Part shown: positions 1-64,000 of the stretch, in pieces
How positions within the stretch are numbered: the first letter of the stretch is position 1
How the letters are laid out: each line of letters opens with the position of its first letter
Assembly (NCBI GenBank): GCA_004299235.1
Contig: SCQL01000024.1
Location: 1-64,000 of the forward strand
Reading direction: 5' to 3'
Length of the DNA: 64,000 nucleotides
DNA from: a bacterium
GTDB lineage: Bacteria > Chloroflexota > Dormibacteria > Dormibacterales > Dormibacteraceae
Notes under the pieces: generated by a model
Told to the model about the DNA's origin: nothing
The model's input: the letters and a program-made list of their open reading frames with translations, nothing else
Databases searched by the model: none
Position numbers and translations under genes: made by a program

Positions 1-354
1 CGACGCCGCCATCTCCCGCGTCCTGCTCGCCGGCTCGGTGGTGATCGACGTCGGCCGGGCGACGCGGGTGGTCTCGGCGCCGGCGCGGCGGGCGCTGCGG
101 CTCCGGGATCGCGGTTGCCGCTGGCCGGGCTGCGACCGCCAGGTCAACTGGTCGACGCCGCATCACATCGTCGCCTGGAGCAAAAACGGTCCGACCGACC
201 TGGCCAACCTCGTGCTTTTGTGCTTCGCTCACATCGCCTCGTCCACGAGGGGGGATGGCAGGTGGTCAAGGCCGGGCGCGAGTTCCGCTTCCTGCCGCCC
301 GAGCGGGTGGTGATGCGGCGGGCGCGCGGACCGGGTGTGCGCTGGGCGGCCTAG
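1..354 (+). pseudogene. HNH endonuclease (DUF222/13E12-like) C-terminal part, frameshifted and 5'-truncated by the window
   Basis: The frame open from base 2 reads the conserved C-terminal end of actinobacterial-type DUF222-HNH proteins: a stretch ending RDRGCRWPGCDR, then HHIVAW and LANLVLLCFAH. At about base 230 the match jumps to the next frame, which continues HRLVHEGGWQVV and ends at the TAG at 352-354. One missing C between CAC and ATC near 228-232 would restore LCFAHHRLVHEGGW, so the H-N-H core is split by a single-base deletion. The N-terminal part lies outside the window. Such genes are multicopy in many GC-rich genomes and often decay. It is either a true pseudogene or carries a one-base sequencing error. 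Confidence 0.75.
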
Positions 355-403
355 GTCGCGTAATCGCGGAACCGGTGCCTCTCCTACTCTGGGACAGGGC
401 ATC

Positions 404-1882
404 CTAGTCAGCCCTGTCGGCGGTAACGAGTGGCAGCTCGACCTCGAACGTGGCCCCTCCGCCCGGCGTTTCGGTGACCTTGACGCGGCCGCCATGGGCG
501 GTGACCACCGCGCTGACGATGGACAGGCCCAGCCCCGCGCCGCCGCTGTCCCGGCTCCGGCTCGGGTCCGCTCGGTAGAAGGGTTCGAATATCCGGTCCA
601 TCTGATCGGCCCGCAGGCCTGGGCCGTGGTCCGCGACCGACAGCCGTCCGTTGCCATCCGCTGTCGATACCGCGATGTCGACCGGGCTGAGCTGCGGCGT
701 GTGCACGAGTGCGTTGCGGACCAGGTTGCCCAGAACCTGTCGCAGCCGCGTGTCGTCTCCTTGGACGACCACCGGGCCTGGCGTGCTGAGGCTGATCTCA
801 CGCTGCGGCGCGACCGCGCGCGCGTCGGCCACGGCGTCTTCGGCGATGGCCTGCAGGTCGACCGGCTCATTCTCCAGCGGCCGGCCCTGGTCGAGCCGCG
901 CGATGAGCAGCATGTCGTCGACGAGCACCGACATGCGGACGGCCTCCTCTTCGATGCGGCGCCTCGCGAGCTCCGAGTCGGCCGGCGATTTCGCCGCGCC
1001 GCGCCGGAGCATCTCCGAGTAACCACGGATCGAGGTCAATGGGGTTCGCAGCTCGTGCGAGGCGTCCGCGACGAAGCGCCGCAGCCGCTGTTCGGTCTCG
1101 GTGCTCTGGGCGAACGCCGCCTCGATCTGGCTGAGCATGCCGTTCAGGGCCAGACCAAGCCGCCCGATCTCGGTTTCCGGTGTCGCGGGCTCGACGCGGC
1201 GGCTGAGGTCTCCCGCCGCGATATCCGCCGCCACGACGCCCATTCGCTGCAGCGGTCGCAGCCCGAGTCGGATGATGAGCAGCGCGAGCACCGCGGTTCC
1301 GGCGACGACGCTCAGGCCGATCAATGCCTCCAGCAGCAGCAGCTGGCTGAGCGTGGACTGAGCCTCCGTCAGCGGAACCGCAAACACGACGTATTGGCCA
1401 TCGAACAGGTTCTCGGGCCAGTCGGTCATCCGGTACTGCGACACGCCACCCGTCCCGCTGACGGTGAACGGAGGGGCAGGAGTGTCGATACCCGCGGTCG
1501 GCAGGGGCTTCGGCAGCACAGGGCTCGCCGGCCGGGTCGACGTCGAGCCGAACTGCAGCGTGCAGGCCGTGACCACCGTGCCGTCCAGGCCGATGAGCTC
1601 GGCGACCGTGCCGGCTGGATACTCGGCCGGAGCGCCCGGCACTCGCCTCGTGCATTGGCCGGCAATGACGGCGACCGCGGTGTCGACCATCGATCGCGTT
1701 CCCAGCTGCCGGTCGATCCTGCCGATCAGGGATGACTGCAGGGCTGCGTACGTGGCGATGTCGGAGATCAGCAGTCCGGTGGCCACCAGCGAGATGACAC
1801 CGATGAGCAGCCGCCCGCGCAGCGACCGGGTCATTTCCTGACCGCGCGGCGGCTCTTCACTTTCTGGGGCGGCGGAGGACAT
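404..1882 (-). CDS. Sensor histidine kinase, two transmembrane helices with HAMP
   Basis: A 492-residue membrane sensor kinase of the OmpR-partner class. Hydrophobic helices at about residues 25-47 and 178-205 bracket an extracytoplasmic sensor of about 130 residues. A HAMP region follows, then the dimerisation box ASHELRTPLTSIRGY with phospho-accepting His276, the N box VLGNLVRNALVH, and G boxes DHGPGL and GGAGLGLSIV. It overlaps the 3' end of the response-regulator gene by 26 bp, so the two are co-transcribed and probably translationally coupled. ATG at 1834 (MTRSLRGRLL) is an alternative start that would remove 16 polar residues and lies just after the regulator's stop. The general layout recalls mycobacterial TrcS/MprB-type kinases. 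The stimulus cannot be inferred. Confidence 0.93.
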   Translation of the reverse strand: MSSAAPESEEPPRGQEMTRSLRGRLLIGVISLVATGLLISDIATYAALQSSLIGRIDRQLGTRSMVDTAVAVIAGQCTRRVPGAPAEYPAGTVAELIGLDGTVVTACTLQFGSTSTRPASPVLPKPLPTAGIDTPAPPFTVSGTGGVSQYRMTDWPENLFDGQYVVFAVPLTEAQSTLSQLLLLEALIGLSVVAGTAVLALLIIRLGLRPLQRMGVVAADIAAGDLSRRVEPATPETEIGRLGLALNGMLSQIEAAFAQSTETEQRLRRFVADASHELRTPLTSIRGYSEMLRRGAAKSPADSELARRRIEEEAVRMSVLVDDMLLIARLDQGRPLENEPVDLQAIAEDAVADARAVAPQREISLSTPGPVVVQGDDTRLRQVLGNLVRNALVHTPQLSPVDIAVSTADGNGRLSVADHGPGLRADQMDRIFEPFYRADPSRSRDSGGAGLGLSIVSAVVTAHGGRVKVTETPGGGATFEVELPLVTADRAD

Positions 1883-2552
1883 AGCCGACGCCGCGCACGG
1901 TCTGGATGAGCGGTGGATCGTGGCGATCGACCTTCCGGCGCAGGTAGCTGATGTACGTCTCCAGGACGCTTGCGTCCCCGCCGAAGTCGTAATGCCACAC
2001 GTGGTCGAGAATCTGGCTGCGGGTGAGCACGCGGCCCGCGTTGATCAACAGGTAACGGAGCAAGCGGTACTCGGTGTTGGTCAGGTCGACGACGTGGCCG
2101 TGACGCCGGACCTCGTGGCCCTCGTCATCCAGCTCGAGGTCCTCGAGCGCGAGCTTGCCGGTTTCGGGCTCCGTGTTGCCGTGCCGCCTCAGCACCACCC
2201 GGACTCGTGCCATCAGCTCTTCGACGCTGAAAGGCTTGGTCACGTAGTCGTCGCCGCCGATGGTGAGGCCGTGCACCTTGTCTTCGGTCGCATCCCTGGC
2301 GGTGAGAAAGATGATCGGGACCTTTCTGCCCGCGCTGTTCAACCGGCGCAGCACCTCGAGACCGTCGATGTCGGGCAGCATCACGTCGAGAATCACCAGC
2401 GCCGGAGAGAACTGGGTCACCGCCGTCAGCGCACCGCGTCCAGTGGCGGCGGTCTTGACGCTGAAGCCTTCATAGCGGAGGGCCATGGCCACGAGCTCGG
2501 TGATGTTGGGCTCGTCGTCGACCACGAGCACGCGGGTCCCGTCGGGGTTCAC
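1857..2552 (-). CDS. OmpR/PhoB-family response regulator
   Basis: A 231-residue regulator, the usual family length. The receiver domain (about 1-120) has the acidic pair Asp12-Asp13, phospho-accepting Asp56 in LVILDVMLPDIDG, Thr84 and Lys106 in YVTKPF. The C-terminal winged helix (about 130-228) ends in the family signature YISYLRRKVD...IQTVRGVGYVLR. The start is a GTG at 2552. The gene is upstream of and overlaps its kinase, forming a two-gene operon reading away from the tRNA. Phosphorylation by the adjacent kinase would control DNA binding; targets are unknown. The receiver sequence resembles TrcR-type regulators, but that is only a family-level resemblance. Confidence 0.95.
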   Translation of the reverse strand: MNPDGTRVLVVDDEPNITELVAMALRYEGFSVKTAATGRGALTAVTQFSPALVILDVMLPDIDGLEVLRRLNSAGRKVPIIFLTARDATEDKVHGLTIGGDDYVTKPFSVEELMARVRVVLRRHGNTEPETGKLALEDLELDDEGHEVRRHGHVVDLTNTEYRLLRYLLINAGRVLTRSQILDHVWHYDFGGDASVLETYISYLRRKVDRHDPPLIQTVRGVGYVLRRPRK

Positions 2553-2709
2553 CCCTCAATGCTGGGCTCGATTCCTGGGAAATTGCTCAAAATCCGTTGG
2601 GAAGCGACTTGGGGTCTGCCCGGTCGCGATGCCGCCGGAAGGTGGAGCGTGATGCCGGCCGTTCCAGGGGCGGGGCTCGACGGTGGGTAAACTCTGCTGG
2701 TCGCGTTAA

Positions 2710-2782
2710 GCCCCCGTAGCTCAGGGGATAGAGCAGGACGGTCCTAACGTCAAGGTCGGGGGTTCGATTCCCTCCGGGGGCA
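2710..2782 (+). tRNA. tRNA-Arg (anticodon CCT)
   Basis: A 73-nt cloverleaf folds by eye. The 7-bp acceptor stem pairs GCCCCCG with CGGGGGC; the D arm has GCTC/GAGC stems; the anticodon loop is GTCCTAA with anticodon CCT; the variable loop is 5 nt; the T arm is GGGGG-TTCGATT-CCCTC. The discriminator base is A and CCA is not encoded. The outermost anticodon-stem pair (G27/A43) is mismatched while the inner four pair. It would read AGG codons. Confidence 0.93.
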
Positions 2783-2852
2783 CTTGTGTCGTTGACGGCG
2801 AAGCGAATACGCCGGCTGCAGCCCGTCAGGCAGGGGACTCGGCGTGCCGCCT

Positions 2853-3002
2853 TCAGCGCTGCGCGCGCCAACTCCAGCGCGCCGAGCGGCCGGCGCTGGC
2901 CGTCACGAGCTCCTGTTCACGCAGTTGGCGAAGAACTTGACGCATGGTGGCGTCGCTGATGCCGGGGAGCGCCTGACGAAGGTTTGAAGCCGGGTGCACC
3001 AT
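2853..3002 (-). CDS. Possible 49-residue winged-helix remnant
   Basis: A short ATG-initiated frame of 49 codons reads ...LRQALPGISDATMRQVLR followed by QLREQELVTASAGRSARW. This looks like the end of a winged-helix DNA-binding domain: helix, recognition helix, and a wing finishing with the GRSARW motif common at the C-termini of some ATP-binding/helicase-like regulators. An in-frame TAG immediately precedes the ATG, so no longer protein is readable here. It lies between the tRNA and the M23 peptidase gene. It is probably the decayed tail of a larger gene rather than a working protein, and could be chance. Confidence 0.3.
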   Translation of the reverse strand: MVHPASNLRQALPGISDATMRQVLRQLREQELVTASAGRSARWSWRAQR

Positions 3003-3054
3003 CTACTCGTGCACGGTGGCCATCAGCCCATGAGCTGTGCCACGCGGGCGCCGA

Positions 3055-4380
3055 TCAGGCCGCGGCCGGTGCCGGAAGGTAGGGCATCGGGTCGACGACC
3101 TGGCCCTCCACCCGCAGCTCGAAGTGCACGTGCGGCCCGGTCGAGTACCCCGTCGATCCCTCCAGCCCGACACGCTGCCCGCGCACGACCAGGTCATCGA
3201 CCAAGACGTCGGTCTCGAGCAGGTGGCCGTACAGGGTCATGATCCCGCCGCCGTGGGCGACGACGACGTAGTTCCCGTAGCCCACCCCCGAGTGGCCGAC
3301 CGCAACCACGATGCCGTCGGCGGCGGCCAGCACCGGGGTGCCCAGCGGAGCGGCGATGTCGATGCCGGTGTGGAAGTGGGGGAACGGTCCGAGCGGGGGT
3401 TCGAGGACGAGGTTGGTCGGGCCGAACGGCTGCGTCACGCGCGCGCCGGCCATCGGCCAGGCAAGGGTCAATCCGGCCACGGTCCTGCTCGCCGGCAGTT
3501 CCCCCGCCACCAGCGCGAGCCCCGTCCCCACCTGGGCCTGGTTCCATGCCTGCTGGTACGCCCTTTGAAGCAGGTCCAGCTCCTCCTGCTCGAGCAGCTG
3601 GGCGAGGTTGGCCGTCACCTCGGGAGGCTGGTTTTGCAGCCCGGCGGCAGCGTCCTGAAGGCGCTTCGTGAGCCCGGCCAGCTGGTTGTTGATGCCGTTC
3701 TGGGTGTTCATCAGCACCTCCAGAGCGCCGAGGTCGGCGACGAGCCCGTCTCGCAGCGCGTGCTCGCGGTCCAGCTCGGCTGCGAGGTCGGCACGGTCGG
3801 CCTGCAGCTTTTCGAGGTCGGCTTGCAGCCGCGCCTGCAAGGCGTGCGCGCGCTGGCCGGCGACGACAAGGTCGGCGGTGGCGAGGATCGCGTCACGCAG
3901 GTTTCCGGTACGAGCGACGAGGACCAATAGCGAATCGGGCTGCCGGTAGATCGCTCGCGCCATGGCGGCGACCTGCGTCCTCTCGACTTCGATGCGGTCC
4001 TGGGTCTGCGAGATCTGCGTGTCGAGCTGGGAGATCCGGTCTTCGAGGCCGGCGATGCGAGCCTCCTCGCGGGCGATCTGGTCGGTCAAGATCCGCTCGC
4101 TCGCGGCTGTCTGGTCGAGTACGAGCGCCAGCTGCTGCTCGGCGGTCAGCGCTTGGGCGAGGTCGCCGCCAAGCTGTGCCCGCAGATGGTCGTACGCGGC
4201 CTGCGTCGCGTCCGGCGCCGGGCAGGTCGGCGCGGGCGAGGCCAGCCGTGCGCCGGAAGCCGCACTGGTGCCCGCTGGACTGGGCGACGGGCACGTCGAC
4301 GGATTCGCGGCGCCTGCGCTCGAGACCTGCAGCGCGAGCAGCGCGCCGGCCAGGGCCAGCGCGCCCAATCCGCGAGTCAC
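3055..4380 (-). CDS. Secreted coiled-coil M23 peptidase (EnvC/PcsB/RipC-like), FtsEX partner
   Basis: A 441-residue exported protein. Residues 1-24 form a signal peptide (MTRGLGALALAGALLALQVS) ending near AGA-A. Residues about 60-270 are rich in Leu, Ala, Gln and Glu heptads, a long coiled coil of the kind that docks to FtsX. The C-terminal LytM/M23 domain has zinc ligands in HTGIDIAAP and GPHVHFELR, so the catalytic site looks intact. Its ATG overlaps the stop of the FtsE-FtsX fusion gene by 4 nt. In characterised bacteria FtsEX activates a coiled-coil amidase activator or peptidoglycan hydrolase (EnvC, PcsB, RipC) at the septum; genomic coupling here argues for the same job. Because the zinc ligands are kept, this one is probably a hydrolase itself, not only an activator. 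Confidence 0.9.
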   Translation of the reverse strand: MTRGLGALALAGALLALQVSSAGAANPSTCPSPSPAGTSAASGARLASPAPTCPAPDATQAAYDHLRAQLGGDLAQALTAEQQLALVLDQTAASERILTDQIAREEARIAGLEDRISQLDTQISQTQDRIEVERTQVAAMARAIYRQPDSLLVLVARTGNLRDAILATADLVVAGQRAHALQARLQADLEKLQADRADLAAELDREHALRDGLVADLGALEVLMNTQNGINNQLAGLTKRLQDAAAGLQNQPPEVTANLAQLLEQEELDLLQRAYQQAWNQAQVGTGLALVAGELPASRTVAGLTLAWPMAGARVTQPFGPTNLVLEPPLGPFPHFHTGIDIAAPLGTPVLAAADGIVVAVGHSGVGYGNYVVVAHGGGIMTLYGHLLETDVLVDDLVVRGQRVGLEGSTGYSTGPHVHFELRVEGQVVDPMPYLPAPAAA

Positions 4381-6185
4381 GCGCGGATCTGCCGGAAGCC
4401 GAGCGTCGCGGTCAGCGCGCCCAGGACCAGGCCGGCCGCGATGACGGTGGCGAGCACGAGCTGGACCAGATCGGGACCGACGCCCGGCAGGACCTGGGCG
4501 TACGTGGCGGATGCCAAGTGATTGGCGAGGAGCCAGGCGCCCGCGACCGCCGCGGCCGCCAGCGCGCCGGCCAGCGCGCCGGTCGTGAGGCCCTCGACGA
4601 CGAACGGCCCGCGAAGCATCCAGCCCGCGGCGCCCAGGAGGCGCGTCACCTTCACCTCATCCCGTCGCGCCGCGGCAATGCCGCGCATCGCGTTGGCGAT
4701 CACCGCGTAAGCGACCAAAGCGAACAGCAGGACGAGCCCGCCGCCCACCGCGCCGGCGACGAGCGCGACCCGGCGGAGCCGCGAATAGGTGTCTGGATCG
4801 TAGGAGGTCGGGTACGAGGAGTCCACAGCTGGATCTCCGGTGACGGAGGCGGCGACCACTCCGACGTTCGTCACCTGCCGAACCTGGACGTCAAGGCTCG
4901 CTGGAAACGGGTTGGTCGTGCTCAGGCTCGCCAGGTTGTCGAGACCGGGATGGCTGCCCGCCTCGGCCAGCGCCGCCTCGGGGCTCAACTCGGTGACCGA
5001 AGCCACCCTGGGGTCCGCGACGAGGCGAGCCTTGAGCGCCGACACGGCATCAGGCGTCGCGCCCGCTGCCAGGTAGACGCGCACGATCGAGGCCTGCGCG
5101 GCCTGCTGGGCCGCGACGCGGTCGAGGGCAAGCCCGACCAGGGCGAGCGCCCCGCAAAAGACGAGCAGCAAGGCCATCGATCCCAGCGCCGGTGCGGTCA
5201 GTCGCAGGTCACGAGTCCAGCTGCGCAGCCCGCCGAACACCACGAGCCGGAAGCTGTTGGCGCACAGCGCAACCAGCCGGCGCCAGACCGGAAGTCGGGA
5301 CGGCCGCGCCGCGCGCTTTCGCGGCCGCTCGTGGACTGGAAGCAGGCGGCGCCACAGCGGTTGCGCGGCATGACCGCCATTGCTTTCAAGCTGCCGCGAC
5401 CCGTTCAGCAGGACCTTGCCGCTGGGGAGGCGCAGCAGGCGGCTCGAGCGGAACGTTGGCTGATGCGTGGCGACGATGACCGCGGTGCCGTTGGCGGCCG
5501 CCTCTTCGAGGAGGCGCATGACGACCTGAGCGTTGTCCTCGTCGACGCCAGCGAGGGGCTCGTCGGCGAGGAGCACTCGAGGGCGTGCGGCCAGCGCGCG
5601 GGCGACCGCCACGCGCTGCCTCTCGCCGGCTGAGAGCTGGTGCGGGTACGAGCGCCGCTTGTGCAGCAGGCCGAGGGACTCCAGCGCTTCGAGCGCCCGC
5701 TGCCTGGTGGTGCGGTATGGCAGCTGCGGAGCGCGCACCTGCAATGCCAGGACGAGGTTCTCGAGGACGTCGAGTCGCGGCAGCAGCCGCTGCTCCTGAA
5801 AGATGAAGGCGACGTCCCTGCGGATCCGTCCCAGGCCGCGGCGCCACCACCGATGCAGACCGCGGCCTTCCACCCACACCTCGCCACGGCTCGGGCGCAG
5901 CTGGCCGTGGACGAGGCGCAGAAATGTCGTTTTGCCTGAGCCGCTCGGACCCGTAACCTCGACCAACTCGCCGGGTGTGACGGTGAAGCTGATATCGCTC
6001 AGCACAGCCGTCCGGCCGAAGGATTTGGTCACCCGCGTGAGCCGGACCACCGGCTCCGTCGCCACCGCGTCGGCGGCCGGAGGGCGATGATGTGCCGCCC
6101 CGTTGTTTTTCGCGCGCATCCCATCGGTGGCCGCGCCGTGCTTCGAGACGCGCGCGCCGTCAGTGGCTACCTGTCGGTATCCCAC
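4377..6185 (-). CDS. FtsE-FtsX fusion protein (cell-division ABC transporter-like, single chain)
   Basis: One uninterrupted 602-codon frame encodes both halves of FtsEX. Residues about 46-265 are the FtsE ATPase: Walker A GPSGSGKTT (79-87), Q-loop Gln130, signature LSAGERQRVAVARAL, Walker B VLLADEP and switch His241. A basic linker (about 266-300) leads to FtsX: first TM helix about 332-352, an extracytoplasmic domain about 355-470, then three TM helices to the C-terminus, with the cytoplasmic loop AARRDEVKVTRLLGA. In most bacteria FtsE and FtsX are separate polypeptides. The start is GTG 6185; ATG at residue 23 is possible. A TACTCT hexamer at 6201-6206 could be its -10. The next gene, overlapping by 4 nt, is the likely substrate hydrolase. 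All ATPase motifs are intact. Confidence 0.93.
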   Translation of the reverse strand: MGYRQVATDGARVSKHGAATDGMRAKNNGAAHHRPPAADAVATEPVVRLTRVTKSFGRTAVLSDISFTVTPGELVEVTGPSGSGKTTFLRLVHGQLRPSRGEVWVEGRGLHRWWRRGLGRIRRDVAFIFQEQRLLPRLDVLENLVLALQVRAPQLPYRTTRQRALEALESLGLLHKRRSYPHQLSAGERQRVAVARALAARPRVLLADEPLAGVDEDNAQVVMRLLEEAAANGTAVIVATHQPTFRSSRLLRLPSGKVLLNGSRQLESNGGHAAQPLWRRLLPVHERPRKRAARPSRLPVWRRLVALCANSFRLVVFGGLRSWTRDLRLTAPALGSMALLLVFCGALALVGLALDRVAAQQAAQASIVRVYLAAGATPDAVSALKARLVADPRVASVTELSPEAALAEAGSHPGLDNLASLSTTNPFPASLDVQVRQVTNVGVVAASVTGDPAVDSSYPTSYDPDTYSRLRRVALVAGAVGGGLVLLFALVAYAVIANAMRGIAAARRDEVKVTRLLGAAGWMLRGPFVVEGLTTGALAGALAAAAVAGAWLLANHLASATYAQVLPGVGPDLVQLVLATVIAAGLVLGALTATLGFRQIRA

Positions 6186-6243
6186 CCCTTTCCACAGGAC
6201 AGAGTAGTCCTCGCCACGCTCAGGAAAACCTCAGGTTTCGATG

Positions 6244-6262
6244 ACCGCCGGCGAGGCCGGCG
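6244..6262. repeat. GC-rich hairpin in the ftsEX-regulator intergenic region
   Basis: CCGCCGGC and GCCGGCGG pair perfectly around a GAG loop in the divergent region 6186-6377. A second small inverted repeat (AAACCT/AGGTTT) lies just upstream at about 6225-6239. No T-run follows, so neither is an obvious terminator. A TATAAG hexamer near 6323 could be a -10 for the downstream regulator. Confidence 0.4.
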
Positions 6263-6377
6263 GCCCACCGGCGCCTGCGGCTTGCAGGGTGGCGCAGGTG
6301 TTCGTGGTCGTTCAGAAATCTGTATAAGGCACACTAGGAGTCCGAGAATCTGTGGTGTTATTTACACGAGGGTTGGC

Positions 6378-8177
6378 GTGAGGAGCCGGCATAAGTTGAG
6401 GGACGTGCGGATCGAAGGTGGGGGGGAGGACTCGAGCCTTGCCGCTCGGGAGCTGAGCTTTCTCGTGCGGCTCGCTCAGGCGGCGGCTTCGACGCAACGG
6501 CCGGACGAGCTGCTGGAGCTCATCATCCGCGAGGCCACGTCGGCGACGGGTACCGACGTGTGTTCGCTTTACCTGGTTACACCCCGCGGCCGCGAGCTGC
6601 TGCTGACGGCCACGAACGGGCTCAACGAAAACATGGTGGGCAAGGTGGTCATGCGGTTGGGCGAGGGCATCACGGGCTGGGTCGCTGAGAGCCGGCAGCC
6701 GACGGTGGTGCCGGATGTGAGCCAGGAGCCGCATTGGAAGTGGGTGCCGGGCCTCGACGAGGACCGCTTCCAGTCCATGCTCTCGGTGCCCATCGAATCG
6801 GGCCCCCGTCTCGTCGGCGTCCTCAACGTGCAGAGCGCCGCGAAGCGCGACTTCGACTCGGGCGACATCGACTTCCTGCGCGCCATCGCGGGCCAGGTGG
6901 CGGGGATCCTCGAGCGGAGCGAGCTGCAGCGGCGCATGGAGGCTCAGCTCGCGGAGATCCAGATGTCGCATGACATCCACGAGCGCTTCACGAAGCTCTC
7001 GCTCGAAGGCGCCGGCATCCGATCGATCCTCGAGGTTGTCGGCTCGCTGGCGGGCGGGCGGGCTGCGCTCTACTCGGCGGACGGGTACCGGGTGCGGGGA
7101 GCGGGGGAGTCGACCGACGGCATGCCCCAGCGCATTCACGTCCCCAGCCCGCTCGCCCAGGCCGGGGCCAGAGAGGTCCGGATCAACGCGGGACGACCGG
7201 CGAGGGCGCTGGACGTGGTGCCGGTGCGCGCTGGCTCCGACGTGCTGGGGCTGCTCGCGGTCGGCGTGGATGAGAAGACGGTGGATTCCCACGGCCGGCG
7301 CCGTGCCCTCGAGCACGGGTCGACGGTGCTGGCGCTGGAGCTCTCCAAGGAGCGGGCCGCGGCCGAGGTCGAGCGCCGGCTGCGCGGCGATCTGGTCGAA
7401 GAGGTCCTTGCCGGCGGACTCGAAGCTGACGAGGCCGAGCGTGTCGCGCGCCAGGCGGAGCGCTTGGGCCACAGACTCCCGCAGCGCGCGTGGGTCGTCG
7501 TCCTGGAACCGGACGACGACGACACAGAGGCGGCGCTCGGAGCGCGCGGCCAGCAGGACCGGCTGGACGGCGCGCTCAGCGGCCTGATCCGCTCCCGGCT
7601 GCCCGGCGCCCTCACCCTGGTCCGCTCCGCGTCAGCGGTGTTCCTGGTCCCCGACGAGTTGGCTTCCGACCTGCCGACGGTGGAGAAGCTCGCCGGCCAG
7701 GTCCTGGCCGCGGCCGCCCCGGTGATGAAGCCCGGCACCGCCTCGGTCGGGATCGGGAACGTGGCCAATGGTGTCGGCGAGCTCGCCCGGTCGCACATCG
7801 AAGCCCGACAGGCGCTGCGGCTCACGCGCCGCGCCGGTGGGCGCGGCCGGGTCGCGTCCTATCGCTCGCTGGGAGCGTTCCGGCTGTTGCTGGAGGTGCA
7901 GAGCCCCGACGCGCTGCGCCGCTTCGTCGACGAGCTGCTCGGCACGCTGCTGCAGTACGCGCAATCACGGGATACGCCGCTGCTGGAGACGCTCGAGGCT
8001 CTTTCGGCGGCGCGCTGGGTGCGGCGGGCGGCCGCCCGGCAGCTGGGGATCCACATCAACTCGATGAGCTACCGGGTGGAGCGGATCCAGGCGCTCACCG
8101 GCCTGCAGCTGGACGACCCGGAAACGCGAGTCGCGATCTCCATCGCCCTGCGTGCCCGCGCCATGCTCGGGATGTAG
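6378..8177 (+). CDS. GAF-domain transcriptional regulator with PucR/CdaR-type C-terminal HTH
   Basis: From GTG 6378 this is a 599-residue cytoplasmic regulator. Residues about 15-190 are a GAF sensor domain (DELLELIIREATSATGTDVCSLYLV...MLSVPIESGPRLVGVLNVQ). A middle section of about 190 residues follows, then a CdaR-like region. The C-terminus carries the PucR-family helix-turn-helix (AAARQLGIHINSMSYRVERI, then LDDPETRVAISIALRA). The longer open frame back to 6087 is antisense to ftsE and has no homology, so GTG 6378, 5 nt after GAGGG, is preferred. It converges on glnA across a shared terminator. PucR-type proteins usually control catabolic or nitrogen genes, so a role in regulating the adjacent nitrogen genes is plausible but unproven. 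Confidence 0.85.
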   Translation: MRSRHKLRDVRIEGGGEDSSLAARELSFLVRLAQAAASTQRPDELLELIIREATSATGTDVCSLYLVTPRGRELLLTATNGLNENMVGKVVMRLGEGITGWVAESRQPTVVPDVSQEPHWKWVPGLDEDRFQSMLSVPIESGPRLVGVLNVQSAAKRDFDSGDIDFLRAIAGQVAGILERSELQRRMEAQLAEIQMSHDIHERFTKLSLEGAGIRSILEVVGSLAGGRAALYSADGYRVRGAGESTDGMPQRIHVPSPLAQAGAREVRINAGRPARALDVVPVRAGSDVLGLLAVGVDEKTVDSHGRRRALEHGSTVLALELSKERAAAEVERRLRGDLVEEVLAGGLEADEAERVARQAERLGHRLPQRAWVVVLEPDDDDTEAALGARGQQDRLDGALSGLIRSRLPGALTLVRSASAVFLVPDELASDLPTVEKLAGQVLAAAAPVMKPGTASVGIGNVANGVGELARSHIEARQALRLTRRAGGRGRVASYRSLGAFRLLLEVQSPDALRRFVDELLGTLLQYAQSRDTPLLETLEALSAARWVRRAAARQLGIHINSMSYRVERIQALTGLQLDDPETRVAISIALRARAMLGM

Positions 8178-8186
8178 AGAAACAAA

Positions 8187-8213
8187 AAGGGCCCCGGTCG
8201 AACCGGGGCCCTT
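8187..8213 (-). terminator. Strong intrinsic terminator for glnA (shared by convergent genes)
   Basis: A perfect 12-bp stem (AAGGGCCCCGGT with ACCGGGGCCCTT) closes a 3-nt loop. On the minus strand it is followed by TTTTTGTTT, a good U-tract, so it terminates glnA, whose stop is at 8228. On the plus strand it lies 10 nt after the regulator's stop but lacks a T-run. Confidence 0.88.
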
Positions 8214-8227
8214 CGGAGAGTGGTCCT

Positions 8228-9673
8228 TTAAACGTCGCTGTAGAGCATGAACTCCCACGGGTGCGGCCGCAGAGCCACCTGCTCGACCTCCCGCTTGCGC
8301 TTGTAGTCGATCCAGGTGTCGATGACGTCCTTGGTGAAGACCCCGCCCTCCAGGAGGAACGCGTGGTCATTCTCGAGCGCGTCCAGGGCCTCGCCGAGCG
8401 AACCCGGCACCGACTTGATCTTGGCCTTCTCTTCGCCGTCGAGCTCGTAGATGTCCTTGTCGACCGGCTCCGGAGGCAGGATCTTGTGCTTGATCCCGTC
8501 GAGTCCGGCCATCAGGCAGGCGGCGAACGCGAGGTAGGGGTTCGCGGCCGGGTCAGGCGAGCGGAACTCGACACGCTTGGTCTTGGGGTCGGTCGAGTAC
8601 ATCGGGATCCGGACGCACGCGGAGCGGTTTCGCTTCGAATAGACGAGGTTGATCGGCGCCTCGTAGCCGGGGACCAGCCGTCGATACGAGTTGGTCGTCG
8701 GCGCGCAAATGGCAAGCAGCGCCGGCGCGTGCTTGAGCAGTCCGCCGATGTAATGCACGGCGGTCTGGCTCAGGCCGGCATAGCCGTCCGCATCGGCGAA
8801 CAGGTTCTGCCCGTCCTTCCACAGGCTCTGGTGCACGTGCATCCCGGACCCGTTGTCCTGGAACAGCGGCTTGGGCATGAAGTTCGCCACGTAGCCGTGC
8901 TGCGCCGCGACGTTCTTGATCACGTATTTGAAGACCATGAGCTTGTCGCCCATCTTGGTCAGGGAGTCGAAGCGCATGTCGATCTCAGCCTGGCCGGCCG
9001 TGCCGACCTCGTGGTGCTGGACCTCGACCCGCACGCCCGCCTCGAGCAGCTTGAGCATGATCTCGGAGCGGAGATCCTGGAACTTGTCTGTCGGCGGCAC
9101 CGGGAAGTAGCCCTCCTTGTGCCGCGGCCGGAAGGCCAGGTTGGGCTCGGAGTTCTTGCCCGAGTTCCAGATGCCCTCCTCCGAATCGATGTGGTAGTAG
9201 CCGCTGTACGCGTTCTGGTCGAAGCGGAGCGAGTTGAAGATGTAGAACTCCGCCTCCGGCCCCCAGTAGCTGACGTCGGCGATCCCCGACCGCTTGAGAT
9301 GCTCCTCCGCCTTCCTGGCGATGAAGCGCGCGTCGCGGGTGTACGGCTCGCGATTGATGGGGTCGATGACGTCACAGATGAGAAACAGGGTCTTGTGCGA
9401 TAGGCAGGGGTCGATCGTCGCGGAGTCCGGGTCCGGGATGAGCAGCATGTCGCTCTCATCGATCGCCTGGAAGCCGCGGATGCTGGAGCCGTCGAATCCG
9501 AGCCCGTTGGTGAAGCTGTCAACCTGCAGCTCACCGAGCGGCAGGCTGAAATGCTGCCACGTGCCGGGAAGGTCGATGAAGCGGACGTCGACGATCTCGA
9601 CGCCCTGGGCTTTCGCCCGCTCGATCACCTCGCGCGGGCTGGTCTTGCTGACGGACTTGGTCTGTATCGCCAT
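8228..9673 (-). CDS. glnA: Glutamine synthetase type I (GSI-beta)
   Basis: A 481-residue GlnA that condenses glutamate, ammonium and ATP to glutamine as a cytoplasmic dodecamer. Visible signatures are FDGSSIRGF, the catalytic-metal region EAEFYIF, the ATP-binding KPLFQDNGSGMHVHQS, and NRSACVRIP. The adenylylation site motif K-I-x5-V-D-K-D-I-Y is present, with Tyr409 in DKDIYEL, so it belongs to the GSI-beta class that can be adenylylated. AGGAGG (minus strand, 9678-9683) sits 4 nt before the ATG. It is divergent from amtB-glnK, grouping ammonium transport, sensing and assimilation. An intrinsic terminator follows the stop. Confidence 0.98.
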   Translation of the reverse strand: MAIQTKSVSKTSPREVIERAKAQGVEIVDVRFIDLPGTWQHFSLPLGELQVDSFTNGLGFDGSSIRGFQAIDESDMLLIPDPDSATIDPCLSHKTLFLICDVIDPINREPYTRDARFIARKAEEHLKRSGIADVSYWGPEAEFYIFNSLRFDQNAYSGYYHIDSEEGIWNSGKNSEPNLAFRPRHKEGYFPVPPTDKFQDLRSEIMLKLLEAGVRVEVQHHEVGTAGQAEIDMRFDSLTKMGDKLMVFKYVIKNVAAQHGYVANFMPKPLFQDNGSGMHVHQSLWKDGQNLFADADGYAGLSQTAVHYIGGLLKHAPALLAICAPTTNSYRRLVPGYEAPINLVYSKRNRSACVRIPMYSTDPKTKRVEFRSPDPAANPYLAFAACLMAGLDGIKHKILPPEPVDKDIYELDGEEKAKIKSVPGSLGEALDALENDHAFLLEGGVFTKDVIDTWIDYKRKREVEQVALRPHPWEFMLYSDV

Positions 9674-9683
9674 TTACCCTCCT

Positions 9684-9955
9684 GAACCTGGGATTGCCGG
9701 GCGCGCTGGGCGCCCCTCGAATTTGACGGGCTCATGGCCATCGTAGGCGCCGAGCCGGCGAGGTTCACGGTGGCACTGGCACGAATTGGAAGCCACCGTT
9801 TATGTGTGGTTGACACGAGGAGAAATATCCACAGGTCGCACGGCTCGTGCGCTCTGCACAGGCTGAAGGGGGTTGGTTCGTACTCACCACACGTTTCGGC
9901 GGGCTGGCTGCGGGCCTAGCCTCATCGTCGAGCCGTCCCGGCGGCATCCACATTC
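9684..9955. other. Divergent glnA / amtB intergenic region
   Basis: About 270 bp between the glnA and amtB ribosome-binding sites. TTGACA occurs near 9808 on the plus strand but no convincing -10 follows at 17 nt. I looked for GlnR-type GTnAC-n6-GAAAC repeats and NtrC-type GC-N10-GC dyads and saw none that were convincing. No small gene is evident. Confidence 0.4.
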
Positions 9956-9971
9956 GGAGGTGACGTCAGCC

Positions 9972-11531
9972 TTGCCCACGCCGAGTCAAGACCTGAAGCG
10001 GTTGGAATCATCCCCTCACCGGACCTCTTCCCATGGGGAGAGGGCAGTCGCGCGAGCAGTCGGGAAGCGGAGTGCGGCGCTGGCCGTCGCCGCGGGCATG
10101 GCCTTGCTCGCCGCCCTTCTGCCGGCCGGCGTCCTCGCCGACGACAGCACCGCAACCCAGGCGGCGGGCGTCGCGGCGGACACGGTGTGGGTGATCGTCG
10201 CCGCCTGCTTCGTGATGTTCATGCAGGCCGGCTTCGCCATGCTCGAGGTCGGTTTCAGCCGCATGAAGAACGTGGGCACGGTGGTCGCCAAGGTGGTGAC
10301 CAACCTGAGCGTCAGCTCGGTCGCGTACTGGGCGGTCGGCTTCGGGGTGGCATTTGGCGCGGGAGGGCTCTTCGCCGTCATCGGCGGCAGCGGTTTCTTT
10401 CCCACCTTCAGCCCGGGCTCGCAGCTGAACCTGCCGGCAATCGCCTCCAGCACCGCGCCCGCCGCCGCCAAATGGTTCTTCGAGTTCGTGTTCTGCGCCG
10501 TCTCCCTGGCGATCGTCTGGGGGACGATGCTCGAACGGACCAAGTTCATCGTCTACATCCTGTTCGGCATCCCGTTTGCCGCTTTCATCTATCCGTTGGT
10601 CAGCCACCAGCTGTTCGGCGGCGGGTTCTTGATGGCGACTCTGGGTTCGCAGGACTTCGCCGGCTCGACGGTCGTCCACCTCACCGGCGCGACGGCCGGT
10701 TTCGCGGGCCTGCTCCTGCTCGGGCCGCGCATCGGCAAGTACGAACGCGGGCGAGCCAACGCGATCCCCGGCCACAACATGCCGCTTGCCCAGCTGGGCG
10801 TTCTCATCCTCTGGTTCGGGTGGTTCGGGTTCAATCCCGGCTCCACCCTCAACGCGACCAATCTGCACTTCGCGGACGTGGTGGTGGTGACGAACCTTGC
10901 CGCCGCCGGGGGCGCGGTGGCCGCGCTCGCCACGGTCTACATGATCACCAGGACCATGGATGTCGGCATGATCGGCAACGGCGCCATCGCGGCGCTGGTC
11001 GCCATCACCGCACCGTCAGGCTATGTCGAACCCTGGGCCGCGATCGTCATCGGAGCGGTCGCGGGCGTGATCGTGGTCGTGGGCGTGCTCGCCCTCGACC
11101 GGTACGTTGACGATCCGGTCGGCGCCCTGCCGGCCCACGGCCTGGCGGGCATCTGGGGCACGCTGAGCTGCGGATTGTTCACCGTGCCGGCGCTGGCCAA
11201 GTTCAACGGCGTTGGTCAGGGCGGCCTGTTCTACACCGGCAGCTTCCACCAGCTCGGCGCGCAGGCGATCGCCGTCACCGCGTCATTCGTGACGGTGTTC
11301 GTCCTCAGCTACGGGCTGTTCTGGGTCATCAAGCGCACGGTCGGCCTGCGCGTCTCCGCGTCCGAAGAGATGGAGGGCCTGGACATCAGCGAGCACGGGA
11401 TGTGGGGTTACCCCGAGTCCTTCATGCCCGTCCCGGGCGGCGTCTACCGGCAGCCGGACACGCCGACCGTCAACCCCCACCGGGGCCACGAACCGGCGGG
11501 CGCCGCGCAACAGGAGGTGGCGTCGGCATGA
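9972..11531 (+). CDS. amtB: Ammonium transporter AmtB
   Basis: An ammonium channel of about 519 residues with an N-terminal signal segment (ALAVAAGMALLAALLPAGVL) and eleven expected membrane helices. Family signatures visible are QAGFAMLEVGFSRMKNV, FFEFVFCAVSLAIVWGTMLER, STVVHLTGATAGFAGLLLLG (the twin-His pore region) and FGWFGFNPGS. TTG 9972 is chosen because a full Shine-Dalgarno GGAGGTGA (9956-9963) lies 8 nt before it; the frame is open further upstream to 9873 without homology. The leader before the signal segment contains a palindrome (10024-10043), so ATG 10099, at the start of the hydrophobic run, is an alternative. The stop overlaps glnK by 4 nt, the classic amtB-glnK pair in which PII plugs the channel when nitrogen is sufficient. 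Confidence 0.95.
   Translation: MPTPSQDLKRLESSPHRTSSHGERAVARAVGKRSAALAVAAGMALLAALLPAGVLADDSTATQAAGVAADTVWVIVAACFVMFMQAGFAMLEVGFSRMKNVGTVVAKVVTNLSVSSVAYWAVGFGVAFGAGGLFAVIGGSGFFPTFSPGSQLNLPAIASSTAPAAAKWFFEFVFCAVSLAIVWGTMLERTKFIVYILFGIPFAAFIYPLVSHQLFGGGFLMATLGSQDFAGSTVVHLTGATAGFAGLLLLGPRIGKYERGRANAIPGHNMPLAQLGVLILWFGWFGFNPGSTLNATNLHFADVVVVTNLAAAGGAVAALATVYMITRTMDVGMIGNGAIAALVAITAPSGYVEPWAAIVIGAVAGVIVVVGVLALDRYVDDPVGALPAHGLAGIWGTLSCGLFTVPALAKFNGVGQGGLFYTGSFHQLGAQAIAVTASFVTVFVLSYGLFWVIKRTVGLRVSASEEMEGLDISEHGMWGYPESFMPVPGGVYRQPDTPTVNPHRGHEPAGAAQQEVASA
10024..10043. repeat. REP-like hairpin CCTCTTCCC/GGGGAGAGG
   Basis: CCTCTTCCCATGGGGAGAGG forms an 8-bp stem (one G-T pair) and is preceded by CCCCTCACCGGA. 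It resembles hairpins at 11905, 31293 and 44936. Here it lies in the predicted N-terminal leader of amtB. Confidence 0.5.
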
Positions 11532-11896
11532 AGATGGTGGTCGCGATCATCCGTCACGAGCGGCTGCAGGAGGTCCAGGACGTGCTGGACGAGTGCGGGG
11601 TGTCGGGCGTCACCGTCACGGAGGTCAAAGGCTGCGGCGCGCAGCGAGGCTACACGGAGAAATACCGCGGAGCCGCCGTTCACATCTCGCTGCGGCCCCG
11701 GCTCAAGGTCGAAGCGGTGATGAAGACGGAGATAGTGGCGACAGTGGTCGACAAGATGGCCGTCGCCGCACGCACGGGCGAGGTGGGCGACGGCAAGATC
11801 TTCGTCATCGGCGTCGACGACGCGGTGCGCATCAGAACGGGCGAGCACGGCCCGGAGACGGTGCAGCATGCGCAAAGAGCGATGTGGGGCCATTGA
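11528..11896 (+). CDS. glnK: PII nitrogen-regulatory protein lacking Tyr51
   Basis: A 122-residue PII protein, normal family length, starting at an ATG that overlaps the amtB stop by 4 nt. The fold signatures are kept: TVTEVKGCGAQRGYTEKYRG (T-loop base), and GEVGDGKIFVIGVDDAVRIR (ATP/B- and C-loop region). Aligned to E. coli GlnB, Tyr46 is retained but residue 51, the tyrosine that is uridylylated or adenylylated in proteobacteria and actinobacteria, is Val, in YRGAAV; residue 49 is Ala, so the cyanobacterial Ser49 phosphosite is missing too. It should still bind ATP/ADP and 2-oxoglutarate and regulate AmtB, but without covalent T-loop control at the known positions. Confidence 0.95.
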   Translation: MKMVVAIIRHERLQEVQDVLDECGVSGVTVTEVKGCGAQRGYTEKYRGAAVHISLRPRLKVEAVMKTEIVATVVDKMAVAARTGEVGDGKIFVIGVDDAVRIRTGEHGPETVQHAQRAMWGH

Positions 11897-11904
11897 CGGA
11901 ACAG

Positions 11905-11935
11905 GTGAGAGGGAACCCGCAGGGTTCCCTCTCAC
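11905..11935. terminator. Perfect 14-bp hairpin between convergent glnK and trxA
   Basis: GTGAGAGGGAACCC and GGGTTCCCTCTCAC pair perfectly around a GCA loop, 8 nt after the glnK stop and 15 nt beyond the trxA stop. No U-tract follows on either strand, so it may act as a weak bidirectional terminator or transcript-end stabiliser. Its arms share the CCTCTC/GAGAGG core with other hairpins in the window. Confidence 0.6.
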
Positions 11936-11950
11936 GGCGCTTTCTACGGG

Positions 11951-12292
11951 TTAGGCGGCGGCGACGCCGACGTTCTTTTCGATCCAGGCCTTGATCGGGG
12001 CCGCCCCACCGGGGTAGCCGACCAGCCGGTCGACCAGCTTCCCGTCACGGAACAGGCCCAGGGTCGGGATCCCCATCACGCCGTAGCGGATGGCGATGTC
12101 CTGGTTGAGATCGACGTCGAGCTTGCCGATGGTCACCTTGCCCGCATACTCACCGGCCAGCTGTTCCACGACCGGCGTCATCATGCGGCAGGGGCCGCAC
12201 CAGTCGGCGTAGAAATCGACCATCACGGGCTCGCTGGCTTGGAGCACGTCGGCCTCGAAGGTCTGGCTGTCGAAGTGCTTGATGTTGTTCAT
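11951..12292 (-). CDS. trxA: Thioredoxin
   Basis: A 113-residue thioredoxin: [15 protein letters not shown] contains the redox CGPC active site, followed by [22 protein letters not shown] with the cis-Pro after Ile. The length and spacing are typical for a cytoplasmic disulfide reductase. The ATG at 12292 is chosen because the sequence starts [12 protein letters not shown] as in TrxA proteins; the open frame continues upstream without homology through the antisense of the neighbouring glycosyltransferase gene. It is convergent with glnK and divergent from the glycosyltransferase. Confidence 0.96.
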
Positions 12293-12361
12293 GTCCACTG
12301 AAAGCGCGGCGCCGCTGAAGCTATTCCGACCCCTCCAAGCCGGCGGTCCCATAATCGGGCG

Positions 12362-13897
12362 GTGACCACCCTCCCCGCGGACCGCCCGGCGCCGGCTCTC
12401 GAGCAGGCGTGGCGGCAGTTCGGCGCCCGCCTGTTCGAGGCTGCCCCCGGTCTTGTCACCTGGGTGCTTCTGCTGGCGCCGGCGTGGATCCCGATCGTCT
12501 TCCAATCGCCTGGAGCGCTGGCGGTCGCGGTCTCGGTCCTGGTCTTCGACATCTACTGGATGCTGCGCGCGATCACGGTGGTGACCGGGGTCTACAGCAC
12601 GCTGTTCCGGATGCGGCGGGACATGGGGCAGGACTGGCTGGCGCTGTGTCGCGAGGATCAGGCGCATGGCGCCCACGACCCGCTTCAGTACTACCACCTG
12701 TGCGTCATCCCGACCTATACCGAGCCGTACCACGTGCTCGAGCGGACGGTGCAGGCGATCGTGGATTCCAACTACCCGCCCGAGCTGAAGATGGTCGGGA
12801 TCATCACCCGCGAGACGGACAAGCCAGGGTGGGAGAACGTGGCCCGGTTGAAGGCCAAGTTCGGGGACCAGGTACGCGGCTTTTATCACATCAAAGACCC
12901 GCTCGAGCCCGGGATCGTGATCGGCAAATCCGCCGCCATGAACTGGGGCGGCCGCTGGATGGTCCGGGTGCTGACCGAGGAGGGTTACGACCTCGGTCAG
13001 GTGCTCATCACCGACCTGGATTCCGATTACCGCGTCCATCCGCAGTACTTCGCGTGGATCAGCTGGCATCACGCCCGGGAGGCGATGCGCGATTACCTGA
13101 TCTGGCAGCCGGTGCCGCTGTTCCACAACAACATCTGGCAGGTGCCGATGGCCGTGCGGATCATGTCGTCGAGCACGTCGCAGTGGCAGATGTTCCTGCA
13201 TTCGCGGCCCCACCGCCTCGTGGCCTTCAGCAGCTACACGTGCAGCCTGGAGTTCGTGCACGGCGTGGGCTATTGGGACAAGGACGTGATCCCGGAAGAC
13301 TCGCGGTTCTACTGGAAGGCCTTCTTCACCTTCGGCGAGCGCTTTGCCGTCAAGTCGGTCTACCTGCCGCTGTACGGCGATTCACCCAAGTCCCGCGACT
13401 ACGCGTCGACTCACATGAGCCAGTACAACCAGATCAAGCGTTGGGCGTGGGGCATTACCGACGTGCCATATGTCCTCGCCCGCCTGTTCAAGCATCCCGA
13501 GATCCCGCTGGGGCTGCGGATCAGGCGCTTCATGAACCTGTTCCTGAACCACCTGAACTGGATCTTCCTGCCGCTGTTCCTGATGTTCGGCGCCTCGGTG
13601 CCCATCTGGGTGAGCGTCGACTTCTCGCTCACCGACCTGGGCCAGACGCTGTGGTCTTACTCCGGCATCCTGTTGTCGACCACGCTGTCGACGGTGGTCT
13701 TCTTCGTGTACGTCGAAATCAGGATGCTGCCGCCGAAGCCGGCCGAATGGCCGCTCTGGAAGAAAGGAGCCGTCCACCTGCAGTACCTCGCGTACCCGAT
13801 CGTCGGCCTGGTCCTGAGCGTGCTGCCCGCGTTGGAGGCCCACACCCGGCTGCTGATGGGCCGCTACCTGGAATATCGCGTCACCGAGAAGGTGTGA
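12362..13897 (+). CDS. Membrane-bound family 2-type glycosyltransferase
   Basis: A 511-residue processive-type glycosyltransferase. Two hydrophobic segments (about 30-50 and 53-75) precede a cytoplasmic GT-A domain containing CVIPTYTEP, the metal-binding DLDSD in [13 protein letters not shown], and QIKRWAWG, equivalent to the Q-x-x-R-W motif of cellulose/hyaluronan synthase-like enzymes. Three or four C-terminal TM helices follow (about 400-490). The start is GTG 12362; CATAAT lies 6 nt upstream and could be the -10 of a leaderless message. It would transfer sugars from a nucleotide-activated donor at the membrane; product and acceptor are unknown. It stands alone between trxA and the cytochrome complex. 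Confidence 0.85.
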
Positions 13898-13927
13898 CGG
13901 GCGAAGCGACTCGTGCGGGTGGCTGTC

Positions 13928-14605
13928 TCAGGCCCCGCAGACGGGGCTGTTGATGATCCAGGGCAGGCAGAACTGCGGCCCGGCCAGGGCCCATATGGTC
14001 AGCAGCGCGACGATGCTCAGGCCGACCACCCAGAGCGTGCCGGTGATGATGTTGCGCCCGGGCACCGGCCAGGTCCTCCAGCCGAGGCGGCGGGCCATCT
14101 TGGGGCCGGCGATGGAGTCGATGAACGGCCAGAGCAGGAGCCCGACGACCACGATCGGCGGGATGACCAGGGACATGATCAGCTCCGGTCCGAGCTTCAG
14201 GAACTGGAACAGGAAGAGGAAGTACCAGTCGGGCCGCGGGATCGTGACCGTGCGCGGATCGGCCGACGTTTCCAGCTGCAGGTTCCTCTGCACGAAGGCG
14301 GCGAGCAGGCCGACCGTCACCAGCATCATCACGGCGATGATCGGGTAGGGCCAGAAGTGATCCGGGAAGAACGGATGGGTCTCGTCGTCGGGCATGTCAT
14401 CCGCGAGGTGATGCCCGGCTGCGCCCATCAGGATGGGGAACAGGGCGAGGCCGACCAGCACCGGGTACAGGATGTGGTCGGGGCCGACCGGCAGACGCTT
14501 CCATTCAGGCTCGAGGGTGTGGCCGGAAGGGGACTCGGCTTCGACGACCGGCACCCGGACCGCTGTGGCTGCGCCCGGACCCTCCCGGCGGATGTCTTCG
14601 CTCAT
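13928..14605 (-). CDS. petD: Cytochrome b subunit IV-like protein (C-terminal half of cytochrome b)
   Basis: A 225-residue membrane protein with an N-terminal cytoplasmic segment of about 50 residues and four likely TM helices. IPRPDWYFLFLFQFLK carries the PDWY motif, the equivalent of PEWY at the quinol-oxidation site. It supplies the C-terminal half of a split cytochrome b, as in b6f complexes and many Gram-positive menaquinol oxidases. It is the third gene of a Rieske-cytochrome b6-subunit IV operon and starts 1 nt after the cytochrome b6 stop. The C-terminus ends CLPWIINSPVCGA, with two cysteines; no haem-c CxxCH motif is present. Confidence 0.92.
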   Translation of the reverse strand: MSEDIRREGPGAATAVRVPVVEAESPSGHTLEPEWKRLPVGPDHILYPVLVGLALFPILMGAAGHHLADDMPDDETHPFFPDHFWPYPIIAVMMLVTVGLLAAFVQRNLQLETSADPRTVTIPRPDWYFLFLFQFLKLGPELIMSLVIPPIVVVGLLLWPFIDSIAGPKMARRLGWRTWPVPGRNIITGTLWVVGLSIVALLTIWALAGPQFCLPWIINSPVCGA

Positions 14606-14606
14606 C

Positions 14607-15302
14607 TCACATCGGCTCCGAGATGCCGTGAGCGCGGATGAAGCGGAAGTGCACGTACATCAACAGCGTGATCAGGGCCGGGAGAAGGAACACGTGGATG
14701 GTGAAGAAGCGCTGGAGGGTGGGCGGTCCCACCACGGGTCCGCCCTGCAGCACGTCCTTGATGAAGGCGCCGAGCTGCGCCGGCGGAGCGGAGCCCGCGA
14801 TCTTGATCGTGACCTCGGTGGCGAAGTAGGCCTTGGTGTCCCAGGGCAGGAGGTAACCGGTGAGCGAGAAGGCAAGGACGATCAGCAGCATGAGCACGCC
14901 GACCATCCAGTTGAGCTCACGCGGTGCGCGGTAGGATCCGGTCCAGTAGACCCTCGCCATGTGGACCAGCACCATGATGATCAGCAGGTTGGCGCCCCAG
15001 AAGTGGACGCCGCGGATCAGCCAGCCCAGGTACACGCTGTTCTGGATGAAATTGACGCTGGTGTAGGCGGGCGCCGGGCTGCCGGTCGCGTCGGGGACGT
15101 AGTAGAGCGCGAGCAGGATGCCGGTCAGCAGCTGCAGGACGATGAGGATGAAGACCATCCCGCCAAAGCAGTAGTAGAAAGCGTTGGCGAAGTTCGGCAC
15201 GCGCTGGTAGAGGGCTTCGTCGACCGACTTCGTGAACGGATAGCGCTCGTCCAGCCAGTCCACGACCGCCATCTGGATTTCGCGCGGGTGGGGGATTGCC
15301 AT
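14607..15302 (-). CDS. petB: Cytochrome b6-type subunit
   Basis: A 231-residue di-haem cytochrome b N-terminal half with four TM helices. Haem ligand histidines are in GVHFWGANLLIIMVLVHMAR (helix B) and in IHVFLLPALITLLMYVHFR (helix D). FSLTGYLLPWDTKAYFATEV is the conserved helix C/loop region of the quinol site. Together with the downstream subunit IV gene it makes a full cytochrome b core that transfers electrons from menaquinol to the Rieske protein. No cytochrome c1/f gene is in the window, so the c-type partner must be encoded elsewhere. Confidence 0.96.
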   Translation of the reverse strand: MAIPHPREIQMAVVDWLDERYPFTKSVDEALYQRVPNFANAFYYCFGGMVFILIVLQLLTGILLALYYVPDATGSPAPAYTSVNFIQNSVYLGWLIRGVHFWGANLLIIMVLVHMARVYWTGSYRAPRELNWMVGVLMLLIVLAFSLTGYLLPWDTKAYFATEVTIKIAGSAPPAQLGAFIKDVLQGGPVVGPPTLQRFFTIHVFLLPALITLLMYVHFRFIRAHGISEPM

Positions 15303-15311
15303 CAGGATTCC

Positions 15312-15848
15312 CTAAAACCCGAGGGTGATGCCGTCCACCTGGATGGTGTTGGGGTCATCGCCTTGCTTCCAGCTGAGGTGCGAAAGTGGATAGGCAGCCG
15401 GGCCGTGGCGCACGGTCCCGTCGAGATGGAACTTTGAGCCGTGGCACGGGCAGTCGAAGCCGGACTTGTCCGAGTTGACGGCGACCGAGCATCCGAGGTG
15501 TGAGCAGTTGATGGCGAGCACCTCCACCTTGCCCTGGTTCTTGACCACGAACCCACCGAACGCAAGGTCGCCGGCGGCGTTGTCGCCACCGCCGTCGGCC
15601 ATGATGAAGGCCGAATTGGGGCTCGTCGGAGCGTCGAACTTGATCGCCTCTCCGTCACCGAGCTGATCGATGGCCTTGTCGAGAGAAACCTTCACCGGTT
15701 GCTTCTTCTGGCCCTTCGGCGGAGCCGGCCAGAGGTAGACCAGGATGGGAGCGAGTCCGGTGACGACCGTCGCCGTCATGAGCATGGCCATCCACCAACC
15801 GAGAAAGGTTCGTCGTGTGAGCTGCTGCGGCGCTGAGGCGTCTGCCAT
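15312..15848 (-). CDS. petC: Rieske iron-sulfur protein of the bc/b6f-type complex
   Basis: A 178-residue Rieske subunit. An N-terminal twin-Arg-like motif TRRTFLGWW precedes a TM anchor (about 17-40). The [2Fe-2S] cluster motifs are CSHLGC and CPCHGSKF, including the two Cys and two His ligands and the disulfide cysteines. It would accept electrons from menaquinol on the outer face. First gene of the petC-petB-petD operon. A TAGAAT hexamer 9 nt before the ATG and no ribosome-binding site suggest a leaderless transcript. Confidence 0.95.
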   Translation of the reverse strand: MADASAPQQLTRRTFLGWWMAMLMTATVVTGLAPILVYLWPAPPKGQKKQPVKVSLDKAIDQLGDGEAIKFDAPTSPNSAFIMADGGGDNAAGDLAFGGFVVKNQGKVEVLAINCSHLGCSVAVNSDKSGFDCPCHGSKFHLDGTVRHGPAAYPLSHLSWKQGDDPNTIQVDGITLGF

Positions 15849-15857
15849 CCGGCCAGA

Positions 15858-15863
15858 ATTCTA
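15858..15863 (-). promoter_or_regulatory. Candidate -10 (TAGAAT) of the Rieske operon
   Basis: TAGAAT on the minus strand ends 9 nt before the petC ATG. Expected initiation about 7 nt after the hexamer would place the 5' end essentially at the start codon. Confidence 0.55.
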
Positions 15864-15878
15864 ATCGTCCTAACGTTT

Positions 15879-16859
15879 TCAGCGCGGGGCCGGCAGGCCG
15901 ATCGCCTGGCGCACCTCGGCCATGGTCTGGCGCGCGACGGCCCTGGCTGTTTCGCTGCCCTGCTCGAGGATCCCGCCGACCTGTTCCGGGCCGAGCTCGG
16001 CCCGGAGCTCGCGAAACGGACGGAACTTCTCGATCATGCGCTCCGCCAGGAGTTTCTTCTTGTCGTGGCATCCGATCTGGGCTCTGCGGCACAGATCCCA
16101 GTAGTGCTGCCAGTCGTCGAAAAAGAACTTGTACAGGGCGCACACGTTGCAGGTGCGGGGATGACCGGGCTGGGTCCTGTAGATGCGCTTGACGTCGGTG
16201 ACCATGGAGAGGACCTGCTTACGCAGGACCTCGGGTTCGTCGGTCACGCCGACGACGTTGCCGACGGTCTTCGACATTCGTTGCTTGCCATCCGTGCCCT
16301 TGATGAGCGGCGCCTCGGTGAGGAGGGCGCGAGGTTCGGGGAAGACGGGCGCGTAGGTGCGGTTGAACTTGCGCACGACCTCGCGGATGAGCTCCAGGTG
16401 AGGCAGCTGATCCTTGCCGACGGGCACGCCGGCGCCCTTGACGAGGACGATGTCGGCGCCCTGGAGGACGGGGTAGGAGAGCAGCCCGAGGTTCACGTTG
16501 TCGGGATGCTTTTTCGCCATCTCCTTGAAGGTCGGGGTGCGGAGGACCCAGCTCAGCGGCGTGACCATGGAGAGCAGCAGGGAGAGCTCAGCGACCTCCG
16601 GGACCTTGGATTGCTGATAGATCACGCTGCGGCTGGGGTCGAGCCCGACCGCGATCAGGTCCGCGGTCAGATCGAAGATCTTGCTCTCGACGGTGTGGCC
16701 GTCGGGCTCCGTGGTCAGGGCGTGGTAGTCAGCGACGAAGTAGAAGCATTCGTACTGTTTCTGGAGGTCGACCCAGTTCTTGGCGGCGCCGAGGTAATTG
16801 CCCAGGTGGAAACGTCCGGTCGGACGCATGCCACTGAGGATCCGGATTCGCTCAGCCAT
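15879..16859 (-). CDS. trpS: Tryptophanyl-tRNA synthetase
   Basis: A 326-residue class Ic synthetase that charges tRNA-Trp. The HIGH-like motif is PTGRFHLGNY, the KMSKS-like motif is KQRMSKTVGN, and the tryptophan-pocket helix contains GADIVLVKGAGVPVGKDQ. Four cysteines cluster in the anticodon-binding region as CNVC, then C-x6-C after 16 residues (LCRRAQIGC); this recalls, with altered spacing, the [4Fe-4S] cysteines of Thermotoga-type TrpRS. It is upstream of the Rieske operon on the same strand. TAGACT 9 nt before the ATG is a likely -10. Confidence 0.96.
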   Translation of the reverse strand: MAERIRILSGMRPTGRFHLGNYLGAAKNWVDLQKQYECFYFVADYHALTTEPDGHTVESKIFDLTADLIAVGLDPSRSVIYQQSKVPEVAELSLLLSMVTPLSWVLRTPTFKEMAKKHPDNVNLGLLSYPVLQGADIVLVKGAGVPVGKDQLPHLELIREVVRKFNRTYAPVFPEPRALLTEAPLIKGTDGKQRMSKTVGNVVGVTDEPEVLRKQVLSMVTDVKRIYRTQPGHPRTCNVCALYKFFFDDWQHYWDLCRRAQIGCHDKKKLLAERMIEKFRPFRELRAELGPEQVGGILEQGSETARAVARQTMAEVRQAIGLPAPR

Positions 16860-16868
16860 TGGCCGAGG

Positions 16869-16874
16869 AGTCTA
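16869..16874 (-). promoter_or_regulatory. Candidate -10 (TAGACT) of trpS
   Basis: TAGACT on the minus strand is followed by 9 nt and then the trpS ATG, with no Shine-Dalgarno in between. Consistent with a leaderless message. Confidence 0.55.
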
Positions 16875-17029
16875 ACGGTGCTCCCCGTCCAGGGCGGATC
16901 CCAGCTCCGTGATCGCGCGCCCCCGGAGCGCGAGCCCTCCCCAAATCCACCCGGCCGGGGGGCTCGGTGCGGCTGCCACCGGAGTGCGGCCGGGCGGCGC
17001 CGCCGCCGATAGCGCCCTCGACCGGGGAT

Positions 17030-17035
17030 TAGGAT
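17030..17035 (+). promoter_or_regulatory. Candidate -10 (TAGGAT) of the flippase gene
   Basis: TAGGAT is followed by 9 nt and TTG 17045, the same spacing as at several other genes in the window. This favours TTG 17045 over TTG 17036 as the start. Confidence 0.45.
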
Positions 17036-17044
17036 TTGGCGAAG

Positions 17045-18511
17045 TTGTCAGATCACGACCCAGCCTCCGACCTGCCGGCGGCGACCGCCGGGCTCGGCTC
17101 GCGGGCGCTCCGAAACACCGTCATCGTCCTCGCCGCCAAGGTCGTGGGGCGCGTGATCGCGCTGGTCACCGTCATCGCCATGCTGAACCACCTCCGCGCG
17201 GCTCCTTACGGCACCTTCACGACCCTGGTCAACTACACGGCGATCGTCAGCGTGGTCCTGGACCTGGGGTTCAACGTCCTGTTCGTCCGCGAGGGCGCCC
17301 GCCATTCGAACGAGATCCAGCGGTACCTCCGAAACATTATGTCGATCCGGCTCCTGATGTCGGTTGTGAGCCTGGTCCTGCTGGCCGCCGTGCTCGCCCT
17401 CGCCGGGCTGGGTGAGTTGCTCGTGCCCGGCTTCGTGCTCATGGTGTTGACCTCCTACTCGACGCTGCTCCGCAACGCCCTGTACGCGGTCCAGCAGCTG
17501 GGCTTCGAGGCCATCGCCGTGGTGCTCGAGAGCGTGGTGCTGCTCGGCCTCGTGCTCATCGGCATCAAGACGGGCCGAGGCGTCACGTACTTCCTGTGGG
17601 CGTACGCGGCCCAATACGCCTTCAGCTGCTTCTACTTCGCGATCGTGCTGGCGCTCAAGCGGATCGCGGTGATCGGCTGGCGGTTCGAGCCGGCGCTGCT
17701 GCGAGCCTGGCTCTGGCAGGGCCTTCCCTTCGCCCTCACGTTCGTCCTGACCATCCTCTATTTCAGGATCGACCAGCCGATCGTGTATGCCCTCCGGCCG
17801 CATGTCGAGGCCGGCTGGTACGGCGCGGCCTACAAGCCCTTCGAGGCCCTGCTGTTCATCCCGATGACCTTTCTGTCGGTCGTGTTTCCGGTCCTTTCCG
17901 TGTATCACCGCGAGCGCCCGACCGAGCAGATCGACGCCGTGAGCCGATTCTTCAAGGCGCTGTTCCTGATCGGCTGGCCGATGTCGGTGGGCATCTTCGT
18001 GCTCGCCCAACCACTGACCTCCGCGCTGCATCTGTACGGACCCTCGGCGCCCGCGCTGCGCATCCTGGCGCTCGCCCTGAGCATCGGTTTCGCCAACAAC
18101 GCGTTCATCGGCGCCCTGAGCGCCTCCGACCGCCAATCGTCGTTCACGTGGGCCGCGGGCTGGAGCCTGGTCGCCAACGTCGCGCTGAACCTCGCCCTGA
18201 TTCCGGCGTTCGGCTACATCGGCGCCAGCTGGGCGACCGTCGTGACCGAGATCGTGCTTGGCGTCGCCGGCTGGGTGCTGACCGCCCGTCACATCGGCCG
18301 CGTACCTGTGCTGCAGCTGAGTTGGCGCGTCGTCCTCGCCGGCCTCGTCATGGGTTTGGCCGTGTTCCCCCTCCGCGACCTTGGCGGCGCGGCCATCGCC
18401 ATCCCGATCGGGGCCGGCGTGGCGGTTTATGCGGGCGCCGCCCTGCTGTTGCGCGCGGTGACCAAGAGCGAGATCTCGTGGGCGAGGCGCGCGCTCGCGT
18501 TGGCCCGATGA
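17045..18511 (+). CDS. Polysaccharide flippase (MOP/Wzx-like)
   Basis: A 488-residue integral membrane protein with twelve or more hydrophobic helices from about residue 20 to 480, of the oligosaccharide flippase family (RNTVIVLAAKVVGRVIALVT near the N-terminus; YKPFEALLFIPMTFLSVVFP mid-protein). It would export lipid-linked polysaccharide units across the membrane. The nearby rml, ugd and glycosyltransferase genes supply a plausible substrate. TTG 17036 and TTG 17045 are both possible starts. The stop overlaps the exonuclease ATG by 4 nt. Confidence 0.85.
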   Translation: MSDHDPASDLPAATAGLGSRALRNTVIVLAAKVVGRVIALVTVIAMLNHLRAAPYGTFTTLVNYTAIVSVVLDLGFNVLFVREGARHSNEIQRYLRNIMSIRLLMSVVSLVLLAAVLALAGLGELLVPGFVLMVLTSYSTLLRNALYAVQQLGFEAIAVVLESVVLLGLVLIGIKTGRGVTYFLWAYAAQYAFSCFYFAIVLALKRIAVIGWRFEPALLRAWLWQGLPFALTFVLTILYFRIDQPIVYALRPHVEAGWYGAAYKPFEALLFIPMTFLSVVFPVLSVYHRERPTEQIDAVSRFFKALFLIGWPMSVGIFVLAQPLTSALHLYGPSAPALRILALALSIGFANNAFIGALSASDRQSSFTWAAGWSLVANVALNLALIPAFGYIGASWATVVTEIVLGVAGWVLTARHIGRVPVLQLSWRVVLAGLVMGLAVFPLRDLGGAAIAIPIGAGVAVYAGAALLLRAVTKSEISWARRALALAR

Positions 18512-19368
18512 GCTCCAAGCCGCTGTTCCTCAAACCGCGCGGCGCGGCGCAGCCCGTCGCCTGGGAAGCGATCGCGGTCGACGCGCCAGAGCTGGGTCCC
18601 CAGACCAGGCTCGAGGCCGCCCAGTTCGTCGCGCTGGACGTGGAGACCACCGGCAATTCGCCCTTTCTCGTGCTCGAGATCGGCGCCGAGCGGTTCCGCT
18701 TGGAGGGTCCGCTCTCCTTCTTCGACACGCTCGTCGACTGCCGCGCCCCGATCAACCCTTACGCGCGCAAGCGGCATCACATTGACCGATCGATGCTCAT
18801 CGGCGCGCCCGAGTTCCGGGATGCGCGCCGGGCCTTCCTCCGCTTCGCCTACGGGGCGGTCCTGGTCGAGCACAGTCACGATGCGTTCGACACCTGGCTC
18901 GTCGGCCGTGGACTCGAAAGCCCGCTCGAACACCCCATCATCGACACGTCAGCCTTGGCCAGGCTGGTCCTCGACCTGCCGAAGGGCCAGACTCCCGGGC
19001 TGGCGCGCCTGGTTGAGGAGCTCGCTCTGGACATCACGCCCGCGCATGCCGCCCTGGGCGACGCCCGCGCCACGGCGATGGTGTTTCGCGCTCTCATCAA
19101 GCGGGCGCAGGAGAATCTTGGCTGGACGACGGTCGGGGAGGTCATCGCCGCCCTGCCCCGTCCGGTCGTCGACCGGACGCCGCCTAATCGAACAGCGTCA
19201 GCTGCAGGTCGGGCGCAGGGTGCTCGAGCCCAGACAGGCCCACGCCGATCAACCGCACCGGCCTCGACTCCACGTGGGACTTCTCCAGCGCCGAGCGGGC
19301 GGCGCGAAAGATCGTCTCGACGTCGTCGGTCGGGCTCGTCCGGCTCACCTGGCGGCTCACCAGCTTGA
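18508..19368 (+). CDS. DEDDh 3'-5' exonuclease domain protein
   Basis: A 286-codon frame from ATG 18508. Residues about 30-205 are a DnaQ/PolC-epsilon-like exonuclease: Exo I FVALDVETTG (Asp/Glu pair), Exo II around HSHDAFDTWLV, and Exo III with HAALGDARATAM. It may trim DNA in repair or proofreading. After about residue 225 the sequence turns into a Pro/Arg/Ser-rich tail that is antisense to the last 185 bp of dinB, with no recognisable domain. The tail may reflect loss of the original stop. The start overlaps the flippase stop by 4 nt. Confidence 0.8.
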   Translation: MSSKPLFLKPRGAAQPVAWEAIAVDAPELGPQTRLEAAQFVALDVETTGNSPFLVLEIGAERFRLEGPLSFFDTLVDCRAPINPYARKRHHIDRSMLIGAPEFRDARRAFLRFAYGAVLVEHSHDAFDTWLVGRGLESPLEHPIIDTSALARLVLDLPKGQTPGLARLVEELALDITPAHAALGDARATAMVFRALIKRAQENLGWTTVGEVIAALPRPVVDRTPPNRTASAAGRAQGARAQTGPRRSTAPASTPRGTSPAPSGRRERSSRRRRSGSSGSPGGSPA

Positions 19369-20272
19369 AATCCGGAAGCTTCAGCTTCACGTAGACGGTG
19401 CGGGCGCGCACGCCGTCGGCCTTGAGCCTCTCGGCCACGCGATCGGTCAGCTCTCGGAGCGCCCTTTCGAGCTGCTCGCGATCACTCACGTCCGCCTCGA
19501 AAGTCGTCTCGGCGGAGATGGTCTTGGCCGGCTTGCTGCCGTCCACCGGCGATCGGTCGCGTCCCTGAGCGAGCCGCTGCAGGACCGCGCCTCCGACGCC
19601 GAGCGCCTGCACGAGCCGCTGCGTCTCGTAGGCGGCGAGCTCGCCGACCGTGCGTAGGCCCATGGCCAAAAGCCTCTCTTCCGTCTTGGGGCCGAGGCCG
19701 GGGATGACGCCGATGGGGAGGGGGGCGAGAAAGTCAGCCTCGGACTCGGGCGGCACCAGGACCAGGCCGTCCGGTTTGCGGGTTCCGCTCGCCACCTTGG
19801 CGACCAGCTTCGAAGTGGCGGCGCCCACCGAGGCGGTCAGACCCACCTCGGTATGGATCTGAAATTTGATGCGTCGCGCCACCTCATCGGCGTTCGAGGT
19901 CCCATGCCGCGTGCGGGCGGTCACGTCCAGGTACGCCTCGTCGAGAGCGACGCCCTCGACCAGCTCCGGCGACGTGTAGCGCCGGAAGATTTGGTGCACT
20001 ACCCGGCTGGCCTCGCGATATCGAGACCCGTCCGGGGTGACGACCATCAGCTGGGGGCAGGCATGCAGGGCCTCATGCAGGGGCATCGCCGAGCGCACGC
20101 CGAACGCCCGCGCCTCGTATGACGCCCCCATGACCACGGCCCGGCGCGAGCGCCCCGCGACGGCCACCGGGATCCCGCGGAGCTTGGGGTCGTCCCGCTG
20201 ATGCACCGAGGTGTAGAAGGCGTCGAGGTCGACGTGGAGGATGGTGCGGGGCCAGTTGTCGGGTCGGGGCAT
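19184..20272 (-). CDS. dinB: DNA polymerase IV (Y-family)
   Basis: A 362-residue translesion polymerase. Palm motifs are HVDLDAFYTSVHQRD and ALDEAYLDVT (catalytic Asp-Glu), the finger region has GASYEARAFGVRSAMPL, and the helix-hairpin-helix region is PIGVIPGLGPKTEERL. The C-terminus ends LQLTLFD, a good beta-clamp binding motif, so the protein appears complete. It converges on, and overlaps by 185 bp, the exonuclease gene. No LexA-like operator is obvious upstream. Confidence 0.97.
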   Translation of the reverse strand: MPRPDNWPRTILHVDLDAFYTSVHQRDDPKLRGIPVAVAGRSRRAVVMGASYEARAFGVRSAMPLHEALHACPQLMVVTPDGSRYREASRVVHQIFRRYTSPELVEGVALDEAYLDVTARTRHGTSNADEVARRIKFQIHTEVGLTASVGAATSKLVAKVASGTRKPDGLVLVPPESEADFLAPLPIGVIPGLGPKTEERLLAMGLRTVGELAAYETQRLVQALGVGGAVLQRLAQGRDRSPVDGSKPAKTISAETTFEADVSDREQLERALRELTDRVAERLKADGVRARTVYVKLKLPDFKLVSRQVSRTSPTDDVETIFRAARSALEKSHVESRPVRLIGVGLSGLEHPAPDLQLTLFD

Positions 20273-20358
20273 GGCTTGTGTCGCGGCCAGTCTGCCACAA
20301 CAACTTGTGGCCCACCCGCTTTCGGGGTCCTGGTTGTGGTTGCTCTAGAGGGATCTCA

Positions 20359-20691
20359 CTAGGGCGGGGAGCCGAGCGCGGCCGCCACGTTGGAGAAGAT
20401 GTTCGAGATCTGAGCCCCCATCGTGTACAGGACGACCATGACGAGGATCGACACCAGGACCAGGACTCCGGCGAAGACCGCCACCGTGATCCCGATCGCC
20501 ACGGCCGCGCCCGTTCGGGACCCCGTGGCGGGAATGCCGCCGGCCGGTTCCCAGGCCTGCCCGTTCCAACGCCACAGGCGGTCCTGGGACAGCGCCGGCT
20601 TCCATTCCGCCCCGTCCCACCACCAGAATCCGTCCGCCGAAAAGCGCGTCTGGGGCGGTGGAGCGCTGAGGCCTCCGGGATCTCCCGCCAT
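20359..20691 (-). CDS. Small DUF2510-like membrane protein
   Basis: A 110-residue protein with two short aromatic repeats, GFWWWDGAEWKP (about 20-31) and LWRWNGQAWEPA (about 39-50), of the type in DUF2510-like proteins, then one strong TM helix (about 65-92). The N-terminal part probably faces the cytoplasm. Function is unknown. It is divergent from rmlA; TATGCT 8 nt before its ATG is a possible -10, and no ribosome-binding site is visible. Confidence 0.7.
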   Translation of the reverse strand: MAGDPGGLSAPPPQTRFSADGFWWWDGAEWKPALSQDRLWRWNGQAWEPAGGIPATGSRTGAAVAIGITVAVFAGVLVLVSILVMVVLYTMGAQISNIFSNVAAALGSPP

Positions 20692-20699
20692 CTTCCCGA

Positions 20700-20705
20700 A
20701 GCATA
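20700..20705 (-). promoter_or_regulatory. Candidate -10 (TATGCT) of the DUF2510-like gene
   Basis: TATGCT on the minus strand ends 8 nt before the ATG at 20691. It lies back to back with the rmlA -10 at 20726. Confidence 0.4.
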
Positions 20706-20725
20706 GGTGGGCTGGCGCTCGCCAG

Positions 20726-20731
20726 TAGAAT
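20726..20731 (+). promoter_or_regulatory. Candidate -10 (TAGAAT) of rmlACB
   Basis: TAGAAT ends 10 nt before the rmlA ATG with no Shine-Dalgarno in between. The 50-bp divergent space to the DUF2510-like gene leaves little room for another arrangement. Confidence 0.5.
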
Positions 20732-20741
20732 CCGGGATCGA

Positions 20742-21488
20742 ATGAAGGGAGTCATCCTCGCGGGCGGTACCGGCAGCCGGCTGCATCCGCTGACACGCAT
20801 CACCAACAAGCACCTGCTCCCGATCTACGACCGGCCGATGATCAGCTACGCCATCGAAGCCCTGGTCAAGGCCGGCGTCTCGGAGATGATGCTCGTCACC
20901 GGGGGCACCCACGCGGGGGAGTTCCTCCGGCTCCTGGGCAACGGGCAGGAGTTCGGCATCGATCGCCTCTTCTACGCGTACCAGGAGAAGCCGGGCGGCA
21001 TCGCCGAGGCGCTGAGCCTCGCCGAGAGGTTCGTGGGTGGCGACCGCACGGTCGTCCTGCTCGGCGACAACATCTTCGAGCGGTCGATCCGGCACTGCGT
21101 CGAAGCCTTTCGTCGGCAGGAGCGCGGGGCTCGCGTCGTGCTCTCGCACGAATCAGACCCGGAGCATTTGAGGCACCTGGGCGTGGCTCAGATCAATGGC
21201 GACCGCCGGATCGAGCGCATCCTCGAGAAGCCCGAGCACCCGCCAAGTGAATTCGCGGTCACCGGTGTCTATTTCTATGACGAGACGGTATGGCAGGTGC
21301 TGCCCGAGCTCCAGCCTTCCGGCCGGGGCGAGCTGGAGATCACCGACGTCAACAACTGGTACCTGGATCACGGCCTCATGGAGTACGACGTGCTCGAGGG
21401 CTTCTGGGGCGATGCCGGGGAGTCGATGAACGCCTATTACGCGGTCCACGACTTCGTGCGCGCGCACGGCGCCAACCGGGAGCCCTGA
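20742..21488 (+). CDS. rmlA: Glucose-1-phosphate thymidylyltransferase-like nucleotidyltransferase
   Basis: A 248-residue nucleotidyltransferase making dTDP-glucose from glucose-1-phosphate and dTTP. The N-terminal signature is GVILAGGTGSRLHPLTRITNKHLLPIYDRPM, visible as LAGGTGSRLHPLT; further motifs are LLGDNIFE, ILEKPEHPPSEFAVTGVYFY and GRGELEITDVNNWY. It is shorter than classical RmlA (about 290) and resembles the shorter thymidylyltransferase family that lacks the C-terminal extension. First gene of rmlA-rmlC-rmlB; rmlD is not in the window. Confidence 0.93.
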   Translation: MKGVILAGGTGSRLHPLTRITNKHLLPIYDRPMISYAIEALVKAGVSEMMLVTGGTHAGEFLRLLGNGQEFGIDRLFYAYQEKPGGIAEALSLAERFVGGDRTVVLLGDNIFERSIRHCVEAFRRQERGARVVLSHESDPEHLRHLGVAQINGDRRIERILEKPEHPPSEFAVTGVYFYDETVWQVLPELQPSGRGELEITDVNNWYLDHGLMEYDVLEGFWGDAGESMNAYYAVHDFVRAHGANREP

Positions 21489-21489
21489 G

Positions 21490-21948
21490 GTGACCCCGGT
21501 GACCATCGAGGGAGTCGTGCTCAAGGAGCTGGTCACGCACGCGGACGAGCGCGGCTTCTTCCGCGAGGTGATCCGCGAGACCGACGATTTCTTCGAGCGC
21601 TTCGGCCAGTGGAGCCACTCGCTGATGTATGCAGGCAGCGCCAAGGCCTGGCACATCCACCAGCGGCAGACGGACTGGTGGTACGTGATCGGGGCGGTCA
21701 AGGTCGCCCTCTACGACACCCGCGACGGTTCACCGACCAGGGGCCGGCTGATGGAGTTCCTCATGGGCGACCGGCAGCCGGCCTGCCTGAAGATCCCGCC
21801 CGGCGTGGCGCATGGCTGCCGGGCGCTCGAGCTGAGCCACCTCCTTTACATCACCTCCAGCGTCTACTCGCCCGAGGACGAGGGTCGCATCCCGCACGAC
21901 GATCCCGCGATCGGATACGACTGGACGGCGGGTACTCCGATCAAGTGA
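21490..21948 (+). CDS. rmlC: dTDP-4-dehydrorhamnose 3,5-epimerase-like protein
   Basis: A 152-residue cupin-fold epimerase-like protein starting at GTG 21490, just after rmlA. Motifs include HADERGFFREV, WHIHQRQTDWWYV and IPPGVAHGCRAL, which carry the substrate-pocket His and aromatic residues of the RmlC family. It is shorter than typical RmlC (about 180). Its position between rmlA and rmlB supports epimerisation of the dTDP-4-keto sugar. The stop overlaps the next start by 4 nt (GTGA). Confidence 0.88.
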   Translation: MTPVTIEGVVLKELVTHADERGFFREVIRETDDFFERFGQWSHSLMYAGSAKAWHIHQRQTDWWYVIGAVKVALYDTRDGSPTRGRLMEFLMGDRQPACLKIPPGVAHGCRALELSHLLYITSSVYSPEDEGRIPHDDPAIGYDWTAGTPIK

Positions 21949-23024
21949 CCCGTTCCCCCAAGCGGCTCCTGGTCGCCGGAGCGGCGGGCTTCATCGGCTC
22001 CAACTTCGTGCGCCTGCTCCGCTCCACCCGCCCGGATGTGCAAATCACCGTGCTGGACAAGCTCACCTATGCGGGGAACCTCGCGAACCTCGTCGACTTC
22101 GAGGGCCAGCCCGGTTACAGATTCGTTCACGGCGACATCTGCGACGCGGAGCTCGTCAACTCATTGGCCGCGCAGTCCGATGCGATCGTCAACTTCGCGG
22201 CCGAGACCCACGTCGACCGCTCGCTCATGGATCCGTTCGCGTTCATCGAAACCGACGTGCGCGGGACCGCCGTGCTGTGCGAGGCCGCGCGCCAGCACGG
22301 CCACGAGGTCTTCCTGCTGGTGAGCACCGACGAGGTCTACGGCGACGTGGCCCACGGCCGCTCACGAGAGGACGACGCGATCCGTCCGCGAAGTCCCTAT
22401 TCCGCGAGCAAGGCCGGCGGCGAGCACATCGCCCGTGCGTACGCGGAAAGCTTCGGGCTGCCGCTCCTGGTGACACGCGGATCCAACAACTACGGCCCTT
22501 ACCAGTACCCCGAAAAGCTCGTGCCGGTGCTGATCACGAACGCGATCGACGACCTGCCGCTGCCGCTGTACAACGACGGTTCAGCCGTGCGCGACTACAT
22601 CTACGTCGAGGACCACTGCCGCGCCATCGACCGGGTGCTGCACGAGGCCCCGGTGGGCGGGGTCTACAACGTGGGCACGGGGGCTGAGACCAGCGGCAAG
22701 CAGGTCGCCGAGGCCGTGCTCGACATCATCGGCAAGCCGAGGAGCCTCATCCAGTACGTCGCCGACCGCCCCGGCCACGACTACCGCTACGCGCTCGACA
22801 TCGCGCGGATCACGGAGCTGGGATGGGAGCCGAAGGTCACCCTGGCCGAGGGGTTGCAGCGGACAGCGCGCTGGTACCAGGAGCATCCCGAGTGGTGGCG
22901 GCCGCTCAAGTCGGGGGAGTACTGGGAGTACTACAAGAAGAACTACCGGCCGCTTGACGGCACGGCGGAGGAGGCCCTCCCGCGCCCGGGTCGCGGGGAC
23001 CCCAAAGGCAGCCCCTCCGCGTAG
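21945..23024 (+). CDS. rmlB: dTDP-glucose 4,6-dehydratase
   Basis: A 359-residue extended short-chain dehydrogenase. It has the NAD motif GAAGFIGSNF, ETHVDRSLMDP, STDEVYGD, the catalytic YSASKAGGEH (Tyr-x3-Lys) and TRGSNNYGPYQYPEKL, all typical of RmlB, which converts dTDP-glucose to the 4-keto-6-deoxy sugar. GTG 21945 overlaps the rmlC stop; the frame is open further upstream but only as a shadow of rmlC. The last 20 or so residues (EALPRPGRGDPKGSPSA) are low-complexity. It converges on the glycosyltransferase gene at 23052. Confidence 0.96.
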   Translation: MTRSPKRLLVAGAAGFIGSNFVRLLRSTRPDVQITVLDKLTYAGNLANLVDFEGQPGYRFVHGDICDAELVNSLAAQSDAIVNFAAETHVDRSLMDPFAFIETDVRGTAVLCEAARQHGHEVFLLVSTDEVYGDVAHGRSREDDAIRPRSPYSASKAGGEHIARAYAESFGLPLLVTRGSNNYGPYQYPEKLVPVLITNAIDDLPLPLYNDGSAVRDYIYVEDHCRAIDRVLHEAPVGGVYNVGTGAETSGKQVAEAVLDIIGKPRSLIQYVADRPGHDYRYALDIARITELGWEPKVTLAEGLQRTARWYQEHPEWWRPLKSGEYWEYYKKNYRPLDGTAEEALPRPGRGDPKGSPSA

Positions 23025-23051
23025 CTCTTCGTCCGAAGGCGCTCGAAACGG

Positions 23052-23810
23052 TCATCGCCTCGTCCTGAAACGTCCCGCGAGCCCACGGCGGTACCAGTGC
23101 AGGTAGCGGGGCAGCCAATGCCACAGCCGGAAACGACTCTGACCCGCCGTGCGATCCCGCCAGGTGGTCGGCACCTCCGCGACGCGCATCCCGAGCAGGT
23201 GAGCCTTCACGGTCAGCTCGAGGCCCAGCTCGAACCCGCCGGTCGATTCGATCGTGACCCGGTTCAGGAGGCGCTTGGAGTAGAGCCGGAAGTTGCTCGT
23301 CGCGTCGTGCACCGGGACGCCGCCCAACCAGTGAAGGGAAAGGCCGGCCGCCCGTGACAGCGTCCGCTTGAGGAGCGGGCCGCCGAGCTGGCGGCCGCCG
23401 CGCATGTAGCGCGAGCCCGCGACGACGTCGGCTCCGCCACGGGCCAGCTCATACATGGGATCGATGTCGCTCGCGTCGTCGGAGCCGTCGCCCATGGTGA
23501 TGAGCACGTAGGGCGCTCTCGCCGCCCGCAAGCCCGACTTCATGGCGTTGAGGACGCCCCGGCCGAGGGTGTTGCGGTGCAGGCCCAGCTCGGGCATCTC
23601 CGATTGCAGCCGCCTGACCACCGGGACGGTCGTGTCCTCGTCGAAGTCGTGCACGACCAGCACCTCCAGAGGCCGGGTCCGAGAGCGCTCGACGAGGCGG
23701 CGAAGCGTCGGCACCACGTTCTCGCCCTCGTTGTAGACGGGGATGACGACGCTGAGCGCCGGTGTGACCGCGCTCAGATCCGTCCGGCCTGGATCTCTTC
23801 GCGAATCCAC
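23052..23810 (-). CDS. Family 2 glycosyltransferase (dolichyl-phosphate-mannose synthase-like)
   Basis: A 252-residue soluble or membrane-associated GT-A enzyme: SVVIPVYNEGENV at the N-terminus, VVHDFDEDTT, LGRGVLNAMKSGLRAA, the metal-binding region MGDGSDDASDI, and DATSNFRLYSK. The usual DxD of this family is replaced by D-G-S-D-D. It would move a sugar from a nucleotide donor to a lipid carrier or glycan. The gene overlaps the upstream epimerase gene by 37 bp and is last in a three-gene minus-strand operon. Confidence 0.87.
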   Translation of the reverse strand: MDSRRDPGRTDLSAVTPALSVVIPVYNEGENVVPTLRRLVERSRTRPLEVLVVHDFDEDTTVPVVRRLQSEMPELGLHRNTLGRGVLNAMKSGLRAARAPYVLITMGDGSDDASDIDPMYELARGGADVVAGSRYMRGGRQLGGPLLKRTLSRAAGLSLHWLGGVPVHDATSNFRLYSKRLLNRVTIESTGGFELGLELTVKAHLLGMRVAEVPTTWRDRTAGQSRFRLWHWLPRYLHWYRRGLAGRFRTRR

Positions 23811-24796
23811 GGGATCACCTCGTCGAGCATCTCCTCGAGCGACGTCGTGGCCTCGAAGCCGAGGACCTCGCGGGCCTTGCGCACGTCGGGCACTCGCAGC
23901 TTCACGTCGTGCTCGTACGGCGGGTCCGAGACCAGCCGCAGCGCGCGGTCGGGACCGTGCACCTTGCGCCAGATGACCTCCGCCAGCTCATGCACCGTCG
24001 TCGAACGCGCGGTCGAGATGTTGAAGTCCTCGTTCACGGCCTTCTCGGATTCCATCGCGAGGCGGATGCCGCGCGCCAGGTCGCCGCCGTAGGTGTAGTG
24101 CCGCACCTGGTGGCCGTCGCCGAGGATGTGAAGCGGCGCCTGGCCCTTGAGCACCTTCTGGCACAGGTCCGGGACCACGTGGCTCATCGCCAGCTTGACG
24201 TTCCCGCTCATGACCTGATGGTCGCGCAGGGCCCGCCGCTCTCCGATGCCGACGCAGTTGAAGGGCCTCACGATCGTGAACGGCAGGCCGTATTGCTCGT
24301 GCGCGCCATGGGCGAAATACTCGGTCGCCAGCTTCTGGAATCCATACGTCGATCGTGGAGGCGGGCTCGTCAGCGCGGCCTCCTCCGGGGTGGGGAAGAC
24401 CGCCGCCGATTCGAACACCATGCTGCTCGAGAGCACGGTGATCTTCCGGAGCCGTCCGAGTCGACGGGCGGTGATCGCCGCGTCAAACGTGGCCGCACAG
24501 ATCCGCTCGTTCTCGGCCAGCAGGTCGTACGCAAACTCATGGAAGTAGGAGATCCCGCCGATCATCGCCGCCCCCGCGACCAGGTGGTCGCAGTCCACGG
24601 CGAGCTCGGTCAGGAGCGCCGCGTCTTTGGCATCGCCCTCGACCAGCCGGTACCGCGGATCGGTGTCGTGGCCGCGCTTGACCGGCCCGTACTTGCTGAA
24701 GTTGTCAACCCCGACGACCTCGTGCCCGGCGTGGAGCAGCTCGGCGACGAGGTAGCCGCAGATGAACCCGGCGGCGCCGGTGACCAGGACTTTCAA
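23774..24796 (-). CDS. NAD-dependent nucleotide-sugar epimerase/dehydratase
   Basis: A 340-residue extended SDR enzyme. The cofactor loop reads GAAGFICGYL: the third Gly of G-x-x-G-x-x-G is Cys, followed by Gly. The catalytic Tyr-x3-Lys is in STYGFQKLATEYF with the Ser in LSSSMVF. VRPFNCVGIGE and HQVRHYTYGGDLARGI are typical of substrate and oligomer loops in UDP- and GDP-sugar epimerases. It sits between a UDP-sugar dehydrogenase and a glycosyltransferase. The exact sugar is not predictable. Confidence 0.85.
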   Translation of the reverse strand: MKVLVTGAAGFICGYLVAELLHAGHEVVGVDNFSKYGPVKRGHDTDPRYRLVEGDAKDAALLTELAVDCDHLVAGAAMIGGISYFHEFAYDLLAENERICAATFDAAITARRLGRLRKITVLSSSMVFESAAVFPTPEEAALTSPPPRSTYGFQKLATEYFAHGAHEQYGLPFTIVRPFNCVGIGERRALRDHQVMSGNVKLAMSHVVPDLCQKVLKGQAPLHILGDGHQVRHYTYGGDLARGIRLAMESEKAVNEDFNISTARSTTVHELAEVIWRKVHGPDRALRLVSDPPYEHDVKLRVPDVRKAREVLGFEATTSLEEMLDEVIPWIREEIQAGRI

Positions 24797-24848
24797 GCGC
24801 CCTCGACGCCGCCGGCGCGCGATGCGAGGGCACCATCCGGGTTCCCAC

Positions 24849-26036
24849 TCACAACCGGATTGGTCCCGTGATGCCCCAGATGTCGACCACCTCGCGCCCG
24901 TCCAGTTCGAGTGATCGGTATGCGCGATGGGGGGCGGCGATCACCAGCACCTCAGCTTCCCGCAGCACCTTCTCCAGCGGCTCGAAAGAGGGATCTTCGA
25001 CGTACGGGTCGGTGCACATCACGCGCGCCCCCTTGAAGGCCGCCAGCTTACGCAGCTTGTAGCTGAGCGACGCGCGCGGGTCGTCGGACTCGCCCTTGAA
25101 GGCCATGCCGAGTATCCCGACGGTGCGCCCCGACAGAGGCCGGCGGGAGTTGATGGTGTCGACGATGTAGTTGGGCAAGCCTTCGTTGATCTGCATCGCG
25201 GCCTGACCCATCGGGAAATGATCGGGCGTGTATGCGGACAGCTGCATCGTGTCCTTCAACAGGCACGGCCCGGCGGCGAAGCCGGGACCCGGAAGGTCGG
25301 CGGCTCGCGGGTAGTCGTGGCGGATGGCGTCCAGCACACGGTTGTAGTCGAGGCCCGAACGGTGGGCGATCTGAAAGAACTGGTTGGCGATCGCGAACTT
25401 CATGTAGCGCCAGGTGTTGGTGAGAAGCTTCGCGAGCTCCGCCTCGAGCGGCGTGGTGCGGACGACGGCGACCCCCAACCGCTGGAACAGGCGGCTCGCC
25501 CTCTCGAAGGCGGTATCGGAAGAGGCCCCGACCAGCTGAGGCAGAGTCCGAAGCTCCTCCAGGGCATGGCCTTCGGCGATCCGTTCCGGGCAGAAGACCA
25601 CCTCCGCCTCGATGCCGGCGGCGCGCAGCCGCCGCTCCACCGACTCGGTGGTGCCCGGGAACACGGTCGACCGGAGCACGACGAGGCAGCCGTCCTTGAG
25701 GTGGGGCACGAGATCATCGAGCACCCTCTCGAAGATCCGCACCGACGGGTTCATGAACTCGTCGATCGGCGTCCCGATGACCAGGATGATGGTGTCGGTG
25801 CGTTCGAGCAGGCTCGGGTCCGAAGCCAGCTCGAGGCGCCCGCTCGGTAGGAGCGTCCCGAGCAGCTCCGCCGCTCCCTTCTCCAGGAAGGGCACGCTCC
25901 CCGACCTCACCTGCTCCACCTTGGCCGCGTCGACGTCATCGATGCCCACCTGGTAGCCGCAGTCGGCCAGCGCCAGCGCGAGCGGCAGGCCGACGTGGCC
26001 GCAGCCGCCGACGACGACAAGGTCCAGGGGGCCCAT
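24849..26036 (-). CDS. UDP-N-acetylmannosamine/UDP-glucose-type dehydrogenase
   Basis: A 395-residue NAD-dependent nucleotide-sugar dehydrogenase that oxidises a UDP-sugar C6 hydroxyl to a carboxylate. It has the Rossmann motif VVGGCGHVGLPLALALAD, VIGTPIDE, STVFPGTTE, CPERIAEG, TNTWRYMKFAIANQFF and the catalytic-cysteine region FAAGPCLLKDT. CPERIAEG and the overall pattern are closer to WecC/WbpA-type enzymes than to Ugd, whose homologue is separately encoded at 27217. ATG 26036 is preferred to TTG 26045 because CATAAT lies 9 nt upstream. Confidence 0.9.
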   Translation of the reverse strand: MGPLDLVVVGGCGHVGLPLALALADCGYQVGIDDVDAAKVEQVRSGSVPFLEKGAAELLGTLLPSGRLELASDPSLLERTDTIILVIGTPIDEFMNPSVRIFERVLDDLVPHLKDGCLVVLRSTVFPGTTESVERRLRAAGIEAEVVFCPERIAEGHALEELRTLPQLVGASSDTAFERASRLFQRLGVAVVRTTPLEAELAKLLTNTWRYMKFAIANQFFQIAHRSGLDYNRVLDAIRHDYPRAADLPGPGFAAGPCLLKDTMQLSAYTPDHFPMGQAAMQINEGLPNYIVDTINSRRPLSGRTVGILGMAFKGESDDPRASLSYKLRKLAAFKGARVMCTDPYVEDPSFEPLEKVLREAEVLVIAAPHRAYRSLELDGREVVDIWGITGPIRL

Positions 26037-26045
26037 GGCGGCCAA

Positions 26046-26051
26046 ATTATG
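26046..26051 (-). promoter_or_regulatory. Candidate -10 (CATAAT) of the minus-strand sugar operon
   Basis: CATAAT on the minus strand is separated by 9 nt from the ATG at 26036; no Shine-Dalgarno intervenes. Confidence 0.5.
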
Positions 26052-26080
26052 ATGGCTCGACTGATGGCCTCATCCCCAGA

Positions 26081-27205
26081 TTGAGCAAAGAGGCGAGCCG
26101 GCACACCCGCAAGGCAGCAGACGGGCCCTCGGTGCTGCTGGACATGCGGCCTCTGCAGGGACCCAGCGCCGGTCGTGGCGTCGGCTCCTATGGCAAGGGC
26201 CTGCTCGGCGGTCTGATCGCCGCCGGCTTCGATTCCAACCTCACGCTGCTGCTCGATGTGGGCCTGCCCGAACCCGCTCTGGCGCCGGGCCGTTACCGCC
26301 TGGCCGGCTCGCGACGGCGATACCGCGGCCAGCTGGCAGCCTATGAAGAAGCGGTCGCTCTGGGTTCGGACCTGGAGCGGATTCGCCCGGACGTCTATCA
26401 CGCCATCGATCTGCGGCTTCCAGGACGGTCGCCGTGCCCGCTGGTGGTCACCCTTCACGACCTGATTCCGTGGGCGTGGGGAGGCCCGCGGATGCGCGGT
26501 GAACGCCTGCGCTTCTGGCTGGGCAAGCGACTGCTCAAGCGAGCCGACGCCGTGCTTGCGGTTTCGAAGGCGACGGCGGCCGACGCGGCCCGGTTCGGCG
26601 GCGTGGATCCGCAACGCGTGACGGTGGTGCCGGAAGCCGCCGCCCCGGCGTTCGAGCCGAGGCGGGGGGCGGGTGATCGCGTCCGCGGGCGCTGGGGTGT
26701 CGAGCCGGGCTATCTGCTCTTCGTTGGCGCCCTGGACGCGCGCAAGGATCCCTCGGCGCTCCTGCGCGCCTGGGCCGCGGCTCGGCGCACGCAGGCGCAG
26801 CTGGAGCTCGTGATCGCCGGCAATCCCGGGCGGCAGGCGCCTCCGACCATGCCCGGGGCCCGCATGCTCGGTCGCGTTGACGATTCGGAGCTGGCCGATC
26901 TGTACACGGCCGCCGGCTGCTTCATGCTCCCGAGCCGCTACGAGGGGTTCGGCCTGCCATGCCTCGAGGCGATGGCTTGTGGCTGCCCCGTGGCCGCGTA
27001 CCGGAACTCGAGTCTGCCCGAAGTCGTCGATGCGGCCGGCGAGCTCGTGGACGACGGTGACGCAGAGGCCCTCGGCCGCGCCGCGGCGGCGATGGCCGCC
27101 GGACCCGAGCGCTGGCGGCGTGCCGGGCTCGAGCGCGCGAAGTCGTTCAGCTGGCTCAAGGCCGCGCGCCGCACGATCGCCGCCTATCAGGCGGTATTGA
27201 GATAA
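26081..27205 (+). CDS. Family 4 glycosyltransferase
   Basis: A 374-residue GT-B enzyme. The C-terminal donor domain has [20 protein letters not shown], the EX7E-like stretch [20 protein letters not shown] and [10 protein letters not shown], hallmarks of GT4 retaining transferases such as mannosyltransferases. The N-terminal acceptor domain has [15 protein letters not shown]. The start is TTG 26081, with no ribosome-binding site visible; ATG near 26141 is a weaker option because it would cut the first strand. First gene of a long plus-strand cluster running to 37283. Confidence 0.9.
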
Positions 27206-27206
27206 T
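27201..27206 (+). promoter_or_regulatory. Candidate -10 (GATAAT) of ugd
   Basis: GATAAT overlaps the TAA stop of the preceding glycosyltransferase and ends 10 nt before the ugd TTG start. Confidence 0.4.
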
Positions 27207-27216
27207 CGGCGCTGTT

Positions 27217-28512
27217 TTGAGCAAAGTCGCGGTCATCGGCGCGGGGTACGTCGGCCTGACCACCGCCGCCTGCCTCGCGGACCTCGGCAACGACGTGATG
27301 GTGGTGGACGTCAACCGCGAAAAGATCGACGAGCTGAACCGCCACCGGGTGCCGTTCTACGAACCCGGACTGAACGAGCTGGTGGAGCGAAACGCGACCG
27401 CCGGGCGCTTGCGGTTCACGACGTCGTACCCGGAGGCGATGTCCGGGGCCGAGTACGCGATCATCGCGGTCAGCACGCCGGAAGGTGAAGGCGGCGAGGC
27501 CGACCTTTCCTACGTGGAGTCGGCCGCGAATTCAATCGCGGACTCGATGGACGGGCCGCTGGTCGTCGTCAACAAGTCCACCGTGCCGCCGCTGACGGGT
27601 GACATGGTGTCGCGAGTCCTCCGCGAGCGCAACGGGACCCACCGCGCCGACGTGGTGTCCAACCCCGAGTTCTTGCGCGAGGGTTCCGCGATCCAGGACT
27701 TCATGCACCCGGACCGCGTCGTGATCGGCGGCCACGACCGGGAGGCGGCGGAGCGCGTGGCGAAGCTCTATGAACCGCTGGACGCCCCGATCCTGATCAC
27801 ACACAACATCTACACGGCGGAGATGGTCAAGTACGCCTCCAATGCGTTCCTCGCCGCCCGGATCTCGTTCATCAACGAGATCGCGCGCATTTGCGAACGC
27901 GTCGACGCGGACGCCAAGCTCGTCGCCGAAGGCATGGGCCTGGACAAGCGCATCGGGCCCAGCTTCCTCGACGCCGGCATCGGCTACGGCGGCTCATGTT
28001 TCCCCAAGGACGTCAAGGCGCTGGCGGCTCTCGCCGAGCGTTTCGACTACCACCCGGAGCTGCTGCACGCGGTCATGGACATCAACCGCGACCAGCGGAT
28101 GCTGGTCGTCGACAAGCTGCGGGAGTGCCTCGAGGAGCTGAACGGGCGGGTGATCGGCCTGCTGGGGCTCGCGTTCAAGCCCAACACCGACGACCTTCGC
28201 GAAGCGCCGAGCCTGGACATCGCCCGGGTGCTGCTGGCCGCCGGCGCCATCGTGCGGGCCTACGACCCGGCCGCCATGCGCGGCGCCCACGCGGTGCTGC
28301 CCGAGATCGAATATCCAAGCGACCCGTACACGCTGGCGGCCGGCGCCGATGCGCTGGTCGTGGTCACGGAGTGGAACGAGTTCCGCCGCCTCGACCTCAA
28401 GCGGGTCAAGCATTCGATGCGCACGCCGGTGGTCGTCGACGGCCGCAACATCTACGACCCGCCGACGATGCGCGATCTCGGCTTCACGTACCGGGGGATC
28501 GGCCGCGAGTAG
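27217..28512 (+). CDS. ugd: UDP-glucose 6-dehydrogenase
   Basis: A 431-residue enzyme oxidising UDP-glucose to UDP-glucuronate with two NAD+. Motifs: [74 protein letters not shown], and the catalytic cysteine in [14 protein letters not shown]. The C-terminal UDP-binding domain has [17 protein letters not shown]. It starts at TTG 27217. The next gene is a UDP-glucuronate decarboxylase-like enzyme, so the pair would make UDP-glucuronate and UDP-xylose. Confidence 0.97.
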
Positions 28513-29464
28513 GCCGCACGTCGCCAAGGCCGGACCGAGAGCCGTCGTCTCGGGCGGGGCCGGGTTCATCGGCTCGCATCTTTGCGAAGCGCTTCTCGAC
28601 AAGGGAATGTGCGTGCTCGCCCTCGACAACTTCATCACCGGCTCGCCTGACAACCTGCGTTCGCTCGCCGGCCGGCCGGGCTTCGAATTTCGCCAGGCCA
28701 ACGTCAACGAGGAGGTGGTGGTCGAGGGCGACGTGCGTTACGTCCTGCACTTCGCGTCGCCGGCGTCGCCTCCGCAGTACGACGCCAACCCGATCCACAC
28801 CCTGAAGGTAGGCACGCTGGGGACGATGAACTTGCTCGGCCTGGCGCGGGCCAAGAACGCCACCTTCCTGCTCGCCTCCACCTCAGAGGTCTACGGCGAT
28901 CCGCTCGTGCATCCCCAGCCGGAGTCCTACTGGGGAAATGTCAATCCGATCGGGCCTCGCGGCTGCTATGACGAGGCCAAGCGCTGCGCCGAGGCGTTCG
29001 CGATGGCATACCACCGCGCGCACGGCGTGGACACGCGAATCGTGCGCATCTTCAACACCCACGGGCCGCGCATGCACGTGCAGGACGGCCGCGCCGTGCC
29101 CAACTTCATGGCCCAGGCGCTCCGGGGTGAGGCGCTCACCGTGTATGGAGACGGCTCGCAGACGCGCAGCCTCTGCTACGTCTCGGATCTCGTCCGCGGC
29201 GTGCTGGCCGTGCTCGAGCGGGCCGACGAGCTGCCGGTCAACCTCGGCAATCCCCAGGAGGTGACGATCCTCGAGCTGGCGGAGATCATCGTGCGCCTGG
29301 CGCGCTCCGACAGCAAGATCGTGTACCGGGAGCTTCCGGTCGACGACCCGAAGCAGCGCCGCCCCGACATCACCAGGGCGCGGACGCTGCTGGGGTGGAA
29401 GCCCGAGGTGGGCCTGGAGGAGGGACTCGGCCGGACCCTGGACTACTTCCGCCAGGTCGTATGA
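28349..29464 (+). CDS. UDP-glucuronate decarboxylase-like (UDP-xylose synthase) SDR enzyme, start unclear
   Basis: Homology starts near 28530: [51 protein letters not shown], the catalytic [21 protein letters not shown] and [18 protein letters not shown]. These are close to UDP-xylose synthases (UXS), which decarboxylate UDP-glucuronate made by the preceding Ugd. The only canonical in-frame start before the Rossmann motif is ATG 28349, which overlaps ugd by 164 nt and adds about 58 Ser/Arg-rich residues. Between 28352 and 28530 this frame has no ATG, GTG or TTG. A non-standard start, or a base error near 28500, is likely. The stop overlaps apt by 4 nt. Confidence 0.85.
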
Positions 29465-29988
29465 CCATCCCCCAAGAGACCATGAAGGCCTTAATTCGTG
29501 CCGTCGTGGACTTCCCGCAGCCGGGCATCGTCTTCCGGGACATCACGCCCCTGCTGGCGGACAAGGTCATCTTCAAGCAGGTCGTCGACCTGGTCTGCGG
29601 CCACTGGTCGGGCCGGCCGCCCGACGCGGTGGCGGCGATCGAAGCGCGAGGGTTCATTCCCGGCGGGGCGGTCGCATTGGGCCTCGGAGCCGGGTTCATC
29701 CCCATCCGCAAGCCCGGCAAGCTCCCCTGGAAGACGGTGAGCCAGGCCTACCAGCTCGAGTACGGGACGGACCGCCTGGAGATCCACGAGGACGCGGTCC
29801 GACCCGGCGAGAAGGTGCTGATCGTGGATGATGTGTTGGCCACCGGCGGCACCGCCGCGGCCGCCGTCGAGCTCATCCGCAAGCTGGGAGGAGTGCCGAT
29901 CGGGGTGCACGTCCTGGTCGAGCTCGAGGAGCTGGGAGGCCGTGAGCGGCTCCCCGGCATCGAGGTCGTTAGTGAAGTCATTTACTGA
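29461..29988 (+). CDS. apt: Adenine phosphoribosyltransferase
   Basis: A 175-residue APRT making AMP from adenine and PRPP. The N-terminal [17 protein letters not shown] is diagnostic, with [20 protein letters not shown] and the PRPP loop [19 protein letters not shown] 29461 overlaps the preceding stop by 4 nt; a 22-residue upstream extension of the frame is a shadow. Directly followed by ahcY, so adenine and adenosine released by methylation metabolism could be salvaged locally. Confidence 0.97.
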
Positions 29989-31275
<1,287 letters not shown>

Positions 31276-31292
31276 CGCCGGCGGGATTCGCG

Positions 31293-31318
31293 CCTCTCAC
31301 CCCGGATGGGAGAGGGGC
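31293..31318. repeat. REP-like hairpin CCTCTC/GAGAGG
   Basis: CCTCTCACCCCGG followed by ATGGGAGAGG pairs its ends as CCTCTC/GAGAGG around an 11-nt loop. The listed ATG of the patatin gene (31306) falls inside it. Related to the hairpins at 10024, 11905 and 44936. Confidence 0.5.
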
Positions 31319-32202
31319 CTAGCATCTTCAGGCCCGCTCGGCGCACGTGGGTGCTGGGCGGTGGCGGCGCCCGAGGCGCCGCCCAGGTCGGGGTCCTGCA
31401 GGGGCTGTTCGAGGCGGGGGTGGAGGCGCCCGCCGCCGTGGTCGGTACCAGCGTCGGCGCCCTGAACGGGAGCGCGATCGCGGCCTACCCGTCACTCGCC
31501 GGGACGATGATGCTGCGCGAGGTCTGGATGTCGCGCCAGGCGATCGAGGTGTTCCACGCCCATCCCCTCGGGGTCATCCTCTCGGGCATCAAGCGCGACC
31601 AGCTGAGCGCGTTTCCGCAGCAGAACGTGCGGCGTCTGATCGAGCGGGCGCAGGCGCTCACCGGCATCACGACCTTCGAACAGATGCGGGTTCCCCTCGC
31701 CGTGGTCGCCACCGACCTGAATGCCGGCCGGCCGGCGGTTTTCCGCTCGGGAGAGTTGACCCCGGCGCTGCTCGCGTCGACCGCCATCCCCGGCCTGTTT
31801 CCCTCGGTCCGCATCAACGACCGCGAGCACCTGGATGGCGGCGTCGTCGACAACACGCCTCTCAACACCGCCGTCGACGATGGGGCCAAGGAGGTTCTCG
31901 CCATCAGCCTGATGGGGGGCGGGGAGTACGAGCTGGTGCCGAACAGCCTTCCCGAGCTGATCGCCCGCACCCTCCAGCTGTCGCTGCATCACCAGATGCT
32001 CAGCGACTACGAGCGCCTCCGCGAGCGCGCGCGGATCGTCGTCCTGTGTCCGATCACCGCTCCGACCGCGACCTGGGAGATGAAGCGCGAGCACCTGGAG
32101 ACGGTTATGGAGGCATCGCGGGCGGCGACGGTGGCGCTCCTGTCGCAGCGTGGTTCCAGGCTCTTCCGTCATTCCGGAATCCACTATCTGGAGCTTCGCT
32201 GA
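31306..32202 (+). CDS. Patatin-like phospholipase
   Basis: A 298-residue serine lipid hydrolase of the RssA/YlbK-like bacterial patatin group. The oxyanion loop is GGGGARGAAQVGVLQGL, the nucleophile elbow is GTSVGALNG (G-x-S-x-G), and the catalytic Asp lies in EHLDGGVVDNTPL. No signal peptide is seen, so it is probably cytoplasmic. The start is uncertain: ATG 31306 lies within a hairpin and encodes about 13 extra residues; GTG near 31348, in TWVLGGGG, is too close to the oxyanion loop. It separates ahcY from metK and its substrate is unknown. Confidence 0.88.
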   Translation: MGEGPSIFRPARRTWVLGGGGARGAAQVGVLQGLFEAGVEAPAAVVGTSVGALNGSAIAAYPSLAGTMMLREVWMSRQAIEVFHAHPLGVILSGIKRDQLSAFPQQNVRRLIERAQALTGITTFEQMRVPLAVVATDLNAGRPAVFRSGELTPALLASTAIPGLFPSVRINDREHLDGGVVDNTPLNTAVDDGAKEVLAISLMGGGEYELVPNSLPELIARTLQLSLHHQMLSDYERLRERARIVVLCPITAPTATWEMKREHLETVMEASRAATVALLSQRGSRLFRHSGIHYLELR

Positions 32203-32262
32203 CCGGTGGGACGGCGGCTTGCGCCAGCCCCCCCGAGCGCCGGCGCGAAGGGGCGACGGGTT

Positions 32263-32268
32263 TAGTAT
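32263..32268 (+). promoter_or_regulatory. Candidate -10 (TAGTAT) of metK
   Basis: TTTAGTATG lies about 95 nt upstream of the metK start, giving a predicted leader of about 90 nt. No good -35 is visible. Confidence 0.4.
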
Positions 32269-32275
32269 GTGTGGC

Positions 32276-32320
32276 GTCCCAGAGGTATGAAGCCTGGCGC
32301 CTGGGGACGGGCCCGATACC
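32276..32320 (+). promoter_or_regulatory. Possible structured (pseudoknotted) metK leader
   Basis: GTCCCAG (32276-32282) pairs with CTGGGGAC (32301-32308) with one bulged G. GGTAT (32284-32288), in the loop of that stem, can pair with ATACC (32316-32320) beyond it, giving an H-type pseudoknot topology. It precedes a SAM synthetase gene, a common site for SAM-sensing RNA, but I do not recognise a known SAM riboswitch consensus here. Confidence 0.25.
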
Positions 32321-32364
32321 GCGGCTCGTTCTTGCCGGCGCGGGTGATTCAGTGGAGGACTGCC

Positions 32365-33518
<1,154 letters not shown>

Positions 33519-33522
<4 letters not shown>

Positions 33523-34589
33523 GCCGTTTGACGCGCACCATCGCGGTCATACCGGCGGGGGGCGCGGGGACGCGCCTGTGGCCGCGCTCGCGCAGTTCCA
33601 CGCCCAAGCACGTCCTGCCACTCGGCGACCACGGCCGGCCCCTGCTGCGGGCCACGTATGACCGGGCGACCTCCCTGGCGGACGAGGTTTTCGTGCTCAC
33701 CGAGGTACGCCAAAAGGAGATCATCGAAGCCGTCCTTCCCGAAGTCGACGCCGAGCATCTGATCCTGGAGCCGGCGGCGCGCGGCACGACCAACGCCTAC
33801 GGCCTGGCCGCCCTGACGCTGAGCGAGCGCGATCCCAGCGCCGTGATGCTGGCCCTGCCGGCGGATCACGTGGTGAGCGGCAGGGCTCAGATCGCCCGGG
33901 CGGTGCGAACGGCGGTCCGCGCCGCCGCCACCACCGAGAGCCTGGTGACGGTGGGCCTCAAGCCGACCTTCCCATCCATCGGGCTGGGCTACATCCATGC
34001 GCCGGGTCGACTCGCCGCCGGCACGCTTCGGGTCAGGCGTTTCATCGAGAAGCCCGACCTCGACACCGCCAAGGGCTTCCTGAAGGCGGGCGGCTACTTC
34101 TGGAACCTGGCGTGGTTTTCGTGGCGGGTGGAGATCTTCATCGAGCAGCTCGCCCGCCACGCGCCGCGCCATCTGTCCGGGCTGCGCAAGGTACTGGCGG
34201 CGCGGGCGGCCGGCGACGAGGCCGGCGCTGCGGCGCTGTACCGGCGGCTTCCAGTCGAGGTCGTGGACCGCAGTGTCATGGAGAAGACCGATCGCCTGCT
34301 GCTCGTGCCGGCGGATTTCGAATGGGCGGACATCGGCAACTGGGCTGAGCTCGGCGAGCGGGTTCGCGCCGACGCCGGCGGCAACTCGGTGGAGGGGGAG
34401 GCGGTCCTCGTGGACACCCACGGCAGCCTCATCCTCGGCGACCGGCGGTTGGTGGCCACGATCGGACTCCGGGACATGATCATCGTCGACACCGAGGACG
34501 CCTTGCTGGTGTGCCCTCGATCTCGCGCCCAGGACGTGAAGAAGATCGTCGAGGCGCTCAAGCGGTCGCGCAAAACCCGTTACCTTTAG
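33519..34589 (+). CDS. manC: Mannose-1-phosphate guanylyltransferase-like nucleotidyltransferase
   Basis: A 356-residue enzyme expected to make GDP-mannose from mannose-1-phosphate and GTP. The family signature is [22 protein letters not shown], of which [13 protein letters not shown] is the nucleotide-binding loop; others are [29 protein letters not shown] and [12 protein letters not shown]. There is no fused phosphomannose isomerase domain, matching the short bacterial form; a separate cupin gene follows two genes later. GTG 33519 overlaps the metK stop. Confidence 0.92.
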
Positions 34590-34593
34590 CCGG

Positions 34594-36027
34594 ATGCCTG
34601 CCTCGCAAATCAGGTTCGGGACCGACGGTTGGCGTGGAGTCATCGCCGACGATTTCAACTACGGCAGCGTTCGCCGCGTCGCCCAGGGCATCGCGGAATT
34701 CATGCGGTCGCGCACTCCGGACCCGCTGGCGATCGTCGGCTACGACTGCCGCTTCGCCTCCGACGATTTCGCCCGGGCGGTCGCCGGCATCTTCGCCGCC
34801 AACGGCGTGCGGACCCTGATCTTCGACCGGCCTTCACCCACGCAGGCGGCCTCGTGGACGGTGATCGACCGCAAGGCGACGGGCGCGGCCGTGATCACGG
34901 CCAGCCACAACCCCTACCAGTTCAACGGCATCAAGTACAAGCCGGAGACCGGCAGCTCCGCGCCGGCCGAGGTCATCGCCGAGCTCGAGCGCCGCATCAA
35001 CGCGCTGCCCGAGGTGCCGGTGCCCGACCGGCAGGCGGACCCGGGCCTGGTGACGGTCTACGACCCGCGCCCAGCCTACTACGCGCAGATCGCGCGCATG
35101 GTCGACGTCGACGCCATCAAAGCCGCCGGGCTGCGCATCGTCCACGAATGCATGCACGGCTCGGGTTACGGCTACGTCGGGGAGCTGATCGGCGGCGGCC
35201 GGACTCACGTCACCGAGCTGCACAGCCAGCGCGACCCGCTGTTCGGAGGCATGAGCCCCGAGCCCATCCGCCCCAACATCGACTCGGCGCTGGCGTTCAT
35301 GAAGGTGGGCGGGCAGGATCTCTGCATCTGCACCGACGGAGATGCGGACCGGGTCGGCATCATCGACGAAACCGGCAGGTTCATCAACCAGCTTCAGGTC
35401 TTCGCCCTGCTGATGCTCTACCTCTTCGAGGTTCGCGGCCTGCGCGGACCGGTGGTCAAGACCGTGAACATGACCGCCATGGTCGACAAGCTCGGCGCGG
35501 AGTTCGGCGACAGGGTGTTCGAGGTCCCGGTCGGGTTCAAGTGGGTCGCCCCGAAGATGATGGAGACGGATGCGGTGCTGGGCGGGGAGGAGTCGGGCGG
35601 ATTCGGCATCCGCGGCCATATCCCAGAGCGCGATGGGATCCTGGTCGGCCTCTTGTTCGCGGACATGATCGTCAAGCGCGGCAAGCCGCTGTCGCAGATC
35701 CTGGCCGACCTCGAGCAGCGGGTCGGGCCGCACGCCTATGCGCGTCACGACCTTCATCTGGACCGCCAGACCTATGACACGGAGCGCAAGCGGATCCTCG
35801 CCAAGCTGGAGGAGAACGAGCCGGAGGAGGTGGCCGGCGTCCCGGTGCAGCGCATCCGCTCGGATGACGGCTTCAAGTTCTATCTCGCCGATGGCAGCTG
35901 GGTGCTGCTTCGCGCGAGCGGCACCGAGCCGCTGATCAGGGTGTACTCGGAGGCGGCCACCGGCGAAGCCGTCGAGGAGCGCCTGGCGGCCGTGGAGGAG
36001 ATCGTCGGCTTGAGGGCGAGATGCTGA
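34594..36027 (+). CDS. Phosphoglucomutase/phosphomannomutase
   Basis: A 477-residue alpha-D-phosphohexomutase with all four domains: RFGTDGWRGVIADDF at the N-terminus, the phosphoserine loop TASHNPYQFNGIK, the Mg-binding CTDGDADRVGI, the sugar-specificity loop GGEESGGFG, and the phosphate-binding RASGTEPLIRVY. It interconverts hexose-1- and hexose-6-phosphates. Position between manC and the cupin gene suggests mannose-1-phosphate supply, though GEESGG is shared with glucose-acting members. TACCTT 7 nt before the ATG could be a -10. Confidence 0.95.
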   Translation: MPASQIRFGTDGWRGVIADDFNYGSVRRVAQGIAEFMRSRTPDPLAIVGYDCRFASDDFARAVAGIFAANGVRTLIFDRPSPTQAASWTVIDRKATGAAVITASHNPYQFNGIKYKPETGSSAPAEVIAELERRINALPEVPVPDRQADPGLVTVYDPRPAYYAQIARMVDVDAIKAAGLRIVHECMHGSGYGYVGELIGGGRTHVTELHSQRDPLFGGMSPEPIRPNIDSALAFMKVGGQDLCICTDGDADRVGIIDETGRFINQLQVFALLMLYLFEVRGLRGPVVKTVNMTAMVDKLGAEFGDRVFEVPVGFKWVAPKMMETDAVLGGEESGGFGIRGHIPERDGILVGLLFADMIVKRGKPLSQILADLEQRVGPHAYARHDLHLDRQTYDTERKRILAKLEENEPEEVAGVPVQRIRSDDGFKFYLADGSWVLLRASGTEPLIRVYSEAATGEAVEERLAAVEEIVGLRARC

Positions 36028-36045
36028 CGGCGGCTCTGATAGCTC

Positions 36046-36426
36046 GTGTCACGGCCACCTGAGTTCGGCCGGGTGGAGAACGCCCGGGTCGAAAAGCCGT
36101 GGGGCTACGAGCTGCGGTGGGCGGTCACCGACCGCTACCTCGGCAAGGTGCTCCACGTCAACAAGGGAGAGGCGCTGTCGCTGCAGTACCACGAGCGCAA
36201 GGATGAGTACCAGTACGTCATCGCGGGCAGCGTCGACATCGAGGTCGGCGGCCCCGACGGCGTGATGACCAGGCACCGCATGCGAGCGGGCGACACCCTG
36301 CACATCCGGCCCGGCACCCGCCACCGGCTCACCGCAGTGGAGGACACGGACATCTTCGAGGTGTCGACACCTGAGATCAGCGACGTCGTCCGCCTCGACG
36401 ACCGCTACGGTCGCGCCGGTACCTGA
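36046..36426 (+). CDS. Cupin protein, mannose-6-phosphate isomerase type II-like
   Basis: A 126-residue single cupin domain. EKPWGYELRWAV and LHVNKGEALSLQYHERKDEY carry the metal-binding His/Glu set of the type II phosphomannose isomerase/AlgA C-terminal domain; HIRPGTRHRLTAVEDTDIFE is the second cupin motif. It would convert fructose-6-phosphate to mannose-6-phosphate, completing the GDP-mannose route with the two preceding genes. It starts at GTG 36046. Small cupins are functionally diverse, so the substrate rests on context. Confidence 0.82.
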   Translation: MSRPPEFGRVENARVEKPWGYELRWAVTDRYLGKVLHVNKGEALSLQYHERKDEYQYVIAGSVDIEVGGPDGVMTRHRMRAGDTLHIRPGTRHRLTAVEDTDIFEVSTPEISDVVRLDDRYGRAGT

Positions 36427-36458
36427 CCGGCGAAGCCTCGTAGACTGCCAAGGTTCAA

Positions 36459-37283
36459 ATGAAGATCCCGCCGTCTCCCGCCGAGAAGGCCGTACGCGCG
36501 GCCCCGACCGCCGAAGCCGAACGCGACCGGGGCTTTCTGATCTTCGCGGGCGTGGTCCTGGTCGCCATCGCCCTCGGCTTCAAGTCGGAGCTGCTCGGAC
36601 AGGGCCAGGTATGGGGGCTGGCGCTGGGGCTGGTCGTGGTGGCCGCGCCGGCGCTGCTGGGTTACCTGCGCGGCACCGAGGAGTTCCCGCGCATCGAGCA
36701 CTACATTCCAGTGGCTCTGGGCGCGACCACGCTGGCCGGCCTGTCGCTCCTGGTGCCGGAGCTCTGGAAGTACCTGGTGTTGACGGCGACGTTCGGCGCC
36801 GGCTTCATCCTGGCCGCGCGGCTGGACTACCTGCGCCTGCGCGACGCCGAGAAGCGGGGCCACCTGGTGCTGCAGGAGACGATGCTGGTGCTCGTCCTGG
36901 CGGGCGCCTACCTGGTCGTCGTGACCATCCCGTTCAACCCGATCCTCCGGCTCCTGTGGATCTTCACCATCACCTTCCTGGCTTCCTATCGCGGCTTCCG
37001 GATCAACGGGTCGCCGATCGCCCCGCGGCGTGCCTTCACCTTCGCGCTGTTCGTCGGTCAGGTCGTCACGTTCCTGGCGTGGGCGATCACGGCTCTGTCC
37101 ATCTACCTGGTGGTCAATGAGGGCACGTTCGCGGTCATGCTGCTGTTCGCCTGGTACATCAACCGGGGCCTGGTCAGGCACACGGTCGAGGACAGCTTCA
37201 CCAGGAACGTGATCCTCGAATACGGCGCGTTCGCCGTCGTCCTGATCTACCTGTTCGTGTCGAGCTACCAGCCGGGGCGATAA
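36459..37283 (+). CDS. Uncharacterised polytopic membrane protein
   Basis: A 274-residue protein with about eight hydrophobic helices (roughly 26-42, 50-66, 80-95, 100-117, 138-158, 160-176, 192-225, 246-266) after a short cytoplasmic N-terminus. The charged loop RLDYLRLRDAEKRGH sits in the middle. I recognise no family or catalytic motif. It ends the plus-strand cluster of sugar-activation genes and might be involved in polysaccharide export or anchoring, but this is location only. TAGACT at 36441-36446, 12 nt before the ATG, could be a -10. It converges on livF. Confidence 0.75.
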   Translation: MKIPPSPAEKAVRAAPTAEAERDRGFLIFAGVVLVAIALGFKSELLGQGQVWGLALGLVVVAAPALLGYLRGTEEFPRIEHYIPVALGATTLAGLSLLVPELWKYLVLTATFGAGFILAARLDYLRLRDAEKRGHLVLQETMLVLVLAGAYLVVVTIPFNPILRLLWIFTITFLASYRGFRINGSPIAPRRAFTFALFVGQVVTFLAWAITALSIYLVVNEGTFAVMLLFAWYINRGLVRHTVEDSFTRNVILEYGAFAVVLIYLFVSSYQPGR

Positions 37284-37300
37284 GCGCCGATCGGCTCGGG

Positions 37301-38011
37301 CTACATGCCCAAGTAGGCCCTCTGCACGTCCTCCGAGGCGAGGAGCTCCCTGCCGGTGCCCGTCTTCACGATCTCTCCCGTCTCCAGGACGTAGCCGCGA
37401 TTCGCGACCTCAAGCGCCTTGTGAGCGTTCTGCTCGACCAGCAGCACGGGCGTGCCCCGGGAGTTGATCTCGCGGACGATGTCGAAGATCGTCTCGACCA
37501 GGATCGGGGCGAGGCCGAGCGACGGCTCGTCGAGCATCAGGAGCTTCGGCCTGGCCATCATCGCCCGGCCCATCGCGACCATCTGCTGCTCACCACCGGA
37601 GAGCGTGCCCGCGATCTGCCGCAGGCGTTCCTTCAGGCGCGGGAAGAGCTCGAAGACGCGCTCCATGTCCGCTTTGATCTGGGCCGTGTTGCGACTTGTG
37701 TAGGCGCCCATCTCGAGGTTGTCGAGCACCGTCATCCGGCTGAATAGGCGCCGGCCCTCCGGCGACTGGCAGATGCCCAGGTTCACGATCCGCTGCGGCT
37801 CGGTCCGCGTGATGTCCTTGCCGTCGAACTTGATCGTGCCGCGTGCCGGGTGCAGGAGGCCCGAGATGGTACGCAAGGTCGTGGTCTTGCCCGCGCCGTT
37901 GGATCCGATCAGGGCGACGACCTCGCCGGCATCGACCTCGAGCGAGGCCCCGCGCACCGCCTGGACGCGCCCGTAGAAGACGTCGATCCCGGAGACCTCG
38001 AGCAGCGCCAT
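37301..38011 (-). CDS. livF: Branched-chain amino-acid ABC transporter ATPase LivF
   Basis: A 236-residue ATPase with Walker A GSNGAGKTT, signature LSGGEQQMVAMGRAMM, Walker B LLMLDEPSLGL and the LivF-type C-terminus ending LASEDVQRAYLGM. It energises uptake of leucine, isoleucine, valine or related amino acids. Last gene of the livH-livM-livG-livF series, 16 nt after livG. Confidence 0.96.
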   Translation of the reverse strand: MALLEVSGIDVFYGRVQAVRGASLEVDAGEVVALIGSNGAGKTTTLRTISGLLHPARGTIKFDGKDITRTEPQRIVNLGICQSPEGRRLFSRMTVLDNLEMGAYTSRNTAQIKADMERVFELFPRLKERLRQIAGTLSGGEQQMVAMGRAMMARPKLLMLDEPSLGLAPILVETIFDIVREINSRGTPVLLVEQNAHKALEVANRGYVLETGEIVKTGTGRELLASEDVQRAYLGM

Positions 38012-38027
38012 CAGGCTTGGCCGGCCG

Positions 38028-38792
38028 TCACGCGGACTTGCCCAGGTAGGCCTCGATCACACGCTGGTTGTTGCGCACCTCGGCAGGCGGGCCCTCGGCA
38101 ATCTTCTCGCCGTGGTCCAGCACGACGATCCTCTGGGACGCCTGCATCACGACCCGCATGTCGTGCTCGATCAGGAAGACCGTGATCCCGCGCTGGAGGA
38201 TCGTGCCCACCAGCTCCATGAGCTCCACCTTTTCCTGCGGTGTGAATCCCGCGGCCGGCTCGTCGAGCAGCAGCAGCTTGGGATTGGTGGCCAGCGCTCG
38301 GGCGATCTCCAGGCGCCGCTGCTGCCCGTACGCCAGGTTGCGGGCGTAGTTCTCGGCCTGGCGGTCGAGGCCGACGAGCTCCAACAGCTCCATCGAATGT
38401 TCGGTGATGTCCCTCTCCTCACGCCGCTCCTTGCGCGTCTTCAACAGGGAGTCCCAGAGCTTGGACTGCATCCGGCAGTGGTGGCCGAGGCGGACGTTGT
38501 CGAGCGCCGACATGTACTCGAAGAGCCTGATGTTCTGAAAGGTGCGCGCGATCCCGGCCTTCGCCGTGCGGTGCGGGGGCGAGCCGGTCAGGTCGCGGTC
38601 GCCGAAGGTGACGTGGCCCAGCGTCGGCTTGTGGATGCCGGTGATGCAGTTGAAGAGTGTCGTCTTGCCGGCGCCGTTGGGTCCGATGAGCGCGAACACC
38701 TCGCCCGCCGCCACCTCGAAGCTGACGTTGTCGACGGCGACCAGGCCGCCGAAACGCTTGGTCAGCCCGCTGACTCTCAGGATGGCCGGCAT
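38028..38792 (-). CDS. livG: Branched-chain amino-acid ABC transporter ATPase LivG
   Basis: A 254-residue ATPase: Walker A GPNGAGKTTLFNCITG, the LivG-specific GIARTFQNIRLFEYMSALDNV, signature LAYGQQRRLEIARALA, Walker B LLLLDEPAAGF, and the C-terminal VRNNQRVIEAYLGKS. The signature has YGQQ, normal for LivG. It pairs with LivF on the two permeases. Its start is 1 nt after the livM stop region. Confidence 0.96.
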   Translation of the reverse strand: MPAILRVSGLTKRFGGLVAVDNVSFEVAAGEVFALIGPNGAGKTTLFNCITGIHKPTLGHVTFGDRDLTGSPPHRTAKAGIARTFQNIRLFEYMSALDNVRLGHHCRMQSKLWDSLLKTRKERREERDITEHSMELLELVGLDRQAENYARNLAYGQQRRLEIARALATNPKLLLLDEPAAGFTPQEKVELMELVGTILQRGITVFLIEHDMRVVMQASQRIVVLDHGEKIAEGPPAEVRNNQRVIEAYLGKSA

Positions 38793-38793
38793 G

Positions 38794-40002
38794 TCAGGCC
38801 TGGAACTGCCGCGGGGCGGCGACTGGTTCGTGCCCGGCGTGCTTCAGCTCCTGCTTGCGGACCTGGCTGGGGACGAGACCCTGTGGGCGCAGCAGCATGA
38901 TGCCGACCAGGATCATCCCGAAGATGACGTACTTCGACCGCGACACCTCCTCGGCGATGCCGGGCCACCCATTCGGGTTGGCGTGGTTCAGCCAGTCGAG
39001 TCCCGTCGACGTGGCCAGCGCCTCCACCTGCTGCGGTGCGTTCGGCAGCAACCAGAAGAGGATGAAGTAGAGGACGATGGCGCCGAGCATGGCGCCCGGG
39101 ATGTTGCCCATGCCGCCGAGCACGACCATGGCCAGCACCGTCACCGAGACGATGAAGCCGAAGTTCTCGGAGCTGACGTACGAGAGCTTGGCGCCGTAGA
39201 AAGCGCCGGCGAAACCGCTGGTGGCGGCGCCGATCGAGAACGCCAGGAGCTTGATCGTCACGGTGTTGACTCCGCTGGCGGCGGCCGCGGTCTCGTCTTC
39301 GCGAACCGCCATCCACGCACGGCCGAGGCGGGAGTTGTAGAGGTTGTGCACCAGGAAGACGACGAATGCGATCAGGACGACCATGAGCACGTAGTAGGCG
39401 GTCAGGTTGGCCGAGGTGAACCTGAAGTCGGGAACCCAGACGAAGTCCTGGCCGACCCACGGGCCCTGGAACCATCCCGGCAGCGTGGGCACGTCGAGCG
39501 CGCTGATCCCGGGCACGCCGCCGGTCCAGACGCCGGCGTTGCGGAAGACCCGCGGCACGATCTCGCCAAAGCCGAGGGTCACGATGGCGAGGTAGTCGCC
39601 GCGAAGGCGCAGCGTCGGCGCTCCGAGCAGCGCGCCGGCGGTGGCGGCGACGACCATCGCGATGAAAAGGGCGATCCAGAACGGGACGTGGAGTGAATGG
39701 CCGAGTGGGGTGGCGGCCATGTGGTTCGAAGCCACGATGGCGTACGTGTACGAGCCAATGGCGAAGAAGGCGGCGTAGCCGAGGTCGAGGAGGCCGGCAA
39801 AACCCACCACGACGTTGAGCCCGATCGCCATCAGCATGTAGATGCCCCCGTCCGCGGCCAGGCCGACGAGGTAATCGCCGTTGTTGCCGGTCGCGAACTG
39901 GACGAGCGCGGGGAAGGACAGGGCCCCGAGGAGCATGAGGGTGTATGCGATGGCGTTCGGGTTGCGCAGGTTGGCCCGCATGAAGTCGCGCAGGCGGGTC
40001 AT
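38794..40002 (-). CDS. livM: Branched-chain amino-acid ABC transporter permease LivM
   Basis: A 402-residue permease with about nine or ten TM helices. Family motifs are GLLDLGYAAFFAIGSY and LRLRGDYLAIVTLGFGEIVPR, the EAA-like loop contacting the ATPases. GRAWMAVREDETAAAASGVN and VLGGMGNIPGAMLGAI are also typical. The C-terminus carries a short charged tail. It overlaps the livH stop by 4 nt. Confidence 0.95.
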   Translation of the reverse strand: MTRLRDFMRANLRNPNAIAYTLMLLGALSFPALVQFATGNNGDYLVGLAADGGIYMLMAIGLNVVVGFAGLLDLGYAAFFAIGSYTYAIVASNHMAATPLGHSLHVPFWIALFIAMVVAATAGALLGAPTLRLRGDYLAIVTLGFGEIVPRVFRNAGVWTGGVPGISALDVPTLPGWFQGPWVGQDFVWVPDFRFTSANLTAYYVLMVVLIAFVVFLVHNLYNSRLGRAWMAVREDETAAAASGVNTVTIKLLAFSIGAATSGFAGAFYGAKLSYVSSENFGFIVSVTVLAMVVLGGMGNIPGAMLGAIVLYFILFWLLPNAPQQVEALATSTGLDWLNHANPNGWPGIAEEVSRSKYVIFGMILVGIMLLRPQGLVPSQVRKQELKHAGHEPVAAPRQFQA

Positions 40003-41060
40003 TTCTCAGGCACTCGCATGCCGAGCAGTCCGGTCGGCCTGAACACGAGGACGAAGATCAGGATGCCGAAGATCATGATCTGGGTCCAGGCGACCGAGAA
40101 GTAGCCGTCGGAGATGGAGTAGATGATGCCGATGAGCAGGCCGCCCAGCGCCGCGCCCGGGATGTTGCCGATGCCGCCGAAGACGGCGGCGGTGAAGGCG
40201 ATGAGGCCGTAACCGAAGCCGTCGAAAGCCGCGACCGAGTTGTAGTACAGGCCGTAGATGATGCCGCCGGCGCCGGCCAGCGCGGCGCCGATGAAGAACG
40301 TCGCCGAGATCGTGCGGTTGATGTCGATGCCCATCAGCTGGGCGGCGTCACGGTCCTGAGCGGTCGCGCGCATCGCCTTGCCCAGCTTTGATCGGTTGAT
40401 GAAAACCGTCAGGGCGACGACCAGGACGACGCCGATGACGATGACCATGACCGCCTTGGCCGCGATGGTGACTCCTCCCCCGATCGGGATCTGGTACTCA
40501 GGCAGGAAGTCGGGGTAGTGAAGGTTGAACGGTCCGCGCCACACGAACATCACGCCCTCGAGGAAGGCCGACATGCCGATGGCCGTGATCAGCGGCGCCA
40601 GGCGTGGGGCGTGCCGCAGCGGCCGGTACGCGACGCGCTCGATGGCGACGTTGACGACGGCGCAGAAGAGCATCGTGATCACGAACAGGCCCAGCAGGGG
40701 CAGGATCAGCGCGAAACCCGAGATCTTGCCCTCGGTCAGGCCGAAAGCCGGCATCAGCGCCAGTGAGAAGAAGGCCCCGAGCGTGAACACGTCGCCGTGG
40801 GCGAAGTTGATCAGCTCGATGATCCCGTAGACCATCGTGTAGCCGAGGGCGACCAGCGCGAAGATCGATCCTTCGGCGATCCCGAAGCCGATCGTCTGGA
40901 AAAAGTAGGTCGCCCCACCCTCGTAGATGCGCTGCAGCGCGGCCACGACGGCGACGGCGACCACCGCCAATCCGATGAGGTTGATGGCGGAGTTCGATGG
41001 CGATGCGATCACCGACACCCGAAGTCGCTGGACCATGGTGGCCACGGCGTAATTGTTCAC
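39999..41060 (-). CDS. livH: Branched-chain amino-acid ABC transporter permease LivH
   Basis: A 353-residue permease with about eight or nine TM helices. LVALGYTMVYGIIELINFAHGDVF is the diagnostic LivH segment (visible core GIIELINFAHGD), followed later by KAMRATAQDRDAAQLMGI and FGGIGNIPGAALGGL. An N-terminal extension of about 55 residues with an extra helix precedes the core, longer than in classical LivH (about 300). It is separated from the binding-protein gene by a terminator-like hairpin. Confidence 0.94.
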   Translation of the reverse strand: MNNYAVATMVQRLRVSVIASPSNSAINLIGLAVVAVAVVAALQRIYEGGATYFFQTIGFGIAEGSIFALVALGYTMVYGIIELINFAHGDVFTLGAFFSLALMPAFGLTEGKISGFALILPLLGLFVITMLFCAVVNVAIERVAYRPLRHAPRLAPLITAIGMSAFLEGVMFVWRGPFNLHYPDFLPEYQIPIGGGVTIAAKAVMVIVIGVVLVVALTVFINRSKLGKAMRATAQDRDAAQLMGIDINRTISATFFIGAALAGAGGIIYGLYYNSVAAFDGFGYGLIAFTAAVFGGIGNIPGAALGGLLIGIIYSISDGYFSVAWTQIMIFGILIFVLVFRPTGLLGMRVPEK

Positions 41061-41084
41061 AAATCAGGCTCGTTGGCAAAAAAA

Positions 41085-41113
41085 GCAGGGAGGGGCCGCG
41101 GGCCCCTCCCTGC
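41085..41113 (-). terminator. Intrinsic terminator between the binding-protein gene and livH
   Basis: A perfect 13-bp stem (GCAGGGAGGGGCC with GGCCCCTCCCTGC) and GCG loop, followed on the minus strand by TTTTTTT (41078-41084). It lies 14 nt after the binding-protein stop and 25 nt before the livH start, so it would truncate most transcripts after the binding protein and let a fraction read into the permease genes. Confidence 0.88.
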
Positions 41114-41126
41114 GAAAAACTCGACC

Positions 41127-42377
41127 TTACGAGCTGCTGACGGCGATGTTCTTGACGGTGGTCCAGGCGCTGCCCTTGTACTCCTGGATCTGCAGCGCCG
41201 GCGAGGTGGGGTCACCCACCGTGTTGAGGGTGTAGGTCCCGGTGAGACCCTGGAAGTTGGTCGTCTTGGCCATCTGGTCGATGACCTGCTGCCGGGTCGG
41301 CATGTTGCCGCCGTTGGCCTCGATCGCGCGCTTGATGGCGTCGATCAGGATGGCGGCGCAGTCGTAGCCGGCGAACGTGTAGGCGGCCGTGTCGGCGGAC
41401 GCGGGGTGCGCTGCCTTGTAGGCCGCGATGGTGGACGCCGCGCTGGTGTTCGAGTTGGCGTCCGCGACGCCCTGGCTCGCGTACATGTGGTCGTTGGCCA
41501 TGGCGCCTGAGTCCGTGATGCACTGGCCGTCGCCGATGCCGTCAGGACCGAGGTAGTAGGAGTCGGCGGGGAAGATGCCCTGGCTCTCCTGGCGCGGGAT
41601 GCAGCCGTAGGACGCCGATGTGGCGCCGGCGTAGATGCCCTGGGCACCGGCGGCGTGGGCCCGGTTCAGCCAGGTGTGGAAGTCAGGCTTGCTCGAGGTG
41701 TCAAAGCCCTGTCGCGCGACCACGGTGCCGCCCTTCTTCTGGAATTCCTTGGCGAAGTTGTTGGCGACGCCCAGACCGAACGGCTCCTGGTCGTCCCAGA
41801 CCGCGACCGTCTTCAGGCCGAGGGTGTCGTAGGCGAAGTCGGCCATCGCCGGACCCTGGAACGTGTCGTTCGCGGCGATGCGGAAGTAGTTGTTCTTGCC
41901 GGTCGGGCGCAGGCTCGACGCGGTGTAACCGGCGTACTTCTGGCAGTAGTCGAATGCGAGGGTCAAGCACTCGTTGGTGTTGGACGGGCTGATCATGGCC
42001 AGGGGCGCCTGGTTGGCGACCGGGATCTCAGCCGCGGCCACGCCGGAGTTGAACGGGCCCACCATGCCCAGGAGCTTGGTGTCCGAGATCATCTGCTGGA
42101 CGTTCTGCGCTCCCTTGGTGGGGTCGTGTTTGCCGTTGACCGCGTCGTCAAACGGCACGAACTTCAGGGTGAAGCCATCGACGCTTCCCACCTGCGAGAC
42201 GGCGAATGCCGCCCCGTACTGAGTGGGCAGGCCGCTGGACGCGTCGGCGCCTGAGGTGGGCAGGTCGCTGCCGATCTCGATCGTGCCCTTGGAGCCGCCG
42301 CCGCCGCTGGTACCGCCACACGCGAATGCGACCACGGTCGCCAAAGTGAGGACTACGAGTCCCCTAGCTCGAACCAT
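41127..42377 (-). CDS. Branched-chain amino-acid ABC transporter substrate-binding lipoprotein
   Basis: A 416-residue Leu/Ile/Val-binding-type periplasmic-fold protein. The signal peptide ends VVAFAC-GGTSGGGG, a lipobox-like site placing Cys20 at the lipidated N-terminus. Then IEIGSDLPTSG, MVGPFNSGVAAAEIPVANQA and GLKTVAVWDDQEPFGLG, typical of type I binding proteins. GGGGG on the minus strand 6 nt before the ATG is the ribosome-binding site. It is upstream of livHMGF and a terminator follows, as expected for a component needed in excess. Confidence 0.93.
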   Translation of the reverse strand: MVRARGLVVLTLATVVAFACGGTSGGGGSKGTIEIGSDLPTSGADASSGLPTQYGAAFAVSQVGSVDGFTLKFVPFDDAVNGKHDPTKGAQNVQQMISDTKLLGMVGPFNSGVAAAEIPVANQAPLAMISPSNTNECLTLAFDYCQKYAGYTASSLRPTGKNNYFRIAANDTFQGPAMADFAYDTLGLKTVAVWDDQEPFGLGVANNFAKEFQKKGGTVVARQGFDTSSKPDFHTWLNRAHAAGAQGIYAGATSASYGCIPRQESQGIFPADSYYLGPDGIGDGQCITDSGAMANDHMYASQGVADANSNTSAASTIAAYKAAHPASADTAAYTFAGYDCAAILIDAIKRAIEANGGNMPTRQQVIDQMAKTTNFQGLTGTYTLNTVGDPTSPALQIQEYKGSAWTTVKNIAVSSS

Positions 42378-42533
42378 ATGGTTCCCCCTTGTGCTTGTTG
42401 GGAGGCACGAAAAGCGCCGCTCCGGCGGCTGCCTCCCCTCACTCGCCGCCCTCTTCCCAACTTGCGTCGGGGCGAGAGTGCGCCGGCGGCGAATGCGGCC
42501 ACATGGGGTGGCCGAACCACTACTCCGCCAGAA

Positions 42534-42565
42534 CTATTGACTCGAGGGCGCCCTCAAGTCAATAG
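42534..42565. promoter_or_regulatory. 32-bp near-perfect palindrome upstream of the binding-protein operon
   Basis: Arms CTATTGACTCGAGGGC and GCCCTCAAGTCAATAG are inverted copies with one mismatch, centred at 42549/42550. Each arm contains TTGACT on one strand, so the minus-strand TTGACT could be a -35 and the palindrome an operator overlapping it. It lies in a 239-bp gap (42378-42616) with no other gene. It could alternatively be a hairpin ending the upstream gene, but no U-tract follows. Confidence 0.55.
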
Positions 42566-42616
42566 GCCGGGTTGGGTGGGAGATCGACGCCATCTGCGCC
42601 TGAGTACGGTCCAGTA

Positions 42617-43936
42617 TCAATATGGGAGTGCAGTGCTGTAATCGATGGTGCCCACCCACTTCCAGCGCGCCCGCGGGTCGGTGCCCGCCGGTTCGTAGAT
42701 CGAGACCACCCGGAGCGTGGTGTCGCCGGCCGGATCGAAGCCGAAAGTCCCGGTGACGCCCTGAAAATCCGTGGTCGCCGCCAGCGCGGTGACGACGCCG
42801 TCGCGCCCCGGCAGCCGCCCGGCGCCGGCCCTGATGGCGCGGTCGAGAGCGTCGTAGACGACCCCGGCGGCGTCGTAGGCCGACAGGGTGTAGGCGCCGT
42901 AATCCCGCGGCCGGCCGTATTCCGACCTGAAAGCGGCGATGACCGGCTGGGCCGCCAGGACACCGGGTGCGTCAACCGAGGGGACGGTCGCATAGATGCC
43001 GGCGGCGTTGTCCCCGGCATCGCCAACGCATGCGGGGTCCTCGGCGATCCCATTGCCGCCGAGGAACGGAGTCGCCTCCCCGGGGTCGAAGACGCCCGCC
43101 ATCTGCTCGCGGACCTTGCAGCCCTGGTGCGATGTGGAGCCGCCGAAGTAAACGCCCTGCGCTCCATCCTTCTTGGCCTGTTGCAGGAAGGTCCTGAGGT
43201 CGACGCTCGGGGAAGGATCGAAATCGAGGCGATCGACGACGGTGCCGCCGAGCCTGGCAAAGCTCGCGGTGAAGCTGTCGGCCAGGGCCTGACCGTAAGC
43301 CTCGTGGTCGGAGAGGACCGCCACGCGCAGCAGGTGGAGCTGCTTGTAGCCATAGTCGGCGGCGGCCGGGCCCTGCAGATCGTCCGTGGTCGAAAGCCGG
43401 AAGTAATTGTTGACGCCGGTCGGTCTGAGATCCGCCGGCGAGGGCAGACCGGCGGCTTGGCATCCGATCGCCGTCCGCCTCGGGTTCAGCGCGGCGGGCA
43501 GGAGCGGCTCCTTGGTGAGACAGCGGTTGCTGGTGGCCGGGCTGACCATCGCCAGGTGGGCGGCGTTGGCGACTGGGATCTCCGCGCGTGCGACGCTCGA
43601 GTCGAGCGGCCCGATCACGGCCAGCACCGTCGGGTCGTCGATGAAGGTCTGCACGTTCTGCACGCCATGTGCCGGGTCCCGGATGCCGGCGACCGCGTCG
43701 TCGCGAGCGTCGACGACGACGCTGAAACCGTCCAGGGTGGGGTGGCGGTGGACGAAAAACTCGACCCCGTTCAGGGTCGGGATCCCGGCCTGGCCCTCAT
43801 GGCCGGACAGCGGCAGGTCGACGCCGATCCTGATGCTGCCGGCGGTGGTGACACCCGGCGTGCCGCCCGAGCAGGCGACGGTGGAGAAAAGGCACGCGGA
43901 GGCGGCCGCGGCGACGGCCCGGACCAGAGATCGCAC
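42617..43936 (-). CDS. Second branched-chain amino-acid-type substrate-binding lipoprotein
   Basis: A 439-residue paralogue of the downstream binding protein, from GTG 43936 (VRSLVRAVAAAASACLFS-TVAC). This start gives a clean basic n-region, hydrophobic core and lipobox at TVAC; the frame extends 10 codons upstream to GTG 43966 with an acidic stretch unfit for a signal peptide. Shared features are IRIGVDLPLSG, VIGPLDSSVARAEIPVANAA, RPTGVNNYFRLSTTDD and DFQGVTGTFGFDPAGD. It carries an insertion of about 15 residues with cysteines (RCLTKEPLLP...IGCQAAGLP). It likely delivers a related ligand to the same LivHMGF. Confidence 0.9.
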   Translation of the reverse strand: MRSLVRAVAAAASACLFSTVACSGGTPGVTTAGSIRIGVDLPLSGHEGQAGIPTLNGVEFFVHRHPTLDGFSVVVDARDDAVAGIRDPAHGVQNVQTFIDDPTVLAVIGPLDSSVARAEIPVANAAHLAMVSPATSNRCLTKEPLLPAALNPRRTAIGCQAAGLPSPADLRPTGVNNYFRLSTTDDLQGPAAADYGYKQLHLLRVAVLSDHEAYGQALADSFTASFARLGGTVVDRLDFDPSPSVDLRTFLQQAKKDGAQGVYFGGSTSHQGCKVREQMAGVFDPGEATPFLGGNGIAEDPACVGDAGDNAAGIYATVPSVDAPGVLAAQPVIAAFRSEYGRPRDYGAYTLSAYDAAGVVYDALDRAIRAGAGRLPGRDGVVTALAATTDFQGVTGTFGFDPAGDTTLRVVSIYEPAGTDPRARWKWVGTIDYSTALPY

Positions 43937-44000
43937 CTGGAGATTGTCGTCGGCCCACGACCCCACACGCGCGGTTCATCGCCGCCGTCCCGGCAGTACT

Positions 44001-44006
44001 TATACT
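44001..44006 (+). promoter_or_regulatory. Candidate -10 (TATACT) of the TPR-protein gene
   Basis: TTATACT is a near-consensus -10 about 39 nt before the TTG start; a leader of about 30 nt would include the AGGAG at 44031-44035. The -35 is weak. Confidence 0.5.
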
Positions 44007-44044
44007 CGTCATCCCTTTCACCCAGGTAACAGGAGCACGCCCGA

Positions 44045-44914
44045 TTGAAGACCGAAGCCGGTGAGCATCTCAAGCCCCGCTCGCAGTACGCGGATGACGC
44101 CGTCCAGCTGGCGATCGCCGGCAAGTGGGACGACGCGGTCAAGCTGAACCGGTTCATCATCGACAGCTTTGGCTCCGACGAGGAGACCCAGAACCGGCTG
44201 GGCAAGGCCCTGGCCGAGCTCGGCAAGCTCAAGGAGGCGAAGTCCGCCTACGAGGTCGCGCTCAAGCTCAACCCGATGAACTCCATCGCCAAGAAGAATG
44301 CGGCTCGCCTCAACGCGCTCCTCCACCAGAAAGAGGGTTTGAAGGTCGGCGGGACCAGGGTCGACCTCAACCTGTTCGTCGAGGAGATGGGCAAGACGGT
44401 CATCACCACGCTCGAGAGCTCGGACGCGGACATCTGCTCCAGGGTTGCGGCCGGCGATGTCGCGGAGCTGCGAATCGACGACGACGGCATCGTGGCCGAA
44501 ACTTCGAAGGGCGTCCGGCTCGGCCTGCTCGAGGCGAAGCTGGCCCGCCGCCTGATCAAGTTCATCCACGGCGGCAACCGGTACCAGGCGGGGGTGACGG
44601 CCTGCGATGGCAGCACCGTCAAGCTGATCGTCCGCGAGACCTACCAGGACCCGAGGTTTGTGGGCAAGCCGAGCTTCCCCATGCGCCGCAAGCGCGAGGT
44701 GGAGTTCCGGCCCTACACCAAGGAGAGCCTGCTCGCGCGGGAGGTCGAGGTCTTCGCCGAGGACGAAGAAGAGGAGACGCTCGTCCAGGGCGCCCCGGCC
44801 GGCGACGACATCGAGGAGGGCATGCACGCGGTCGAGGACGAGGCCGAGCCGCTCGAGTTCGGCGAGGGTGCGGACGGCCAGGGCGGCGATGACGATGACG
44901 ACGATGACAGCTAG
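44045..44914 (+). CDS. TPR-repeat protein with acidic C-terminal tail
   Basis: A 289-residue cytoplasmic protein. Residues about 12-95 form two TPR-like helical repeats (AVQLAIAGKWDDAVKLNRFI; LGKALAELGKLKEAKSAYEVAL with KLNP). A globular middle domain (about 100-230) contains LRIDDDGIVAETSKGVRLGL and YQAGVTACDGSTVKLIVRETY. The tail is strongly acidic (EDEEEE, ending in a run of Asp). The middle region may bind nucleic acid or protein but no family is clear to me. TTG 44045 is 9 nt after AGGAG. A conserved TPR-plus-acidic-tail pattern suggests a scaffold role. Confidence 0.78.
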   Translation: MKTEAGEHLKPRSQYADDAVQLAIAGKWDDAVKLNRFIIDSFGSDEETQNRLGKALAELGKLKEAKSAYEVALKLNPMNSIAKKNAARLNALLHQKEGLKVGGTRVDLNLFVEEMGKTVITTLESSDADICSRVAAGDVAELRIDDDGIVAETSKGVRLGLLEAKLARRLIKFIHGGNRYQAGVTACDGSTVKLIVRETYQDPRFVGKPSFPMRRKREVEFRPYTKESLLAREVEVFAEDEEEETLVQGAPAGDDIEEGMHAVEDEAEPLEFGEGADGQGGDDDDDDDS

Positions 44915-44935
44915 CCAAGAGAACCCTTCACCAGG

Positions 44936-44957
44936 CCTCTTGCCCGCGGGCAAGAGG
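44936..44957. repeat. Perfect 22-bp palindrome (REP-like hairpin)
   Basis: Arms CCTCTTGCCCG and CGGGCAAGAGG are exact inverted copies, preceded by CCCTTCACCAGG. It sits in the 89-bp gap between the TPR gene and hisZ, 22 nt after the TPR-gene stop. It could terminate or stabilise the upstream transcript; no T-run follows. Confidence 0.55.
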
Positions 44958-45003
44958 GCGTTCATGGCGCAGGCCCGGAGGTCTCTTCACCGACCCTAGT
45001 CAG

Positions 45004-46302
45004 GTGCCTGGGGCGACTCCTCAGCTGGGCGGCGTGCCCGGATTTCGCGATCTTCTTCCCGCGGAGGCCGAGGTGCTGCGCGATGCGCAGGAATCCATCC
45101 TGGCGGAGATGCGCCGGTGGGGCTACCGGCATGTGATCACGCCCATGGTCGAGACGACCCAGGTCCTGGAGCTCGGCCTGGACGCCGGGCAGATGCGGCG
45201 CCTCTTCAAATTCACCGACGTTCGCGGGGAGGTCGTCGCCCTGGTCGGCGAGCGCACGGTGCCGGTGGCCAGGCTCGTCGCCGGCAAGCTGAGGACCGCG
45301 CCGCTGCCGCTGCGCCTGTGTTACGCGGGCCCGGTGCTGTCGACCCAGGCGGGCCGCTTCCAGCAGCGCCGCGAGACCTACCAGGTGGGCGCGGAGCTGG
45401 TCGGCGCTCCCGGACCCGTCGCCGACGCGGAGGTCATCGCGCTGGCCGCGCGCTGCCTCGAAGCGACCGGGCTTCGGCGCTACCAGGTCGATGTCGGCCA
45501 TGCCGAGTTCTTCCAGGGGATCATGGATGCGGTCAAGCTCGCGGACGAGGTCAAGGCCGGCGTCCGGAGCGCGCTCGCGGCTCGCGATTTCGTCGCCCTC
45601 GAGTCGCTGCTCGAGCGGACCCCGCTGCGCTCGGCTGAGCACGAGCTCCTGTTGCGCTTCCCGGCTCTGCGTGGTGGGGCTGAGATCCTGGAGGCGGCCG
45701 GCGGCCTCGTCCGCAACCGCCGGTCGGAGCGGGCGCTGGTCGAGCTCGGACACGTCCGCGACCTCCTGGTCGATCACGGCCTCGGCGAGGTCGTGAACTT
45801 GGATCTCGGCGCGATCCGCGACTTCGATTACTACACCGGGATCATCTTCGAGGGCTACGGCCCGGACCTCGGACGCCCGGTCTCCCAGGGCGGACGATAT
45901 GACGGCCTGCTCGCCCGTTTCGGGCGGCCGGCCCCCGCGACCGGCTTTGTCGTCCAGCTCGACCTGGTCTGGGAGATGCTGACCCACGCGGCCCGCCCGC
46001 CGGCGCTGCCTCGACTCGATGCCGCCGTGGCCTGGAGCGGTTCAGGCCTGGCGACGGCGCTGCGTCTCGGCTCGACCCTGCGTCTGTTTGGTATGCGCGC
46101 CGTGGTGGACACCGAGGCTCGCGATCACGACCAGGCAACGGTCTGGTGGCGCGCGCTGGGCGCGGCCAACCTGATCCACTGCCGCAGCGCCGCGACCGTT
46201 TCGTGGACCGCCACCGGGCGGCGCGCGCGCCGGCTGCCTCCGGAGCAGGTCGCCGGGCGCCTGGCCGGGTCGATGGGGCAAGAGAAGGGGCGAGACAGGT
46301 GA
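45004..46302 (+). CDS. hisZ: ATP phosphoribosyltransferase regulatory subunit
   Basis: A 432-residue HisRS-like protein without tRNA-charging function. It has the class II fold motifs GVPGFRDLLPAEAEVLRD, RQRRETYQVGAELVG-like QQRRETYQVGAELVG, DFDYYTGIIFEGYG and SQGGRYDGLLARFG, but the HisRS-specific motifs and full anticodon domain are absent. It activates the short-form HisG encoded next. It starts at GTG 45004; no ribosome-binding site is obvious. First gene of the his operon. Confidence 0.93.
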   Translation: MPGATPQLGGVPGFRDLLPAEAEVLRDAQESILAEMRRWGYRHVITPMVETTQVLELGLDAGQMRRLFKFTDVRGEVVALVGERTVPVARLVAGKLRTAPLPLRLCYAGPVLSTQAGRFQQRRETYQVGAELVGAPGPVADAEVIALAARCLEATGLRRYQVDVGHAEFFQGIMDAVKLADEVKAGVRSALAARDFVALESLLERTPLRSAEHELLLRFPALRGGAEILEAAGGLVRNRRSERALVELGHVRDLLVDHGLGEVVNLDLGAIRDFDYYTGIIFEGYGPDLGRPVSQGGRYDGLLARFGRPAPATGFVVQLDLVWEMLTHAARPPALPRLDAAVAWSGSGLATALRLGSTLRLFGMRAVVDTEARDHDQATVWWRALGAANLIHCRSAATVSWTATGRRARRLPPEQVAGRLAGSMGQEKGRDR

Positions 46303-46955
46303 TGGGCGCGCGACCGGAACGCGTCTCGATCGCCGTCCCGACCGGCGCCCTGATGGCCGGCGGGCTGCGCATGCTCGGGCGAGCCGGCCTGGCGCGTCTC
46401 GGCGCTGAAGAGCTGGGCCGCAAGCTCCTGGTCGAGCGCGCGGGAGTGCGAGTCATCCTGGTCCGGCCGGCGGACGTGCCCGCATACGTCGACTACGGCG
46501 CATCCGACCTCGGGATCGTCGGCAAAGACGTCCTGTGGGAGATGCCGGGCTCGCACTACGAGCTGCTCGACCTGGGCTTTGGCGGCTGCCGGCTGGTGCT
46601 GGCGGTGCCGCAGCAATCCAGGCTCGACGGCCCTGAGACCTGGCCGCCCATCCTTCGAGTCGCGACCAAGTACCCGCGCACCACCGCCTCATGGTTTGAA
46701 GCTCGAGGCCAGGCCGTGGAGGTGGTGCAGCTGCACGGATCGGTCGAGCTGGCGCCCCTGGTCGGCCTGGTCGACGGGATCGTGGACCTGACCGCCAGCG
46801 GCCGGACGCTGCGCGAGAACCAGCTCCGCATCACGGCGCTGCTGGGTACGTCCACGGCTCGCCTCATCGCCAACCAGGCGAGCCTCAAGACCCGCACGGA
46901 GGCGGTGCAGGCGATGGTGGGGCGCCTGCGCGAGGCGGTCGAAAGTGCCGGTTAG
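46302..46955 (+). CDS. hisG: ATP phosphoribosyltransferase, short form
   Basis: A 217-residue HisG-S catalysing the first step of histidine synthesis (ATP plus PRPP). It has VSIAVPTGALMAGGLRML, DVPAYVDYGASDLGIVGKD, VATKYPRTTASWFE and the PRPP loop GLVDGIVDLTASGRTLREN. The C-terminal regulatory domain of long HisG is missing, consistent with dependence on HisZ. ATG 46302 overlaps the hisZ stop by one base (TGATG). Confidence 0.96.
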   Translation: MGARPERVSIAVPTGALMAGGLRMLGRAGLARLGAEELGRKLLVERAGVRVILVRPADVPAYVDYGASDLGIVGKDVLWEMPGSHYELLDLGFGGCRLVLAVPQQSRLDGPETWPPILRVATKYPRTTASWFEARGQAVEVVQLHGSVELAPLVGLVDGIVDLTASGRTLRENQLRITALLGTSTARLIANQASLKTRTEAVQAMVGRLREAVESAG

Positions 46956-48216
46956 ACGCTTCGACGTCGGTTCGTGGCTCGACTCGCCGCTGTCACGGCG
47001 GCGGCTCGACCTGTCGCAGTTCGCCCAGGAGCGAGCGGCCGTCGCGGACATCTGCGCGCGCGTGGCGGCGGACGGCGACTCCGCCCTGCGCGAGCTCGGG
47101 AAAAAGTTCGACGGCTGGGCACCGGGCGCTGATGAGACCTTCGAGGTCCCGGCCGTTGAGCTGGCCCAGGCCGCCGACCGCCTCGCTCCGGCCGACCGAG
47201 CCGCCCTGGAATTCGCGGCGCAGCGCATCCGCGATTTCCACGCGCCGCAGGTGCAGGCCCCCTCGATCGGACCGCCGGGTCTCAAGCTGCTCACCCGGCC
47301 GGTCCGGCGGGCGGGCGTCTACGCGCCCGGCGGGCGCGCCGCCTACCCGTCGACCGTGCTCATGACCGTGATCCCGGCACGGGTCGCGAAGGTGCCCGAG
47401 GTCGTGCTCGCGACGCCGCCGCGTGCGGACGGCAGCGTGCCCGCGGCGATCCTGGCGGCCGCCCACATCGCGGGCGTCGACACCGTCTATCGGGTCGGCG
47501 GGGCGCAGGCGATCGCGGCGATGGCGTACGGCACGGCCACCATTCCCCGAGTGGACGTCGTCGCCGGTCCGGGCAACATCTACGTCGCGCTCGCCAAGCG
47601 CGAGGTGTTCGGCGCGGTCGGGGTGGACGCGATCGCCGGCCCGACCGAGGTGATGGTCATCGCGGACGCCGGCGCCAGGCCCGATTACGTGGCCGCCGAC
47701 CTGGCCGCGCAGCTGGAGCACGACCCGCTGGCGTGGGCCGTGCTGGTCACGGATTCGGCGCGGCTCGCGGATCGGGTCGAGGAGGAGCTGGAGAGCCTGG
47801 TGCGAGGGCTGGAGCGGGAGCCGATCATCCGGGCCGCAAACTGCTGCGTCATCGTGGCCGACGACCTCGACCAGGCGATGGACCTGACCAACGATTTCGC
47901 GCCGGAGCACCTGCTCATCGTCACCGCCGACGCCGGGCGGCTCGCCACCCGGGTCGAGAACGCGGGCGCGGTTTTCGTCGGCGCCTACGCGACGGTGCCG
48001 CTGGGCGACTATGTGGCGGGCCCGAATCACACCCTGCCGACGTCGGGTGCGGCTCGCTTTGCCTCGCCGCTCGGCGTGCACACGTTCATGAAGCGGACCA
48101 GCGTCCTGAGCTTGAACCGGGGCGACCTCGAGATGTTGCGCGAGGCTTGCGTGCGGCTCGCGGCGATGGAGGGTCTGGGCGCGCACGCGCACGCGGTGGA
48201 GGTGCGGCTTGAGTAG
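46945..48216 (+). CDS. hisD: Histidinol dehydrogenase
   Basis: A 423-residue Zn-dependent NAD enzyme performing the last two oxidations to histidine. Motifs: RRAGVYAPGGRAAYPSTVLM, VGGAQAIAAMAYGT, VDVVAGPGNIYVALAKR, DAIAGPTEVMVIAD, QLEHDPLAWAVL, NDFAPEHLLI and PNHTLPTSGAARF. GTG 46945 overlaps hisG by 11 nt. Complete by length. Confidence 0.97.
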   Translation: MPVRRFDVGSWLDSPLSRRRLDLSQFAQERAAVADICARVAADGDSALRELGKKFDGWAPGADETFEVPAVELAQAADRLAPADRAALEFAAQRIRDFHAPQVQAPSIGPPGLKLLTRPVRRAGVYAPGGRAAYPSTVLMTVIPARVAKVPEVVLATPPRADGSVPAAILAAAHIAGVDTVYRVGGAQAIAAMAYGTATIPRVDVVAGPGNIYVALAKREVFGAVGVDAIAGPTEVMVIADAGARPDYVAADLAAQLEHDPLAWAVLVTDSARLADRVEEELESLVRGLEREPIIRAANCCVIVADDLDQAMDLTNDFAPEHLLIVTADAGRLATRVENAGAVFVGAYATVPLGDYVAGPNHTLPTSGAARFASPLGVHTFMKRTSVLSLNRGDLEMLREACVRLAAMEGLGAHAHAVEVRLE

Positions 48217-48793
48217 GCGAGGTGAAATCGCGCGCAAGACCAAGGAAACCAGCCTGACGGCGAAGGTCGACCTCGACGGTCGCGGACGCGTCAAGGTCGC
48301 AACCGGGCTGGCGTTCCTCGATCACATGGTGGAGCAGGTGGCTCGGTACGGCGGATTTGACATCACGCTCCGCGGCACCGGCGATATCGAGGTCGACACC
48401 CACCACCTGGTCGAAGACGCCGGCATCGTCGTCGGCCAGGCGCTGTCGGAGGCGTTGGGCGATCGCGCGGGCATCGTGCGCTTCGCCTCTGCTTACGCGC
48501 CGCTGGACGAAGCGCTCGCGCGCGTGGTCGTCGACCTGGGCAAACGGCCGTACCTGTCTTACAACGTGGCCCTCCGAGGGCGCATCGGGACAGTCGAGTC
48601 CGAGGTCCTGGAAGAGTTCTGGCGGGCGCTGTCCATCCACCTCGGGGCGACTCTCCACGTCGACTCGATCCGCGGCCGCAACCGGCACCATATCGCCGAG
48701 GCGACTTTCAAAGCCCTGGGCCTCGCGCTGCGCCAGGCGATGGCCGCGGGCGGCGGCTTGGGAGTGCCCTCCTCAAAAGGCCTTTTGGGGTGA
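48209..48793 (+). CDS. hisB: Imidazoleglycerol-phosphate dehydratase
   Basis: A 194-residue monofunctional IGPD. Metal-binding motifs FLDHMVEQVARYGG, DTHHLVEDAGI and NRHHIAEATFKALGLALRQA are all present. TTG 48209 overlaps the hisD stop by 8 nt. There is no N-terminal histidinol-phosphatase domain. The stop overlaps hisH by 4 nt. Confidence 0.97.
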   Translation: MSRRGEIARKTKETSLTAKVDLDGRGRVKVATGLAFLDHMVEQVARYGGFDITLRGTGDIEVDTHHLVEDAGIVVGQALSEALGDRAGIVRFASAYAPLDEALARVVVDLGKRPYLSYNVALRGRIGTVESEVLEEFWRALSIHLGATLHVDSIRGRNRHHIAEATFKALGLALRQAMAAGGGLGVPSSKGLLG

Positions 48794-49383
48794 TCGCGAT
48801 CGTCGATTACGGGGTCGGCAACGTTCGCTCGGTGGAGCGAGCGCTGGCCCATGTCGGCGCCGACCCCAAGCTCACGGCGGATCCCGACGAGCTCGAGCGC
48901 GCAGACGGGATGGTCCTGCCTGGTGTCGGCGCGTTCGCCCCGGCGCTGGAGAAGCTGTCCGAGGGTGGATTGGGCCGGCGGGTCGTCGAGCTGGCGGCGA
49001 AGGGCAAGCCGATCCTCGGCGTCTGCCTCGGTTATCAGCTGCTGTTCGAGGAGTCGATGGAGCACGGCCGCCACCAGGGCCTGGGTCTTTTGCCCGGCCG
49101 TGTGGTCGAGGTCGAGAACAGCGAGCGCCTGCCCGTCATCGGGTGGTGCCGGCTGACCCAGAGCGACGATTCGCCCCTGTGGCGGGGGATCAAGGACCGC
49201 TCCTACTTTTACTTCGTGCACTCGTACACGCCCGATTCGCCGCGGCACGCCATCGCCATCAGCGACCACTCGCCGGCGGCCGCGGCCGCCAGACGCAACG
49301 TGATGGGCACCCAGTTCCATCCGGAAAAAAGCGGTCCGGACGGCCTGCGCGTTTATGCGAACTTCCTGGCCCTGTGCGGATGA
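48790..49383 (+). CDS. hisH: Imidazole glycerol phosphate synthase, glutaminase subunit
   Basis: A 197-residue class I glutamine amidotransferase delivering ammonia to HisF. The nucleophile is in [13 protein letters not shown], with the His/Glu of the triad in [23 protein letters not shown] is the N-terminal signature. GTG 48790 overlaps the hisB stop. hisF follows directly; the usual intervening hisA is missing. Confidence 0.97.
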
Positions 49384-49399
49384 GCGCGCGGCGCGTGCC

Positions 49400-50161
49400 A
49401 TGACCGCCAAACGAATCATTCCCTGCCTCGACGTCACCGCGGGGCGCGTGGTCAAGGGCGTGCGGTTCAAGGACCTGCGCGACGCCGGCGACCCGGCCGA
49501 GCTGGCGGCCCTGTACGACCGTGAGGGGGCGGACGAAATCGTTTTCCTCGATATCACCGCCTCCTCGGAGGCGCGAAACATCCTTCTCGGCGCGGTCGAG
49601 CGCACCGCGGATCAGGTGTTCATACCGCTCACGGTGGGCGGCGGCATCCGGAGCGTCGAGGACATGGCCGCGCTCCTCACGCACGGCGCGGACAAGGTCT
49701 CGGTCAACACCGCCGTGCTGGACGACCCCGAGCTGATCACCAGGTGCGCGGAGGTGTTCGGATCGCAGTGCGTGGTGCTCGCCATCGACGCGCGGCGGCG
49801 CCAGGAGGGCGAAGGCTGGGAGGTCTTCAGCCACGGCGGGCGCCGGGCCACGGGCCGGGACGCGGTGGAGTGGTCGGTGCTCGGCGAAAGGTTGGGAGCG
49901 GGGGAGATCCTGCTCACATCGATGGACCAGGACGGCACCGAGGCGGGTTACGACCTGGGCCTGTTGAAGGCCGTGAGCTCGGCGGTGCGCCTCCCGGTGA
50001 TCGCCTCGGGCGGGGCCGGCAGCGCCGACCATATGTACCAGGCCCTGACCGAGGGAGGGGCGGAGGCGACGCTGGCGGCCTCCATCTTCCACTTCGGGCA
50101 GCTCTCGATCGGCGCCGTCAAGCAGCAGCTCGCCGCCAGGGGATTGGAGATCAGACCGTGA
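49400..50161 (+). CDS. hisF: Imidazole glycerol phosphate synthase, cyclase subunit
   Basis: A 253-residue TIM-barrel cyclase. [20 protein letters not shown] with Asp in the first strand, [38 protein letters not shown] (second catalytic Asp) and [17 protein letters not shown] are diagnostic. The triplet [15 protein letters not shown] distinguishes it from HisA. ATG 49400 is 17 nt after the hisH stop. Forms a heterodimer with HisH. Confidence 0.97.
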
Positions 50162-50478
50162 GACCAGAGGTCATCGAACCCGACTTTTCCAAGGGACTCG
50201 TCCCGGCCGTGGTCCAGAACGCCAAGACGGGCAGGGTGCTGATGCTCGCCTACATGGACGAGGAGGCGTGGGCGCGCACGCGCGAGAGCGGGCGGGCGTG
50301 GTTTCACTCACGCGAGCGCGGCCTGTGGGAGAAGGGCGCGACCTCCGGCAACGTCATGGAGGTGGTGGAGGTGCGGCTGGACTGTGATTTGGACAGCGTG
50401 CTGCTCCGGGTGAACCCTCGCGGTCCAGCGTGTCACACCGGGGCGGAGTCCTGTTTCTTCAACGAGCCCCGGGCGTAA
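50158..50478 (+). CDS. hisI: Phosphoribosyl-AMP cyclohydrolase
   Basis: A 106-residue monofunctional [39 protein letters not shown], the metal-binding [15 protein letters not shown] and [13 protein letters not shown] are all present. No HisE domain is fused. GTG 50158 overlaps the hisF stop by 4 nt; the longer frame upstream is a shadow of hisF. Last his gene here. Confidence 0.96.
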
Positions 50479-50505
50479 GCCGCATCTCCCTCGGAGTGTA
50501 GGCGG

Positions 50506-50523
50506 CGCGCATGTTTATGCAGT
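50506..50523 (+). promoter_or_regulatory. ARG-box-like operator upstream of argC
   Basis: GCATGTTTATGC (50509-50520) is a short inverted repeat at the centre of an 18-bp site whose right half (ATGCA with flanking T) matches the ArgR/AhrC box pattern; the left half is weaker. It sits just upstream of the -10 hexamer at 50530, in the -35 region. An ArgR homologue is encoded in the operon it would control. Confidence 0.45.
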
Positions 50524-50529
50524 CCCATG

Positions 50530-50535
50530 TATACT
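50530..50535 (+). promoter_or_regulatory. Candidate -10 (TATACT) of the arg operon
   Basis: TATACT ends 9 nt before ATG 50545. Initiation about 7 nt after the hexamer gives an essentially leaderless message. ATG 50527 would lie upstream of this promoter's start site, favouring ATG 50545 for argC. Confidence 0.55.
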
Positions 50536-50544
50536 CATGCGTTC

Positions 50545-51573
50545 ATGACCAGAACCCTGAAGGCCGCCGTGGCGGGCGCCAACGGATATGCCGGCATGAC
50601 CCTGGTCCACCTCTTGTCGAGGCATCCGGGCGTGGAACTGGCCCAGCTGACCTCACGGTCGTTCGCCGGCCGGCCCTACTCCGACGTGTTCCCGCTGCTG
50701 GAGCTGGAGGGCGAGTTCCGGCCCGAGCCTGACCCGGCGGGGTTGGACGTCGTCTTCAGCTGCCTCCCGCACAACGTCGGCGCCGGCAAGGCCGCGGGCT
50801 GGCTCGCCGCCGGCGCTCGGGTGATCGACATGAGTGCCGACTTCCGGCTGCGCGACGCCGGCCAGTACCCCACCTGGTACAAGCAGGAGCACCCGGCTCC
50901 CGAGCTGCTGAGCCAGGCTGTCTTCGGGCTGCCCGAGCTTCACGAGCAACAGATCAAGACCGCCCAGCTGGTCGCCGTCCCGGGCTGTTATTCCACGGCC
51001 GTGATCCTGGCCCTGGCGCCGGCGGCGGCGGCCGGCGTGATCGGCTCGGACGTCGTCGTCGACGCCAAGTCGGGCGTCAGCGGGGCAGGGCGGTCACTGG
51101 CGATCGGCGTCCACTTCAGCGAGGTCAACGAGTCGATCGGGGCCTACGCCATCGGCGGGCACAGACATGTGGCGGAGGTGACGCAGGAGCTGGGTCACCT
51201 TCTCACCGCCAGTGGACGGGGAGGCGATCTGAACGTGACCTTCGTCCCCCATCTCGTGCCCATGACGCGCGGGATCCTGGTCACCTGCTACTTCGATCTC
51301 ACGGGCTCCCTGGACGAACTGCAGGAGACATATCGAGAGTTCTATGCCGGCCAGCCGTTTACGAGGGTGATCGGCCAGAGCCCGGCGACCAAGCTCGTCA
51401 CGCATTCCAACCTGTGCCTGGTCAACGCCGGCGCGCAGGGCAGGAAGGCGGTGGTGACCGCCACGCTCGACAACCTGGTCAAGGGGGCTTCCGGCCAGGG
51501 GGTCGAGTGCTTCAACCTCGCCTTCGGCTTCGATCGCAGGACCGCGCTGGAGGCGCCAGTCCAATGGCCGTGA
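50545..51573 (+). CDS. argC: N-acetyl-gamma-glutamyl-phosphate reductase
   Basis: A 342-residue NADPH-dependent reductase, third step of arginine synthesis. AAVAGANGYAGMTLVHLL is the NADP motif, FSCLPHNVG and IDMSADFRL follow, the catalytic cysteine is in LVAVPGCYSTAVILAL, and GGHRHVAEVTQEL is the second conserved region. ATG 50545 is preferred to ATG 50527, see the promoter. First gene of argCJBDRGH; overlaps argJ by 10 nt. Confidence 0.96.
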   Translation: MTRTLKAAVAGANGYAGMTLVHLLSRHPGVELAQLTSRSFAGRPYSDVFPLLELEGEFRPEPDPAGLDVVFSCLPHNVGAGKAAGWLAAGARVIDMSADFRLRDAGQYPTWYKQEHPAPELLSQAVFGLPELHEQQIKTAQLVAVPGCYSTAVILALAPAAAAGVIGSDVVVDAKSGVSGAGRSLAIGVHFSEVNESIGAYAIGGHRHVAEVTQELGHLLTASGRGGDLNVTFVPHLVPMTRGILVTCYFDLTGSLDELQETYREFYAGQPFTRVIGQSPATKLVTHSNLCLVNAGAQGRKAVVTATLDNLVKGASGQGVECFNLAFGFDRRTALEAPVQWP

Positions 51574-52781
51574 CCTATGCCCGAGGCTTTCGGGCGGGCA
51601 CGGCCGCTTGCGGGATCAAGGCGTTCACGGCCGGCGCCTCCGCCATCCCGAGCGGCCAGACAGACGATCTGTGCGTCATTCATTCCGCGTCTCCATGCGA
51701 CACCGGTGGCGTGTTCACGACCAACAAGGTGAAGTCCGCGTCGGTGGTCATCGACCAGCTTCACCTGCAGCACAACCGCGTCCAGGCGCTGGCGATCAAC
51801 TCCGGCAATGCCAACGCCTGCACGGGCGCGCAGGGCTTCAAGGACGCCCTGCTGATGGCCAAGCTGGCCGCCGATCGGCTCGACCTCGACCCCGACCAGG
51901 TGCTGGTGAGCTCCACCGGCGTCATCGGGCGCAATCTGCCGATGAACGCGGTCAAGGCGGGCATCGTGGAGGCGTGTGGCAGGTTGAGTGCGGACGGCGG
52001 CACGGCTGCGGCGCGGGCCATCATGACCACAGACACGGTGCCCAAGACCGCCCAGCTCGAAGTCGAGCTCGGCGGCACGATCGTGCACGTCGGCGGCATG
52101 TGCAAGGGCTCGGGGATGATCCATCCGAACATGGCGACCATGCTCGCGTACATCACCACCGACGCCGCCGTCGAGGCCGGCCTGATGGCCGGGCTCGTGA
52201 AATCCATCGCCGATCGCAGCTTCAATCAGGTCACCGTCGATGGCGACAGCTCCACCAACGACACGTTTCTGATGCTCGCCAACGGCGCGGCGGGCAACGA
52301 GCCGATCCGGGCGGGCAGCGTCGAGGCGGAGCGGCTGGAGATGGTGATGCTGGAGGTTGCTCGTGACCTGGCGCGCGCGGTGGCGCGCGACGGGGAGGGT
52401 GCCACCAAGCTGATCAGCGTCAAGGTCCAGAACGCGCTGTCCGATGCCGAAGCGCGGACGGCGGCTCGCGCCGTCGCGTCGTCGAGCCTGGTCAAGAGCG
52501 CGGTCCATGGCGGGGATCCGAACTGGGGACGGATCGTATGCGCGCTCGGGTACAGTGGCGCCGAGCTCGCGCTGGACAAGCTCCACCTGTCGGTCGGCGG
52601 GTTGGTGGTCTTCGAGCGTGGGTCCGGGGTCGACGTCGACCTCACGGCCGTTCGCCGCGCGTTCGAGCAACCGGAGATTGAGATCGTGGCCACCCTTGGG
52701 CTGGCGGACGGCCGCGCCGAGGCCTGGGGCTGTGACCTTTCGGAGGAGTACGTGCGAATCAACGCCGAGTACACGACATGA
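51564..52781 (+). CDS. argJ: Bifunctional ornithine acetyltransferase/N-acetylglutamate synthase
   Basis: A 405-residue Ntn-type enzyme that cleaves itself at the Thr in HPNMATMLAYITTD to give alpha and beta subunits. It recycles acetyl groups from N-acetylornithine to glutamate. SGNANACTGAQGFKDA, STGVIGRNLPM, GMCKGSGMIHPNMATML and GGDPNWGRIVCALGYSG are diagnostic. ATG 51564 lies within the end of argC. No argA-type synthase is nearby, so it may be bifunctional. Confidence 0.96.
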   Translation: MAVTYARGFRAGTAACGIKAFTAGASAIPSGQTDDLCVIHSASPCDTGGVFTTNKVKSASVVIDQLHLQHNRVQALAINSGNANACTGAQGFKDALLMAKLAADRLDLDPDQVLVSSTGVIGRNLPMNAVKAGIVEACGRLSADGGTAAARAIMTTDTVPKTAQLEVELGGTIVHVGGMCKGSGMIHPNMATMLAYITTDAAVEAGLMAGLVKSIADRSFNQVTVDGDSSTNDTFLMLANGAAGNEPIRAGSVEAERLEMVMLEVARDLARAVARDGEGATKLISVKVQNALSDAEARTAARAVASSSLVKSAVHGGDPNWGRIVCALGYSGAELALDKLHLSVGGLVVFERGSGVDVDLTAVRRAFEQPEIEIVATLGLADGRAEAWGCDLSEEYVRINAEYTT

Positions 52782-53614
52782 CGCTGACAGTCGAAGAGCG
52801 CGCGAAGGTCCTGGTCGAGGCGCTGCCCTACATCAAGCGATTCCACGGCCAGATCGTGGTGATCAAGATCGGCGGCAACGCCATCGCACAGGCGCGTGAC
52901 GAAACCCTGCTCGACGTGGTGCTGCTGCGCTACGTGGGCATGCAGCCGGTGATCGTCCACGGCGGGGGGCCGGAGATAACCTCCATGAGCGAGCGCCTGG
53001 GCCTCGAGGCGACCTTCAAGAACGGCCTTCGCGTCACCGACGAGAAGACGATGGAGGTCGTCAAGATGGTGCTGACCGGCAAGGTGAGCCCCGATCTGGT
53101 CGCGGCCATCCACCGGCTCGGCGGCCAGGCCGTCGGCATGAGCGGCGAGGACGGGCCGACGATCATCGCCGAGCCGCTCGAAGAGTCCATGGGATTCGTC
53201 GGCCGCGTGACGCAGGTGAACAAGGAGCCCATCACGGCGCTCCTCGGCCGCGGCTACATCCCGGTCATCGCCTCGATCGGGCTCGGCTATGACGGCCACG
53301 CGTACAACATCAACGCGGACACGGTCGCGGCGGAGATCGCGGTCACCCTGAACGCGGCCAAGGTCATCCTTCTGACCGACGTCCCCGGCGTGCTCGGAGT
53401 CGACGGCAACGTCGTCGCGGTGCTGTCGCGCGAGGACGCGCGGCAGAGAATCGAGGCGGGCGAGGTCACCGGCGGCATGATCCCCAAGCTCGAAGCCTGC
53501 CTGCGGGCCCTCGACCGCGTCCCGTTCGCGCACATCGTCGACGGCCGCACCCAGCATGCTCTGCTCCTCGAGCTGTTCACCGAGGCGGGCATCGGGACGA
53601 TGGTGACCCCCTGA
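52778..53614 (+). CDS. argB: Acetylglutamate kinase
   Basis: A 278-residue amino-acid kinase. IVVIKIGGNAIAQ is the phosphate-binding loop, PVIVHGGGPEITSMSERLGL binds the substrate, and VILLTDVPGVLG and GGMIPKLEACLRAL complete the active site. The N-terminal helix (EERAKVLVEALPYIKRF) present in arginine-sensitive hexameric NAGKs is found here, so feedback inhibition by arginine is plausible. ATG overlaps the argJ stop by 4 nt. Confidence 0.97.
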   Translation: MTLTVEERAKVLVEALPYIKRFHGQIVVIKIGGNAIAQARDETLLDVVLLRYVGMQPVIVHGGGPEITSMSERLGLEATFKNGLRVTDEKTMEVVKMVLTGKVSPDLVAAIHRLGGQAVGMSGEDGPTIIAEPLEESMGFVGRVTQVNKEPITALLGRGYIPVIASIGLGYDGHAYNINADTVAAEIAVTLNAAKVILLTDVPGVLGVDGNVVAVLSREDARQRIEAGEVTGGMIPKLEACLRALDRVPFAHIVDGRTQHALLLELFTEAGIGTMVTP

Positions 53615-53619
53615 GCGCC

Positions 53620-54777
53620 GTGACCACGTCCGAGCTCGCCGAGCGCTATCTGATGTCGACCGGCCGGCGCCTGCCGGTCACGTTCGTGCGCGGTCAGGGC
53701 TGCCTCCTCTACGACGACGGCGGGCGGGAATACCTCGACCTGGTCGCCGGGATCGCGGTCAACCTGCTCGGCCACGCGCATCCCGACGTGGTGGCGGCTG
53801 TGACCGCCCAGTCCCGAACGCTGATCCACACCTCCAACCTCTACTTCACCCAGCCGCAGGTCGATCTCGCCCGCCGCCTCGTCGAGCTGTCCTTCCCAGC
53901 GCGTGTGTTCTTCTGCAACTCCGGGACGGAGGCCAACGAGGCGGCGATCAAGCTCGCTCGCAAGTGGGGGACGCGCCAGCGCGACGGCGCTTTCGAGATC
54001 ATCACGGCCACCGGTTCGTTCCATGGGCGCACGCTCGCCGCCGTGACCGCCGGCGGGCAGCACAAGTACTCCGATCCGTTCAAGCCGCTTCCTGAAGGCT
54101 TCGTGCACGTGCCCTACAACGACCTCGAGGCCTTGAAGGCGGCGACCGGCGCGCGGACGGTGGCGGTGATGCTCGAACCCGTGATGGGGGAGATCGGCGT
54201 CATCCCGAGCGCGCCCGGCTACCTGGCCGCGGTGCGCCGCTGGTGCGACGCGAACAACCTGCTCCTCATCCTCGACGAGGTCCAGACCGGCCTGGGGCGC
54301 ACCGGGCGATGGTTCGCGCACCAGCACCACGGCATCACACCGGACGTCATGACGCTCGCCAAGGGCCTGGGCGGAGGCCTGCCGATCGGAGCGTGCCTCG
54401 CCGCTCCGCGCGCCGACGTCTTCGAACCCGGCGACCACGGCTCGACGTTTGGCGGCAATCCGGTGGCCTGCGCGGCCGCCCTCGCGGTGCTGACCGTCAT
54501 CGAGCGCGACGGCCTGGTCGGGCACGCGGCGGAGGTGGGCGAGATGCTGCGGACGGCCCTGCTCGACCTCGGCGCCGGGGAGGTTCGTGGACTGGGGCTG
54601 ATGCAGGCCCTCGAGTTCGCCGAGCCGCGCGCCAAAGCCTTTCAGCAAGCTTCCTTGGACGCCGGGCTGATCGTCAACGCGGTCGACGACAACTCGGTGC
54701 GGCTGGTGCCGCCGCTGATCATCACGCCGGCCGAGATCGACCGGGCCCACACCACGATGCGGCAGGTCCTCAGGTGA
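53620..54777 (+). CDS. argD: Acetylornithine aminotransferase
   Basis: A 385-residue class III PLP aminotransferase. VFFCNSGTEANEAAIKLARKWG, TGSFHGRTLAAVTAGGQ, LILDEVQTGLGRTG and the PLP-lysine region MTLAKGLGGGLPIGAC with STFGGNPVACAA are all intact. GTG 53620 follows argB by 5 nt. The stop overlaps argR by 4 nt. Confidence 0.96.
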   Translation: MTTSELAERYLMSTGRRLPVTFVRGQGCLLYDDGGREYLDLVAGIAVNLLGHAHPDVVAAVTAQSRTLIHTSNLYFTQPQVDLARRLVELSFPARVFFCNSGTEANEAAIKLARKWGTRQRDGAFEIITATGSFHGRTLAAVTAGGQHKYSDPFKPLPEGFVHVPYNDLEALKAATGARTVAVMLEPVMGEIGVIPSAPGYLAAVRRWCDANNLLLILDEVQTGLGRTGRWFAHQHHGITPDVMTLAKGLGGGLPIGACLAAPRADVFEPGDHGSTFGGNPVACAAALAVLTVIERDGLVGHAAEVGEMLRTALLDLGAGEVRGLGLMQALEFAEPRAKAFQQASLDAGLIVNAVDDNSVRLVPPLIITPAEIDRAHTTMRQVLR

Positions 54778-55181
54778 CCGTCACCAAAAACGAGCGGCAC
54801 CAGGCCATCCTCGATCTGGTGAATCGCGGCTCGGCGCACACGCAGCACGAGATCGCCACCGCGCTCGCGCGGCGTGGCGTGAGGGCGACCCAGGCCACGG
54901 TCTCTCGCGACATCCAGGAGCTGGGGCTGGTTCGCGCGGGCAGCGGCTATCGCAGCTCCGCCGCCATGGTGCGAGAGCTGGTGCTGTCGGTCGAGCTGGT
55001 GGAGCCCGTGGCGGTGATCAAGACCCCGCCCGGCACGGCGAACCTGGTCGCCAGGCGGATCGACGAGGCGGCGCTGCCAGGCATCGCCGGCACGGTGGCG
55101 GGGGACGACACGATCATCGCCGTCCTGCGCAAGCGGGGCGCCGGCCGCGCCTTGAAGGAGCTCCTGACCCATGCCGGCTAA
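54774..55181 (+). CDS. argR: Arginine repressor ArgR
   Basis: A 135-residue ArgR/AhrC family regulator. The N-terminal winged helix has HTQHEIATALARRGVRATQATVSRDIQELGLVR, of which ATQATVSRDIQELGL is the recognition-helix signature. The C-terminal oligomerisation domain has VAVIKTPPGTANLVARRID and GTVAGDDTIIAVLRK, the arginine-binding GDDT. GTG 54774 overlaps the argD stop; an upstream open stretch is a shadow of argD. It probably represses its own operon with arginine as corepressor. Confidence 0.96.
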   Translation: MTVTKNERHQAILDLVNRGSAHTQHEIATALARRGVRATQATVSRDIQELGLVRAGSGYRSSAAMVRELVLSVELVEPVAVIKTPPGTANLVARRIDEAALPGIAGTVAGDDTIIAVLRKRGAGRALKELLTHAG

Positions 55182-56418
55182 GAAACTCGTGCTCGCCTAC
55201 TCGGGCGGACTCGACACTTCGGTGGCGATCCGGTGGCTGAAGGATCGGGGCTGGGACGTGATCGCCTTCACCGTCGACCTGGGAGAGAAGAAGGACCTCG
55301 ACGCCATCCAGGCCCGAGCCCTGAAGATCGGGGCGTCGGCAGCGTACGTGGCGGACGGACGCACGCCCTTCCTCCAGCTGTTCGTCTGGCCGTCGCTGCA
55401 GGCTGGGGCCGTGTACGAGAAGGAGTATCCGCTGGCGACGGCTCTGGGCCGTCCGCTGATCGCGGCCATGATGGTCGAGGTCGCCCGGCGCGAAGGAGCG
55501 GCGGCGATCGCCCACGGTTGCACCGGCAAGGGCAACGACCAGGTGAGGTTCGACGTCGCCACCGCCGCGCTTGCGCCAGAGCTCGAGGTGGTCGCTCCCG
55601 TGCGCGAATGGGACATGAACCGCGACGACGAGATCGAGTACGCGACCAAGCACGGCATCGAGGTGCCCGCGACCGTGCGCTCGCCTTACTCGACCGACGA
55701 GAACCTCTGGGGCCGTTCGATCGAAGCCGGCGTGCTCGAGGACCCCTGGGCCGAGGCCCCGCGCGACGTGTACAGCTGGACGCGCGATCCGCGCGAGTGC
55801 CCGGACGAGCCCATCTACGTCGAGATCGGATTCAAGCACGGCCTCCCGGTGGCCCTGGACGGCAAGGCCGTCGACCCGCTGGAGCTGGTGACAGAGCTCA
55901 ACCGGATCGGCGGCGAAAACGGAGTCGGACGGATCGACCATCTGGAGAACCGCCTGGTCGGCATCAAGTCGCGCGAGATCTATGAGGCGCCGGCGGCCGT
56001 GCTCCTCCTCCAGGCCCACCAGGCCCTGGAGGACATCACCCTGCCCAAAGAGGTGGCCAGGTTCAAGGACCTCGTGGCGCAGCACTGGGCGCAGATGGTC
56101 TACGACGGCCTCTGGTTCAGCCCGCTGCGCGATGCGCTCCACGCCTTCGTCACCGAAACCCAGCGTCACGTGACCGGCGACGTGCGCCTGAAGCTCTTCA
56201 AGGGCTCGTCGCAGGTGGTCGGGCGCAAGGGCCCGCAGCAGCTCTATCAGCTGTCGCTGGCGACGTACGGCAAGGGCGACGTCTTCGACCAGTCCGCGGC
56301 CGCCGGGTTCATCAAGCTGTGGGGCATGGGGGTGCGCACCTCGACGCAGGTCCAGGGCCAGCTTCACGCCCGCGAGCTGGGCAGCCTGCTTGGGGACGTG
56401 AAGAGGCTGACGCCATAG
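55171..56418 (+). CDS. argG: Argininosuccinate synthase
   Basis: A 415-residue N-type ATP pyrophosphatase joining citrulline and aspartate. LVLAYSGGLDTSVAIRWL is the PP-motif; GCTGKGNDQVRFD, EYATKHGIEVPAT, YSTDENLWGRSIEAGVLEDP and GIKSREIYEAPAAVLLL are family signatures. ATG 55171 overlaps argR by 11 nt. Complete length. Confidence 0.97.
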   Translation: MPAKKLVLAYSGGLDTSVAIRWLKDRGWDVIAFTVDLGEKKDLDAIQARALKIGASAAYVADGRTPFLQLFVWPSLQAGAVYEKEYPLATALGRPLIAAMMVEVARREGAAAIAHGCTGKGNDQVRFDVATAALAPELEVVAPVREWDMNRDDEIEYATKHGIEVPATVRSPYSTDENLWGRSIEAGVLEDPWAEAPRDVYSWTRDPRECPDEPIYVEIGFKHGLPVALDGKAVDPLELVTELNRIGGENGVGRIDHLENRLVGIKSREIYEAPAAVLLLQAHQALEDITLPKEVARFKDLVAQHWAQMVYDGLWFSPLRDALHAFVTETQRHVTGDVRLKLFKGSSQVVGRKGPQQLYQLSLATYGKGDVFDQSAAAGFIKLWGMGVRTSTQVQGQLHARELGSLLGDVKRLTP

Positions 56419-57809
56419 CCGGCAAGGCGCGGCGGCGAGCCTCGGCCGCGAGCGGCAAGGCGCCTTCCGGCAAGCTGTGGGGCGGCAGGTTCCGGCGCGC
56501 CATGCTGCCTGAGCTCGAACGCTTCTCGTCCTCGCTCGAGACCGACTTCGAGCTCTACCCCTACGACATCGCCGGCAGCCTCGCGCATGCTCGCGGGCTC
56601 GCCGCGGCCGGGCTTCTGTCACCGGCACAGCTGGCGTCGATCGAGCGCGGGCTGCGCCAGGTCAAAAAGGAGATCGACGGCGGGGCCTTTGCATTCAAGG
56701 CTTCGGATGAGGACATCCATACGGCCGTCGAACGCCGCCTGACCGAGATCACGCCGGCGGGCGCCAGCCTGCATGCGGGCCGCTCCCGCAACGACCAGGT
56801 CGCGCTGGACCTTCGCCTCTACTGCCGCTCCGCCGCCGCCGAGCTGGTGGCGGCGGTGGCGGCGGTGAGCACTGCGCTCGCCGCCCAAGCACATGCCCAC
56901 GCCGCCTGGACGATGCCCGGTTACACCCACCTGCAGCGGGCTCAGCCGGTGACCGTCGGGCACCACCTGCTGGCCCACGCCGAGCCCCTGCTGCGCGATG
57001 CCGAGCGCTTGCGGCGCGCCTACGACGCGGCGGACGAGATGCCGCTCGGGTCGGGGGCGCTCGCGGCGACGACCCTGCCGCTGCGGCGTGAGGTGGTGGC
57101 CGAAGAGCTCGGCTTCCGGCGCCTGACCACGAACAGCATCGACGCCGTCGCCGACCGAGATTTCGCGCTCGACCTCGTGTATGCCTGTGTCTGCGCGTCC
57201 CTCCATCTCAGCCGGCTCGGGGAGGATGTCGTGCTCTGGGCGAGCAGCGAGTTCGGATTCGTGCGGCTGGCGGACGAGGTCGCCACCGGTTCCAGCCTCA
57301 TGCCGCAGAAGAAAAACCCCGACATCGCCGAGCTGTTGAGAGGCCGGGCGGGGCGGGCGCTCGGGAGCCTGATGGCGCTGGCCACGGTCGTCAAGGGCCT
57401 GCCGCTGGCCTACGACCGCGACCTGCAGGAGGACAAGCCGCAGGTTTTCGCCGCCGTCGACGGCACGCTGGATTCGTTGCGCGCGGCCGCGCTCCTGGTC
57501 GAGCACCTCGGGTTCGATCGCGACCGGCTGGCGGCCGCCGCCGCCGATCCCGGCCTGCTCGCCACGGATGCCGCCGAGGCGCTCGTGAGCTCGGGCGTTC
57601 CGTTCCGCGACGCCCACGTCACCGTGGGCCGCCAGGTTCGGGAGGATGCCCTTCAGGTGCCGTGGGACGCCGCCGCATCGCTGGCCAGGCGCAATCTGCC
57701 GGGAGCGCCCCAGCCGCGCCGCGTCGCCGCCCGCGCCACAGCGGTGCGCCGGCAGGCGGCGGGACTGAAACGCTGGAGTGAGGGCCACCCACCCCCCCTG
57801 CCAAGTTAG
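56319..57809 (+). CDS. argH: Argininosuccinate lyase, start unclear
   Basis: Homology begins at about 56463 with KLWGGRFRRAMLPELERFSSS, then DEDIHTAVERRL, LHAGRSRNDQVALDLR, GYTHLQRAQPVTVGHHLLAH, the catalytic loop GSSLMPQKKNPDIAEL and YDRDLQEDKPQVF. It splits argininosuccinate into arginine and fumarate. The only canonical in-frame start before the homologous part is GTG 56319, overlapping argG by 100 nt. ATA 56415 forms an ATAG overlap with the argG stop, like the ATGA/GTGA junctions elsewhere in the operon, and could be a rare start. No argF or carA/B is present in the window. Confidence 0.92.
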   Translation: MGHGGAHLDAGPGPASRPRAGQPAWGREEADAIAGKARRRASAASGKAPSGKLWGGRFRRAMLPELERFSSSLETDFELYPYDIAGSLAHARGLAAAGLLSPAQLASIERGLRQVKKEIDGGAFAFKASDEDIHTAVERRLTEITPAGASLHAGRSRNDQVALDLRLYCRSAAAELVAAVAAVSTALAAQAHAHAAWTMPGYTHLQRAQPVTVGHHLLAHAEPLLRDAERLRRAYDAADEMPLGSGALAATTLPLRREVVAEELGFRRLTTNSIDAVADRDFALDLVYACVCASLHLSRLGEDVVLWASSEFGFVRLADEVATGSSLMPQKKNPDIAELLRGRAGRALGSLMALATVVKGLPLAYDRDLQEDKPQVFAAVDGTLDSLRAAALLVEHLGFDRDRLAAAAADPGLLATDAAEALVSSGVPFRDAHVTVGRQVREDALQVPWDAAASLARRNLPGAPQPRRVAARATAVRRQAAGLKRWSEGHPPPLPS

Positions 57810-57812
57810 CCT
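57807..57812 (+). promoter_or_regulatory. Candidate -10 (TAGCCT) of coaX
   Basis: TAGCCT overlaps the TAG stop of argH and ends 9 nt before ATG 57822, the same spacing as at argC, trpS and petC. Confidence 0.4.
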
Positions 57813-57821
57813 GTGCAGCTG

Positions 57822-58598
57822 ATGCTGCTCGCCGTGGACGTCGGCAACACCAACGTGACGCTGGCTCTGTTCGAGGGCGAGCGGCTGGTCGCCGACTGGC
57901 GGGTCACCTCCCACCGCGAGCGCACGGCGGACGAGATGGCGGTCGAGCTGCGCCAGCTCTTCGAGTTGCGCGGATACGAGCTCGGGGTGGTCGACGGTGT
58001 CGTCATCTCGAGCGTCGTGCCCAATCTGAATCCCGCCCTGCTCGAGGCTTCGAGGCGCTATCTCAAGTGCGAGCCGGTCATGGTCGGGCCTGGCGTCCGC
58101 ACGAGCGTTCGCATCCGCTACGACAATCCGAAGGACGTCGGCGCCGATCGCATCGCCAACGCGCTGGCCGCCTACACGAAGTACGGCGGGCCTGTCGTCG
58201 TGATCGACTTCGGCACCGCCGTCACCTATGACGCCATCAGCGCCGAGGGCGACTACCTGGGCGGAGCCATAGCGCCAGGGGTCGAGATCTCACTCGACGC
58301 GCTGGTCTCTCACACCGCGATGCTCCGCCGCGTCGAGGCGGTGGCCCCCGACTCGGTGATCGGCCGCAACACCGTCTCCTCGATCCAGTCCGGGCTGGTC
58401 TGGGGGTTCGTCGCGCAGGTGGAGGGCATGGTCGAGCGGATGGTGGCCGAGCTCGGCGGCACGGCGAAGGTGGTCGCCACCGGGGGACAGGCGGCCCTGG
58501 TCGCCGGGCTGACCCACGTCATCGAAACCACCGACCCGCTCCTGACCCTGGAGGGTTTACGTCTTATCTATCTCCAAAACTCGGACGGCCGGTGCTAG
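57822..58598 (+). CDS. coaX: Type III pantothenate kinase
   Basis: A 258-residue CoaX, first enzyme of coenzyme A synthesis. MLLAVDVGNTNVTLALFEG is the ATP-binding P-loop with catalytic Asp, GADRIANALAAY and VVVIDFGTAVTYDAIS are phosphate and sugar loops, and GGAIAPGVEISLDAL and ATGGQAALVA follow. Monovalent-cation-dependent and not feedback-inhibited by CoA in known members. ATG 57822 is preferred to GTG 57813 by alignment and the -10 spacing. Precedes a signalling pair. Confidence 0.95.
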   Translation: MLLAVDVGNTNVTLALFEGERLVADWRVTSHRERTADEMAVELRQLFELRGYELGVVDGVVISSVVPNLNPALLEASRRYLKCEPVMVGPGVRTSVRIRYDNPKDVGADRIANALAAYTKYGGPVVVIDFGTAVTYDAISAEGDYLGGAIAPGVEISLDALVSHTAMLRRVEAVAPDSVIGRNTVSSIQSGLVWGFVAQVEGMVERMVAELGGTAKVVATGGQAALVAGLTHVIETTDPLLTLEGLRLIYLQNSDGRC

Positions 58599-58602
58599 AC
58601 AT

Positions 58603-60468
58603 ATGCTCGACCGTGCCAGCCAGCCAGACCGCATGAAGACGGCTCCGGCCTTCCACGTCTACTTCGTGGGCGACCCGGGGCCGGCGCTCGCGCAGCTGGT
58701 GGCCGGCCTCGGCCTCGAAAGCCAGTCGCTCAACCATCCCGCCGGCGTGGTGCGGCCGGCGCTGGTCCTGCTCGCTCCCGGCCGGGGCGCGCCCGAAGGG
58801 CTGGCCGACATCGCCGTCGCGCCGCCGGCCGACGCATCGCCGTCGGCTCTCCGCGAGCTCCTTCGCATCGCGATGGAGAACGTGGCCCTGAAGCAGGAGG
58901 TGGGGCAGCTGGAGGAGCAGTCGCGCCGCCAGCACCGGCAGTTCGAGGAGCTCAACCGCATCGGCATCGCGCTCTCGGCTGAGCGCGATCTCCGGAAGCT
59001 GCAGGAATTCATCCTCACGACCATGCGCCAGCTGACCAACGCGGACGGCGCCAGCCTGTGGCTCAAGACCGCGGGCGAGGCCGGCCGGCCGATGCTGTTC
59101 CTGGCGTCGAGCCAGAACACCTCCCTCGCCAACACCTACCAGGCGTTCAAGGTGCCCGTCGACGAGAAGACGGTCGTCGGCTACACCGTGTCAGTGGGAA
59201 CGAGCCAGATCTATGACGACGCATACCGGCCGCCGCCAGGCAAGCCGCAGGGCGGCCGGGTGTTCGACGAGCAATACGGCTACCGGACCAAGTCGATGCT
59301 CACCGTGCCCATGAGGAACCACAACGACGAGGTCGTGGGCGCCGTCCAGCTCATCAACGCCAAGCGGCACTTTGAAACCCGCCTCACCGTGAGCACGGTC
59401 GAGTCCGAGGTGGTCAGCTTCCGGCCCGGGGATCTCGTGATGATCGAATCCATCGCCAGCCAGGCCGCGGTGGCGATCGACAACAGGAACCTGCTCGATT
59501 CGATCCAGGCGTTGTTCGACGGATTCGTGCAGGCGAGCGTGACCGCGATCGAGCAGCGAGACCCGAGCACCGCCGGTCACTCGGGGCGGGTCGAGCGTCT
59601 GACCACCGCCCTGGCCCGCGCGGTGACGAGCTTGGGGGCCGGTAAGTATCGCGACGTCCACCTGACCGAGGATCAGTTCAAAGAGCTGCGCTACGCGTGC
59701 CTGCTGCACGACTTCGGCAAGGTCGGCGTTCGGGAGCACGTCCTCGTCAAGGCGAAAAAGCTCATGCCCGGCCAGCTCGAGGTGATCCAGGCGCGGTTCG
59801 AGTTCATCGAGCGGTCGGTCCAGGTGACTTACGCGACCGAGAAGCTGGAGGCCATGCGCAGCGGGCGCGGCAGCGCGCCGTTGCTCGGCGAGATCGACCG
59901 GCGTCTGGAGGAAGAGCTCGCCCAGCTCAACCAGTGGGTCGAGAGCATCGTCGCGGCCAACGAGCCAAGCGTGCTTCCCGAGGACAAGGCGTCGATGCTG
60001 GAGTTCCTGTCGCGGCAGACGTATCACGACATGTCCGGCCAGCCGCACCCGATGCTCGACCCCCAGGAATTCCGTTTCCTGAGCATCCGCAAGGGCACCC
60101 TCGATCCGCAGGAGCGCCTGGAGATGGAATCCCACGTGACCCACAGCTTCCACTTCCTGACCAAGATCCCGTGGACCCCGGTGATGGACGGCATCCCGGA
60201 GATCGCCTACGGTCACCACGAAAAGCTGGACGGGTCGGGATACCCGCGGCGCCTGGTGGGGGATCAGATCCCGCTGCAGGCGCGAATGATGACCATTTCC
60301 GACATCTACGACGCATTGACCGCGCAGGACCGCCCGTACAAGCCGGCCGTGGCGCCGGACACCGCGCTCGACATCCTGCGCGCCGAGTCCGATCAGGGCA
60401 AGCTCGACCGCGACCTGTTCGACGTTTTCGTCACCCAGCGCGTCTACGAGGCATCTCTGGCGAGATGA
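58603..60468 (+). CDS. GAF and HD-GYP domain phosphodiesterase-like protein with an insertion
   Basis: A 621-residue cytoplasmic signalling protein. An N-terminal domain of about 100 residues is followed by a coiled coil (LEEQSRRQHRQFEEL), a GAF domain (about 125-300), and an HD-GYP domain: His326 in HSGRVE, His369-Asp370 in LLHDFGKVGVRE, and HHEKLDGSGYP at 538-548. HD-GYP enzymes hydrolyse cyclic di-GMP or related dinucleotides. Between HD and GYP parts lies an extra segment of about 120 residues, with two copies of the LxPxQxE-type helix (KKLMPGQLEVIQARFEFIE; TLDPQERLEMESHVTH). The next gene, an MBL hydrolase, overlaps its stop by 4 nt. Start uncertain: ATG 58603 or 58633. Confidence 0.88.
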   Translation: MLDRASQPDRMKTAPAFHVYFVGDPGPALAQLVAGLGLESQSLNHPAGVVRPALVLLAPGRGAPEGLADIAVAPPADASPSALRELLRIAMENVALKQEVGQLEEQSRRQHRQFEELNRIGIALSAERDLRKLQEFILTTMRQLTNADGASLWLKTAGEAGRPMLFLASSQNTSLANTYQAFKVPVDEKTVVGYTVSVGTSQIYDDAYRPPPGKPQGGRVFDEQYGYRTKSMLTVPMRNHNDEVVGAVQLINAKRHFETRLTVSTVESEVVSFRPGDLVMIESIASQAAVAIDNRNLLDSIQALFDGFVQASVTAIEQRDPSTAGHSGRVERLTTALARAVTSLGAGKYRDVHLTEDQFKELRYACLLHDFGKVGVREHVLVKAKKLMPGQLEVIQARFEFIERSVQVTYATEKLEAMRSGRGSAPLLGEIDRRLEEELAQLNQWVESIVAANEPSVLPEDKASMLEFLSRQTYHDMSGQPHPMLDPQEFRFLSIRKGTLDPQERLEMESHVTHSFHFLTKIPWTPVMDGIPEIAYGHHEKLDGSGYPRRLVGDQIPLQARMMTISDIYDALTAQDRPYKPAVAPDTALDILRAESDQGKLDRDLFDVFVTQRVYEASLAR

Positions 60469-61313
60469 GGATCAAGTTCTGGGGGACTCGGGGCACGCGG
60501 CCGACCCCCGGCCCGCGAACGCTCAGGTACGGAGGCAACACCACCTGCATCGAGGTGAGGGACAGGGAGAACAACCTCCTCATCATCGACTCCGGTTCGG
60601 GCATCGCCGAGCTCGGGGCGGGGTTCAGCGCGACCGCCCCGCTGCAGGCCCACCTCCTGATCACGCATACGCACCTGGACCACATCCAGGGCTTTCCGTT
60701 CTTCCTGCCGGCGTTCATTCCCGGCACGCACCTGACGATCGTCGGGCCGGCGGGCTCGGCCAAGTCGCTGCAGGCCGCGTTCGCGGACCAGATGGACCCG
60801 GCGTACTTCCCGGTGCGGCTCGACCACATGCCGGCCGAGATGGAGTTCATCGAGCGCAACCCGGGTGAGACCTTCGAGGTGGGGGCGCTGCAGATCACGC
60901 CCCACCTGTTGATGCACCCGATCCCGACCTTCGGCTACCGGATCGATGAGGGATCGGCGCGGTTTGCCTTTGCGACGGATAACGAGATCGCGATGTTCGC
61001 CAACGAGGGCGGCTGCACGGTCAAGGACATCGCCAACTGGTGCCGGGACGCGGATCTGCTCGTCCACGACGCGCAGTACAGCACCGAGGAGTACAGGACG
61101 CACGCCGGTTTCGGCCACTCGACCTACGAGGAGGCGCTGTCGCTCGCCGAACAGGCCGGTGTCAAGGAGCTGGCCTTCTTCCATCACGACCCGGCGCATT
61201 CGGACAGCGACATCGACGCCCTGATCGAGGAGGCGATCGGCAACCACCGCCAGGCGGGCGGCGCCGATGTCGACGCCTTCCCGGCGGCCGAGGAACAGGA
61301 GCTGGCGCTCTAG
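60465..61313 (+). CDS. Metallo-beta-lactamase-fold hydrolase
   Basis: A 282-residue MBL-fold enzyme. It starts MRIKFWGTRGTRPTPGP with TLRYGGNTTCIEV, and the zinc motif is LLITHTHLDHIQGFPFF (H-x-H-x-D-H). Additional ligands are in PHLLMHPIPTFGYRI, FATDNE and HDAQYSTEEY, with a C-terminal FFHHDPAHSD. This pattern is shared with RNase Z/phosphodiesterase-like MBL proteins that cleave phosphodiester bonds. ATG 60465 overlaps the stop of the HD-GYP gene, so the two are translationally coupled. Confidence 0.9.
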   Translation: MRIKFWGTRGTRPTPGPRTLRYGGNTTCIEVRDRENNLLIIDSGSGIAELGAGFSATAPLQAHLLITHTHLDHIQGFPFFLPAFIPGTHLTIVGPAGSAKSLQAAFADQMDPAYFPVRLDHMPAEMEFIERNPGETFEVGALQITPHLLMHPIPTFGYRIDEGSARFAFATDNEIAMFANEGGCTVKDIANWCRDADLLVHDAQYSTEEYRTHAGFGHSTYEEALSLAEQAGVKELAFFHHDPAHSDSDIDALIEEAIGNHRQAGGADVDAFPAAEEQELAL

Positions 61314-61351
61314 TTTCGAGCGCCGGGCGCGGTCGATCGAGCCGAGTCCCT

Positions 61352-61357
61352 TAGTCT
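61352..61357 (+). promoter_or_regulatory. Candidate -10 (TAGTCT) of lysS
   Basis: TAGTCT ends 7 nt before GTG 61365, with no Shine-Dalgarno. This spacing would place the transcript 5' end at the GTG. Confidence 0.5.
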
Positions 61358-61364
61358 TTTGCCC

Positions 61365-62768
61365 GTGACCGGCGATACTGAGCTCGATCTGCCGGGGGTG
61401 TTTCGTGACCGCCGCGAGAAGCTCGAAAGGCTACGTGGCGCCGGGGTCGATCCGTTCTCGCGCGGATTCAGGCCGACACACGACAGCGTGGCGGCCAGAG
61501 CGCTGCTGGGTGAGGTGGAGCGGACGGAACCCGTCTCGCTCGCCGGCCGGCTGATGGTGAAGCGGCTTCACGGCGGCTCCGCGTTCGCCGACCTGCAGGA
61601 CGGCCACGGGCGCATCCAGGTCTTCGCCGGCCGCGACATCCTCGGCGAGGCCGAGTTCGACCGGTTCGTGGATCTCGACGCCGGTGACCTGATCGGCGTC
61701 ACCGGTCCGATCTTTCGCACGCGCCGGGGTGAGGTGACGGTCGAGGTCCAGACCTTCCAGCTGCTGACCAAGTCACTGCGCCCGCTGCCGGAGAAGTGGC
61801 ACGGGTTGAAGGACGTGGAGATCCGCTACCGGCAGCGCTATGTGGACCTGATCGCCAACCCTGAGGTGCGGGAGGTGTTTCGGGCGCGCACCAAGATCAT
61901 CACGGCGATCCGGGGGCTGCTGGACGAGCGCGGCTTCCTGGACGTCGAGACGCCGGTGCTGCAAGAGGTGCCCGGAGGAGGCCACGCGCGGCCGTTCCTG
62001 ACCCACCACAACTCGCTGGACCGCGACCTGTACCTGCGCATCGCGCTGGAGCTGCACCTGAAGCGGCTGCTCGTCGGCGGCTTCGAGCGTGTGTACGAGA
62101 TCGGCCGGGTCTTCCGCAACGAGGGCCTGTCGCCGCGCCACAACCCGGAGTTCAGCCTGCTCGAGTGCTACCAGGCGTATGCCGATTACGAAGACGTGAT
62201 GCGGCTCGTCGAAGACCTGATGGTCGCCTCGGCGATGGCTGCCGGCCGCCCGCTGGAAACCAGCTACCAGGGTGAGGCGGTCGACCTCACGCCACCCTTC
62301 CGGCGCGAGCGCATGGCCGACCTGGTGCTCGAGCACACCGGGCGGCATGCAGCCGGCCAGGAGCTGAACGACCTGTTCGAGGAGCACGTCGAACCCCGGC
62401 TCCGGCAACCCACGTTCGTCATCGACTACCCGATCGAGATCTCGCCGCTGGCGCGGCCTCGCGAAGACGATCCGCGGTTCGTCGAGCGCTTCGAGCTCAT
62501 CATCCTGGGTCGCGAGTACGCCAACGCCTTCACCGAGCTGACCGACCCGGTCGACCAGCGCGCGCGTTTCGAGGCGCAAGCGGCGATGCGGGCGGCGGGC
62601 GACGTGGAGGCGCATCCGATGGACGAGGATTTCCTGCGCGCGGTCGAGTACGGCCTGCCGCCGTGCGGCGGCCTGGGCGTGGGCCTCGACCGGCTGGTGA
62701 TGCTGCTCACGGACCAGCCGTCGGTGCGCGACGTGATCCTGTTCCCGGTCATGAAGGCCGAGACCTAG
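61365..62768 (+). CDS. lysS: Lysyl-tRNA synthetase (class II)
   Basis: A 467-residue class II LysRS. The N-terminal OB-fold (GRLMVKRLHGGSAFADLQDG) binds tRNA-Lys; motif 1 precedes LDVETPVLQEVPGG, motif 2 is RVFRNEGLSPRHNPEFSLLE, and motif 3 is GVGLDRLVMLLTDQPSVRDVILFP. Somewhat shorter than E. coli LysS (505). Both GTG 61365 and TTG 61359 are in frame; the GTG fits the -10 spacing. The stop TAG is part of the left CTAG of the adjacent inverted-repeat element. Confidence 0.97.
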   Translation: MTGDTELDLPGVFRDRREKLERLRGAGVDPFSRGFRPTHDSVAARALLGEVERTEPVSLAGRLMVKRLHGGSAFADLQDGHGRIQVFAGRDILGEAEFDRFVDLDAGDLIGVTGPIFRTRRGEVTVEVQTFQLLTKSLRPLPEKWHGLKDVEIRYRQRYVDLIANPEVREVFRARTKIITAIRGLLDERGFLDVETPVLQEVPGGGHARPFLTHHNSLDRDLYLRIALELHLKRLLVGGFERVYEIGRVFRNEGLSPRHNPEFSLLECYQAYADYEDVMRLVEDLMVASAMAAGRPLETSYQGEAVDLTPPFRRERMADLVLEHTGRHAAGQELNDLFEEHVEPRLRQPTFVIDYPIEISPLARPREDDPRFVERFELIILGREYANAFTELTDPVDQRARFEAQAAMRAAGDVEAHPMDEDFLRAVEYGLPPCGGLGVGLDRLVMLLTDQPSVRDVILFPVMKAET

Positions 62769-62989
62769 TGCACCGACCCAGAAATACCTTGCGGGTTGCA
62801 GCGCCCCTGCGGGGCGGTGCAATTTCGGCTGCGCCGAAACTCATCCCCCACAGCGGCCCATCTGCGTCGTTGTCGGCTCCGCTCCTCGCTAACGCAGGGC
62901 AGGTGCCGTCGCTCCGGTGCTCGCCGACGTCTAGCATCTGGACCACTCTGGTGGCGATCCCACAACGTATTTCCGGGACAGTGCACTAG
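62765..62989. mobile_element. MITE-like element between lysS and serS (about 225 bp)
   Basis: Imperfect terminal inverted repeats of about 35 bp: the left end reads CTAGTGCACCGACCCAGAAA then TACCTTGCGGG; the reverse complement of the right end reads CTAGTGCACTGTCCCGGAAA then TACGTTGTGGG. CTAG flanks both ends. Removing the element with one CTAG would leave lysS ending ACCTAG followed by CC and the serS GTG, a tight operon junction. The interior is GC-rich with sub-repeats and no transposase. This fits a non-autonomous element mobilised by a transposase elsewhere. The IS family was not identified. Confidence 0.8.
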
Positions 62990-62991
62990 CC

Positions 62992-64000
62992 GTGCTGCCG
63001 CTGGAGTTGATCCGCAAGGACCCGGATCGCGTCCGCCGTGCGGCCGCGCTGAAGGGCGAGCCGGCGCCGATCGACGAGATCCTGGAGCTCGACGAGCGCT
63101 GGCGCGGCCACCTGCACAGGGCCGAGACGATCAAGGCGGATCAGAACCGCCTGTCCAAGGAATTCGCCCAGACGCGTGATGAGGGGCTGAAGTCGAGGCT
63201 GCGCGAGATGGCGGGCGTCGCCAAGGAGCAGCTGGCCGAGGCGGAGGCGGTCAAGAAGGAGCTCGACGGCCTGCTGCTCCGAGTGCCGAATGTCTTTCAC
63301 GAATCGGTCCCCATCGGCGCGACGGACGCCGGCAACGTGGTCGAAAGGGAGTGGGGGTCCAAGCCCGGTCTCGGTTTCCCGGCTCGCACCCATTACGACC
63401 TCGGCGAGTCGCTGGGCATCATGGATTTTGAAAGAGCGGCGCGGGTTTCAGGTTCGCGGTTCGCGTTCCTGATCGGCGAGGGCGCTCGCTTGGAGCGGGC
63501 GCTGGTGCAGTTCATGCTCGACGTCCACACCCGCGAGCACGGCTACACCGAGGTGCTGCCGCCGGCCCTGGTCAACAGCGCCTCGATGACGGGGACGGCC
63601 AACCTGCCCAAGTTCGGCGCCGACGCCTTCAAGGTCGAGGGCCAGGACCTGTGGCTGATCCCGACCTCCGAGGTCCCGCTGACCAACCTCCATCGCGAGG
63701 AGATAGTCGACGCCGACCGCCTGCCCTTGAAATACGTCGCTTACTCGCCCTGCTTCCGGTCCGAGGCGGGGGCGGGGGGGAAGGACACGCGGGGGTACAT
63801 CCGCCTGCATCAGTTCTCCAAGGTGGAGCTGGTCAAGGTGACGACGGCGGAGACGTCGATGGAGGAATTCGAGAAGCTGACGGCCGACGCGGAGGACATC
63901 CTGAGACGCCTCGGCCTCCATTACCAGGTGCTGTCGATGTGCTCGGGAGACATGGGCTTCGCGCAGTTCAAGAAGTACGACCTGCAGGCCTGGAGCCCCG
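62992..64000 (+). CDS. serS: Seryl-tRNA synthetase (5' part, runs off the window)
   Basis: The frame from GTG 62992 is open to the window end (336 codons). It starts with LPLELIRKDPDRVRRAAALK and continues with the helical coiled-coil arm (about 35-105: DERWRGHLHRAETIKADQNRL, KEQLAEAEAVKKEL). Class II motifs follow: SRFAFLIGEGARLERAL, LIPTSEVPLTNLH and motif 2 as SPCFRSEAGAGGKDTRGYIR with LHQFSKVELVK. Motif 3 lies outside the window. The start codon is 3 nt past the right end of the MITE-like element and no ribosome-binding site is visible. Confidence 0.96.
   Translation, partial: MLPLELIRKDPDRVRRAAALKGEPAPIDEILELDERWRGHLHRAETIKADQNRLSKEFAQTRDEGLKSRLREMAGVAKEQLAEAEAVKKELDGLLLRVPNVFHESVPIGATDAGNVVEREWGSKPGLGFPARTHYDLGESLGIMDFERAARVSGSRFAFLIGEGARLERALVQFMLDVHTREHGYTEVLPPALVNSASMTGTANLPKFGADAFKVEGQDLWLIPTSEVPLTNLHREEIVDADRLPLKYVAYSPCFRSEAGAGGKDTRGYIRLHQFSKVELVKVTTAETSMEEFEKLTADAEDILRRLGLHYQVLSMCSGDMGFAQFKKYDLQAWSP

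Follow-up and report, generated by a model that had tools for sequence, protein, structure and literature searches.

An FtsE–FtsX fusion overlapping an M23 peptidase gene in one family of Dormibacterota

FtsEX systems link ATP turnover to peptidoglycan hydrolysis. The systems of E. coli, V. cholerae, S. pneumoniae and M. tuberculosis combine an FtsE-type ATPase with a permease that carries an FtsX extracellular domain (PF18075). Their composition is E2X2 (PMC8277102). ATP drives a movement of the extracellular FtsX domains, and this frees a hydrolase that is otherwise restrained through its coiled coil (PMC11627006, PMC8277102). Reviews describe FtsEX as encoded by separate genes, and MacB, a type VII ABC transporter, as a fused protein (PMC8277102, PMC5985334). 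The hydrolytic partners differ among systems. EnvC has a degenerate LytM site without zinc ligands and activates amidases (PMC11627006). RipC, PcsB and CwlO are hydrolases activated directly by FtsEX, and their catalytic domains are of the NlpC/P60 or CHAP type.

The window analysed here is the whole stretch of 64,000 nucleotides of Dormibacteraceae DNA. One of its loci (table 1) resembles FtsEX in joining an FtsE-type ATPase to a PF18075-bearing permease and in adjoining the gene for a coiled-coil peptidoglycan hydrolase. It departs from FtsEX in being a single polypeptide, in its signature LSAGE, in the absence of PTGNLD, in an ATPase that scores below the FtsE cut-off and in being a paralogue beside a normal copy. 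The initial annotation had described an uninterrupted frame with FtsE ATPase motifs and a full FtsX membrane and extracellular module. This description is borne out: both modules lie in the 602 codons, and the frame is common to relatives. In a Pfam scan of the fused protein, ABC_tran exceeds its cut-off at residues 62–212 (1.6e-33), as do FtsX_ECD (PF18075) at residues 368–455 (6.2e-11, 43.2 bits versus a cut-off of 23.5) and the FtsX permease domain (PF02687) at residues 484–599 (6.6e-07, 29.8 bits versus 25.5). Among 20 homologues, which share the start position, 19 begin with GTG and one with ATG. Two features back the start call: the position is conserved and has a G after it, and most relatives carry a TAATCT-like box a short way upstream. 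In most fused loci the box lies 10–15 nt 5' of the start codon and AAGG abuts the start; the window counterpart is TACTCT (region 6186–6230). The box and the AAGG spacing suggest that the fused gene may have a near-leaderless transcript.

Table 1. Coordinates of the fused gene, its modules and the adjoining peptidase gene in the window.
Feature	Position	Strand	Remarks
M23 peptidase, 441 aa, N-terminal signal-like helix and coiled coil	3055..4380	minus	GTG start overlaps the stop of the fused gene
M23 catalytic domain, residues 336–431; HTGID, YGH and HVH intact	3088..3375	minus	PF01551, 5.8e-31
Coiled-coil part of the M23 protein, residues 58–292	3505..4209	minus	helices in predicted model
Fused FtsE–FtsX gene	4377..6185	minus	GTG start; 602 aa; one open frame of 602 codons
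FtsX module, residues 300–602	4380..5288	minus	long helices that would fit four transmembrane segments
FtsX extracellular domain, residues 366–465, NPFPASLDV motif	4791..5090	minus	PF18075; motif comparison
Linker, residues 261–299, basic, predicted disordered	5289..5405	minus	39 residues; pLDDT <50 at 262–298
FtsE-type ATPase module, residues 46–260	5406..6050	minus	Pfam, NCBIfam, motif table, structure match
ABC signature LSAGE	5622..5636	minus	A in place of first G of LSGG; every fused copy

The ATPase motifs are all present: Walker A (GPSGSGKTT), the Q-loop glutamine, the signature, Walker B (LLADE) and the H-loop histidine. The signature is LSAGE and not LSGGE. The motif table has LSAGE in all fused proteins and LSGG in all split copies compared, including a split sister pair from one relative, genome G004. 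The FtsE-typical stretch DEPTGNLD is altered in the fused copies and reads DEPLAGVD in the window. LSAG-type signatures occur in some working ABC ATPases, for instance CcmA, which suggests that the fused ATPase may be modified rather than dead. TIGR02673 (FtsE) is its top NCBIfam model (2.1e-58), but the score of 197.5 bits falls short of the equivalog cut-off of 264.85, whereas the genome's canonical FtsE, at 281.4 bits, passes. A second fused protein scores 192.5, the split G004 sister 202.0 and an FtsE of type B (see below) 251.1. Since the cut-off is missed, the module is classed here as FtsE-like and not as an FtsE equivalog. Because the G004 sister also scores low while still split, the divergence of the fused lineage from the FtsE norm predates the fusion. 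Given the low score, the changed signature and the loss of PTGNLD, the ATPase cycle of the fused module may differ from that of FtsE.

The fused protein is not the only FtsEX system of this cell. The same genome also carries an ordinary split operon, secA-prfB-ftsE-ftsX-M23-ctpA (L009), in which ftsE and ftsX are separate. Identity between the fused protein and this canonical copy is 39% in FtsE and 30% in FtsX. The fused gene is an additional FtsEX paralogue, specific to this family. Many relatives have a third, split module (type B) beside another M23 gene. The family genomes listed have two to five FtsX_ECD matches each (two in the window genome), and every non-family genome among the matches listed for a sample of the phylum has one. 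This multiplication of FtsEX–peptidase modules is unusual, and it makes the family a system for asking how parallel FtsEX–hydrolase modules avoid cross-talk. Further split paralogues in the family belong to types B and D (L059–L078, L089–L094), and several have their own M23 gene.

The site of action of the fused module, a septal role included, is putative. There is a nearly even chance that the same module serves a non-septal process, such as elongation, a stress response or some other envelope process, while the canonical copy takes care of septation. In favour of this, the canonical copy has kept its place in the conserved operon, and the fused locus lies beside genes for a PucR/GAF regulator, glutamine synthetase and a two-component pair, as it does in several relatives. 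A precedent for non-septal work would be FtsEX of B. subtilis, which Meisner et al. reportedly found in 2013 to act with CwlO in elongation. Set against this, a neighbourhood is by itself no proof of co-regulation. In the window the flanking genes, including those for the histidine kinase and response regulator of the two-component pair, occupy 404–2552 and 6087–9673. The PucR gene is kept near the fused module in many relatives, and the response regulator and kinase genes or the glutamine synthetase gene in some.

The start of the M23 gene and the stop of the fused gene share four nucleotides, GTGA, and every one of the 19 fused loci whose M23 start could be read, the window among them, retains an NTGA overlap. 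The coupling to a coiled-coil M23 peptidase gene that was noticed in the window is conserved. The partner resembles EnvC in its signal-like N-terminus, long coiled coil and C-terminal LytM/M23 domain, and in profile alignment it is collinear with full-length EnvC. The predicted model (mean pLDDT 62.7) shows a long coiled coil followed by an M23 domain at the C-terminus; its top structure matches, with low TM-scores, are EnvC in 8tzl (V. cholerae) and 6tpi (E. coli). The zinc-site residues HxxxD and HxH are intact in all complete copies of the alignment, unlike the degenerate site of EnvC, so the partner is likely to cleave peptidoglycan directly as an endopeptidase. It shares with RipC, PcsB and CwlO a coiled coil and an active-type hydrolase domain, and presumably control by its transporter. 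It differs from them in that the domain is M23, not NlpC/P60 or CHAP. By analogy with EnvC, PcsB and RipC, the tip of the coiled coil, AIYRQPDSLLVLVARTGNLRDAI, around M23 residues 147–160, is the likely contact site for FtsX. In the alignment the tip sequence differs among the fused, B and canonical types, as would be expected if each FtsX had its own M23 partner.

The predicted structure of the fused protein (mean pLDDT 68.9, pTM 0.42) has a low-confidence linker at 262–298. Residues 44–263 of the model superimpose on S. pneumoniae FtsE (6z4w) with a Z of 27.1 and an rmsd of 2.2 Å. The top full-length match found by Foldseek is MacB, and a second aligner pairs residues 43–602 with MacB 5gko (Z 26.2, 485 residues, rmsd 6.1). 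The layout is indeed that of MacB, a nucleotide-binding domain (NBD) joined N-terminally to a four-helix permease, and a homodimer would be expected. On these likenesses one could read the protein as an exporter of the MacB type that has an FtsX-like extracellular domain, and not as an FtsEX-like hydrolase switch. We consider this very unlikely. FtsX_ECD is matched by sequence, and the Pfam scan of the fused protein lists no match to the MacB periplasmic core domain. The solved chains nearest to the FtsX part in a sequence comparison are those of FtsX (8tzj, 2.4e-17). The permease also falls among FtsX paralogues in a tree, next to the split sister, and its partner gene encodes an M23 peptidase. 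MacB membership was rejected on the extracellular domain and the missing core match. The protein is instead filed as a fused, divergent FtsX-family paralogue with a MacB-like layout. Two points keep it from being filed as canonical FtsEX: it misses the FtsE equivalog cut-off, and it is a single chain.

The fused frame is widespread in the family. It runs without a stop in 29 of the 42 genomes of the window's family, across eight genera, and FtsE and FtsX domains lie in one frame in each of the 20 loci that were re-read. A scan of public contigs for fused loci, using family-specific patterns, gave the same one-frame result in 28 Dormibacterota/Chloroflexi contigs, apparently those of the other 28 of the 29 genomes. 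Between relatives dN/dS is 0.05–0.19 in the FtsE and FtsX parts, which are under purifying selection, and 0.10–0.53 in the linker. One relative (G032) has a frame broken at the first FtsX transmembrane segment, where the segment's sequence is missing and the frame changes (L093, 4591–6328); this could be an assembly error or a pseudogene. In another (G007) the fused gene is interrupted by contig ends. The metagenomic origin of the assemblies and the broken G032 copy might encourage the idea that the fused frame as a whole stems from an error in assembly or sequencing, or from pseudogene decay, yet with the same frame in 29 genomes of eight genera, low dN/dS and intact catalytic motifs the probability of this is close to nil. 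A sequencing error in particular is very unlikely, because the frame is common to relatives, dN/dS is low, the start is supported and the linker is free of starts.

The linker region of the window protein (residues 255–310) contains no in-frame ATG, GTG or TTG, and production of a separate FtsX from an internal start was rejected for this protein on that ground. In-frame start codons do occur in the linkers of most relatives, mostly without a Shine–Dalgarno-like sequence, and a separate FtsX may be made from an internal linker start there. The linker had been called basic in the initial annotation. This holds for the window genome and a few relatives, but in most the linker is longer, reaching 88 aa, and rich in Asn-Gly-(His).

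The history of the fusion can be read from the trees. In the FtsX tree the canonical copies cluster with FtsX of the class and phylum, and a clade specific to the family, still among FtsX proteins, unites the fused and type B copies with several of type D. The fused genes are monophyletic (98/90), with the split G004 pair as their sister (100/99). A quicker tree of FtsE repeats this branching order. Separate genes in a close relative, which the initial annotation took as a sign against the fusion, occur in this one sister lineage. In G004 ftsE and ftsX overlap by GTGA, and the FtsE C-terminal tail, with its NG repeats, resembles the linkers of fused relatives. Its split state is likely to be ancestral and not an error in the fusion call. 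As the fused genes form one clade with a still-split sister, a single fusion event is likely. The G004 sister suggests a route in which the future linker was already present as an FtsE tail: (i) the stop/start overlap between ftsX and an ftsE with an extended C-terminal tail was probably lost, and (ii) the tail would then have become the linker of the fused protein. No further FtsE–FtsX fusion was found among the matches listed for 110 genomes of the class or for a phylum sample of 400. Long FtsX frames occur at four loci outside the family (L185–L188), with FtsE in a different frame, and are therefore not fusions. The fusion has so far been seen in one family of uncultured Dormibacterota. A literature search of open-access papers, in which absence is weak evidence, found no report of one.

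Taken together, the locus is probably a second FtsEX–peptidase module with fused ftsE and ftsX, whose product would form a MacB-like homodimer that activates the M23 protein. The proposed mechanism follows that of FtsEX. (i) The working unit would be two fused chains, giving two NBDs and two FtsX modules arranged as in MacB. (ii) As the FtsE modules bind and hydrolyse ATP, the FtsX extracellular domains would be moved by mechanotransmission. (iii) These domains would grip the M23 protein, which is translationally coupled to the fused chain, by its coiled coil. (iv) Their movement would free the M23 catalytic domain, and peptidoglycan peptides would be cut. A conserved natural fusion of this kind offers a ready single-chain protein for work on the structure of the FtsEX switch and on its mechanics. 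The reason for fusing is a matter for inference. Fixing the ATPase–permease stoichiometry, as first suggested, is a weak rationale, because two fused chains give the E2X2 composition already known from split FtsEX. Prevention of mixing between paralogous halves is at least as plausible; a possible benefit of the linker is that an ATPase stays with its cognate permease where a cell has two or more FtsEX systems. The family also has split paralogues of types B and D side by side, so coexistence does not require fusion. It is a rather doubtful, though conceivable, extension that, in a lineage whose FtsEX–M23 modules have multiplied, fusion and the changed ABC signature together gave rise to an insulated switch, whose ATP cycle would be its own and whose peptidase would be distinct from that of canonical FtsEX.

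Some minor observations concern other joint frames and the window itself. In one relative (L062, G020; 5758–8013) a type B FtsX and its M23 protein share a 752-codon frame, probably an assembly artefact, as the frame crosses an ambiguous residue. In the window, a fragment of an HNH endonuclease gene (38–313) lies near the edge, and a tRNA-Arg (cct) gene on the plus strand (2710–2783) lies opposite a long spurious ORF.

Follow-up and report, generated by a model that had tools for sequence, protein, structure and literature searches.

A GlnK-type PII protein without Tyr51 and with an invariant C-terminal tail in Dormibacteria, probably regulated by effector binding alone

PII proteins presumed to function unmodified have been described before, and a PII protein lacking Tyr51 in a lineage lacking GlnD is of a known kind. 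Radchenko and co-workers showed that Escherichia coli GlnK with a Tyr51Ala exchange continues to associate with AmtB and to dissociate from it as the nitrogen supply changes, responding to effectors alone (PMC4274968). A review reports no modified PII among the Firmicutes and most archaea, mentions no known PII modification in plants and calls glnD ubiquitous in actinobacteria (PMC4285133), and a later review cites one report of an archaeal PII modification (PMC6243067). For GlnK proteins of Methanococcales, contacts of Lys58 with 2-oxoglutarate and of the free C-terminus with the adenine and Lys90 have been described, and a C-terminal tag on Methanocaldococcus jannaschii GlnK1 disturbed the coordination of 2-oxoglutarate; the same work considers a free C-terminus at that spot not critical for PIIs carrying an extension (PMC8395244). 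Plant PIIs, with the exception of those of Brassicaceae, possess a glutamine-binding Q-loop in their C-terminal extension (PMC6243067, PMC5768801), a segment of green-plant proteins that is said to be absent from bacterial PII proteins (PMC5768801). Dormibacteria were not mentioned among the best matches of a limited search of the nitrogen literature, and the same held for Chloroflexi in a narrower search.

We analyzed a window of 64,000 nucleotides (contig SCQL01000024.1 of assembly GCA_004299235.1) from a genome of the Dormibacteraceae, for which the assembly comprised 2.87 Mb in 100 contigs and was 96.8% complete. The window encoded a glnK-type PII protein of 122 aa (11528..11896, + strand) and, directly upstream, an ammonium transporter gene, amt (9972..11531, + strand; PF00909 353 bits, TIGR00836 over cut-off). 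The two genes form an amt-glnK operon in which the ATG of glnK lies in an ATGA overlap with the amt stop (11528-11531), and they were the only PII and Amt matches in the genome. The amt start was inferred to be the TTG at 9972 behind GGAGGTGA at 9956, with a GTG at 9960 as an alternative. The PII was full-length, covering positions 1-102 of the 102 profile positions of PF00543 with 90.8 bits against a cut-off of 25. The best 17 named matches shared 82-93% identity and belonged to metagenome-assembled genomes (MAGs) labelled Candidatus Dormibacteraeota, Dormiibacterota, Dormiibacter or Chloroflexi.

The T-loop of this PII (residues ~37-55, GAQRGYTEKYRGAAVHISL; 11636..11692, + strand) carried valine at position 51, encoded by GTT at 11678-11680, where PIIs modified by GlnD carry tyrosine. 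A reading made earlier from the sequence alone (hereafter the sequence-only reading) had noted Val51 within the motif YRGAAV, and the alignments confirmed it. The T-loop aligned without gaps to three solved PIIs and to 34 relatives, and the only tyrosines of the protein were Tyr42 and Tyr46, with none further downstream, so Tyr51 has been lost rather than shifted. Positions 49, 50 and 51 read Ala, Ala and Val. The alanine at position 49, also pointed out in that reading, was correctly identified but is not diagnostic, because Gallionella PIIs with Tyr51 read YRGAEY and thus have Ala49 as well; it appears unremarkable except in comparison to the Ser49 of the phosphorylated cyanobacterial PII, which is absent here. 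Compared with Gallionella YRGAEY, the exchange of Glu50 for Ala was the second real change.

Tyr46, Arg47 and Gly48 of the T-loop were kept, as were Arg9, Gln39, Gly87, Lys90, Phe92, Arg101 and Arg103 of the nucleotide/2-oxoglutarate pocket (Gly87, Lys90, Arg101 and Arg103 belonging to the ATP site), in agreement with the sequence-only reading, which had listed Tyr46 and the ATP-binding loops as retained. Within the pocket, Lys58 was replaced by Arg; residues 38 and 58 were Ala and Arg, compared to Arg and Lys in the Gallionella PIIs. Because of Arg58 and Ala38 the affinity for effectors may differ from that of other PIIs. A monomer model showed the PII fold with a mean pLDDT of 87.7, and a Foldseek search with this model retrieved 3n5b (E 2.6e-14) and the AmtB-bound GlnK 2ns1 (E 2.7e-12).

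A second PII copy with Tyr51 taking over the main function was considered, but no second PII was found in this 96.8% complete genome, and this candidate was rejected for the genome itself. We then searched for the modifying enzymes, using PF03710 for GlnE and PF08335 for the domain common to GlnD and GlnE, in a sample of 81 Dormibacteria genomes (the genome itself, 41 of its own family and 39 of its own class; 36 of the 81 had a completeness of 90% or more and a contamination of 5% or less). PF03710 and PF08335 were both without a match throughout the 81 genomes, the genome itself included, bearing in mind that absence from MAGs is never absolute; both models were positive in the controls E. 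coli, Caulobacter and Corynebacterium (C. glutamicum). The GlnD model TIGR01693 gave one weak match in the genome itself (58.2 bits against a cut-off of 519.4, model positions 331-561; L175), in an open reading frame which we take to be a CCA-adding/HD nucleotidyltransferase. Given this score, the partial coverage of the model and the reading of the frame as a CCA-type enzyme, a diverged or cut-down GlnD at this place was rejected. In the control genomes TIGR01693 was positive in 5 of 14 and passed its cut-off in only 2; since the control seldom passes, the absence of GlnD rests on the missing PF08335 and not on the TIGR01693 cut-off. Modification of the window's PII by an enzyme of the GlnD type is thus very improbable, because Tyr51 was absent from all 41 PIIs of its type in the sample and PF08335 from all 81 genomes.

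These 41 window-type proteins came from a total of 43 places encoding PII in 42 of the 81 genomes, all of which were read. Residue 51 was Val in 36, Ala in 4 and Ile in 1 of the 41. What had appeared as a peculiarity of a single gene in the sequence-only reading is therefore class-wide (41/41), and it also extends to 30 of 50 other genomes. The remaining two places (L011 of genome G017 and L123 of genome G051) encoded a second type of PII that had no Tyr51 either, was characterized by GHGG(E)...YRG(T/M), was likewise found at L142 and as a second copy at L110, and formed a tree group of its own (support 100/99). The occurrence of PII in the class was patchy, with 39 of the 81 genomes lacking it (6 of the 42 genomes of family f1, 6 of the 11 of f2, 17 of the 18 of f3 and all 10 of f4). 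The window-type PIIs were united in a single clade of 43 rows with a support of 99/95; the tree comprised 135 rows, which is many for its few columns, and its deep forks are untrustworthy. Over the best tree the state of Tyr51 needed at least 11 changes, 8 of which were forced by supported branches, and this indicates frequent gain or loss.

Across 45 distinct class reads, of which a few differed by the start letter alone and two belonged to the second PII type, Arg9, Gly87, Lys90, Phe92, Arg101 and Arg103 were invariant, Gln39 was present in 43, and residue 49 was either Ala or Thr. Arg58 was found in 36 and Ala38 in 37 of the 41 window-type proteins. An insertion of 2-3 residues after T83 and before the B-loop (GEVGDGK) was observed in 26 of the 41 (including L010, L014, L015, L022, L023, L026, L028, L045 and L048), the PII of the window not among them. 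The conservation of Tyr46 (45/45) and Tyr42 (43/45) in the same reads could be taken to mean that PII is modified at one of these tyrosines, or at a threonine, by an enzyme outside the GlnD and GlnE families. Tyr46 was, however, also invariant in a 35-row alignment that included PIIs from outside the class and hence marks nothing special, and we know of no candidate enzyme for such a reaction; we regard this explanation as very unlikely.

Outside the class, we compared 50 named genomes drawn from the best matches to the PII of the window. They represent 50 of the 62 loci L050-L111, those left out being L059, L062, L067, L068, L074, L078, L082, L089, L099, L104, L108 and L111. PF08335 was present in 13 of the 20 genomes with Tyr51 compared to none of the 30 without (Fisher p 2e-7, a test that ignores kinship), and after addition of class and phylum rows in 14 of 32 with Tyr51 compared to 0 of 69 without. 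A comparison of independent pairs over supported branches yielded 6 contrasts, of which on average 2.2 agreed, 0 disagreed and 3.8 showed no difference (median p 0.5). The link between Tyr51 and GlnD is accordingly suggestive and not significant after correction for kinship. Tyr51 without GlnD was seen in 7 of the 50 named genomes and in 11 of 20 further Chloroflexota rows; as several groups keep Tyr51 without GlnD, a lineage that has no GlnD need not lose Tyr51. The combined absence of both in the class is solid, and it implies no causal order. In a phylum sample of 151 genomes, including the genome itself and some of its class, PF08335 was found in 5. One of these (G152) encoded a PF08335 protein in a frame of 883 residues just downstream of a PII with Tyr51 (L126). 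PF08335 was unmatched in the Actinomycetota genomes L050, L057, L093, L101 and L110 and at Coriobacteriia loci such as L051, L058, L097 and L102.

The window also encoded a type I glutamine synthetase of 481 aa, glnA (8228..9673, - strand; TIGR00653 660.1 bits against a cut-off of 429.15). As the sequence-only reading had claimed, this protein retained the tyrosine of the adenylylation motif, Tyr409, which was read in DKDIYEL (codon at 8447-8449, - strand). The motif D(K/A)D(I/L)YEL with Tyr409 was present in all 21 class loci whose GlnA could be read to its end, some genomes being counted under two ids. A conserved tyrosine of this kind would be expected if an adenylylating enzyme had been missed in our searches. 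Neither PF03710 nor PF08335 matched in the 81 genomes, though, and Tyr409 can be retained for structural reasons, making a missed enzyme extremely unlikely. The further claim that GlnA is adenylylatable and its modification merely uncoupled from PII thus finds no support; as no GlnE was found despite the conservation of Tyr409, GlnA is probably never adenylylated, its control likely lying in transcription or feedback. The catalytic domain of glutamine synthetase occurred at two other places in the genome, in a second gene that is read as the gamma-glutamyl-polyamine type and in a third that is cut by a contig end.

Alternatively, PII might bind glutamine synthetase directly and tune its activity without any covalent change, as GlnK1 does in Methanosarcina mazei (PMC10651883). 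Loci with glnA no more than 5 kb away from amt-glnK occur in both PII-bearing families, f1 and f2, and this would suit such an arrangement. The contact in M. mazei, however, needs a helical T-loop with specific residues, and one class locus of 10 kb (L044) carried amt and PII with no match to glnA, so that direct binding seems improbable.

With regard to transcription, glnA and amt-glnK diverge from a shared promoter region (9674..9971) with conserved blocks at ~9721-9730 and ~9780-9900, identified by aligning 14 of the 20 distinct intergenic sequences, namely those 150-400 bases long. The blocks comprised ATTTGACGGG as well as CACGAA, GTGTG, ACAC(G/A)A, TCGTG and TTCGT-n5-CACACGTTT. They look like repeated sites, and their conservation among relatives fits a putative shared transcription factor. 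A gene for a regulator with GAF and PucR-type HTH_30 domains (6087..8177, + strand; provisional start) lies tail to tail with glnA, an arrangement seen in many, although not all, relatives of family f1, and its product is a candidate nitrogen regulator.

The locus thus presents a PII without Tyr51, a single PII and a single Amt encoded by overlapping genes, no match to GlnD or GlnE, and an effector pocket that is kept except at position 58. In 39 of the 41 window-type class loci amt lay directly upstream of PII, while the loci L017 and L020 begin at a contig edge. Since Arg47 and the pocket residues are retained and the Tyr51Ala variant of E. coli GlnK provides a precedent, we consider it likely that this PII is an unmodified GlnK which regulates its Amt by effector binding alone, next to a GlnA without a GlnE cascade. 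The suggestion of signalling by ligand binding alone in the sequence-only reading is thereby strengthened by the single PII and by the absence of PF08335 from the 81 genomes. By homology, gating would most likely proceed as follows: with ADP bound, or with ATP in the absence of 2-oxoglutarate, as under nitrogen-rich conditions, the T-loops with Arg47 would insert into the pores of Amt and close them, and with Mg-ATP and 2-oxoglutarate bound, as under nitrogen-poor conditions, they would fold away and Amt would open. The glutamine-sensing step of GlnD would be absent from this pathway, and GlnA would be controlled by transcription and/or feedback rather than by a GlnE cascade.

The class PIIs carried a further feature in their C-terminus, where the sequence-only reading makes no mention of a ten-residue extension. 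Most of the PIIs compared stop at residue 112, whereas the class PIIs run ten residues further to Trp-Gly-His (residues 113-122, QHAQRAMWGH, in the window; 11864..11893, + strand; alignments of 41 class PIIs). His114, Trp120, Gly121 and His122 were invariant in all 41 window-type proteins, while the codons used included all four for Gly121, both for His114, both for His122 and all three stops. As synonymous codons vary and the residues stay fixed, the protein sequence of the tail is maintained by selection. The WGH end was found in none of 64 PII rows at 61 outside loci (L050-L111 without L082) and in none of 33 further rows of at least 100 residues from L124 upwards, two of which duplicated other loci (L149 being the same as L126, and L173 the same as L123 of the class). 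Other extensions occurred in some outside PIIs (for example L050, L055, L057, L101 and L110), ending in SGV, MPE, EPE or AGS. In the monomer model the tail was poorly placed (block means of 64 and 54 pLDDT), and the model was therefore uninformative as a guide to its position.

The tail probably exerts its effect at the effector pocket and shapes effector binding there, because GlnK of Methanococcales ends beside ATP and Lys90 at this spot and the plant extension binds glutamine. Its presence could also point to a response to 2-oxoglutarate that departs from the ordinary one, considering that the tag on M. jannaschii GlnK1 disturbed the coordination of this effector. One might go further and propose that the tail, lying over the pocket, itself recognizes glutamine, or some other metabolite of nitrogen, and replaces the absent GlnD, in convergence with the plant Q-loop. 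The conservation of its four residues as protein in 41 of 41 sequences despite synonymous change would agree with this, as would the binding of glutamine through the C-terminal extension of plant PII (PMC6243067, PMC5768801) in organisms for which a review likewise knows no PII modification (PMC4285133). The comparison draws, however, on the place of the extension and not on likeness of sequence, and model confidence is low in this part, so that we regard a sensor function as doubtful.

The Amt C-terminus contains the motif EHGMWGYPE (11391..11417, + strand). The form HGM(W/Y)GYPE was read at 39 of the 43 class places and also outside the class (L050, L055, L057, L093 and L136), and some of the outside genomes with this motif had PIIs that likewise lacked Tyr51 and carried Arg at position 56. 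Since Amt and PII are paired and the PII mostly ends in MWGH where Amt holds MWGY, the tail could be a contact to Amt, or a mimic of its motif, that helps to lock the complex. The likeness amounts to three residues and was noticed after the fact; moreover, genome G163 (L136) has the Amt motif together with a tail-less PII, and Amt is unchanged in family f2, where the tail of PII is EHWGH or ERWGH. A role in contacting Amt thus appears quite unlikely, and we favor an action of the tail at the effector pocket of a GlnK driven by its ligands. The invariant tail marks this protein as a variant of its kind and poses the question whether a bacterial PII might carry an additional sensor of its own in the absence of GlnD.

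In comparison with known systems, the GlnA of the window is like the adenylylated type I enzymes (TIGR00653) in its type and its adenylylation-site tyrosine and unlike them in that no GlnE adenylyltransferase was found in the 81 sampled Dormibacteria genomes. The PII resembles those of Firmicutes and most archaea, none of which is reported as modified in the review cited above, but the class PIIs form a separate clade with a WGH tail and, in some genera, a B-loop insertion. With the Q-loop PIIs of plants and green algae it shares a C-terminal extension, the likeness being one of extension and not of sequence, and the lack of a known covalent modification, although it is bacterial and encoded beside Amt. 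From E. coli GlnK it differs in lacking Tyr51, in that no GlnD was found in its genome, in the WGH extension and in Arg58 and Ala38, and it is like E. coli GlnK of the amtB-glnK operon, and like the Tyr51Ala variant, in its operon with Amt, its PII fold in the model, the Arg47 tip and the ATP site. As Tyr51 is lacking and both nucleotidyltransferases are absent from the sampled genomes, PII in this class is probably driven by its ligands alone, and the class may thus represent a counterpart in nature to the Tyr51Ala exchange made in E. coli.
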